DNA of 34,731 bases, taken from assembly GCA_030430675.1 (NCBI GenBank), contig JAUIKU010000022.1, forward strand, positions 1 to 34,731, given 5' to 3'. Below are positions 1-34,731 of the stretch, one piece after another. This DNA comes from Bacteroidia bacterium (GTDB lineage: Bacteria; Bacteroidota; Bacteroidia; Cytophagales; Cyclobacteriaceae). The notes under the pieces were generated by a model. That model was given only the letters and a program-made list of their open reading frames with translations. It searched no databases and had not been told where the DNA came from. The first letter of the stretch is position 1. Each line of letters opens with the position of its first letter. The position numbers and the translations under genes are program-made.

Positions 1-660
1 TCCGTACAATACCGAAACCTGGGGATCAATGGGCCCGGCAGGTCTGATAATTTCAGGATTCATCTTCCCGGCGTTCCACCCCACCGTGCCGTCGGTCATG
101 TGAAACCGGCGGTTGAATGCAATTGATTCTTCATGGCCATTACCGAAAAACAAGTCGCCGGGCTGCAGATTGTCGTTGGCCTGGACTATGCTTCTGGCTA
201 CCATTTCCGGAAGTTGTTGATTGTACTGGACCAACAATTCGCCCATTTTTCCTTCAACAGAATATATATTGTCTTTCGAGAGAATCACCGGACCGGTATG
301 AGAATGTGTGGCGGAAATGGTAATATTTGAAGCTGGTATTCCGGTAGCTTTCTCTGCCAACTCCCGAGCCTTTAATACCATCTCATCACTAACGTCCACG
401 ATATCACAGGAAACTATGGCTACCTTTTTATTTTCCATTTCCAGCACAATTGCTTTAGCATAAAGATCATCGTGCACGCCCTCGGTACCCCGGTCGTAAT
501 AGTATCCGGCCATTGGAGTCCCAACTTTTGGAGTGATTACCACTGCCGAAGCACCTACTTTCAGGGTGGGATTTTCCACCAAACCAGATTGACTGAATAG
601 GGTTACCAGTAGTCCCAGACAACCTAAGAGGGTTAATTTATTCCTGAAGTTTAGTATCAT
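1..660 (-). CDS. Neutral/alkaline ceramidase-like protein, N-terminal 220 residues (runs off left edge)
   Basis: The reading frame starts at the ATG at 660 and stays open to base 1, so 220 residues are visible and the C-terminus lies outside the window. The N-terminus (residues 1-25) is a signal peptide-like hydrophobic stretch, so export is expected. Residues 33-50 (VGASAVVITPKVGTPMAG) and the ATHSHTGP motif at 117-124 (H119, H121) match the start and the zinc-binding region of the neutral/alkaline non-lysosomal ceramidase family. Relatives of this type are common in Bacteroidota and Planctomycetes, and many have no tested substrate, so N-acyl-sphingosine hydrolysis is only the family precedent. 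It lies 24 bases downstream of the frameshifted GH123-like gene on the same strand and is very probably co-transcribed with it. Start choice is supported by the signal peptide. Confidence 0.75.
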   Translation of the reverse strand, partial: MILNFRNKLTLLGCLGLLVTLFSQSGLVENPTLKVGASAVVITPKVGTPMAGYYYDRGTEGVHDDLYAKAIVLEMENKKVAIVSCDIVDVSDEMVLKARELAEKATGIPASNITISATHSHTGPVILSKDNIYSVEGKMGELLVQYNQQLPEMVARSIVQANDNLQPGDLFFGNGHEESIAFNRRFHMTDGTVGWNAGKMNPEIIRPAGPIDPQVSVLYG

Positions 661-684
661 TTTTAAGTAAATTTTATCGGGCAC

Positions 685-1713
685 CTAGCGAACATCAAAG
701 TAGCGTTTCACTTCCTTGTTGCCATCTACAGAACTTGCCTTAATGGTAACATAATTCTTATCCTGTAGAATTTTGACGTTGTACATAAAAAGCCCCTGTT
801 TGTCTACTGGTACCTGATCTCCGTCAATTTCGATATTTGTTCCCGGCTCCGTCCACCCAAAAACTTCACCAACCCAACCGTTCACCTGTACTGCGGTGTT
901 TTCCGGTGGGTTTGTCTGAACATATAATCCGGGAGCACTATTAAAATCCATTAATTCCTGCAACACTTCTTCCCTGGCATTGTATAAAACCTGGGGATCC
1001 CTGGTGTAGTCTCTTAAACTCTTCACCACCTTGGAAGCGATTTCTTTACCTCTCTGGGTGGGATCAATCCAATGGAATCGTGTTCCCAGGCTGTCCTTTA
1101 AATGCCTGATCTCGTTTTCCAGCATCCATAGATATTCATAATCCTGAATCCCATTTCGCATTTGTTCCCACCGCAACGAATTCAACAGACCGTTTTTAGC
1201 AGGGTAAACATGCCAGCCATCCCCCACATGTTTTCCGGCATCTTCAAATGGATCGTCCGATATCCATTGGTTCCATCCCCAATGGAGGAAACCCGTTAGA
1301 TCATAGCGGTAATTTAACCAATGAAGTACCCGGTTACCGATTAGCGGCATATCAATAGTTTTATTGGGGAATTTACCGCTTTGATAAATCCCTACCGTAT
1401 AAAACCATAGCTCCGCACCCTGTTGCTGGCCCTTTTTATATATATCAAAATTGGATTCAAGATAGTCCAGTTTGGGTACGGCCACCTCAAGATCACCGAA
1501 TAAATAAGTGGTTTCAACGGCATCAATTCGTGTTAGATCAGGGGCCAGACTATGCATGTAAGCAGACATTTTGCGCCAGGAGCGTGCGTTCCTGGTCGTG
1601 GGCTCATCCTTAATATGGAACAAGGTCTTTTTCAGCCACCCTTTCTCACGCAGGTGGTTCTCCAAAGCAGGTAGCAGGTGGGGTATAACATCTTCTCCCG
1701 GTAGCTTCTGCAT
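685..1713 (-). CDS. GH123/DUF4091-type glycoside hydrolase, C-terminal half (frameshifted gene)
   Basis: This 342-residue frame is the C-terminal part of a secreted GH123-like (DUF4091) hydrolase whose N-terminal half is in another frame upstream. It carries the paired acidic residues of the family in FHIKDEPT (D36-E37 of this frame). In characterised GH123 beta-N-acetylgalactosaminidases the Asp-Glu pair supports substrate-assisted catalysis. Further family signs are the tryptophan-rich stretch HWGWNQWISDDPF and the RNGIQDYEYLWML helix. Residues after about 260 form a beta-rich C-terminal domain. The apparent ATG at 1713 is internal: the frame is open upstream of it and joins the other half without loss of residues if one base is re-read. 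It is not likely to be an independent gene. Family membership is fairly secure; substrate (beta-GalNAc) is an inference. Confidence 0.75.
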   Translation of the reverse strand: MQKLPGEDVIPHLLPALENHLREKGWLKKTLFHIKDEPTTRNARSWRKMSAYMHSLAPDLTRIDAVETTYLFGDLEVAVPKLDYLESNFDIYKKGQQQGAELWFYTVGIYQSGKFPNKTIDMPLIGNRVLHWLNYRYDLTGFLHWGWNQWISDDPFEDAGKHVGDGWHVYPAKNGLLNSLRWEQMRNGIQDYEYLWMLENEIRHLKDSLGTRFHWIDPTQRGKEIASKVVKSLRDYTRDPQVLYNAREEVLQELMDFNSAPGLYVQTNPPENTAVQVNGWVGEVFGWTEPGTNIEIDGDQVPVDKQGLFMYNVKILQDKNYVTIKASSVDGNKEVKRYFDVR

Positions 1714-2666
1714 CTCCCCGATCCCATATCGATAACGCTTTGATCTTTAAGCTCGATATCGGTGCTGTACCAGCCTTCTTCACCGAACTTTGCCAGCTCA
1801 CCAGTTTCGAGGTAGTCCATTTTTTGGGTATCCCAGAATACCCGGGCAATCTGATCGAACCGGCTAAAGTCAAACTCCAGTGCTCCCTGTTTGGACTTTC
1901 TTATTTCAATGGCACTCATAGGTACCTGGAAAACATTTTGCCTGTGAGCCACCATGTTTTCGGCATATACCGACAGCATGTCAAACCATTCCCTGGAATA
2001 CTTTTCGTCTATTCCATGGAACTTGGGAAAATAACTGGTGGAATACCATTCAGTCACCTTTAGGTGCCGTTCGGTTGGTATGGTGAAGGGGTAAATGGTC
2101 AATACCATGGGCAAAGACTGCTCTTCCCCATGGTCGCTATTCACTTTCACATGACCATGATACTTCCCGGCCCGTGCTTTTTCAGGCACGATAATGGTAA
2201 CCCATACTGCTTTCACTTTTCCTTTCTTTAAGGAAACCTGATTTTCTTCACTGAGATAATCCGGAATTCTTACCGGAGCCTCACGAATAAAGGATTCGGC
2301 GGTTTGGTTACCGGCATTTTCGGTAACCATTACCGATCCTACAAAATTCAATGTAATATGCCTACTGGGAATGGCATCCTCCCCGCCATGGAGCTTGAGC
2401 TCACCTGTTTCTGCGGTAAGCCCTTCGAGGTTACGTTTTGCCTGCACCATTAATTGGCCGGAAATGACCTCACCGCGTATCCCAAATAGTTTCAAGGTGT
2501 CCCGGGCATTGGGGAGTTTGTATCCATCCTCAACAACTCTGGTCAGATCACTGACTGCGGAAACTTTGAATGATTGGGCGCATAATCCCATAGTACCGGA
2601 CAGGCCCACCACTGACAGGATGAATATAATAGCGGTAATCCTGAGATATGTATATAAGGTTTTCAT
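1632..2666 (-). CDS. GH123/DUF4091-type glycoside hydrolase, N-terminal half (frameshifted gene)
   Basis: N-terminal half of the gene completed by the frame at 685-1713. The ATG at 2666 was preferred over an upstream ATG at 2708 because it begins a classical signal peptide (MKTLYTYLRITAIIFILSVV, cleavage expected near GLCAQ). The mature part is beta-rich, as in the N-terminal domain of GH123-like enzymes (for example RAGKYHGHVKV, an Ig-like strand pattern), and then enters the catalytic barrel (KVTEWYSTSYFPKF). After IDMGSG (near base 1722) the frame runs into about 27 unrelated residues and stops at 1632, while the homologous reading continues one base back. Rejoined length is about 660 residues, close to the intact paralogue at 5159-7063. 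The gene is either a pseudogene, a sequencing or assembly error, or much less likely a recoded gene. Confidence 0.75.
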   Translation of the reverse strand: MKTLYTYLRITAIIFILSVVGLSGTMGLCAQSFKVSAVSDLTRVVEDGYKLPNARDTLKLFGIRGEVISGQLMVQAKRNLEGLTAETGELKLHGGEDAIPSRHITLNFVGSVMVTENAGNQTAESFIREAPVRIPDYLSEENQVSLKKGKVKAVWVTIIVPEKARAGKYHGHVKVNSDHGEEQSLPMVLTIYPFTIPTERHLKVTEWYSTSYFPKFHGIDEKYSREWFDMLSVYAENMVAHRQNVFQVPMSAIEIRKSKQGALEFDFSRFDQIARVFWDTQKMDYLETGELAKFGEEGWYSTDIELKDQSVIDMGSGRCRSYREKMLYPTCYLLWRTTCVRKGG

Positions 2667-2720
2667 AAACATATGACTTAGGGAGTCATGCCATTCAATG
2701 TTATTCAAAGATCAATTTAT

Positions 2721-2760
2721 ATACTAATAGCTTCCGTCTTAATTGTGTGCAAATAATTCA
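2721..2760 (-). promoter_or_regulatory. Conserved upstream element, copy A (before the frameshifted GH123-like gene)
   Basis: A 40-base block starting 55 bases upstream of the ATG at 2666 matches the block at 4941-4980 in 31 of 40 positions without gaps; the core, on the plus strand, is ATAGCTTCCGTCTTAAT. The two copies have the same orientation and a similar distance to their genes, while flanking sequence is much less alike. This suggests a shared promoter or operator for two catabolic transcripts. A loose TAnnnTTG box lies between it and the gene. The regulator is unknown. Confidence 0.5.
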
Positions 2761-2787
2761 TGAAGCAAGGAGGTGAGTAATTGAAAT

Positions 2788-4869
2788 TTACTTATTAACC
2801 TTCAACCTAAACCGGCGGTAATGATACCGGTGTCCATAGATTGCAGCCCTGGAGGTAGTGTCATTCTTATCGTTGTAAAGACTCTCTACTTTAAACCACA
2901 AGTCGAATTCATGGTTTTCCGGAGTGTCATCGGATATAGAAAGCATGGTAGCAATATGGGTCTTTGACGCCTGATTGAGCCTTTCCTCATAATGCAATTG
3001 GTTTGCATGAATATAGGGTTCGTCGAGGTGATTCACCAGGAAAGTTCGGTGAAAGGTGCCGGTATCGTTTGGAGCCATGCCCTGGGCCAGTCGGATATGC
3101 ACCAGGGCATCTTCCTCCGGTTCCAGTATGCCGTTTCCATTTCCTTTACCACCCGAGATACTATGAATTTGTATTTCATTTGGCCCCTGTCTGTATAAAG
3201 GAATATCCTCCACGGTACGGCCATCCAGGATAATAATGTCATCTTCGCTGATATAGGAAGATTCAGGTGTGGTAAAGAACATGGTTCTTTGGGTATCCAT
3301 AACCACACCATCCACCTTAACTTCAAAAAATAATGCTCCCACAAAGCTGGAATCGCTATGTTTATGGAAACTAAAGTCAAACTGATCTTTCAAATTTACC
3401 TGGCTGCCCGAGCTGACCTGTGATACCTGAGCAATATTGTCATTAATGGTAATGTAGGGATGCGGTGAGGTAGCCTTTATTTCAATATCTTCTGCACTTT
3501 CACCTCCAACATTCACTAACCGGAAGTCCAGGCTGTAAGATTTACCCACCTCGAAATAGTGATATTCCTTGTTTTGACGGTGGATCATGCTGAGTTTGGC
3601 ACCCGACCCGGGTCCTGGTCCGTTTATGCCAACCAGGTGACCTCCTCCTCCAAGCTCAAGTTGCAGCCTGCCATTTGCAGAGGCTTCAACATAAGTTGAA
3701 TCAAATTCACCACTGGATAGATTGTAGGTAATCAATTGATAAGATGCGGAAGGAGGGTAAATATCACTGGTGGTAATTGATACTTCTTCATCCTGTACTA
3801 TGGGTCCATCCGGTATATAGGTACGTGCCAATGCTTTCATGTGACCCGAAGTCACATCTTCCAAAAGGGTCAATGCCGGTTGTGATCTCTGAACTTCCAC
3901 CTGGTAGCCCCATACTTCAAAATTGGGAAATGCAGGACAAAGGTGATTCCAGGAATTAGGTATGGGATGCGATTTCCCAAATTCCCTCATATGAAAATCC
4001 AGCTGTTGCTTGGTATCTGCAGCCCAGTGATCCGGATAATCAGCTAAATGAAACTCAAAGTGCCCTATATCCGAAGCATCAAATATCCGTTTTAGTTCCC
4101 AGTCATTGTACTTTAACCAATCACCATCGGTCATGGTCAACCGGGTTGGCAAGCCTTTCAGTGAGCGGTGCATCTCCAGTACCGGAAATACCGCCTGCTT
4201 ACCTTTTGGACCGTAATACGGGAGATTATCCGCCGGATCAAACGAACTCACTGAGCTCACCAGGTCCTTATTTTGTCCGGCAATATAATAGGACGTAAGC
4301 CCACCCATACTAAGCCCTGTAATGGCCCTGTGGTCCCTGTCTGCGATAGTGCGAAAGTTCTGGTCTACATGTTTTACCAGTTCACGGTAATGCACTCTGA
4401 AATCCCAGCCCCAATGTTTATCTGCTTTGTCATGGGCCCGGATAAAATCATAGGGTTTGCTACCACTGTAGTCTATTCCTTCTCTATGTTTTTTTCCCGG
4501 ATGCAGGTTTGGTTCGTATCCGTCCCAGGTTACGATGATCACCTGATGATCCTCAACGTATTCTTTCCACTCCATGACATATGGAGGCTCTTTCCTGCCA
4601 TTTCCCGGATAATAAATATCATCTTCCGGATCATGGCCGCTCCATTTGTACCTGCCCCCAAAGCCGTGGAAATAATAGATAACAGGATACCTTTGATCCG
4701 GATCCTGATCATAATTGAGTGGCAAGTAAACCCTGTAACTGCGTTCTGTTTGAAAAGCATCACTGTAAAAGGTAACATCCTGATAAGGATCATGCCGACA
4801 AGAAATAAAGTTAAGGGTGAATACAATTAGTATAATAGGTTTTACTATTACTCTCTGGGTTTTCTGCAT
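2788..4869 (-). CDS. Lipoprotein esterase (alpha/beta hydrolase, esterase D type) with large C-terminal beta-rich region
   Basis: A 693-residue protein with a lipoprotein signal peptide (LNFISC, lipidated Cys24), so it is probably anchored in the outer or inner membrane facing the periplasm or surface. Residues about 35-300 are a putative esterase domain (PF00756 type). They contain YYFHGFGG (oxyanion region, H68), the nucleophile elbow GLSMGG with Ser187, and a likely catalytic histidine in YPDHWAADT (H281). Residues about 310-693 show no enzyme motif and look like tandem beta-sandwich domains, possibly for carbohydrate or surface binding. The gene has its own upstream element (4941-4980) and lies between two GH123-like genes, so removal of acyl groups from a glycan or release of feruloyl/acetyl-type esters is a reasonable guess, not shown by the sequence. 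Confidence 0.8.
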   Translation of the reverse strand: MQKTQRVIVKPIILIVFTLNFISCRHDPYQDVTFYSDAFQTERSYRVYLPLNYDQDPDQRYPVIYYFHGFGGRYKWSGHDPEDDIYYPGNGRKEPPYVMEWKEYVEDHQVIIVTWDGYEPNLHPGKKHREGIDYSGSKPYDFIRAHDKADKHWGWDFRVHYRELVKHVDQNFRTIADRDHRAITGLSMGGLTSYYIAGQNKDLVSSVSSFDPADNLPYYGPKGKQAVFPVLEMHRSLKGLPTRLTMTDGDWLKYNDWELKRIFDASDIGHFEFHLADYPDHWAADTKQQLDFHMREFGKSHPIPNSWNHLCPAFPNFEVWGYQVEVQRSQPALTLLEDVTSGHMKALARTYIPDGPIVQDEEVSITTSDIYPPSASYQLITYNLSSGEFDSTYVEASANGRLQLELGGGGHLVGINGPGPGSGAKLSMIHRQNKEYHYFEVGKSYSLDFRLVNVGGESAEDIEIKATSPHPYITINDNIAQVSQVSSGSQVNLKDQFDFSFHKHSDSSFVGALFFEVKVDGVVMDTQRTMFFTTPESSYISEDDIIILDGRTVEDIPLYRQGPNEIQIHSISGGKGNGNGILEPEEDALVHIRLAQGMAPNDTGTFHRTFLVNHLDEPYIHANQLHYEERLNQASKTHIATMLSISDDTPENHEFDLWFKVESLYNDKNDTTSRAAIYGHRYHYRRFRLKVNK

Positions 4870-4940
4870 TGATTTATTTCAGATGGACTCTGGGTTTGCT
4901 CCGTGCAATTCTAATCCAATGTTATAAAAACAATGATATA

Positions 4941-4980
4941 ATGCTGATAGCTTCCATCTTAATAATGCACCAATAATTCG
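4941..4980 (-). promoter_or_regulatory. Conserved upstream element, copy B (before the esterase gene)
   Basis: Second copy of the 40-base block, starting 72 bases upstream of the esterase ATG at 4869. The core on the plus strand is ATAGCTTCCATCTTAAT. Toward the gene on the minus strand there is a TATATCATTG box, similar to the Bacteroidota -7 element TAnnTTTG. The remainder of the 289-base divergent gap (4870-5158) contains no gene; it should also hold the promoter for the rightward gene at 5159. Confidence 0.5.
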
Positions 4981-5095
4981 CAACCCAGGTATTTGAAGCA
5001 GAGATCTAACCAAACCGGTAAAATTCAAGCAACCACTGGTTATTATTAGGCAGATTTTATGGATAATCCGAATAATTATATCATAAATTGGTGTC

Positions 5096-5130
5096 TTTGG
5101 TCAGTAGAGATCAGGGAATTTCTAAGTTTA
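5096..5130 (+). promoter_or_regulatory. Possible Bacteroidota-type promoter for the gene at 5159
   Basis: TTTG at 5096-5099 and TAAGTTTA at 5123-5130 resemble the -33 and -7 elements of Bacteroidota sigma factor promoters. The spacing of 23 bases is slightly long and the last base of the -7 box differs from the consensus, so this is a weak candidate. Confidence 0.25.
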
Positions 5131-5158
5131 TTTATAAACGGATAGTAATCTAGACTGA

Positions 5159-7063
5159 ATGAAAGACATGCAACTTTACTCAAGAGCCTTCATAGAACAA
5201 TTAAACCAGGGACAGAATGTCAACTTTTGTGTCCGGTTAATAGTGCAGACCCTGCTGCTGCTGGTAATGGCAATTAATATACAGGCTGAAATCATTGAGG
5301 TTTGGGCAGTTGGGGATGGGGAAAAAGTTTTCCGATTTGATACTGAGCATTTTTCAAAAGACGGCAACAGTATCTGGGACGGAACGGAGGTTAAACTTCG
5401 CGGATTGTATAACGAAGTACTTTCATTCCAGTTAATCGTGGTCACCGATAGTCTGGGTGCTCAGGCAGTGGAGGTTTCTATCTCACCGCCATACAATGCT
5501 TCCACTGGCAGTCGGATGGGAGCTGTGGGCCTGGGGCCGTACGGGCCCCAAGGCGGGTTGGAGCTTTTTACCCAGCATTACCTGCAAGTTTCCCGGCCTA
5601 CACTTCCCAACTGGTTTTATGGCTCTGACAAAAGTGCTCCCGAAAAAATGACCGGCTGGATACCGGATGCATTAATCCCGGTAAATGCCAGGGTGGGACA
5701 AGGCGGGTTCCCTTTAACCATACCTCCTACCCAAGCCCTGGAACGGCGACATCAGAACGAGTTGGAAATTATTGAGAGACCTGCCAAACAAAATCAGGGG
5801 GTTTGGGTGGATGTATACCTGCCCAGGGACCGCGAATTACTGCCAGGAGTCTACGAATCAACCATTTCCGTATTGGAATCGGGAACAGTAGTAGCGGAAT
5901 TACCTCTAAAAATTGAACTAATTGATGCTTATCTGCCGGATGAGAATCATTCTAACGTTTGGGTTTACTGTTCGGGATTTGGCGCTCTGGAATCCTATTT
6001 TCCCGGTCGTAATGCGGAAGAAATTGAGCAGATGATAAAATTCGAAGCCAAAAGGCATCGCATAGAACTGGTAGGTGCTTCATCGGTCCACCGTACTGCC
6101 TTTGATGAAAAACTGATGAACCAATACCGAGGATATTTAGACGGAGCCGCTTATACTCCTCAAAATGGTTATCACGGTCCGGGTCAGCACCAGGGTGAAA
6201 AGTTGTTCCCGGTAGGTATGTATGGAAGCCGGGTATTGGGGAACTCAAAGACAGAGATCCAACAGGAGTCTGACAAATGGGTAAGCTGGTTTGATCAAAA
6301 CGCCCCCGATGTCACCTACTTCTGGTACCTGATCGATGAACCGGGACCGGTGCAGTTTCCCTGGATTAAAGAAAGGGCCGAATGGCTGAAATCCAATCAG
6401 GGTCCCGGCCGCAAGATGCCAATTCAAATCACCAGGGGGTATACCAAAGAGTTGAAAGATGATATCGACATATGGAATGAATACGATGGTGTTAAGCTGG
6501 AGTGGCAACAAAAGCTCTGGGATCAGGGTAAAGACTACTGGTTTTATAATGGCAACCGGCCGCGATACGGTTCGGTGATCCTGGAAGGGACTGCGGTAGA
6601 CTTGCGAGTAAACGGCTGGATCAAATATCTGTTCAATATCAATACCTGGTTTGTATGGCAAGGGACGCACTGGACACACAATGGCCAGGGACCCAAAGGA
6701 CGATTAAAGCAGAGGGTATTCAACGAACCCCTAACCTTCATCAACTGGAATTTAAACTACGGCAATGGCGATGGAATTTTGTTCTATCCGGGTCAACTGC
6801 CTCATCAGCCACAGGAAGATCGGGGAGTTTTCAGGGCCATGCCTTCAATTCGTTTGAAAAATATCAGAAGAGGGCAGCAGGATTATGAACTATTGTGGCT
6901 AACGGAACAAAAGGTAGGTCCACAAAAAGCCCGGGACCTGGCCAGAAAACTGGTGGTAAAAGCTATGGACGAAGTTGAAATGTCAGATGTAGTATATTGG
7001 CCGCAAAGGGGCGACGATTACGATGCAGCCAGGGATCAGCTTCTGGATATTTTGAGTAAATGA
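5159..7063 (+). CDS. GH123/DUF4091-type glycoside hydrolase (intact)
   Basis: A 634-residue exported hydrolase. A hydrophobic segment at residues 27-43 is the signal sequence, preceded by an unusually long polar leader of about 25 residues; a later start is possible. The N-terminal beta domain spans about 45-260, and the catalytic barrel follows from about 265. The motif YFWYLIDEPG places the family Asp-Glu pair at D393-E394, the residues used for substrate-assisted hydrolysis of beta-N-acetylgalactosaminides in studied GH123 enzymes. The WFVWQGTHWTH segment and the RRGQQDYELLWL helix near the C-terminus also match the family and parallel the broken copy at 685-2666. It is divergent from the esterase gene and 6 bases before the membrane protein gene at 7070. 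GalNAc specificity is family precedent only; many DUF4091 proteins are untested. Confidence 0.8.
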   Translation: MKDMQLYSRAFIEQLNQGQNVNFCVRLIVQTLLLLVMAINIQAEIIEVWAVGDGEKVFRFDTEHFSKDGNSIWDGTEVKLRGLYNEVLSFQLIVVTDSLGAQAVEVSISPPYNASTGSRMGAVGLGPYGPQGGLELFTQHYLQVSRPTLPNWFYGSDKSAPEKMTGWIPDALIPVNARVGQGGFPLTIPPTQALERRHQNELEIIERPAKQNQGVWVDVYLPRDRELLPGVYESTISVLESGTVVAELPLKIELIDAYLPDENHSNVWVYCSGFGALESYFPGRNAEEIEQMIKFEAKRHRIELVGASSVHRTAFDEKLMNQYRGYLDGAAYTPQNGYHGPGQHQGEKLFPVGMYGSRVLGNSKTEIQQESDKWVSWFDQNAPDVTYFWYLIDEPGPVQFPWIKERAEWLKSNQGPGRKMPIQITRGYTKELKDDIDIWNEYDGVKLEWQQKLWDQGKDYWFYNGNRPRYGSVILEGTAVDLRVNGWIKYLFNINTWFVWQGTHWTHNGQGPKGRLKQRVFNEPLTFINWNLNYGNGDGILFYPGQLPHQPQEDRGVFRAMPSIRLKNIRRGQQDYELLWLTEQKVGPQKARDLARKLVVKAMDEVEMSDVVYWPQRGDDYDAARDQLLDILSK

Positions 7064-7069
7064 TAAGCA

Positions 7070-7801
7070 ATGACGTCGAATAAACAGGGAGAAAGATTCT
7101 TTTTGATAATCGGTATCCTGTTCGCAATAGTGGTTTTTTTTGCCTTCTCCAGCCAGTTTTACCTGCGGCCTTTTTACAACGAAAAGCCCTTATCCTGGTC
7201 ATTGACCATACACGGCGCAATTTTTAGCCTGTGGTATATCGCCTTTATCTGGCAGTCAGTTTTGGTGATACGAGGTAAAGTCTTAAACCATCAAAAGCTG
7301 GGGAGGTTTTGGAGCCTCTTTGCCCTGGCGGTGTTCTTGTCGGGGCTATCTGTACTCTATGAAGTGCTCCATGAGTATTATTATGTCGGCACCCGGGCAT
7401 TTGGGATTTCGGGGTTCATCTGGGGGAATATATTGGTGTTGCTGGGTTTTCTCACCTATATCATTCTGGGATACTACTTTCGAAGAAAACCCGGTTTACA
7501 CAAAAGATATTTTCTATTGGCCTCCCTGTCCCTTTTAGGTCCCGCCCTGGGAAGGTTTGGGAGACACCCGCTTATGCGCATATATGACAATGGGATGATG
7601 AACGACACTATTTACATGGTAGCAGGAACCTTTGTGTTGATAATCGCCCTGTTGGTATATGATCTAATAAAGATTAAAAAACCTTCATGGGCCACGGTAA
7701 CGGGTTTGATATGGTTTTTTGTCTCCAACGCTATCCTGGTTTGGATGGAAATTTCAGGCTGGGGTATGACCACCATCCAGTTGATGCGACCTGTATTCTG
7801 A
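7070..7801 (+). CDS. Multi-pass inner membrane protein of unknown function
   Basis: A 243-residue, very hydrophobic protein with about seven predicted membrane helices (for example residues 11-28, 47-66, 83-101, 117-136, 147-161, 183-200, 209-228). Conserved-looking polar features are LTIHGAIFSLWYIAF, NHQKLGRFW and the GLHKRYF loop. Histidines at helix ends leave haem or quinone binding open, but no CxxCH or known fold motif was recognised. It begins only 6 bases after the GH123-like gene and may be translated from the same mRNA, though nothing in it indicates a sugar-related task. I do not recognise a named family with confidence. Confidence 0.65.
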   Translation: MTSNKQGERFFLIIGILFAIVVFFAFSSQFYLRPFYNEKPLSWSLTIHGAIFSLWYIAFIWQSVLVIRGKVLNHQKLGRFWSLFALAVFLSGLSVLYEVLHEYYYVGTRAFGISGFIWGNILVLLGFLTYIILGYYFRRKPGLHKRYFLLASLSLLGPALGRFGRHPLMRIYDNGMMNDTIYMVAGTFVLIIALLVYDLIKIKKPSWATVTGLIWFFVSNAILVWMEISGWGMTTIQLMRPVF

Positions 7802-7919
7802 TAAGCTTAGGGGGCAAGGTCAACTCCCAGATGTTTTTCATTTCCGATTCAACATTGTTCCCTGCGGTCTGAATGGGATCTCATGAATAAAAGCCCGCTC
7901 TTGATCCACTATTATCAAA

Positions 7920-8924
7920 TTGCTACCTTTAAATGTGGAATTTTTGGGAACACTTTGGGACGAGTTGGTCGGATTCCTGGGCATAGTACAGCTAATGGAA
8001 ATCCTGGACACGGGCGACTACAGTAAATTCAGAACTTATGACGGGATCACTTCCCTCATCTACCCGATCATTCCTCTGTTGCTTATCCTGGAACTGATAC
8101 TGGGCTTGATCTACAAAAAACCCCAGGCCAAAGTATACAAGGTAAATTTTCTGATATACATTTTCAATCGTTTTGCAGGCAGGTTCATCGCCATTGCCAT
8201 GGTTACCTATTGTATTGGCCTTTTTCAAAGATACGCGCCCTTTCAAACTACCCTTACCTGGTATTGGTTCATATACGGTTATGTGATCTGGGAGTTAGGA
8301 CACTTCATTTATCACTACCTGGGTCACAAAATTCGACTGTTCTGGTGCTTACATTCCACGCATCATGCACCGGAAGAAATGAATCTATCGGTCACTCATG
8401 CCCATTTTTTCCTGGAGGCGCCTTATGCAGATGTGATACGCACCACGGTATGCATCCTGTTGGGGGTACAGCCAGAGTTGTTATTTATCATCATGTTTGT
8501 TGACGGCACCTACGGGGCCTTCATTCATGTGGGTGAAAATATGCTTAAGGACGGCAAGCTGGGATTTCTCAACAAGATCATCCTTACACCCTCGCATCAC
8601 CGGGTGCACCATGCCCGCAATCCACTGTATATGGATCGCAATTTTTGCAACCTTCTCAACATTTGGGACAAGCTATTCGGCACTTTTCAGGATGAACAGC
8701 CATCCATTGACATTAAATATGGAATTACCCGAAAAATGAATTCGGGGAATTTCTTTGATGTATATTTTGGAGAGATCGTTGCCTTGTTCAAAGACGTTTA
8801 CCATGCGCCCGGACTAAAGAACAAACTGCTATACCTGGTGATGCCTCCCGGCTGGCATCATTCCGGGGCCCACCAAACCGCCAGGGTGGTGCGGAAAAAT
8901 TATTTGAAGGATAAAATGCAATAA
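7920..8924 (+). CDS. Sterol desaturase/fatty acid hydroxylase family membrane protein
   Basis: An integral membrane di-iron oxygenase of the fatty acid hydroxylase superfamily (PF04116). Numbering from a TTG start at 7920, the histidine clusters are HFIYHYLGH (H128, H132, H136), HSTHH (145-149), H160/H162 in THAH, and SHHRVHH (226-231), the expected metal-binding set. Several hydrophobic segments precede and separate them. The substrate is unknown; relatives hydroxylate or desaturate lipids, and some cleave ether lipids. Start is uncertain: in-frame stops at 7884 and 7902 leave TTG 7920, GTG 7935 or ATG 7995 as options, and the conserved-looking sequence before 7995 favours one of the two non-ATG codons. 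The 118-base gap before it shows no feature. It is convergent with the next gene. Confidence 0.8.
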   Translation: MLPLNVEFLGTLWDELVGFLGIVQLMEILDTGDYSKFRTYDGITSLIYPIIPLLLILELILGLIYKKPQAKVYKVNFLIYIFNRFAGRFIAIAMVTYCIGLFQRYAPFQTTLTWYWFIYGYVIWELGHFIYHYLGHKIRLFWCLHSTHHAPEEMNLSVTHAHFFLEAPYADVIRTTVCILLGVQPELLFIIMFVDGTYGAFIHVGENMLKDGKLGFLNKIILTPSHHRVHHARNPLYMDRNFCNLLNIWDKLFGTFQDEQPSIDIKYGITRKMNSGNFFDVYFGEIVALFKDVYHAPGLKNKLLYLVMPPGWHHSGAHQTARVVRKNYLKDKMQ

Positions 8925-8945
8925 GCACCCCACAATTAACCCCAT

Positions 8946-9593
8946 TTATTTTAATCTGGGTAGTGTCAATCCGTATAACACCGCTATAATTCGAATCAGC
9001 ACAACTAACAGAATGGAAATCAATAAATTCCAATCCCTGAGAACATACGGCTCCAGTAGCAGATAGCAACCGGCACCAGCCAGGCAGGCAGTGGCATATA
9101 TTTCCTTTCTGAAGATCACCGGCATTTCGTTGGTTAAGGTATCTCGAATTACACCACCCATCACCCCGGTAAACATACCCATGATGGCAGCTACCTCCGG
9201 CTGAACCCCCAGGTCCTGTGCCTTCTCCACCCCCAATACGGTAAAAAAAGCTATGCCCAGACTGTCAAATAACATCAAGGTCTTTTTTAACCTGAAAACC
9301 ACTTTATGCAAAATGAATGTAGTTAACACTCCCAGCAGAATGGCATATAAAAAAGCAGTGTCGCCTATCCAAACCAACGGATAGCTATTGAGCAACACAT
9401 CTCTCAGGGTCCCGCCACCGATGGCGGTTAAGAACCCCGTGAAAGTAGCGGCAAACCAATCCGGTTCCTTTCCCTTCAGGGCAAGTGCACCGGAAATAGC
9501 AAAAAAATAAGTGCCGAGTAATTCAAAAATATACTGTATTTCCAAGGGTTCCGATCGATCAGGCCAAGCGAGAATATTAAAATAGTTGAGCAA
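8946..9593 (-). CDS. UPF0126/TRIC-like membrane protein (YicG/YadS type)
   Basis: A 215-residue membrane protein with about seven helices arranged as an internal duplication. The two half-repeats carry the hallmark glycine/arginine motifs IGGGTLRDVL (residues 58-67) and MGGVIRDTL (145-153). This is the UPF0126 pattern, a family structurally related to trimeric intracellular cation channels and in E. coli implicated in glycine transport (YicG). Length matches the family (about 205 residues). Transported solute here cannot be read from sequence. It is divergent from the Rrf2 regulator across a 106-base gap and convergent with the hydroxylase gene, so it is probably monocistronic. Confidence 0.88.
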   Translation of the reverse strand: MLNYFNILAWPDRSEPLEIQYIFELLGTYFFAISGALALKGKEPDWFAATFTGFLTAIGGGTLRDVLLNSYPLVWIGDTAFLYAILLGVLTTFILHKVVFRLKKTLMLFDSLGIAFFTVLGVEKAQDLGVQPEVAAIMGMFTGVMGGVIRDTLTNEMPVIFRKEIYATACLAGAGCYLLLEPYVLRDWNLLISILLVVLIRIIAVLYGLTLPRLK

Positions 9594-9650
9594 TTTATAA
9601 ATTCTGAATTTAACTGATCTTAACCGGTATTAAATTATATATAGGATAAT

Positions 9651-9682
9651 TTTGTCCGACTTAATAAAAGTGGCTATCTTTA
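9651..9682 (+). promoter_or_regulatory. Bacteroidota-type promoter of the Rrf2 gene
   Basis: TTTG (9651-9654) and TATCTTTA (9675-9682) are separated by 20 bases, which fits the -33/-7 architecture closely, with one mismatch in the last base of the -7 box. Transcription would start near 9689, leaving a leader of only about 11 bases before the ATG at 9700. The TTTTGTCC overlapping the -33 box could also be part of an autoregulatory site. Confidence 0.5.
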
Positions 9683-9699
9683 CTGCAAAACAACACACT

Positions 9700-10134
9700 A
9701 TGTTTTCAAAAGCCTGCGAATATGCCATTCGGGCCACCATATATGTGGCTATGCGATCACTTCAGGACCAATGCACCAACCTGAAGGCATTAGCGGAGGA
9801 AATTGGGTCTCCGGTAGCCTTCACAGCTAAAATCATGCAGCAATTGGTAAAGCACAATATTGTGTATTCGGTAATGGGGCCCACTGGTGGGTTCCAGATA
9901 GAGAAACGAAGGGTCCACAAGATAAAATTAAGCATGATTGTAAATGCCATCGATGGCGATGCCATATATCAAGGTTGTGGCCTGGGGTTAGAAGCTTGTA
10001 ACGCACTTGAGCCCTGCCCGGTGCACGATAAATTTGCCAAAATACGGGATGACCTAAAGCAAATGCTGGAAACTACCAGCATCTACGAACTGGCTACAGG
10101 ACTGGAGGTTGGCATGACATACTTAAAGAGGTAA
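9700..10134 (+). CDS. Rrf2-family Fe-S transcriptional regulator
   Basis: A 144-residue winged-helix regulator. The ATG at 9700 gives the typical start MFSKACEYAIRATIYVA; an upstream in-frame TTG at 9652 lies inside the promoter and is rejected. The recognition helix region (LKALAEEIGSPVAFTAKIMQ) and the wing (GPTGGFQIEK) are standard for Rrf2. Three cysteines at 93, 100 and 106 form C-X6-C-X5-C in the cluster loop, one residue longer in the first gap than the C-X5-C-X5-C of IscR and NsrR, so an Fe-S cluster is expected. It sits directly before an operon rich in NO-related proteins, which favours an NsrR-like role sensing NO or oxygen, but IscR-like Fe-S control cannot be excluded. Confidence 0.87.
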   Translation: MFSKACEYAIRATIYVAMRSLQDQCTNLKALAEEIGSPVAFTAKIMQQLVKHNIVYSVMGPTGGFQIEKRRVHKIKLSMIVNAIDGDAIYQGCGLGLEACNALEPCPVHDKFAKIRDDLKQMLETTSIYELATGLEVGMTYLKR

Positions 10135-10180
10135 ATTTTTATCTACATATAAGACAAAAAGATCCTAAACTCTTTGATAA

Positions 10181-11998
10181 GTGATTTTAAAACGATTAAT
10201 ACTACTTCTTTTCCTAGTAACCCCCGTAAGCTTAGCCGCCCAGGCCCGTGTTGTTGATACCGAAGATTGGTGGCTTAGCCCGGGGGTATTAGGGACTCTG
10301 GTCTTGGTGGTCCTGGTATTGGCCATTGCTGTTCTTATTATTATTAGCCGGTTGAATAACTATATCAACCAATTGAATCACAAAAAACAGCTGAGACAAA
10401 AACTTGCTTTCAGCCAGTATCTGGTCAACCTGGACCAGGGTGAAATTGACCTAATTCTGGAAGAACGCAAACGGGCCCTGAAATACAAACTCAGTGGTAC
10501 CGAGCTAGGCGCTGATGGAGGTGCGGTAGATGAGCGGGGGTTGATTCAAAATGTTACCGATGAACCCGATAACCCTATAGTCGATGAGAAAAAGCGGGTT
10601 GCCGAATCGCTGGAAACACCACCCGCTCTTAAAAAGCTGATTATTTTCTATCTGGGTGCGGCTGTGTTCTGGTTGATATTTGGCACCACAGTGGGTCAGT
10701 ATCTCGGTATGAAATTCATCTGGCCTGAACTGGACAGCATTTCCTGGCTTTCTTTCGGTCGTTTGCGCCCGGTTCATACCAATGCGGTATTCTGGGGTTG
10801 GGCCTCTCTGGCCATGTTTGGACTGGGTTACTTTGTAATTACCCGCACCAATAACACTAACATTTATAATCCCAAATTGGGATGGTACGCCCTGGTATTG
10901 ATCAATCTTGCAGTGTTAACAGGCACGCTTTGTCTGATGGGAGGCATCAATAACGGAGGTGCAGAATACCGCGAATATACCTGGCCGGTGATGGGGCTTT
11001 TCGCAATGGGGCTCATCACCAACTTCTGGAATTTTTATAAGACTATTGCCAATCGCAGGATCTCAGAAATATACATTTCCAACTGGTACATTTTGGGCGC
11101 TTTGCTCTGGACCATGGTGCTGGTGATCATTGGATATTTGCCCTTTTACCAGAATGGTTTAGGTGAAACCGTGATCCAGGGATACTACATGCACCAGGGT
11201 GTGGGCATGTGGTTTATGACATTTACCCTGGGTCTGATCTACTATTATCTGCCCTCAAGCCTCAACAAACCGATCTATTCTTATTCATTGGGTGTACTGG
11301 CTTTTTGGACACAGATGCTGTTTTATACCATGATAGGAACACACCATTTTGTTTTCAGTCCCCTACCCTGGTGGCTGCAAACGGTGGCCATTGTCTTCAG
11401 TGCCGGGATGTTCATTCCAGTGGTGGCGGGTACCACCAATTTCCTGTTGACCATGAAAGGCAGCTTTCATCAAATTTCTAAAAGTTACGTTCTGCCTTTC
11501 TTTCTGGTGGGGGTGGTATTTTACTTTGTTGGCTCTACCCAAGGCAGCTTTCAGGCATTCCGCTTTACCAATTACATCTGGCATTTTACTGATTTTAATG
11601 TGGCTCATTCACATATGACCATGTACGGTATTATCACATTCATGCTATGGGCTTGCATTTATGCCCTACTACCCCGGATCACCGGTAAGGAACCACACCA
11701 GCTCTTGGTGGGGGCTCATTTCTGGCTGGCCTTTATCGGTTTGTTCGCCTACATGATTTCCCTGATGGCTGGTGGCACTCTTAAAGGATTGGGTTGGGTG
11801 GAAGGTCTGCCTTTCATCGAATCGGTGGTTATGATGAAACAATATTGGGTGTCTCGGGCTATCGGTGGCAGCCTCATGTTTCTCTCCCACCTGCTTTTCG
11901 CTTATAACTTTTACCTGATGGTCAGGCCAAAGACCACCGACTTAAACACCGAAGTGAAATACGGGTCTGGTCTAAAGGAAACACCGGCATATGCTTAA
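10181..11998 (+). CDS. Divergent CcoN-like heme-copper oxidase catalytic subunit with N-terminal extension
   Basis: A 605-residue membrane protein starting at GTG 10181 (signal-like MILKRLILLLFLV). Residues 1-150 are an extension not found in ordinary CcoN (about 475 residues): one extra helix (35-57) and a charged linker. The C-family oxidase core follows, with FGRLRPVHTNAV (H199, low-spin haem), H338 (CuB), the cross-linking tyrosine equivalent Y382 exactly 44 residues after H338 as in cbb3 oxidases, GTHH (H388, H389, CuB) and AHSH (H476, H478, high- and low-spin haem). The cbb3 glutamate in the STFEGPM region is replaced by GSTQGSFQ, and the helix X context AHSHMTMYG resembles NorB. It reduces O2, or possibly NO, at the inner membrane. 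It overlaps the next gene by 8 bases. Confidence 0.85.
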   Translation: MILKRLILLLFLVTPVSLAAQARVVDTEDWWLSPGVLGTLVLVVLVLAIAVLIIISRLNNYINQLNHKKQLRQKLAFSQYLVNLDQGEIDLILEERKRALKYKLSGTELGADGGAVDERGLIQNVTDEPDNPIVDEKKRVAESLETPPALKKLIIFYLGAAVFWLIFGTTVGQYLGMKFIWPELDSISWLSFGRLRPVHTNAVFWGWASLAMFGLGYFVITRTNNTNIYNPKLGWYALVLINLAVLTGTLCLMGGINNGGAEYREYTWPVMGLFAMGLITNFWNFYKTIANRRISEIYISNWYILGALLWTMVLVIIGYLPFYQNGLGETVIQGYYMHQGVGMWFMTFTLGLIYYYLPSSLNKPIYSYSLGVLAFWTQMLFYTMIGTHHFVFSPLPWWLQTVAIVFSAGMFIPVVAGTTNFLLTMKGSFHQISKSYVLPFFLVGVVFYFVGSTQGSFQAFRFTNYIWHFTDFNVAHSHMTMYGIITFMLWACIYALLPRITGKEPHQLLVGAHFWLAFIGLFAYMISLMAGGTLKGLGWVEGLPFIESVVMMKQYWVSRAIGGSLMFLSHLLFAYNFYLMVRPKTTDLNTEVKYGSGLKETPAYA

Positions 11999-12998
11999 CC
12001 TTCATACAGACCATAGAAGTTTAGTTACCATCTCCTTGCTGGGGTTCCTGATACTCAGCCTGGGGGTAGCAGTTTTACCCGCCTACCAATCACAGAATAA
12101 TACGGAACCCCTACCCCAAATGGAGCCTATGAGTGAAGCGGAAATACGGGGACTCCGCATTTTCATCCGGGAGGGATGCGTGGCCTGCCATACTCAGCAG
12201 GTACGAAACATAGAAATGGACCAAACCTGGGGCAGCAGGCCGTCGATCCCCTCTGACTATTATTACAGTAAGCAACGTATGGGGTTTTGGCAACAATCGC
12301 CCTCCGTGCTGGGGAGCGAACGCACCGGCCCGGATCTGACCAACGCCGGAATGCGTCAACCAAGTATAGACTGGCATTTGTTGCACCTCTACAATCCCCG
12401 CATAGTGGTTCCCGAATCCATCATGCCCTCCTACCCCTGGTTATTTGAAGATAAGATCAACCCGGCAAAGGAAGAAAAAACATTGACCATACCAGCGGAA
12501 TTCAAGGAACAGGGAGTCGAAATTGTTCCCAGGCGGGCAGCCCTGGATTTGGTGGCCTATCTGCAATCGCTCAAACAGGCTCCCCTTGCCAGCCAACAGC
12601 CAGAATTCATACAATCCACCCACAAGAAATTGGAAGCCTCCCAGAACTCCGTTAACCAGGACCTGCCATCTTTACCAGATGGTAAGAATCTTTACCTGGC
12701 CACTTGTTCGGCCTGTCACCAGGCAGATGGATCTGGTGTGCCGGGAGCATTTCCTGCATTAGCTGGAAGTGCGGTAATAAACAATCAGGATCCGCAAATG
12801 CTCATACGAATTGTTTTGCAGGGTTATGACGCCCGCCCCGATTTTGCACAAATGCCGGGGTTCGCCGATCAACTGAGCGATGAGGAAATCGCCGCCATTA
12901 TCAATTATGAACGCAGTAGCTGGGATAACAATGCCCCTGCGGTTACTGTGTATGATGTAAAAAATATCAGAGAAAGTATTATGAATCAAACCCCCTAA
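11991..12998 (+). CDS. CcoO-like cytochrome c subunit fused to a second cytochrome c domain
   Basis: A 335-residue membrane-anchored dihaem protein. A single N-terminal helix (about residues 10-32) is followed by a CcoO-like domain: REGCVACHTQQVR (C63, C66, H67), SERTGPDLTNAG and VVPESIMPSY (axial M145), all characteristic of CcoO. After a linker, residues about 228-310 form a separate class I cytochrome c with CSACH (C239, C242, H243) and AQMPGF (axial M288). The protein would take electrons from the periplasmic pool and pass them to the CcoN-like subunit. A normal cbb3 operon would also have a dihaem CcoP; here the extra haem domain is attached to CcoO instead. The gene overlaps the oxidase gene and abuts the next small gene by 2 bases. 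Confidence 0.88.
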   Translation: MLNLHTDHRSLVTISLLGFLILSLGVAVLPAYQSQNNTEPLPQMEPMSEAEIRGLRIFIREGCVACHTQQVRNIEMDQTWGSRPSIPSDYYYSKQRMGFWQQSPSVLGSERTGPDLTNAGMRQPSIDWHLLHLYNPRIVVPESIMPSYPWLFEDKINPAKEEKTLTIPAEFKEQGVEIVPRRAALDLVAYLQSLKQAPLASQQPEFIQSTHKKLEASQNSVNQDLPSLPDGKNLYLATCSACHQADGSGVPGAFPALAGSAVINNQDPQMLIRIVLQGYDARPDFAQMPGFADQLSDEEIAAIINYERSSWDNNAPAVTVYDVKNIRESIMNQTP

Positions 12999-13000
12999 AT

Positions 13001-13237
13001 ATGGAAAACCCAGAAAATTATTTACCCAGTTTAATTACCGAAACACCCATGGAGGGCCGGGAACTAGCCATTAAATTGGCCAGGAAATCCATAGCGGCTA
13101 TTCAAACCGATGGCGAAGTGAGGAAAAGGCTCAGGGACAATTATGCCAATGATACCAAGCAGTTGATCGCTTCCGCCCAGGTAATTGCTACCGAATTTCA
13201 AACTATTGCTGCTGCAAACAACTACTGGAAGGAATGA
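13001..13237 (+). CDS. Small hypothetical protein (78 residues)
   Basis: A short soluble, mostly helical protein (ELAIKLARKSIAAIQ and a helix around residues 52-72) with no signal peptide, membrane helix, cysteine or recognised motif. It is placed between the cytochrome subunit (2-base gap) and the next gene (4-base overlap ATGA), so translation is coupled and the gene is likely genuine. A role as an assembly or accessory factor of the oxidase is inferred only from position. Confidence 0.55.
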   Translation: MENPENYLPSLITETPMEGRELAIKLARKSIAAIQTDGEVRKRLRDNYANDTKQLIASAQVIATEFQTIAAANNYWKE

Positions 13238-13527
13238 AGAAAATCAGCCTTGTAATAGTATGCTATCTAGCTAGCACTGCCAGGTCCTGGGCCTGTAAAC
13301 TTTGCAGTAAAAATCAGCCTGAACCGTTGCAAAACATCACGCACGGAGCAGGTCCGCAGAGTGACTGGGATTATCTGATCATTATCGTGGGCATTATTAT
13401 TGTTTCTGTTACACTTTTTTACAGTCTCAGACTCCTGATCAGGCCAGGAGAAAAAGTCTCCGGCCACATCAAGAACATTGTGGTAAATGAAGGACGAATG
13501 TTCAAACAACCCGGCCAAGCTGTGTGA
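13234..13527 (+). CDS. Small single-helix membrane protein with periplasmic CxxC
   Basis: A 97-residue protein. The N-terminus is a signal-like segment (MKKISLVIVCYLAS) followed by ACKLCSKNQPEP, a CxxC pair that would face the periplasm. A strong membrane helix lies at about residues 45-67 (YLIIIVGIIIVSVTLFYSL), and the last 25 residues are basic and probably cytoplasmic. No family was recognised. It could be a small subunit in the manner of CcoQ, or a metal or thiol factor for haem/copper insertion. Start overlaps the preceding stop codon by 4 bases, which supports co-translation in the oxidase operon. Confidence 0.6.
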   Translation: MKKISLVIVCYLASTARSWACKLCSKNQPEPLQNITHGAGPQSDWDYLIIIVGIIIVSVTLFYSLRLLIRPGEKVSGHIKNIVVNEGRMFKQPGQAV

Positions 13528-13550
13528 TGCTGGCCCTGTAAATAACCACC

Positions 13551-14003
13551 ATGACAGTAACTAGAAAAATAGCTGAATGCATAGAAAACAGTCGAACCGT
13601 CAAAGTTTACCTGGACGATGAAAAACAGCCCTTTGCTGAGTTTCGGCCACCGGTAAAGTTTGTTTTGGATACCACCAAAATACCAGATGGTAAACACCGG
13701 CTTAAGATAGTGGCCAAATCCTCCAATAACCTGGAAGGCATAAAAGAAATACCCTTTGAGGTACGCAATGGGCCGGAAATAACTGTAGTGGGACTAAAGC
13801 CCAACGAAGTGGTGGAAGACCAGCTGGCACTTACGCTTAATGCCTATGGCAGTGAAACCAGAGGTGAATTTGTGGTGACCGGTTCTGAGACACCAAAAGG
13901 CATACCGGCCTGGGTCTGGGCCATGGTGATTGCCTTTATTGGATTTGCTCTTTTTTATTTTATCATGTATTCCACACAAGAATTCTATAATTCCTTTTTC
14001 TAA
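13551..14003 (+). CDS. Accessory protein with Ig-like domain and C-terminal membrane anchor
   Basis: A 150-residue protein. Residues about 15-75 have the strand pattern of an Ig-like fold (VKVYLDDEKQPFAEF, then TTKIPDGKHRLKIVAKS), followed by a linker with further strands and a single C-terminal helix at about 118-138 (PAWVWAMVIAFIGFALFYFI). There is no N-terminal signal peptide, so topology is not obvious. The Pro-Ala-Trp entry to the helix is reminiscent of the helix of CcoP, but no haem motif is present. It sits between the small membrane protein and the haemoglobin gene, sharing one base with the latter. A structural oxidase subunit is the most economical guess. Confidence 0.6.
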   Translation: MTVTRKIAECIENSRTVKVYLDDEKQPFAEFRPPVKFVLDTTKIPDGKHRLKIVAKSSNNLEGIKEIPFEVRNGPEITVVGLKPNEVVEDQLALTLNAYGSETRGEFVVTGSETPKGIPAWVWAMVIAFIGFALFYFIMYSTQEFYNSFF

Positions 14004-14398
14004 TGGAAAACCAACAAGATATCGAACAACTGGACCATATCAGGCTTATGGTAGACAGCTTCTACAGCAAAGTGCGGGAAGATGAATTGCTGGCACCTGT
14101 TTTCAATCAACGAATCGCTGACAAATGGCCTCAGCACCTGGAAAAAATGTATCGCTTCTGGCAGACGGTATTACTGGGTGACCATACCTATTTTGGCAGC
14201 CCCTTCCTACCCCATGCCAAATTGCCTGTTGATAAAATTCATTTTGACCGCTGGCTGGAGTTGTTTAATGATACTATTGATGAACACTTCCAGGGAGAAA
14301 AAGCCCGGGAAGCCCGATGGCGCGCCGAAAAAATGGCTGAAATGTTCTATCACAAAATTCAGTACAACCGAAATAACCCTTCAAAAACACTACTATGA
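14003..14398 (+). CDS. Group III truncated haemoglobin
   Basis: A 131-residue cytoplasmic globin of the 2/2 type. The family pattern is clear: VDSFYSKVREDELLAPVFN (Tyr B10 at 21, Phe CD1 at 34), RFWQTVLLGDHTYFGSP, then PHAKLPVDKIHFDRWLELF, where H71 is the likely proximal haem ligand and W84 the G8 tryptophan. Members such as Campylobacter Ctb bind O2 and NO and are induced by nitrosative stress. Its place between oxidase subunits and the RIC gene, with a 1-base overlap upstream and a 4-base overlap downstream, argues for NO or O2 handling in the same response. Confidence 0.9.
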   Translation: MENQQDIEQLDHIRLMVDSFYSKVREDELLAPVFNQRIADKWPQHLEKMYRFWQTVLLGDHTYFGSPFLPHAKLPVDKIHFDRWLELFNDTIDEHFQGEKAREARWRAEKMAEMFYHKIQYNRNNPSKTLL

Positions 14399-14835
14399 GT
14401 AAACCCGATAATAATACCGAGGTTGCCGTCTGGGATACTTTCGTCTACAAAGCAGATGGCAGTGTGATGCATTTTGACATTTTGGTACCAACCCATGTTA
14501 ATGATAAGCAGAAGATTTTCAGATACGGAAAAGATTATGTCAAAAGTAAAGGAGAAACATCGGCAGCAATAGATACATCCCATTGCCAATTCTGTCACGT
14601 GGAATCACCTGGTGCCGAAGTAGAACACGCCATCTCAAAACAGGGCCACTATATTCTGGAAATGGAAGACATTCCCCGGGAACTTCCTATGGACCCTACC
14701 CGTAGGGACATGGTTCTGTACCTGAAGGCACACTTTGAAAAATACCGGTTTGCCAATTTTTCAGGGGTTGGCTCAGAAGAATTACGACATCTGTTACAGG
14801 TGGAGCAACAAACCAGGAATGGCACCTCAAAGTAA
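14395..14835 (+). CDS. DUF2024 family protein with C-terminal extension
   Basis: A 146-residue soluble protein. Residues 10-90 match DUF2024 (EVAVWDTFVYKADGSVMHFDILVP, then a CQFCH motif near residues 64-68 and GHYILEME). DUF2024 proteins are usually under 100 residues; this one has about 50 extra residues (MDPTRRDMVLYLKAHFEKYRF and onward) that look helical. The CxxCH sequence resembles a haem c site, but there is no signal peptide, so metal binding in the cytoplasm is more likely. Function of the family is unknown. The gene overlaps the globin stop codon and is 22 bases before the RIC gene. Confidence 0.8.
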   Translation: MSKPDNNTEVAVWDTFVYKADGSVMHFDILVPTHVNDKQKIFRYGKDYVKSKGETSAAIDTSHCQFCHVESPGAEVEHAISKQGHYILEMEDIPRELPMDPTRRDMVLYLKAHFEKYRFANFSGVGSEELRHLLQVEQQTRNGTSK

Positions 14836-14857
14836 TTAACAAACAAAGTATAATGTC

Positions 14858-15583
14858 ATGAACAATTTAATAGATAAAACAATTGGTGAAATAGTAGCGG
14901 AAGATTATCGGGCTGCCACTGTTTTTCAACAGCATGGTATAGATTTTTGCTGTAATGGCCACCGAAATTTTTCAGAGGTCTGTTCCAACAAGAGCATTGA
15001 CCCGGAGGAGCTGGTAGAACAGATAGACCTGGCTAAACAAGAAGTGACAGGAAATATGCCGGAGTTTAAGTTCTGGCCACTGGACCTGTTAATAGATTAC
15101 ATAGAAAAGAAACACCACCGCTATGTGGAAAGCAAAATACCTGTCCTGAAGGAGTACCTCCAAAAGATATCTCACAAACATGGAGCGCAACACCCCGAAC
15201 TGTTGCAAATAGCCAGACTATTCGATTTTTCAGCAGGTGAACTAACGGCTCATATGAAAAAGGAAGAGTTCATTTTATTTCCCCATATCAGAAAAATGGT
15301 CAAAGCTGAATCTAGCAGTTTACCACTGGCATCACCTCAGTTTGGCACGGTGGTGAGTCCTATCCAGGCCATGATGCAGGAACATGATAATGAAGGGAGA
15401 AGGTTTTACGAAATCAACCAGCTAAGCAATCATTATTTGCCACCCGAGGATGCTTGTAACACTTACCAGGTCACTTATCATTCCTTGAGAGAGTTTGAAA
15501 ATGACTTGCATCTTCACATCCACCTGGAAAACAACATTTTATTTCCCAGGGCAATTGAGATGGAAAAAGCACTAAACCTATGA
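14858..15583 (+). CDS. ric: RIC/ScdA/YtfE-type iron-sulfur cluster repair di-iron protein
   Basis: A 241-residue cytoplasmic protein with the two-part RIC architecture. The ScdA_N domain includes TVFQQHGIDFCCNGH with the vicinal cysteines C31-C32. The hemerythrin-like four-helix domain from about residue 72 carries the di-iron ligands: KKHHRYV (H86/H87), H132 with KKEEF acidic residues, FPHIR (H143), QEHDNEG (H176), and HIHLENNILFP near the end. RIC proteins restore Fe-S clusters damaged by NO or peroxide, and expression is commonly controlled by NO-sensing regulators. Length agrees with the family. Its stop overlaps the next hemerythrin-like gene by 4 bases. Confidence 0.93.
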   Translation: MNNLIDKTIGEIVAEDYRAATVFQQHGIDFCCNGHRNFSEVCSNKSIDPEELVEQIDLAKQEVTGNMPEFKFWPLDLLIDYIEKKHHRYVESKIPVLKEYLQKISHKHGAQHPELLQIARLFDFSAGELTAHMKKEEFILFPHIRKMVKAESSSLPLASPQFGTVVSPIQAMMQEHDNEGRRFYEINQLSNHYLPPEDACNTYQVTYHSLREFENDLHLHIHLENNILFPRAIEMEKALNL

Positions 15584-16038
15584 ACAGCCCCATAAAACGA
15601 CACCAGTCCCTGCAGCCGCTTAGTCGTGAGCATCATCACAGCTTGCTGCTCTGCTGGAAAATACGTGCCGGGTTTATAAAAGAAGTGGATGTAAACCGGA
15701 TCAAACGCTATGCCGACTGGTTCTTCAATACACATATTGAACCGCATTTTGAGGCTGAGGAAAAGTTTATTTTTCCCATCCTGGGCATGGATGATGATTT
15801 GGTTAAAAAGGCCACTGCTCAGCACAGACGGCTTTTCAGGTTATTTACTAACACCGACGAAATTGAAAAATCATTGAGTCTGATAGAAGAGGAACTGGAG
15901 CAACATATTCGTTTTGAAGAACGCGTGTTGTTCAATAAAATACAGCAGATAGCCAGTGCCGGGCAGCTAGAGGTATTTAATAACCATCATACCGAACATA
16001 AATTCCGGGAAAACACCGAAGATGAGTTCTGGAAATAG
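15580..16038 (+). CDS. Hemerythrin (HHE) domain protein
   Basis: A 152-residue four-helix protein of the HHE cation-binding type. Candidate iron ligands are EHHHSLL (H18-H20), HIEPHFEAEEKFIFP (histidine plus glutamates), AQHRRLF and LEQHIRFEERVLF. There is no signal peptide, so it is cytoplasmic. It starts inside the stop codon of the RIC gene (ATGA overlap), so the two are co-translated. Relatives bind O2, NO or store iron; as a partner of RIC it may supply iron or scavenge NO. It appears to be the last gene of the oxidase/NO operon, since a 312-base gap follows. Confidence 0.85.
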   Translation: MNSPIKRHQSLQPLSREHHHSLLLCWKIRAGFIKEVDVNRIKRYADWFFNTHIEPHFEAEEKFIFPILGMDDDLVKKATAQHRRLFRLFTNTDEIEKSLSLIEEELEQHIRFEERVLFNKIQQIASAGQLEVFNNHHTEHKFRENTEDEFWK

Positions 16039-16062
16039 CTTTCTCAGCTGTCCCAGTAATGG

Positions 16063-16209
16063 TCAATCACCCACTGAATATGTGCTTTGATCGACCCTGG
16101 CATGGGCTTCGTAAGGCTCATTATCCAATAACCAGTCCGGGAATTGGCCGGCTGAGCTACAAAACGATGAAAGTACCAATACGGTAGCTAAAATGTAGTT
16201 TGACTTCAT
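16063..16209 (-). pseudogene. Short lipoprotein-like ORF, probably a gene remnant
   Basis: Within the 312-base gap after the hemerythrin gene, the minus strand encodes 48 residues starting with a signal-like sequence (MKSNYILATVLVLSSFCSSA, lipobox-like SSFC). The frame stops at 16063. A second frame over the same bases reads SIKAHIQWVIDHYWDS before its stop, which looks like a natural protein C-terminus. This suggests a once larger gene shortened by deletion and a frameshift. It could also be a real tiny lipoprotein. The rest of the gap to 16350 holds the presumed promoter of the cytochrome b gene (TTTG at 16289-16292) and nothing else recognised. Confidence 0.3.
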
Positions 16210-16350
16210 CTAGTGTAATCTTTTACCAGTACTTTCACACTTCCAAATAAAAAGGAACTAGCTAGAAAACAGAATATTTCCACTAATATTTGTCCTGCCA
16301 ATTCCCTAACTTAGACCATAACTCAAACCTGTGAATTCCATTTTTATCGT

Positions 16351-17088
16351 ATGAAATTTGAAACCGGGCACCGAAGATGGGTGAAAATTTCACACTGGGT
16401 GGTAACCATTAGTTTCCTGCTATTGGCTTTTACCGGTTTTGAAATTCTAATGGTTCATCCCCGTTTGTATTGGGGTGAAGCCGGTAATGATCTGATGCCC
16501 GCTCTCCTGGAATTACCCATCAGCAGAAACCATAAGCACGAAGGCTGGGGCCAGCAAACCGCTTTTTTTGAATCTCCTGATTCACCGGTTAGCGCACCCC
16601 GCACCGTGACGATTTTCAATCAAAATGGCTGGGGTCGTAGCCTGCACTTCCTGGCTGGCTGGATACTGGTGGCTACTGGCACTATTTACCTTTTGTTCGG
16701 ATTTTTCACCGGTCATTTCCGCCATAATATCTGGCCCAAATTGAAAGAATTGTCCCCGAAAATACTCTGGCAGGAGCTCCTGCTACATTTTCGTATGAAG
16801 ATCCATCCTGCCACCAATGGCCCAATTTATAATGTCCTACAGAAGATTGCCTATATGTCTGTTATCTTCTTTTTCCTGCCACTTACCATTATTACAGGGT
16901 TTACTATGGCACCAGCAATTACTGCGGCATACCCGTTCCTGATGGATCTTTTCGGGGGGTATCAGTCTGCGCGCACCATCCATTTCTTTTCATCTGCGGT
17001 ACTGGAGGTATTTCTAATTGTACATATTATTATGATCATTAAATCGGGTTTTAAGCAACAGATTCGTTTTATGACCCTAGGCAAATAA
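16351..17088 (+). CDS. Membrane cytochrome b (cytochrome b561/Ni-hydrogenase b type)
   Basis: A 245-residue membrane protein with four helices (about 14-33, 96-119, 165-187, 209-231). Histidines on these helices, H15, H99, H211 and H225, can ligate two b haems, as in the PF01292 family that serves as quinone-linked subunit of periplasmic oxidoreductases. A polar loop of about 60 residues lies between helices 1 and 2. It is followed after 3 bases by a molybdopterin oxidoreductase gene, so the pair probably moves electrons between the periplasmic molybdenum site and the quinone pool. Direction of flow cannot be told. Confidence 0.85.
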   Translation: MKFETGHRRWVKISHWVVTISFLLLAFTGFEILMVHPRLYWGEAGNDLMPALLELPISRNHKHEGWGQQTAFFESPDSPVSAPRTVTIFNQNGWGRSLHFLAGWILVATGTIYLLFGFFTGHFRHNIWPKLKELSPKILWQELLLHFRMKIHPATNGPIYNVLQKIAYMSVIFFFLPLTIITGFTMAPAITAAYPFLMDLFGGYQSARTIHFFSSAVLEVFLIVHIIMIIKSGFKQQIRFMTLGK

Positions 17089-17091
17089 ATT

Positions 17092-17832
17092 ATGAAGGGA
17101 AAAGAGTACTTAACCAGACGACAGGCGATTACCACTGGCCTGGCTTCCATGGGCGCGTTGCTGTTCTCAAGATGTTCCACGGAGTTGCCTCCCACCTATG
17201 GCAATCTATTGCGGGCCGGTGATGTGCTGACCTATGCATCACACCGGGCGTTATTGCCCAAACAATCCTTAGCCAGGGAGTATCAGCTGGCCGATATTAC
17301 GTCCTTTCCTGCTACCGGCACCACCAACCCGGTGGATAAAAACAACAGTTATAGTGAAGAATACGACCGTCTGCAAAAAAAGGGGTTCAAGGACTGGCGG
17401 TTGTCAATTGAGGGTCAGGTAAAAAATCCGGGGATCTACTCCCTGTCAGATTTGCAACAATTTCCCTCCCGTACTCAGATCACCCGCCATACCTGTGAAG
17501 AAGGATGGACCGCCATTGGTGAGTGGACCGGCGTACCCCTGGGGACTATTCTGGAACAGTGCGGCATCATGCCAAATGCCCGGTTTGTCAATTATTACAC
17601 CTATGATGGGTTTGATGACAGCATTGACCTGATGGATGCCTTCCATCCTCAAACGTTGATTGCCTACGGGATGAACGGGAAAGATTTACCAGTGCCTCAT
17701 GGTGCACCGGTCAGGCTGCGGGTGGAAAAACAGATTGGTTACAAAAGCGCGAAATATTTGCGAAAGATAGTGGTCACAGACGAGTTTACTGAAATGCTCA
17801 GCCCCGGCTGGGCCTGGTACACCGGCATCTAG
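17092..17832 (+). CDS. Periplasmic molybdopterin-dependent oxidoreductase (sulfite oxidase fold)
   Basis: A 246-residue protein with a twin-arginine signal (LTRRQAITTGLASMGALL, R9-R10), so the folded cofactor-loaded enzyme is exported. The oxidoreductase molybdopterin domain (PF00174) spans about 95-240. RHTCEEGWTAIGEWTGVPL supplies the cysteine ligand to molybdenum (C135), and later motifs such as YYTYDGFDDSIDLMDA and GAPVRLRVEKQIGYKSAKYL are typical for the fold. The family includes sulfite dehydrogenases and MsrP-type methionine sulfoxide reductases. Its partner here is a PF01292-type cytochrome b, not an MsrQ-type subunit, so the MsrPQ assignment is not supported. Substrate is undetermined. 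Confidence 0.87.
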   Translation: MKGKEYLTRRQAITTGLASMGALLFSRCSTELPPTYGNLLRAGDVLTYASHRALLPKQSLAREYQLADITSFPATGTTNPVDKNNSYSEEYDRLQKKGFKDWRLSIEGQVKNPGIYSLSDLQQFPSRTQITRHTCEEGWTAIGEWTGVPLGTILEQCGIMPNARFVNYYTYDGFDDSIDLMDAFHPQTLIAYGMNGKDLPVPHGAPVRLRVEKQIGYKSAKYLRKIVVTDEFTEMLSPGWAWYTGI

Positions 17833-17913
17833 CTGCTGTTAGTTGATTTTTTTTCCTGTTTGGTTGAAAGATATCGCCTAATCTCAATCAAAAACACTTG
17901 CTTTGTACCTGTT

Positions 17914-17944
17914 GGCGTCCCGGTGACGCCGGAAGAATCACCGG
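17914..17944 (+). other. Overlapping, mutually exclusive hairpins in the gap after the Mo oxidoreductase
   Basis: GGCGTC (17914-17919) can pair with GACGCC (17925-17930), while CCGGTGA (17920-17926) can pair with TCACCGG (17938-17944). The two stems compete for the same bases. They lie about 80 bases after the stop codon at 17832, following an 8-T run at 17847-17854. No known riboswitch was recognised. Confidence 0.35.
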
Positions 17945-17983
17945 CCATTCGCCACATTAATTTTACGACTTAGTGCATGTAAT

Positions 17984-18036
17984 GAGAAAAGCTGACCTGG
18001 ACAGGTAGTTACCTGGAGTTGGTCGGCTTTCTCTTT
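17984..18036 (+). terminator. Rho-independent terminator-like double hairpin
   Basis: An outer stem of 13 pairs with one bulged A (17984-17997 with 18021-18033) encloses a perfect inner stem CAGGTA/TACCTG (18002-18007 with 18010-18015), and the outer stem is followed by TTTTCTTCT. It lies between the Mo oxidoreductase gene and the next rightward operon, about 150 bases after the former, and most likely ends that transcript. Confidence 0.6.
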
Positions 18037-18086
18037 TCTTCTATGCTGTCATATCTCTAAGCTGCAAATAGTTTATGTCTATCACG

Positions 18087-18117
18087 TTCGTTGAATTTCC
18101 CGACACCTTGGTTGAAT
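18087..18117 (+). promoter_or_regulatory. Direct repeats at 21-bp period, candidate LytTR binding site
   Basis: TTCGTTGAAT (18087-18096) and TTGGTTGAAT (18108-18117) are identical in 9 of 10 bases with start-to-start distance of 21, two helical turns. A further partial copy TTGGTTGAAA is at 17860-17869. LytTR-family regulators typically bind direct repeats of about this spacing upstream of the promoter, and the operon that begins at 18196 encodes one. No LytTR consensus was verified. Confidence 0.35.
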
Positions 18118-18146
18118 ATTTTTTTCCATTTCAATACCACCAATCA

Positions 18147-18174
18147 GTTTTGTCTAACCAAGTTGAGACAAAAC
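18147..18174 (+). promoter_or_regulatory. Perfect 9-bp inverted repeat upstream of the 18196 operon
   Basis: GTTTTGTCT (18147-18155) and AGACAAAAC (18166-18174) are perfect inverted repeats with a 10-base spacer, ending 21 bases before the ATG at 18196. The left arm contains TTTG, a possible -33 element, so a protein bound here would affect transcription start. It is either a dimeric repressor/activator operator or an mRNA leader hairpin if transcription starts earlier. Confidence 0.5.
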
Positions 18175-18195
18175 TTAAATTAAAACACACATAAC

Positions 18196-18966
18196 ATGAA
18201 ATGGATAAAATCAATCGCTGTGGTCATGATGCTTATATCAAGCCTGGCGGTATTCGCACAACCTCAGAAGTCCGATCCTGAGTCAAGGGCCAGGAATTAC
18301 CAAAACGAAGAAGTGAGAACCTATGTCCGGGAAAATGTGATTCCAGTGTTACTGGTACAACGTCAAAAACTGGAGCTGCTTATTTCTGACCAGGATCAGG
18401 AAAAGATCGCGGAACTGAGGGCTTGGCATCACAAGCATGCCGGAAATACCAGACCCTCTCCAAAATCACGTACCAACATACGGGAAGAAGTGAGACCCTT
18501 AATGGAAACCTATGGTGAAACCATAAAACAGTTACTGGAGGAAATCAATGACCAAAGGGAAACCTGGCGGGCTGATTTAAGAGAACTACATCAGAATCGA
18601 CCGGATACTGCATTGAGCAGAAGAGGCCATGATAAGGCCAGCCGGAGATCTCCAGAGAAAGAAATGGTACGGTTCTTACTAATGGACCCGGAGGGCAAAG
18701 CTGCCAAAGATTCCAGCAGTGGCGCTGTTTTCCCCAATCCGGCACAAAGCCGGGTTAATATCAAATTCGATCAGGCGCAACGTGGTATAGTTACGGTAGC
18801 TCTACTCGATCGAACCGGTTCAGTACAGGATTTGATCGCTCATGAAGTTATGGACCGGGGTAATCACAAAATTGAATACGATGTGACGCCTCTTTCACCC
18901 GGGCTCTATTTTATTCAAATAATGTCAGATCAAGGTTCGGAAGAATTCAAACTGGTTAGAAAATAA
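18196..18966 (+). CDS. Exported helical (Spy-like) protein with T9SS C-terminal sorting domain
   Basis: A 256-residue protein with signal peptide (MKWIKSIAVVMMLISSLAVFA). Residues 30-160 are charged and helical, rich in Arg, Glu and Gln (VLLVQRQKLELLISDQDQEKIAELRAW cut here to its idea: a long amphipathic helix), a composition like CpxP/Spy periplasmic proteins, though the LTxxQ motif is not evident. From about 178 the sequence FPNPAQSRVNI through GLYFIQI and the terminal FKLVRK is a type A T9SS sorting domain, which directs transport across the outer membrane. It is the first gene of an operon and overlaps the DUF4270 gene by one base (TAATG). Function is unknown; envelope stress or surface role is inferred. 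Confidence 0.7.
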   Translation: MKWIKSIAVVMMLISSLAVFAQPQKSDPESRARNYQNEEVRTYVRENVIPVLLVQRQKLELLISDQDQEKIAELRAWHHKHAGNTRPSPKSRTNIREEVRPLMETYGETIKQLLEEINDQRETWRADLRELHQNRPDTALSRRGHDKASRRSPEKEMVRFLLMDPEGKAAKDSSSGAVFPNPAQSRVNIKFDQAQRGIVTVALLDRTGSVQDLIAHEVMDRGNHKIEYDVTPLSPGLYFIQIMSDQGSEEFKLVRK

Positions 18967-20273
18967 TGGGTAGCCATTTTTTAAAAACTAAATTTTTGCA
19001 AAGTATTAGCAAGGGGTGGTGTGTAGCTCTTCTGGCATTGACTTGCTGTAGCGAGGGAGACGAGCTCAGCCTCGGTATAGGCACCCCGGATGGGGTTCAT
19101 GCCATAGATACTGTTTCCATAAAGAGTTCTACCATTAAGCTGGATTCCATGGTCACCTCCGGGCAGGGTCTGCAGCTGGTAGGTGCCTATTCTGACCAGT
19201 ATCTGGGCAACCTGGAGTCGCAATCTTACTTTCAGGTGGGAATAAGCAATGTTTTCCCCTCAGACCAACAAAATGTATATGACTCCATGGCGCTGGTATT
19301 GCATTACCAGGGCTACTGGTATGGAGATACCAGTAAGACTTTCAAATTAAACCTGTCCCGGGTAACACAAGACTTTGAACCCTATGAGGGTACTCAGTTC
19401 TATAATAGCAGTGAGCTAAGGACAGGACCGGAGATATGGGCAGAACTCAGTTTCAAACCGCGCCCTGTTACTCAGGACTCTATAGTGATACCGGTAAGCG
19501 ATGTACTGGGAGCGTTGTTTTTCGATCGGTTAATGCAAGACAATAGTCAAACCGATTTCCTGACATCGTTTCCGGGATTTAAACTGTCGGTGTCAGAAGC
19601 AGCATCGGTTCTGGGCTTTCAGGTATCTGCTGAGACATGTTATTTTGAGCTTTACTACCACCAACAGTCTGAGCTAGTAGAAACCGGCAGCTATCGCTTT
19701 GGGCTGGTAAACGACAGTAACCAATTTAACGGAATAAGCAACGATTTCCAGGTTACGTCATTGGAGAACCTGGATATATCTCAATTACCCTCCACCGCAG
19801 ATGACAACAATGCCACTTATGTTCAGGCCGGTACCGGTATCATTACTAAACTGGAGTTTCCCTACTTACCGGAATTGATAAAAAATAATGATGTGTTTCT
19901 GTTGGAGGCCTCACTATTGATCAGACCGCAGGCTGATCATTCCGATCCTGCCACTCCTTATCCTGACCAGCTCATCCTCTCCGAAACCAACCAGTTCAAC
20001 GATTTCGGACCACAACTTACCACTGACTTTGGGTTGGATCCACAGGTAGCCAATTTGCAGTCAGACCCTGAATTCGGTGAGCATACTTTTTATCGGTTTG
20101 CTATGACAGAATACCTGGAAAATCAACTTTATGAGGACGGCGGCAGCTACGGCCTACTGGTCACGCTCCCACTGACAGTGTATTCACAATCAGTGCATAA
20201 GCTCAGTATTGGAAGCAATGACAACCGGGAATATACTACGGAATTAATAATCAACTATCTATATACACCATGA
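18966..20273 (+). CDS. DUF4270 family lipoprotein
   Basis: A 435-residue lipoprotein (LALTCCSEGD, lipidated cysteine near 27) of the Bacteroidota-specific DUF4270 type. Recognisable are the early segment GIGTPDGVHAIDTVSIKSST, the repeated short phrases such as LVGAYSDQYLGNLESQSYFQ, and YDSMALVLHYQGYWYGDTS, all typical for this family. The protein is beta-rich and presumably faces the periplasm or cell surface. DUF4270 proteins are often next to Kelch-repeat lipoproteins, as here, which supports the call. It shares one base with the preceding gene and 4 bases (ATGA) with the next. No biochemical role is established. Confidence 0.8.
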   Translation: MGSHFLKTKFLQSISKGWCVALLALTCCSEGDELSLGIGTPDGVHAIDTVSIKSSTIKLDSMVTSGQGLQLVGAYSDQYLGNLESQSYFQVGISNVFPSDQQNVYDSMALVLHYQGYWYGDTSKTFKLNLSRVTQDFEPYEGTQFYNSSELRTGPEIWAELSFKPRPVTQDSIVIPVSDVLGALFFDRLMQDNSQTDFLTSFPGFKLSVSEAASVLGFQVSAETCYFELYYHQQSELVETGSYRFGLVNDSNQFNGISNDFQVTSLENLDISQLPSTADDNNATYVQAGTGIITKLEFPYLPELIKNNDVFLLEASLLIRPQADHSDPATPYPDQLILSETNQFNDFGPQLTTDFGLDPQVANLQSDPEFGEHTFYRFAMTEYLENQLYEDGGSYGLLVTLPLTVYSQSVHKLSIGSNDNREYTTELIINYLYTP

Positions 20274-21271
20274 ATATCAATTTTTACACAACTCTTTACA
20301 TCGCTTATTTGACCATCCTGATATCAGCTTGCGACAGCGGTGATATTTCGGAAGACACCTCCGAGGATGGAAATTGGATAGAGCTTTCAGATTTCGAAGG
20401 TGTGATTCGCAGCGGCGCAGTGGGTTTTTCCATAAACGGTAAAGGCTATGTTACTACCGGGTTTGACGGAGATGAAAGACTGAAAGACTTGTGGGAATAC
20501 GACCCTGAGAAGAATTTTTGGGTGCGCAAAGCTGACTTTCCCGGAGTTGCGCGAAATGCTGCGGTGGCCTTTGTGGCTGATGGGAAAGGATATGTCGGTA
20601 CCGGATTTGATGGTATAGAGGAATTGGCAGACTTTTGGTCCTATGACCCTGAAAAGGACGAGTGGGAACAAATTGCAGATTTTGCAGGAACTGCCAGGTA
20701 TGGAGCGGTGGCATTCTCAATTAACAACAAGGGTTATCTGGGCACCGGTTTTGACGGTAACGATCTCAAGGATTTTTGGGAGTACGACCCTTCAACCGAT
20801 ACCTGGACCCAGAAGGTCAGTGTGGGAGGATCAAAGAGAAACAATGCTTTTGGATTTGTCGTAGGCAACCTGGCCTATATAGGAGGAGGCATACACAATG
20901 GACTTTATGAGGGTGACTTATGGGAGTATGATCCGGTGGCTGATATCTGGATAGAACGAAACGACATTGATGATGAAGACACCGGTGGCGATGCGCTGAT
21001 TCCCAGGCAACATGGAATAGGTTTTGGTATTGGTTCAAAAGGGTACTTAACCACCGGTTCCCGGGGCTCTCTACTATCCGATACCTGGGAGTACGATCCT
21101 GAAACAGATAGCTGGCACCAGGTCACCAGTTTTGAAGGAATAGCCCGAGAAGAGGCTGTGTCATTCACAATCAATGACCTGGCTTACGTAGTAACCGGAA
21201 GGAATGGAAGCCTGAGATTGGATGACATATGGGCCTTTCACTATGATGAAACTTATGACGAAGAGGATTAA
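20270..21271 (+). CDS. Kelch-repeat lipoprotein
   Basis: A 333-residue lipoprotein (ILISACDSGD) consisting almost entirely of six Kelch-type blades. Each repeat has a GKGYVTTGFDG-like strand pair and a DLWEYDPEKNFW-like closing strand, at about 50-residue intervals from residue 36 to 333, giving a complete six-bladed propeller. No catalytic residues of galactose oxidase were seen, so a binding or scaffold role at the outer membrane is more likely than enzyme activity. It overlaps the DUF4270 gene (ATGA) and is followed 39 bases later by the LytS-type kinase, so all are probably one operon. Confidence 0.87.
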   Translation: MNINFYTTLYIAYLTILISACDSGDISEDTSEDGNWIELSDFEGVIRSGAVGFSINGKGYVTTGFDGDERLKDLWEYDPEKNFWVRKADFPGVARNAAVAFVADGKGYVGTGFDGIEELADFWSYDPEKDEWEQIADFAGTARYGAVAFSINNKGYLGTGFDGNDLKDFWEYDPSTDTWTQKVSVGGSKRNNAFGFVVGNLAYIGGGIHNGLYEGDLWEYDPVADIWIERNDIDDEDTGGDALIPRQHGIGFGIGSKGYLTTGSRGSLLSDTWEYDPETDSWHQVTSFEGIAREEAVSFTINDLAYVVTGRNGSLRLDDIWAFHYDETYDEED

Positions 21272-21310
21272 CTTTGAGATATCAATCAACGAGGTTGTTT
21301 TCCGGATTCC

Positions 21311-22429
21311 ATGAGTACTGGCTACAAATTTGTTAATACTTCCCTGGCTACCGTCCTGGTTCATATTTTGTTCTGGGTTTGTTATGGAATATTCCTTTAT
21401 TTCATACTGGATAACCGACTACCACCGGGTAGGATCCACGCACACCTACCTCAACACATAATACTGTTTCTATTACCCCAGGTGGCCCTGGTTTATACCA
21501 ATATGGAAGTACTGGTACCCAGGTTTTTTGTCAATAAAAAATACTGGCAATATTTTATAATCACCATACTGCTTCTGGTAGCTGTGTATTTTTTAATGGA
21601 TCAAATTGCAGCGCTTTTCTGGGAAGAATTCCATCCGGTCGGAGACCGATTCCATCCCGATGCTCAGCGGTTCCACAGGCCAAACTTTATGGGCAGAGCA
21701 CCTGGGTTTAAGGACCGTTTCAATCCCTCCCGAGGTATTGCCAGCTTATATTTTATTCTGACCCTGGCCATATTTTTCCTGTCAACCGCCATTAAAACTT
21801 CCCAGATCGTACTGATAAGGGAGAAAGAATCTGCACAATTGAAAAGTGAAAACCTGGATACCGAGCTGAAATTATTGCGCTCACAGATTAACCCGCATTT
21901 TCTATTTAACACCCTGAATAATATTTACAATCTATCGCTGCAACGTTCCCCAAAGACCTCCGACTTCATAGTTAAACTCTCGGAAATCCTCAGGTATATC
22001 ATCTATGATTGCAATACCAGGAAGGTTTCATTGGGAAAGGAAGTGGACTATATAAGAAACTACATCGAGCTGCAAAAGTTGAAAGATGATTCTATAACCA
22101 ATATTGATTTCCAGGTTGAAGGCGATGTTGAACCTTTAATGATCGAACCGATGCTGCTTATTCCTTTTGTAGAAAACAGTTTTAAACACAGCAAAATTGA
22201 GGATAACTCAGAGGGTTGGATCACCATTTCCATCAAGCTGCAGGACCGGGAACTAGAATTCAGGATTGAAAACAGTATCCCGGCCAGCGCTTTTTCCAAG
22301 GACAAAACCGCCGGGGTAGGTCTGGAAAACGTGAAAAGGAGACTGAATCTATTGTATCCCGACCTGCATCAGCTGAAAATCAATCAAACCCCGGATTCCT
22401 TCAAGGTCCATCTGAATATATTGTTATGA
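21311..22429 (+). CDS. LytS/YehU-type sensor histidine kinase
   Basis: A 372-residue membrane kinase. Four helices (about 13-33, 47-66, 80-98, 144-162) form the input region, with an unusual His/Phe/Arg-rich loop at 107-124 (FHPVGDRFHPDAQRFHRP) that could bind metal or face the periplasm. The His_kinase domain (PF06580) has LLRSQINPHFLFNTLNNIYN with phosphoacceptor H196, and the ATPase part includes PMLLIPFVENSFKHS and AGVGLENVKRRLNLLYP. It lacks a PAS or GAF domain. It is translationally coupled to the response regulator gene by a 4-base overlap. The signal is unknown; the neighbouring envelope lipoproteins suggest surface conditions. Confidence 0.92.
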   Translation: MSTGYKFVNTSLATVLVHILFWVCYGIFLYFILDNRLPPGRIHAHLPQHIILFLLPQVALVYTNMEVLVPRFFVNKKYWQYFIITILLLVAVYFLMDQIAALFWEEFHPVGDRFHPDAQRFHRPNFMGRAPGFKDRFNPSRGIASLYFILTLAIFFLSTAIKTSQIVLIREKESAQLKSENLDTELKLLRSQINPHFLFNTLNNIYNLSLQRSPKTSDFIVKLSEILRYIIYDCNTRKVSLGKEVDYIRNYIELQKLKDDSITNIDFQVEGDVEPLMIEPMLLIPFVENSFKHSKIEDNSEGWITISIKLQDRELEFRIENSIPASAFSKDKTAGVGLENVKRRLNLLYPDLHQLKINQTPDSFKVHLNILL

Positions 22430-23133
22430 AGATCAATTGCATCATAATTGACGATGAACAACCGGCCCGTGAGATCATTGAAGCCTTTGTTGACAAGGTA
22501 CCGTACCTCGACCGCATCGCTTCTTTCAAAAACCCACTGGAAGCGGCAGGTTACCTGAGCGACAACAAAGTCGACCTGGTATTCCTGGATATACAAATGC
22601 CCGAGATCACCGGCATTGAAATGATCCAGTCTATCAGCCAAAAGCCTCAGGTAGTATTAACCACCGCATACAGTGAATATGCGCTGGAGGGATTTGAGCT
22701 CAATGCTACCGACTACCTGCTAAAACCGTTTTCCTTCGAACGTTTCCTGAAAGCAGTTCACAAAGTTAGAGAACGGCTGCCTTCCGCTTCTGCCCATGCC
22801 AGCAATGAACCTGCGAATACCTATATTACGGTAAACGCTGATCACAAAATATACAAGATCAAACTCGAGGACATTCACTACATCGAAGGTCTTAAAGAGT
22901 ATGTATCCTATTATACTACTGATAAACAGCGAATTATCGCTCTCAAATCCCTTAAATCACTCGAAGAATCACTGCCTGCCGATCAGTTTATCAGGGTCCA
23001 CCGGTCCTATATTGTACCCCTAAAAAAAATCGAAAGCCTGGAAGGCAATCAGTTACGTGTAGACGGAAAATTAATTCCGGTAGGCAGGAGTTACCGTGAA
23101 CAGGTGTTACAGATGGTGTTTGATTCTCATTGA
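22426..23133 (+). CDS. LytTR-family response regulator
   Basis: A 235-residue two-domain regulator. The receiver domain (1-120) has the acidic pocket IIIDDEQPA (D9, D10), phosphoacceptor D55 in LVFLDIQMPE, TTAYSEYALEGF and the conserved lysine in DYLLKPFSF. The C-terminal LytTR DNA-binding domain (about 135-230) contains DIHYIEGLKEYVSYYTTD, LPADQFIRVHRSYIVP and the terminal VGRSYREQVLQ. It pairs with the kinase at 21311. Since it is in the same operon as the DUF4270/Kelch genes and direct repeats with 21-base period precede that operon, autoregulation is plausible. Confidence 0.93.
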   Translation: MKINCIIIDDEQPAREIIEAFVDKVPYLDRIASFKNPLEAAGYLSDNKVDLVFLDIQMPEITGIEMIQSISQKPQVVLTTAYSEYALEGFELNATDYLLKPFSFERFLKAVHKVRERLPSASAHASNEPANTYITVNADHKIYKIKLEDIHYIEGLKEYVSYYTTDKQRIIALKSLKSLEESLPADQFIRVHRSYIVPLKKIESLEGNQLRVDGKLIPVGRSYREQVLQMVFDSH

Positions 23134-23160
23134 TAATTGAATCCAGATGGCGTCACTCAC

Positions 23161-24342
23161 CTACAGTCCAAACCGGTATTGCAGCATACCGATAAACTGG
23201 GTACGGCTACTGAGGAAACCGTACTCTGCCCTAATCATGAAGTTTTTATTGATTTGGAATTGAGACCCCACCACAAAATTCCACATGTCCTTTGGTCTCT
23301 TATCAAGTGAGTACTGAACCGTCCCGTCTTCTAGATTCTTTACTGTCTCATCGGCAGCATTCAAGAAGCCACCGGCGGTTTCAATTGCCCTGGTGGCGGT
23401 TTCATACTTAGCCTTGTTGACGGGGTTTGCCTGCTGTGGTGGAGTCAGGTTATTCCACCAGGCATCCACTTGTTCATAGGCATCAGAAACTTTGTCAAGG
23501 CCGGAATCAATTTTTTGTTCCAGTCCGTCCAGGTCAAAAAGCTCGTCAAAGGGGATGGAACCTTTGGTGCCGGTATTGATCTTAAAGCGAAAACCACCTA
23601 CCCAAAAATTTAAGGTCTGTTCCGGTTTTCTCAGTTTAAAGGACTTTCCAAACCTGGGGCCGAAAATGAAGGCAAATGCCGGATCTTCCAAAGCGGGAAT
23701 ATCCGTCCAGGTAAAATTCATATCCAATGCCATCCATCCTCCGCCTACGCCGATGGTGGGGGTAAGTCCAAATCCTGCTGAGGTAGATTCAAAACTTGCT
23801 TTGGTTGAAGTGGTAAAGACTTCGTTCCATATTCCGGTAGAATCCGGTACCCATATCCCGAAATCAACCGCAGTGGAAGGGTTACCCCTGGCAAATACCG
23901 CATAGACATTCAGGAACGGCAGGATCCATATATCCGGTCGAAAATTAAGTCCGGTTACCTCAGAGGTTGCCTTGGGAATCCTGACTATCTCGTCAATATT
24001 ATACAAAGGCCCATTGTTGAATCCAACCTGCAGGTTTTCAATAATCAGGTCAGATTCCTGCCAGATATAGTTTAATCCCAGTCCCGCTGAGTACGGAAGA
24101 TCAAAACCCAATTCAGTAGCCTTTGCTCCCCAAATAGGTAATATGTACGGATACTCAGACTGCTTCAAACTATCTATCAAATCCGCATGTTTCTTCCCCA
24201 CCTCTCTGTTGGAGAATACCTGCCCAAAGAGCTCAACGGATGAGGCACTCCAAATAAAGATAATAGCGGCTAAAATCGTAAAGAAAGATACTCTGGTCTT
24301 CTCTGATCGGCTACACGTAAAACGATTAAGGTAAGTTAGCAT
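23161..24342 (-). CDS. Outer membrane beta-barrel-like protein with helical insert
   Basis: A 393-residue exported protein (signal segment about residues 18-41, ending ELFGQ). Alternating hydrophobic strands with Gly and aromatic residues (AGLGLNYIWQ, VGGGWMALDMNFTW, FIFGPRFGKSF, LNFWVGGFRFKI) and the C-terminal strand MLQYRFGL indicate a beta barrel inserted in the outer membrane. Residues about 260-345 form a hydrophilic helical insert (LEQKIDSGLDKVSDAYEQV onward), which would lie outside the barrel. No named family was recognised. It converges with the response regulator gene. On the minus strand a TATATTTG box (24348-24355) lies just upstream of the ATG, which would leave almost no leader. 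Confidence 0.65.
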   Translation of the reverse strand: MLTYLNRFTCSRSEKTRVSFFTILAAIIFIWSASSVELFGQVFSNREVGKKHADLIDSLKQSEYPYILPIWGAKATELGFDLPYSAGLGLNYIWQESDLIIENLQVGFNNGPLYNIDEIVRIPKATSEVTGLNFRPDIWILPFLNVYAVFARGNPSTAVDFGIWVPDSTGIWNEVFTTSTKASFESTSAGFGLTPTIGVGGGWMALDMNFTWTDIPALEDPAFAFIFGPRFGKSFKLRKPEQTLNFWVGGFRFKINTGTKGSIPFDELFDLDGLEQKIDSGLDKVSDAYEQVDAWWNNLTPPQQANPVNKAKYETATRAIETAGGFLNAADETVKNLEDGTVQYSLDKRPKDMWNFVVGSQFQINKNFMIRAEYGFLSSRTQFIGMLQYRFGL

Positions 24343-24871
24343 GACGGCAAATATAATTTAATGCGGCTGGTTTTAAAAATAACCATAGGTCAACCAAATT
24401 AATCACCGGGTGATCGGGTATAACATATTGCCCATCAATATGTTATGACTATTTTTTCTCATGAATTGCAGGTGATGACGCCACCATCCTGAAACGATTT
24501 TCGAGAGAGTAACGAAATATCGTTAGTTGGGTAGTGGCCTCACCGGATTATCGATGAAAAACCCAATAATTAGTAATGATTTTTCTTCCTAGATATCAAG
24601 ATCTCAGGGAGATAATATGGATCACCAATAATTGTGGTAACTACCTGAAAAATAAACATATGCACGTCAGTAAATTTTCCTGTCTGTTACAAACTTTTAT
24701 TATTTGATCTTATTATTCAATTTTGCCGTGCACTAGGTAACTACAAAAACTCGCAGACTTGTTTAATGGTATGGATTTTGACCAGCTAGATTCCATGAAA
24801 AACCGTAAACTGCGGTCTATATATAACATAATTTAAATTTCAATTATTAGAAAAACTGAATACCAACTACT
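24343..24871. other. 529-base divergent intergenic region with three inverted repeats, no gene seen
   Basis: No credible coding frame was found on either strand; the best candidate is a 21-codon frame at 24771-24836. The gap holds a short palindrome ATCACC-G-GGTGAT (24402-24414), the strong hairpin at 24420-24446 and the hairpin TAACGA/TCGTTA at 24510-24525. It must contain the promoters of the divergent genes at 24342 and 24872. Its length and structure would permit a small RNA. Confidence 0.4.
24420..24446 (+). terminator. Strong 11-bp hairpin followed by a T run
   Basis: ATAACATATTG (24420-24430) pairs perfectly with CAATATGTTAT (24436-24446) around a 5-base loop, and six Ts begin within a few bases downstream on the plus strand. 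It looks like an intrinsic terminator, but there is no rightward gene within the preceding 1.2 kb, so it may end a small RNA or antisense transcript, or act as an operator. Confidence 0.4.
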
Positions 24872-25504
24872 ATGAAAATGAAGCTTAGCTTTTTCATTCT
24901 GGCATTAGGAGCAATGGTAGCAGGCTGCTATCCCGACAATGTGGATTATTACGATGAGTTCGACGTTGCCCTTACCCATTACCAGGATGACTATGATTTC
25001 CAGGCACAAGGTACTTATGCCATGCCTGACAGGATTGTAAAAATTACCGGTAATAAAATTGAAGGGGATGACCCTGAATATGTACCCGATGTTGTAGCCA
25101 CCGCCTTACTGGGTATGATCGCCGAAAACATGAGTAACCTGGGATGGCAAAGAGTGGATATCGACGAAGATCCCGATATGTTGTTGGCTCCGGCCGCCTG
25201 GGAGACCACTACTATTTCCTGGTGGTATGACTACTGGTGGTGGTGGTGGGGAAGTTATTACCCTCCAGGCTGGGGAGGATGTTGCTGGGGTGGCTGGTAT
25301 CCCCCGGTCTATGTATCGAGTTATACCACCGGTACTCTGGTGATGACCTTGATAGATTCGGACCTCGAATCCGCCTCTGGCCGCCCGATTTCCCAATGGA
25401 CAGGAGCCATCAGTGGCTTAATGTCGGGCGCGTATAACGCCGATCGTGCCAGAAGAGCAATTGACCAGGCTTTTGCCCAATCACCCTATTTAGAAACCAA
25501 TTAA
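24872..25504 (+). CDS. DUF4136 family lipoprotein with tryptophan/glycine-rich segment
   Basis: A 210-residue lipoprotein (AMVAGCYPDN, lipidated C19). It has the DUF4136 layout: an N-terminal strand region with DFQAQGTYAMPD, a helix VATALLGMIAENMSNLGWQRV, a loop, then GTLVMTLIDSDLES and a C-terminal helix with the alternating pattern of RARRAIDQAF. Residues 117-142 are exceptionally rich in aromatic and glycine residues (YDYWWWWWGSYYPPGWGG), including five tryptophans in a row, which suggests a membrane-surface or carbohydrate contact. The function of the family is unknown. It ends in TAATG, sharing one base with the next gene, so the two are translated together. Confidence 0.82.
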   Translation: MKMKLSFFILALGAMVAGCYPDNVDYYDEFDVALTHYQDDYDFQAQGTYAMPDRIVKITGNKIEGDDPEYVPDVVATALLGMIAENMSNLGWQRVDIDEDPDMLLAPAAWETTTISWWYDYWWWWWGSYYPPGWGGCCWGGWYPPVYVSSYTTGTLVMTLIDSDLESASGRPISQWTGAISGLMSGAYNADRARRAIDQAFAQSPYLETN

Positions 25505-26103
25505 TGACCTCTCCGATGAAAAAGATCCTTCTAATTATATTTTCCTTTTCATGCATAAATACTTTTGCACAGGATAACATAATCAATTTTCAGTATTCCA
25601 TCGGTTTTGGAACCGGTGATCTGGGTGACTTTATTGAAAATCCCAGTTTTCGAGGCTTCGTATTTGATTACCGGCGCTTGACAGAAAACAATATAGCCAT
25701 TGGGGTAGAAGTTGGTTGGAATGTTTTTTACGACGAACTTAACTACGATACCTATACCAAGGATAACCTGACCATCACCGGAAAACAGTGGCGGTATAAT
25801 AACCAGGTTCCCCTGCTGGTTGCAGCCGATTATATATTTTCCACCGAAGAAAAACTCAAGCCATTCGCAGGCCTGGGAGTTGGCACCATGTTTTCACGTC
25901 GCAATACCAATATGAACGTCTATACCATAGAGGAAGAAGCCTGGAGCTTTGCCCTGAGACCGGAATTGGGAGTGGTATACGATATTTCCTTTAACACAGG
26001 GATTTCAGCAACTGCGAAATACTACGTGGGATTTGAATCGGGTGACTTACCCACACAAAGCTATCTTTCGTTGAACTTTGGAATTTTATACCTGCTTTAT
26101 TAA
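25504..26103 (+). CDS. Small outer-membrane beta-barrel protein
   Basis: A 199-residue exported protein with signal peptide (KKILLIIFSFSCINTFAQ). The mature part is built of alternating strands with Gly and Tyr/Phe, such as INFQYSIGFGTGDLGDFI, GVEVGWNVFYDEL, KPFAGLGVGTMFSR, ELGVVYDISFNTGISATAKYYVGF and the end strand LNFGILYLLY, consistent with an OmpX/OmpW-like eight-stranded barrel of unknown function. The start at 25504 overlaps the DUF4136 stop; an ATG at 25516 would give a tidier signal peptide and is a possible alternative. A lipoprotein/barrel pair translated together suggests an envelope complex. Confidence 0.75.
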   Translation: MTSPMKKILLIIFSFSCINTFAQDNIINFQYSIGFGTGDLGDFIENPSFRGFVFDYRRLTENNIAIGVEVGWNVFYDELNYDTYTKDNLTITGKQWRYNNQVPLLVAADYIFSTEEKLKPFAGLGVGTMFSRRNTNMNVYTIEEEAWSFALRPELGVVYDISFNTGISATAKYYVGFESGDLPTQSYLSLNFGILYLLY

Positions 26104-26121
26104 AGTAATCAAGGCACCTCA

Positions 26122-26157
26122 AACCGGCGTTCGTTAGCTAAAAAACGGGCGCCGGTT
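26122..26157. terminator. Hairpin between convergent genes, probable bidirectional terminator
   Basis: AACCGGCG (26122-26129) pairs perfectly with CGCCGGTT (26150-26157), and inner CGTT/AACG bases extend the stem. It lies in the 71-base gap between the rightward barrel gene ending at 26103 and the leftward hydrolase ending at 26175. Neither side has a long T run, so the call rests on position and stem strength. Confidence 0.5.
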
Positions 26158-26174
26158 ATCAATTCCAAAAGTGA

Positions 26175-29100
26175 TCATCTAACTTCCACCAGTGTTTCAC
26201 TTTCCGTACCACTGATCACTTCTGTTGCTTTCACCTTCCATGACCCTGAAGCATCATCAAGCGCAGTAGTGAAAGAATAACTGCTGGATCCATTAATTAT
26301 ATCCCGGTTATCGCCATAGTAGGGTACCCGCTCTCCCTCAGGGTTATAAACATCTATATGCACTACGGATCTTATCCCGTCAATGTCCCGACCTGCTAAT
26401 TGGATATCGAGTTTTATTTCTTCCCCCTGACTTACCGAGGAAGGTGCAGTTATATGGACATCATTTATCCTGCCATTTACCAATCCAAAAAATTCCGGCA
26501 CCGATTCCTGGATACTTATTTTAAAATCCTTGCCCTCCCCCAGGTACTTACCACGGCGGATATCATAAAGATGGACCGGTGATTCCAATAGGAGATGAAT
26601 CTCTTTTGCCTGCTCGCTTTTCCCCTTTCCCGGTAGCAAACCCAGTAACCGGGCAGTGCCATTGCCTTCTGAGAAAGTGTACTTTTCAACACCCTTTACC
26701 GGAGTGCCTGAGGATGTAGCCAATCGAATACTGGAGGCCAGCTGCTCTCTGGAAAAAAGCTGACTTATCCGGTCAAGGGAAGTATTTTCGGGGTTTAACC
26801 GCTCTTCCGGATAGCTGTCCATAAAATAGTTTAGCAAATATCCGGAACCACTACCATATTGATTGTGAATCATTTTTGGAGCACGCCTGGTGCCTTCCAG
26901 GGCCTTACCCCTTTTCAGTTTTAATTTTAATTCTTCATCCGGAGTTACCAGTTCTCCCCTGGTATATGACCTGGCTTTTATTCCCAGTGCTTCTGCCAGA
27001 GCCCGCTGGGATCTGAACTTTGCATGGTCGTCCATTACAGCTGGCAGCGCATCGGCTATAACAATCCCACCCTCCTTGACAAACCGATCGATTTGCTCTA
27101 CTTCCGAATCGCTTAAAGCATAACTCATGGGAAGAATAAGTACCTGATACCCTTTGTCAAACAGATCACCATTTTCAATACTGCTGTATGAAACAAAATC
27201 AAAGCCCAGGCCCAGGTCGTGCAGCGCTTTGACCCAGCCATCGCGATTCCGGTTGAATTGCTTCAGAGTATTACTGAGATTCCGCTGGATTCCGGGATCG
27301 ACCTCACCATCGACGATCCAGGAGGCATGGACACTGGGATAGGAAAAGTGAATGGCAATATTGAGCTCATTTTCCGGCTCGTAGGCCACTAGCAATTTCC
27401 CAATACCTCTTTTTAACAATTCGTCAAAGCCTGCTTTCATATCAGCTCCGCTTTGACAAATTCTCAGATCGGGGTTTAAACTCGAAGCCTGCCAGAACAC
27501 ATACGATCCACCGGTTTCCTTTAAGAACAGGTGGTGGTAATAATCGTAGCGCACGTCTTTACCCAAAGCCCCGTAACCCGCCTGGCCAGATACTTTAAGA
27601 TCCGGATTAAAGGTATGATGATATTCTAACTGATTATCAATATCGTAGGGATTCATTTGCCCCACATATTTATTGAGTCTGCTGTAATCGTATCCATTGT
27701 GTGAACTGGCCGACTGCGTCCCCGAAAGCTGAACCAGTCCCCCCGGATCTATCTCTTCCACTATCTCCTGCACAAACTTGAACTGGTCGGCCCAGCATAT
27801 TTCCATAAACGTTCTGTGGTCGGCCCATGAGGAATAGTTGCCCCTGGCCTGTGCTTCCATATAATCATCGGGGATTACCACGTCCCAGCTGCTAAAGTCG
27901 GTACCCCATTGTTCATTGAGTTTCTGCAAGCTTGGATACTCTTCTTTTAACCATTGGCGCATGGCGTTCAGAGTACTTTCTCTAAAACATAGGTCCAGGG
28001 CGTCGTTGTAGCGGGTTACTGATGGCTCTTCATATATATAATAGGCGGATGGAGCAAACTTCTTCCACTCCCGCACCATGGACGAAAGGTCTTCCCGGAC
28101 GGCGTTCAAGTACTCGGGTTCCTTTAATCCGTATTTCCGCTTCAAGACCATTTTATCCTTAGTTTCCAGATACTTCTTCTTCATCTCCCGGTAGTACTCC
28201 AGATCCGGGCCACTATCGGGAGATTCCACCCCATTTATCCGGGTCTGCGCCTGTACCTTGTAATTGGCGTGCTTGCTGTTAGCCAGGGTATAGGCTGCCA
28301 GGGTAGTAACGTTTAATTCCTGTAATTGACGGTCAACCGCAGGCCATACTCCCGGCAGGGGATTTGGCCCAAAGTGGTACATGGTAACGTCGTAGTCATC
28401 CCAAATTCTGGGCTGTAGAAAGAAATGCTCCACCGAAGTGTGATCCTCCTGACTGCCATCAACTTGTAGCATGTATTCCGTTTTGCCAAAATTGGTCAAT
28501 ACATTTTCCGAGTTCAATGCGAAATCTACCGTCTGAGATCCTTCAATCAGCAGTTCTCTGGTGGACTGATCGATCAGTCTGCCGTAGTTGTCATACAATC
28601 GGGCAGTAAGGGTCGCTGCCGTCTCTTCTTCCGTGGCTACTGTGACAGAAGTATTTACTTTTTCACCCATCGGTATTTCCAGCCTGGCATTCTTTACCGC
28701 TGAAATTTTTGCTACCCTATCGGTATAGAACATCATCGCATGCCAGTCAAGCACACCCTGGTCTGATTTCACCTGTACATTTGCAATGTGCCGGCCACCA
28801 TGCAGATTATTGCTCAGTTCCAGATTAATTTGAGTGTGCCCCTGGGAAACCGGCCGGCTTATGTCCTCTTCCAGCTCACCAAAATCATCAAACACCTGCA
28901 AGGTAACCTCGGCGTTGGAAGGTACGCCCTCCAAATACACCCTGATCCCCTCCTTGGTTCTGTTTACAGCACTTATGGCAGTGCCGGGTTCTTTGTCAGA
29001 GGCCCACACTACGGACCGCGCTACCAGGGACCACATGTATTCCCAGTAGGGATAATTGCGTCCGGTGGCCCAGGGATCGTCTACCCGGGGCAAAAGCCCT

Positions 29101-30371
29101 CTCTCGGGATAGCCCATGGCCACTACCCGGCCCTTGCCGTAGTCCTTTACTGCTACTACCGGGTTACCCGATTTAGAGGTTACCAAAACCTTACCTCCGT
29201 TGTTTTGATAGGGATAGACACCCATACTGCCCCAGGGGAAGGCCTCAAAGGAAATACCCCGGGTAATAAAATGTGGCTCTGCCGGGGTCCATTGTGTGGT
29301 ATCCAACTGGTTGGGCATGTTAGCGATCTCGGCATCAACCACCTTTGATTGTGCATCGTTGGCGGCAATACTTTTTAGTGGGGAGATATCCCAAAGGGTT
29401 GAATTTGCTTGCTCACTAATTGGATACAACAACAGCAACCCAGTGCCGTTTTGTACTCTTTCCAGGATAGCTTTCCGCACCACTTCCGGATAAGTTTCCC
29501 AGGCGTGCAACCCAGGCCAGATGATAACGTCGAATTCCGGGCTAAATAAAAGATCATCGGCGATGTAATTGTGGGCGAGATTATAAGTGGTACTGTCTCC
29601 TCCATACCAGGGACTGCGGCGCATGTAGAAATCACCATAGCCATATTTTTCTGCACCATCCGACCTGCCAATAGTGGTTACCTGAAAATCCAGCTCCAGT
29701 CGTTGTGCCAGTTCAATAATTCCCCGGCCGTCAAATATTGGTGAAATGGAATAGGATTTTATCGGTCCGGTAGCCAGTTCTGAGGCCAGGTTGTAATGGG
29801 GAGTGGTTATATCGGTAGCATATTCGACATCCCATCTTCCCAGCTTGGTTACCACCGGCTGATACTGATCCAGGGCCAGGTAATCGAGATAAAGCACCTG
29901 CTCTTTAGCAGTATTGATTTCGATGGACTTTACCTTTTTGAAACTAACTCCCGCAGCTTCTGAAGAAGGGACCTGTAAGTGGTTGGCACCCTCAGTCAAT
30001 TGATATGACTGTGAAAATTGCCGCTCAAGGGAATCTGTGATTACTATGTTCACTTCAGCCGGTTCACCCGTCCAAATAAACCACAACAGGGACTCCTCCA
30101 GGTCCGAACTGCTACTCTCAATATTGGTCTGCTGAAATTTTTCTATATCACTCAACACCAGAGCTCCTCCCGTTTCCGGAAAAACTGCCTTACAGGAAAA
30201 GGCCCCTAATGCGGCGTAGTCGGTAGTACGACTGATCTCTACCCCAGGACCCGGGTGGAGTTTGGATAGATCACTCTGGCTCTCAAAGGAAGCAATAATG
30301 GTTTGGCCATATCCTTCAGTATGCAAAAGCCACATCCCAATTAACAAAGCCAGGTGTGCTGTGTATTTCAT
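26175..30371 (-). CDS. Large secreted GH42-like glycoside hydrolase (1398 residues)
   Basis: A secreted multi-domain protein (signal peptide residues 1-22). Order of parts: jelly-roll-like domain (25-170), a class I glutamine amidotransferase-like fold (about 205-460, with DVIIWPGLHAWE and GKGRVVAMGYPERG), Ig-like strands (465-650), a TIM barrel (about 660-1040), a second amidotransferase-like domain (about 1040-1200, YQVLILPMSYALSDSEVEQ) as in the trimerisation domain of GH42, and Ig-like C-terminal strands (about 1300-1398). The barrel holds YYIYEEPSVTRY (E781/E782, possible acid/base), then the GH42-like CFRESTLNAMRQWLKEEYPS and LNEQWGTDFSSWD. Beta-galactosidase activity is the closest precedent. 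It is the last gene of the leftward operon, 42 bases after the lactonase gene. Specificity is not determined. Confidence 0.72.
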   Translation of the reverse strand: MKYTAHLALLIGMWLLHTEGYGQTIIASFESQSDLSKLHPGPGVEISRTTDYAALGAFSCKAVFPETGGALVLSDIEKFQQTNIESSSSDLEESLLWFIWTGEPAEVNIVITDSLERQFSQSYQLTEGANHLQVPSSEAAGVSFKKVKSIEINTAKEQVLYLDYLALDQYQPVVTKLGRWDVEYATDITTPHYNLASELATGPIKSYSISPIFDGRGIIELAQRLELDFQVTTIGRSDGAEKYGYGDFYMRRSPWYGGDSTTYNLAHNYIADDLLFSPEFDVIIWPGLHAWETYPEVVRKAILERVQNGTGLLLLYPISEQANSTLWDISPLKSIAANDAQSKVVDAEIANMPNQLDTTQWTPAEPHFITRGISFEAFPWGSMGVYPYQNNGGKVLVTSKSGNPVVAVKDYGKGRVVAMGYPERGLLPRVDDPWATGRNYPYWEYMWSLVARSVVWASDKEPGTAISAVNRTKEGIRVYLEGVPSNAEVTLQVFDDFGELEEDISRPVSQGHTQINLELSNNLHGGRHIANVQVKSDQGVLDWHAMMFYTDRVAKISAVKNARLEIPMGEKVNTSVTVATEEETAATLTARLYDNYGRLIDQSTRELLIEGSQTVDFALNSENVLTNFGKTEYMLQVDGSQEDHTSVEHFFLQPRIWDDYDVTMYHFGPNPLPGVWPAVDRQLQELNVTTLAAYTLANSKHANYKVQAQTRINGVESPDSGPDLEYYREMKKKYLETKDKMVLKRKYGLKEPEYLNAVREDLSSMVREWKKFAPSAYYIYEEPSVTRYNDALDLCFRESTLNAMRQWLKEEYPSLQKLNEQWGTDFSSWDVVIPDDYMEAQARGNYSSWADHRTFMEICWADQFKFVQEIVEEIDPGGLVQLSGTQSASSHNGYDYSRLNKYVGQMNPYDIDNQLEYHHTFNPDLKVSGQAGYGALGKDVRYDYYHHLFLKETGGSYVFWQASSLNPDLRICQSGADMKAGFDELLKRGIGKLLVAYEPENELNIAIHFSYPSVHASWIVDGEVDPGIQRNLSNTLKQFNRNRDGWVKALHDLGLGFDFVSYSSIENGDLFDKGYQVLILPMSYALSDSEVEQIDRFVKEGGIVIADALPAVMDDHAKFRSQRALAEALGIKARSYTRGELVTPDEELKLKLKRGKALEGTRRAPKMIHNQYGSGSGYLLNYFMDSYPEERLNPENTSLDRISQLFSREQLASSIRLATSSGTPVKGVEKYTFSEGNGTARLLGLLPGKGKSEQAKEIHLLLESPVHLYDIRRGKYLGEGKDFKISIQESVPEFFGLVNGRINDVHITAPSSVSQGEEIKLDIQLAGRDIDGIRSVVHIDVYNPEGERVPYYGDNRDIINGSSSYSFTTALDDASGSWKVKATEVISGTESETLVEVR

Positions 30372-30413
30372 AAATAATTGTTATAGTCTTTACTTGATTT
30401 TACTGGACCCGCA

Positions 30414-31556
30414 TCAATCGATAGCCACAAATTTTAAACAAACCGGGGAGCCGATAGCTATTCTCCGGTCTGTAGGTGTTATTAATCCGGTAGCCTTATC
30501 CCTCTTAAAGATGACAATCTCATCACTTCTGCTATTCCCCACCAACAGGTAGTTTCCGCTGGGGTCAATGGCAAAATTCCGGGGATGGTCACCCAGGGTT
30601 GACTGGCGGTCAACATAAGTCAGCATACCATCGGCGGCCACCGCATATATGACCAGCTCATTGATTTCTCCCCGCAGGGAACCATAGAGAAATTTGCCAT
30701 CGGGAGACAGGTGAATATCCGCAGCGCTGGGGTTTCCGGAAAAGCCATCCGGTGTGGCTACAACTGACTGCATGGTTTCCAGTTGGCCATTATCGTATTT
30801 GTAAGCAGTAATTCTACCTTTCAACTCCTCGATTACATAAGCGTATTTTTGATTGGGATGAAAAGTGAAATGACGCGGGCCTCCTCCTGCTTCTACGCTC
30901 ACAAAAGCAGGGCTTGCCGGTGTTAATGGCATTTTACTGGAAACATCAATGCGGTAGATGTTGATCTTATCGGTGCCGAGATCTGGCACATATAGAAATT
31001 TGTTATCAGGTGATAGTACCGTTGCATGTACATGAGGTCTGCTCTGGTTTTTATGCACACTACTGCCCTGATGCTTTATGTCCTGAATTTCCTGTCCCAG
31101 GGAGCCATCATTTTTTACCGGAATAGCAGCCAGACTACCTCCACTGTAATTCCCGGCAAAGACATACTTGTTATCGTCATCAACTGCCACATAACAAGGT
31201 CCGTCACCCCCTGAACTGGCATAATTCAAATATTTCAGGCTCCCGCTGACTGGATCAAAAGAGTAGGATTTTACCACACCTTGCCCATTGCCCACCTCGC
31301 TCACGGCATAGAGATATTTGCGGTCCCTGGTCACTGCTAAAAAGGAAGGGTTGGAAATATCACCTACTTCAGCCTTATAGCTGAACTCCGCAGTTTCCGT
31401 ATTAAATGAATACACATAGATGCCCTTGCTTTTACCGGAGCTGGTGTAGGTGCCTATTACCAGGTTATAGGTTTCATCCTGGCTGCCCTGTGCGAAAAGT
31501 GACTGATCGGGGCCCAACAGAGCCAATATGATGATAATTATAATAATAGATTTCAT
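30414..31556 (-). CDS. Secreted lactonase, seven-bladed beta-propeller (6-phosphogluconolactonase-like)
   Basis: A 380-residue protein of the PF10282 lactonase family with an N-terminal signal peptide (MKSIIIIIIILALLG, cleavage near LFAQG). Propeller blades repeat about every 50 residues; recognisable parts are LVIGTYTSSGKSKGIYVYSF, SFLAVTRDRKYLYAVSEVG, HVHATVLSPDNKFLYVPDLG, EAGGGPRHFTFHPNQKYAYV and GDHPRNFAIDPSGNYLLVGN. Cytosolic relatives hydrolyse 6-phosphogluconolactone (Pgl), but export here argues for an unphosphorylated sugar lactone as substrate. The gene lies 21 bases after the PQQ-type dehydrogenase gene, which would produce such a lactone. That functional link is an inference. Confidence 0.87.
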   Translation of the reverse strand: MKSIIIIIIILALLGPDQSLFAQGSQDETYNLVIGTYTSSGKSKGIYVYSFNTETAEFSYKAEVGDISNPSFLAVTRDRKYLYAVSEVGNGQGVVKSYSFDPVSGSLKYLNYASSGGDGPCYVAVDDDNKYVFAGNYSGGSLAAIPVKNDGSLGQEIQDIKHQGSSVHKNQSRPHVHATVLSPDNKFLYVPDLGTDKINIYRIDVSSKMPLTPASPAFVSVEAGGGPRHFTFHPNQKYAYVIEELKGRITAYKYDNGQLETMQSVVATPDGFSGNPSAADIHLSPDGKFLYGSLRGEINELVIYAVAADGMLTYVDRQSTLGDHPRNFAIDPSGNYLLVGNSRSDEIVIFKRDKATGLITPTDRRIAIGSPVCLKFVAID

Positions 31557-31577
31557 TGGTAGTTGCAGTTTATTGAA

Positions 31578-33353
31578 TTACTTTCTCACGCTGGTGTTGT
31601 TACGAACCCGTTTGACCTGTTCAATACTGATGGGCTTGTCTTTGATACCTCCAAACCTTCTCCTGACATAGGTCAGAATCGAAGCTATGGCCAGGTCTTC
31701 CAGATGACTATTTTGGGGCATCAGGTCATTATAGGTTCTGCCATTGACCTCAATTTCACCCTGCATACCATTGAGCACCACATCGATCAATCGGTCTTCA
31801 TCGCCTGTTACCCATTCGGAATCCACCAAAGGGGGAAATCGATTATTATCCCCTTTACCATTTCTTTGATGGCAGCTGGCGCAGTAGGTATTGAAGAGAA
31901 TTCCTCCGCTCAGCTGGTCTCCCTGTTGCAAATGATCCAGTTCCGGATCCGGATCTTTAATATAGTTCCTGGATTTTCTGGCCTCCATGGCAGCCAGCTG
32001 AGCTTCTCCGAAATTCTCTTTGTCACCCTGGTACATCACACGCCAGATTTTCCCCTGGTTCGACTCGCTGATATAGAGTGAGCCATCCGGTCCAGTGGAC
32101 AAGCCCATGGGACGGTATACCGCATCGCTGGTGTTTACCACCGTATCAACACCGGCAAATCCATCGGCAAATACTTCCCATTCCCCGGTAGCATTGCCCT
32201 CTCGATCAAATGGTGCAAAGCATACGATAAAACCGGATTGCGGATAAGGGGGTCGGTCGGTGGATCCGTGAAAGGCGATAAACACTCCATTATTATAGCG
32301 CTCGGGAAACTGGTCACCATGATAGAACATCACATCCATAGGGGCCCAGTGACCTGGAAACGCCACCACAGGTTCGTCAAATTCACTGGCTCTCCCCACT
32401 ATTTTTCCGTCTCCTCCATATCCCGGCTGCAGTACATTCTTTTTCAACATGTGATCGTAATAGGCGTAGGGCCAGCCGTAATCAGTGCCCTCTGTTACCT
32501 TCATCAGCGTTTCCGCGGGAAGTACCGCCGCCTGCCAGGAGGAATACCGTTCGGGATACAGGGTGTGAAAATTATCAATACCATTCCCCACCGCGTACAG
32601 ACTTTCATCTCCGGGATTCCATACCATTCCCACCACACTTCTTATCCCACTGGCAAATTTATAGCCGTCGGCCTGTACCATACCGGTGCCCCCGGCATCG
32701 AACCTCCATATCCCGGCGTGGTTCTCCCGTTCCGGACAGGGCTCCAATCCAAGACCACCGGGAATGCCGGCAGGGCCGTATAATGCCATGTCCTGACAGG
32801 CATCGGAAGGAGAACCAAAAGGGACATACATATACCCCTGGTTATCAAAAGCTACGGGTTTTGTGGTATGCCAGTTGGTCATAACATTTGGGTCCAGATC
32901 GGTCAGTACCACCTCTGTCTCACTGCTGGGCACCAGTTCTCCGGGTTTTAATTTATTCCGGTAAATTCTTTTCCTGGAACTGGCATAAAGATACCCGTTA
33001 TGGATGGTTATACCGGTTGCAGTCCGGCCGTCGTTCATATAATCTCCGAAATGAACGATGCTATCGGCTTTGCCATCGTTGTCCAGGTCCCGCAAAGCCA
33101 CCGTCCCCCTGCCATCCCGGGCGTGGCTCAAACGGGCATAGATATCTCCATTGTCATTCACTACGATATGCCTGGTTGGCCCAACACTGTCAACTACTAC
33201 CAGAGCCCTGAAATCATCGGGTAGAAAAAGGCCTCCATTATCCTCATCGGCTGCAGGCAGTTGAGGCCCGGTTTGACACCCCGATGTTATCACCAAGAGA
33301 ACAGCTATGAAAAACAGGATGGCCGGCAATTGTTTTAAATAGGGAAACTTCAT
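31578..33353 (-). CDS. PQQ-type sugar/sorbosone dehydrogenase lipoprotein fused to cytochrome c
   Basis: About 591 residues from the ATG at 33353, chosen over 33386 because it starts the lipoprotein signal (MKFPYLKQLPAILF, lipobox TSGC). The main domain (about 50-450) is a beta propeller of the soluble aldose/sorbosone dehydrogenase type: RHIVVNDNGDIYARL, GITIHNGYLYASSRKRIY, GIRSVVGMVWNPGDESLYAVGNG, TEGTDYGWPYAYYD and GLSTGPDGSLYISES. The C-terminal domain is a class I cytochrome c with YCASCHQRNGKGD and LMPQ as axial methionine. Such proteins oxidise aldoses to lactones in the periplasm and pass electrons to the respiratory chain through the haem. PQQ synthesis genes are not in the window. 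Its position before the lactonase supports this reading. Confidence 0.85.
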   Translation of the reverse strand: MKFPYLKQLPAILFFIAVLLVITSGCQTGPQLPAADEDNGGLFLPDDFRALVVVDSVGPTRHIVVNDNGDIYARLSHARDGRGTVALRDLDNDGKADSIVHFGDYMNDGRTATGITIHNGYLYASSRKRIYRNKLKPGELVPSSETEVVLTDLDPNVMTNWHTTKPVAFDNQGYMYVPFGSPSDACQDMALYGPAGIPGGLGLEPCPERENHAGIWRFDAGGTGMVQADGYKFASGIRSVVGMVWNPGDESLYAVGNGIDNFHTLYPERYSSWQAAVLPAETLMKVTEGTDYGWPYAYYDHMLKKNVLQPGYGGDGKIVGRASEFDEPVVAFPGHWAPMDVMFYHGDQFPERYNNGVFIAFHGSTDRPPYPQSGFIVCFAPFDREGNATGEWEVFADGFAGVDTVVNTSDAVYRPMGLSTGPDGSLYISESNQGKIWRVMYQGDKENFGEAQLAAMEARKSRNYIKDPDPELDHLQQGDQLSGGILFNTYCASCHQRNGKGDNNRFPPLVDSEWVTGDEDRLIDVVLNGMQGEIEVNGRTYNDLMPQNSHLEDLAIASILTYVRRRFGGIKDKPISIEQVKRVRNNTSVRK

Positions 33354-33445
33354 GAAAATCTTGACATACTCATTTATGCGACACATGGTGTTTTAAAACA
33401 CAGATTTGATACAGGTTGCTTTTAGTCAGCGGTTGCCTTCTGTCA

Positions 33446-34731
33446 TTATGGTATTATGGCCAATGGTTTGGTTTGTTGCCAGTTGCTCCTGGTAAAATCC
33501 GGAAATTTTTGAGGGGCGCCGTCTTGCGCCACCGACGCTTCACTTAATGGCGCAACAGCGCTCCAGAAGCATCCCTCATATAAATTCTGGTCGAGTGGCG
33601 TACCCTGCCTTAAACACTCAATGATACGATAGCGCATGATAAAATCCATGCCGCCGTGACCACCCATTTTGCGGGCCACTTCTCCCAATCGCTTATACAG
33701 GGGATGATCGTACTTCTCATAGATCTGCTGCATCTGCTCTTCATGGGCCCATTCGTGGTGACTTTCAGTAGCTCCGGGAACCCCGCCTTCCAGGGCGATA
33801 CGGGTTGGGAATCCCGCCAGGGTGCCGGTAGTTCCCTGAATTAAATTATGGCGGGAATATGGCCTGGGGCTGGTCTCATCCCACTGGATCATAATGGTCC
33901 TGCCCAGATTGGTTTTAATTATTGAGGTATTGATATCGCCTCCCTGATAATCAAACTTATTCCACTTGTGGTCTGTCCCGTAGTTCTTCATGGCATAGGA
34001 CTTACGTCCAACGGCCGGAGAGGAAAAAGAGACCAATCGTGCGAAATTATCTTCGCCACGGGCCAGGTTCATATATTGGGCCACAGGGCCCAGTCCGTGG
34101 GTAGGATACAGGTTTCCGTTGCGCCTGGCATAATGGGGTGTACGCCACGATCCGGTACCGCGATCCTGGTCCTCCATTTGTGTCCTAAGTTCATGAATAT
34201 AGGCAGCTTCGCCATGAAGTAACTCACCGATCACTCCCTGATGGCACATATTGAGATACATCAGTTCTTCCCGACCGTAGTTGACATTTTCCATCATCAT
34301 ACAGTGCCTTTGCGTTTGTTCGGAAGTATCGACCAAATCCCACATTTCTTCAATAGTCAAAGCCAGGGGCACCTCTACAAAAGCGTGAGCGCCCTGTTTC
34401 ATGGCTTCAATGGCCATAGGTGCGTGCAAAGCCCAGGGTGTGGCTATAAAAACCGCGTCGGGCTTCGAATCTTTCAGCATTTTGATCCAAAGATCTTCAT
34501 CTCCATAGTACAGGGCGATATTTTGATGCCGGTTTCCAAGGCCCTTTTCTTTGCACTTGGTGGCGGATTTCTCTGCCAAATCCTGGTACAGGTCACTAAT
34601 GGCAACGATCTCGGTGCCATCAATTTCAGCGATTTGTTCAATATGACCGGAACCGCGAGCTCCCACCCCGATAAAGGCACAACGCACCGTTTCCAGTATG
34701 GGGGCCTGAAAATCACCCATATACTGGGCTT
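33446..34731 (-). CDS. GH109-type alpha-N-acetylgalactosaminidase (Gfo/Idh/MocA fold), open at right edge
   Basis: The frame is open to the end of the window, with coding-like residues AQY before the ATG at 34720, so the true start (usually with a Tat signal) is outside. The NAD-binding fold begins AFIGVGARGSGHIEQIA, then VAISDLY and FIATPWALHAPMAIEAM. The middle carries GH109 hallmarks: HAFVEVPLALTIEEMWDLVD, HCMMMENVNYGREELMYLN, LLHGEAAYIHELR, GTGSWRTPHYARRNGNLYP and THGLGPVAQYM. GH109 enzymes cleave terminal alpha-GalNAc by an NAD-dependent oxidation/elimination route. Similar sequences exist without that activity, so substrate is probable rather than certain. It appears to be upstream in a leftward operon with the dehydrogenase (92 bases before its ATG), lactonase and GH42-like genes. 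Confidence 0.87.
   Translation of the reverse strand, partial: AQYMGDFQAPILETVRCAFIGVGARGSGHIEQIAEIDGTEIVAISDLYQDLAEKSATKCKEKGLGNRHQNIALYYGDEDLWIKMLKDSKPDAVFIATPWALHAPMAIEAMKQGAHAFVEVPLALTIEEMWDLVDTSEQTQRHCMMMENVNYGREELMYLNMCHQGVIGELLHGEAAYIHELRTQMEDQDRGTGSWRTPHYARRNGNLYPTHGLGPVAQYMNLARGEDNFARLVSFSSPAVGRKSYAMKNYGTDHKWNKFDYQGGDINTSIIKTNLGRTIMIQWDETSPRPYSRHNLIQGTTGTLAGFPTRIALEGGVPGATESHHEWAHEEQMQQIYEKYDHPLYKRLGEVARKMGGHGGMDFIMRYRIIECLRQGTPLDQNLYEGCFWSAVAPLSEASVAQDGAPQKFPDFTRSNWQQTKPLAIIP

Follow-up and report, generated by a model that had tools for sequence, protein, structure and literature searches.

A 34,731-nucleotide stretch of a Bacteroidia genome (the window) carries an operon that we read, with a probability of about 0.55, as encoding a terminal oxidase of the C-family (cbb3-type), non-canonical in make-up and accompanied by a stress-protection set, all under a repressor of the Rrf2 family that senses Fe-S cluster state. 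The clade to which its subunit I belongs appears to be an overlooked side branch of the cbb3 family, whose context points to respiration under nitric oxide stress. If so, some cbb3-type genes of Bacteroidota are misread as plain micro-oxic oxidases although they are part of a stress regulon, with consequences for how we understand NO-exposed respiration and the removal of NO by nir+ nosZ+ nor- bacteria.

The original prediction described nine tightly packed genes (10181-16038) downstream of an Rrf2 gene, and all ten ORFs were confirmed (Table 1). From the CcoN-like gene to the hemerythrin gene, the successive spacings are -8, +2, -4, +23, -1, -4, +22 and -4 bases (minus for overlap, plus for gap) and thus never exceed 23 bases. 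The names first given to the genes were upheld by the Pfam and NCBIfam models COX1, FixO, Cytochrom_C, Bac_globin, DUF2024, RIC, Hemerythrin and Rrf2. Two of the three small proteins initially listed as unknown could be named, one as a hexameric tyrosine-coordinated haem protein (HTHP) and one as a CcoP-like protein without haem (P6); the third (P5) is perhaps CcoQ-like.

Table 1. Predicted genes and putative operators of the Rrf2/oxidase locus
Feature	Position	Strand	Remarks
Operator 1, palindromic TATAGGATAATTTTGTCCGACT	9640..9661	+	ends 38 nt before Rrf2 ATG; 20.7 bits
Rrf2-family regulator	9700..10134	+	144 aa from ATG 9700; Rrf2 82.3 bits, above cut-off
Operator 2, weak, TATAAGACAAAAAGATCCTAAA	10148..10169	+	11 nt before CcoN start; 12.4 bits
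Divergent CcoN-like subunit I	10181..11998	+	605 aa, GTG start; COX1 269 bits
CcoO fused to second cytochrome c domain	11991..12998	+	335 aa, two CXXCH; FixO 111 bits, Cytochrom_C
HTHP, hexameric tyrosine-coordinated haem protein	13001..13237	+	78 aa; PF11534 120.7 bits
P5	13234..13527	+	97 aa; signal peptide, CxxC...THGxGP, one TM, HIK tail
P6, probable CcoP-like subunit without haem	13551..14003	+	150 aa; strand-rich domain, then FixP_N-like TM helix
Group III truncated haemoglobin	14003..14398	+	Bac_globin; PDB 2ig3, E 1.4e-15
DUF2024 protein	14395..14835	+	146 aa; PF09630 100 bits
RIC (YtfE/ScdA/DnrN) di-iron Fe-S repair protein	14858..15583	+	TIGR03652 236.9 bits, cut-off 204.7
Hemerythrin-domain protein	15580..16038	+	152 aa; PF01814 41.5 bits, above cut-off

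A lack of conservation of this neighbourhood in other genomes had been named beforehand as grounds for refutation, but the neighbourhood is conserved. The gene arrangement is beyond chance, because it recurs in 80 named loci, 76 of which combine CcoN, the CcoO-cytochrome c fusion and both small subunits, P5 and P6. Within 6 kb, CcoO is present at all 80 loci, P6 at 79, P5 at 76, Rrf2 at 63, the globin at 53, RIC at 37, hemerythrin at 33, HTHP at 32 and DUF2024 at 5. A globin, RIC or hemerythrin gene was found within 6 kb at 49 of the 58 loci with full flanks, versus none of 20 canonical CcoN loci from clade-bearing genomes, 4 of which have less than 6 kb on one side. These canonical loci are also devoid of HTHP, P5 and P6, and three of them harbour an Rrf2 gene. 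For the globin, the difference in linkage between clade and canonical loci is significant with relatedness ignored (Fisher p 2e-8). NosZ and NirK genes are also among the neighbours at some loci, and qNOR-like genes occur in the flanks (up to 10 kb) of 5 of the 80. The NnrS label given by eye to membrane proteins of 373-382 residues near RIC-like genes, which have no Pfam match, was rejected.

Judged by its sequence, the CcoN-like protein is a member of a supported C-family clade with a patchy distribution, found in 15 of the 194 genomes of the window's order and scattered across Bacteroidota. Cultured carriers include Algoriphagus boritolerans, Roseivirga and Gillisia. It shares 29-33% identity with canonical CcoN and CcoNO-type proteins and scores 240 bits with the ccoN model TIGR00780, below its 583-bit cut-off. 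As read from the sequence, a signal or transmembrane segment and a soluble linker precede the COX1 domain (residues 153-564). The three CuB His, the haem His and the helix-VII Tyr (Tyr382) are present in all 101 clade rows. By contrast, the Glu positions of NO reductases (NORs) never hold Glu in these rows; they are occupied by Gly, which is invariant at the helix-VI FeB ligand position, and by Met or Thr. The reference cNORs (2/2) and qNORs (4/4) all have the Glu and lack the Tyr. Since the active site has the oxidase Tyr without the NOR glutamates, it gives no indication of NO reduction, although such an activity is possible.

In a tree that included beta-proteobacterial relatives, the clade fell with CcoN and apart from cNOR and qNOR with a 100/100 split, the root being placed at midpoint for drawing and long branches meeting there. 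When these relatives were left out, long branches met here too and the order of NOR, CcoN and the clade was not settled. Two candidate marks were rejected: E323Q as an NO signature, as it also occurs in the beta-proteobacterial relatives without NO neighbours, and the change at H243, a position held by Ser in both canonical alpha-proteobacterial CcoN compared. A scan of viral contigs confirmed no relative.

Cbb3 homologues of known structure exist for subunits I and II. The latter has a mono-haem CcoO domain, with a FixO score far over the 29.6-bit cut-off, and an additional fused cytochrome c domain; two CXXCH motifs are found in 101 of 101 orthologues. P5 has no Pfam or NCBIfam match, but its CxxC is kept in 88 of 95 orthologues, and the protein, in a CcoQ-like position, is perhaps a CcoQ-like subunit. 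P6 matches FixP_N weakly (16.9 bits, E 0.005, under the 24.9-bit cut-off). At 7 of 99 loci the orthologue is longer, with 271-281 residues, and has one haem-c motif; the one at locus L125 has a Pfam cytochrome c match. Thus, P6 looks like a CcoP-like subunit after loss of its haem domain. No di-haem CcoP was found among its orthologues, as the other 92 of 99 have no CXXCH. The AF2 model of P6 has an overall pLDDT of 63, with a well-predicted helix at 120-141. Both P5 and P6 may serve as oxidase subunits. For the globin, the next PDB match after 2ig3 is 1ux8 (E 0.0033); we take 2ig3 to be Campylobacter Ctb, which has been discussed for O2 supply to cbb3. HTHP exceeds its 25-bit cut-off and matches PDB 2oyy (E 4.6e-20), and peroxide electrocatalysis by HTHP is reported in PMC4813847.

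Translation of the Rrf2 regulator most likely starts at ATG 9700 rather than at the TTG 9652 of the ORF list, because operator 1 overlaps that TTG. Among 75 linked homologues, 90% or more keep Cys93, Cys100, Cys106 and His109, a Cys3-His pattern that resembles that of IscR, and the best PDB matches are IscR. The score with the IscR model TIGR02010 is 58.7 bits, below the cut-off of 207.55. The regulator had been likened to NsrR, but the curated model NF008240 does not identify it as such (30.1 bits versus a cut-off of 182). Given the IscR-like Cys3-His and this low score, the regulator may be sensing iron or Fe-S status instead of NO. We expect the protein to bind the operator, to carry an Fe-S cluster and to respond to NO.

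The 22-bp palindrome found upstream of clade loci (consensus TTTCGGATAAATTTGTCCGAAA) is newly recognized here. With a matrix that excluded the locus under test, 71 of the 81 loci had a putative operator no more than 900 bp before CcoN, versus 0/81 in a shuffled control; the comparison behind the consensus is partly circular, as the consensus was derived from the same sequences. Two or more putative operators are present in 31 loci, and 10 loci have none. The matrix used to score operators 1 and 2 left the window out. Of the 20 loci that lack an Rrf2 gene in the surrounding 1.5 kb, 13 harbour a putative operator, 6 of them in Gelidibacter.

In the window's own genome, exactly three places have at most two mismatches to the 18-bp core: one in the window, one at C263 preceding a relative of an oxidase-fold protein, and one at C299 preceding a hemerythrin fragment and a DUF2024 gene. 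This second, CuB-less oxidase-fold family was recognized through fold comparison; a profile search against PDB sequences gave nothing useful. Further putative operators stand before RIC in 5 loci, before cupins in 9 loci (10 sites) and before a globin in one case. Matches with three mismatches numbered 12 in the own genome, against 18 for a reversed-pattern control, and were dropped; for this reason, only whole-genome matches with at most two mismatches were used. The corresponding counts in five other genomes were 13/11, 11/1, 2/7, 7/17 and 3/3. In genome G091, matches with two mismatches (C31) and three mismatches (C25) lie within genes without evident NO link.

Under the reading that we favour, NO or another Fe-S-destroying agent would strike the Rrf2 cluster, and the regulator would leave the palindromes before its own gene and before the CcoN operon. 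The cell would then make a CcoN/CcoO-cytochrome c/P5/P6 oxidase, which electrons would enter via the two c-haems of the CcoO fusion, without a di-haem CcoP. Made alongside, the globin, HTHP and hemerythrin proteins could bind NO or O2, and RIC would repair Fe-S clusters. The oxidase would thus sustain respiration under NO. Its substrate, as inferred from sequence, would chiefly be O2, with reduction of NO to N2O as a possible side activity; cbb3 enzymes are able to reduce NO (Forte 2001, as cited in PMC12816887). PMC1274295 describes an NsrR regulon that includes Aox in V. fischeri, and others with dnrN, nnrS and norB; joint control of NO genes and an oxidase by a regulator of the Rrf2 family thus has a precedent. 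The initial proposal that the oxidase acts on NO or protects respiration is partly supported. The conserved neighbourhood, the linkage to NO and Fe-S stress genes and the common operator speak for it, and the oxidase-like active site, the lack of significant NirK enrichment (see below) and the qNOR-like genes in the flanks of 5 of 80 loci speak against action of the enzyme on NO. RIC lies near only 37 of the 80 loci, and 10 of 81 loci have no operator. The beta-proteobacterial CcoN relatives with E323Q have no NO genes beside them; their neighbours are SCO/msrAB or a molybdopterin oxidoreductase. These observations, together with the IscR-like features of the regulator, run against the favoured explanation.

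A dedicated NO reductase, in which the C-family enzyme turns NO into N2O and supplies the NOR step in nir/nosZ Bacteroidota without nor, is quite unlikely. The own genome does encode NirK, above cut-off, and a clade II NosZ cut by the contig end, and its only three COX1-family proteins (E up to 0.001) do not group with cNOR or qNOR. PMC12569097 gives 9% as the share of nir+ nosZ+ nor- genomes among Bacteroidota that have denitrification genes. Fe-S repair, globin and hemerythrin genes are linked to the oxidase. However, besides the active site, the qNOR-like genes flanking 5 of 80 loci and the midpoint-rooted grouping with CcoN, the clade occurs in 4 of 64 NirK+ versus 9 of 331 NirK- genomes (p 0.24, no significant enrichment). 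Furthermore, A-family or CcoNO-type matches are the only ones in at least 17 of the 63 remaining NirK+ genomes (E up to 1e-20, sorted by hand on score and frame length). Given this distribution, and because NirK without a recognized NOR is common, we rejected the clade as a general filler of the missing NOR. In a sample of 26 clade-bearing and 46 clade-less genomes, NirK was above cut-off in 6 versus 3 (p 0.06) and NosZ was found in 16 (one partial, below cut-off) versus 16 (p 0.047), figures of little weight as the sample was hand-chosen and the clade-less genomes were picked by family. It is also unlikely, if a shade less so, that a separate C-family lineage evolved into a CuB-type NO reductase, or into one that tolerates NO and reduces both O2 and NO, and fills the NO step in nir+ nosZ+ nor- Bacteroidota. 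Such a lineage would have subunits of its own and a regulon under Rrf2 that includes the CuB-less oxidase-fold protein.

Unlikely as well is an oxidase that serves micro-oxic conditions or answers to Fe-S/iron status and has no specific tie to NO, with an IscR-like Rrf2 and with the globin, HTHP and hemerythrins for O2 delivery or peroxide handling. The conserved Cys3-His and IscR matches of the regulator, the resemblance of the globin to 2ig3 and the peroxide chemistry of HTHP fit this proposal, but nitrogen-oxide stress is favoured by RIC, which adjoins the operon or has a separate operator in front, and by the qNOR-like, NosZ and NirK neighbours at some loci. As for an ordinary duplicate cbb3 oxidase with neighbours by chance, the structural homologues of subunits I and II agree with it, but the separate supported clade with its specific residues, the canonical loci without such neighbours and the conserved operator already contradict it, making it highly improbable.

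As the original prediction supposed, no described C-family oxidase with such a subunit set turned up in the literature searched; a search on the operon found nothing, and a mention of the clade in Murali et al. 2024 (HCO/NOR families) is possible. With canonical cbb3 CcoNOQP (the Bacteroidota CcoNO fusion; P. stutzeri 3mk7), the clade shares the COX1 family, the CuB and haem His, the helix-VII Tyr, most polar residues counted as K-channel and the mono-haem CcoO domain. It differs by the changes S240 to G, H243 to A and E323 to Q, the diheme CcoO fusion in the absence of a di-haem CcoP, the extra N-terminal segment of CcoN, and the HTHP/globin/RIC operon with its operator. cNOR and qNOR belong to the same superfamily, but the clade stands apart in the tree and has the Tyr without the two NOR Glu. 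In NsrR regulons (PMC1274295), as proposed for the window's operon, genes for NO repair come under a regulator of the Rrf2 family together with a respiratory oxidase, but the window's regulator falls below the NsrR cut-off.

The beta-proteobacterial ccoN-ccoO-cytochrome c clusters of Azoarcus pAZKH and Paraburkholderia pBN2 and the CcoN of Cupriavidus CH34 show 31-35% identity (263-278 bits; in the same search, the canonical CcoN of S. meliloti and Jiella scored 226 and 239 bits). These relatives share the Q at the E323 position, and the Azoarcus and Paraburkholderia clusters have, like the window operon, CcoO and one cytochrome c in place of CcoP. Unlike the clade, they keep S240 and form a separate 100/100 clade, and no globin, RIC, HTHP or Rrf2 gene is annotated beside the two clusters in the incomplete PLSDB tables. 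Lastly, by annotation, a group III globin and the NO-inducible flavohemoprotein hmpA adjoin ccoNO in a plasmid cluster of Jiella pelagia, a neighbourhood like that of the window's operon, but its CcoN retains S240 and E323 and falls among canonical CcoN in the tree.

The CcoN-like protein belongs to a non-canonical subfamily of C-family oxidases with a small predicted Rrf2 regulon. In a tree of 74 rows, a branch with 99% SH-aLRT has 44 clade rows on one side, and the 16 canonical CcoN lie on another side; this tree joins long branches and does not settle the branching order relative to NOR. In a more careful tree of 48 rows, including six added beta-/alpha-proteobacterial plasmid CcoN, the clade is supported at 99/99, the beta group at 100/100 and the separation of NOR at 100/100 (midpoint root). 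The CuB histidines 338, 388 and 389, the haem histidines 199, 476 and 478, and Tyr382 (P. stutzeri Y251), Tyr354, Asn420 and Tyr448 are present in all 101 aligned clade rows; in these rows, Glu never occupies either position of the NOR glutamates. Gly371 (101 of 101 rows), Ala374 (100) and Gln454 (101) distinguish the clade from canonical Bacteroidota CcoN, which have Ser, His and Glu at these positions (16/16). By position count, the canonical residues correspond to P. stutzeri S240, H243 and E323, which we take to be within or near the proton path, although a literature search gave no confirming paper. Three beta-proteobacterial CcoN relatives share Gln454 with the clade but not Gly371. These relatives, encoded on Azoarcus, Cupriavidus and Paraburkholderia plasmids (loci L236, L237 and L238), form a separate non-canonical CcoN group with Q at the E323 position, followed in Azoarcus and Paraburkholderia by CcoO plus one cytochrome c.

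Close CcoN-like relatives, with best matches of 658 bits or more, were found in 15 of the 194 genomes of the order. The next best match has 205 bits; such frames are mostly of 700–790 aa and of the CcoNO fusion type, with 29–33% identity. Across the phylum, 13 of 395 genomes encode a relative with an E-value no higher than 1e-100. Scanning GTDB genomes by pattern yielded 464 stretches encoding a relative at E up to 1e-3, some possibly outside the clade; the best 80 are all from Bacteroidota by their titles.

Analyses of the genetic environments (same strand, within 6 kb, tblastn E up to 1e-5) of 80 named loci revealed CcoO in 80, P6 in 79, P5 in 76, Rrf2 in 63, the globin in 53, RIC in 37, hemerythrin (Hr) in 33, HTHP in 32 and DUF2024 in 5. 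CcoO, P5 and P6 occur together in 76 loci; of the other four, L082 stops inside CcoO and three show P5 at E up to 1e-3. Where 6 kb of sequence is available on each side (58 loci), 49 loci have a RIC, globin or Hr gene. Twenty further clade loci, one of which (G091) is the named locus L090, harbour globin (14), Rrf2 (10), RIC (6), HTHP (6) and Hr (5) genes. At 20 canonical CcoN loci of clade-bearing genomes, four of them with one flank shorter than 6 kb, we found no globin, RIC, Hr, HTHP, P5 or P6, and Rrf2 in three; for the globin, 53/80 versus 0/20 gives p 2e-8, relatedness being ignored. In L132, which has the lowest score among the clade loci of the phylum sample, genes for CcoN, CcoO, globin and Rrf2 remain side by side in one neighbourhood. 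Other recurrent neighbours, taken from protein clusters represented in 8 or more of the 81 loci, include a 149-aa membrane-spanning-looking protein (28), cupins (22 and 10), a ferredoxin (15) and a tryptophan-dioxygenase-like haem protein (12). On a Jiella pelagia conjugative plasmid (L240), genes annotated as group III globin and hmpA immediately precede ccoN and ccoO.

In the window, on contig C338 of a 4.96 Mb genome, the ORFs, their order and their spacing (−8 to +23 bases) are as originally predicted. Of the three small proteins then described as unknown, two can be named and P5 is still without a family match. One is HTHP (PF11534, 120.7 bits; PDB 2oyy match). The other, P6, resembles CcoP and would be a subunit of that kind whose haem domain has been lost, given a weak, below-cut-off FixP_N match and seven loci from other classes of the phylum (L125 to L131) with a longer orthologue (271–281 aa) containing a haem-c motif; that of L125 has a Pfam cytochrome c match. 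These seven are among 99 P6 proteins. The single transmembrane segment and gene position of P5 suggest that it may be CcoQ. A CxxC motif is present in 88 of 95 P5 orthologues and absent from 7; the P5 of L125 and L131, which we inspected and whose P6 partners retain cytochrome c, lack the CxxC...THG motif seen in the group to which the window belongs. In L010 (from position 1144) and L014 (from position 1159), a single open frame seemingly contains two copies of the TM-plus-linker segment found at the N terminus of the CcoN-like protein. About 310 bases past the operon, positions 16351–17832 code for cytochrome b561 and a molybdopterin-binding oxidoreductase.

Features in the window and elsewhere in the same genome
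Feature	Location	Remark
Operator site	window 9640–9661	20.7 bits
Operator site	window 10148–10169	12.4 bits
HTHP	window 13001–13237	
P5	window 13234–13527	
P6	window 13551–14003	
Member of an orphan heme-copper-oxidase-fold family (~405–445 aa)	L196:1573–2832 (contig C263)	behind same operator as window
NirK, 486 aa	L214:8484–9944 (contig C67)	
NosZ	L215:13089–14351 (contig C185)	runs off contig end

A common palindrome, TTTCGGATAAATTTGTCCGAAA, was detected upstream of 64 linked Rrf2 genes, mostly ~40 nt ahead of the start codon; within 8 of 22 mismatches it occurs in 59 of 64 regions versus 5 of 64 shuffled ones. With a matrix excluding the locus under test, sites of at least 12 bits were detected within 900 bp upstream of CcoN in 71 of 81 loci (shuffled, 0/81) and were absent from 10; 31 loci have two or more. 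Where no Rrf2 gene lies within 1.5 kb, the operator is still present in 13 of 20 loci, six of them Gelidibacter. The named loci and window (1.59 Mb) contain 139 positions of at least 12 bits versus 15 in shuffled sequence, and the canonical loci (0.37 Mb) contain 3. Among the targets other than Rrf2 and CcoN are RIC in 5 loci, cupins (10 sites, spread over 9 loci) and a single globin. In genome G164, an additional site (18.5 bits) lies ahead of a RIC-like gene with a hemerythrin domain and of a protein of 382 aa that has no Pfam match.

Allowing at most 2 mismatches, the 18-bp core occurs at exactly three places in the window's whole genome: the window and contigs C263 and C299. Following the C299 site are a frame of 72 aa that resembles hemerythrin but scores below cut-off, a protein of 242 aa, another DUF2024 and a protein that weakly matches thioredoxin. 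The C263 site lies 29 bp ahead of a minus-strand gene for a 419-aa protein; on its other side, ~250 bp away, is a gene that looks unrelated. The 419-aa protein shares 29% identity with one of 407 aa in locus L044, whose predicted model (pLDDT 87.5, pTM 0.88) best matches cbb3 CcoN and cNOR subunits (Foldseek E 2e-8 and 5e-6; against 8smr_E, Z 35.1, rmsd 3.4, 400 aligned). The family has five invariant His and no invariant His-His pair; the protein thus has the heme-copper-oxidase fold but probably lacks CuB. Relatives occur in L044, L047, L048, L050, L083, L089, L096 and L113. In several loci the gene is near RIC or Rrf2 genes, and in three it shares an open frame with cytochrome c.

The Rrf2 protein is likely a cluster-based sensor. 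It harbours conserved Cys93, Cys100 and Cys106 and His109 (numbered from ATG 9700), a pattern resembling that of IscR. Its profile scores are 59 bits for IscR and 30 bits for NsrR, both under cut-off, and its best solved-structure matches are IscR (E 1e-4). The targets point to NO as a candidate signal. Rodionov et al. (2005) describe NsrR regulons with dnrN (RIC), nnrS and norB, and with an alternative oxidase in V. fischeri.

Neighbours and targets tie the subfamily to nitrogen-oxide and Fe-S stress, and its most likely role would be to sustain electron flow under such stress. Alternatively, the enzyme itself might be a NOR. The window's genome encodes NirK (356.6 bits, cut-off 296.3) and a clade II NosZ with 351 of 578 positions covered at the contig end (541.9 bits, cut-off 625). 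Its three COX1 proteins are an A-family type (C95), that of the window and a canonical CcoN (C278), with no recognised NOR; this absence is meaningful, within the 368-contig assembly, because the same search detects cNOR/qNOR-like proteins in other genomes (~180–215 bits). A 2025 survey (PMC12569097) puts nir+ nosZ+ nor− genomes at 9% of Bacteroidota having denitrification genes, and a SAR11 study (PMC12816887) raises NO reduction by cbb3 oxidases adjoining nirK as a possibility on similarly indirect grounds. Nevertheless, among 64 NirK-positive genomes at least 17 others have only A-family or CcoNO-type matches, and the clade occurs in 4 of these 64 versus 9 of 331 NirK-negative genomes. A NOR function is therefore possible for single genomes, without being a rule. 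Within flanks of up to 10 kb, qNOR-like, NosZ and NirK genes were found at 5, 4 and 2 of the 80 named loci, and at 0, 1 and 1 of the 20 canonical ones. A heme-copper protein of 580–584 aa is encoded near NirK in two other genomes (G456:C4:72878–74161 and G426:C16:79471–80832); that of G456 falls outside the cNOR/qNOR grouping in the 74-row tree, on a long branch, and the protein is possibly another type of NOR.
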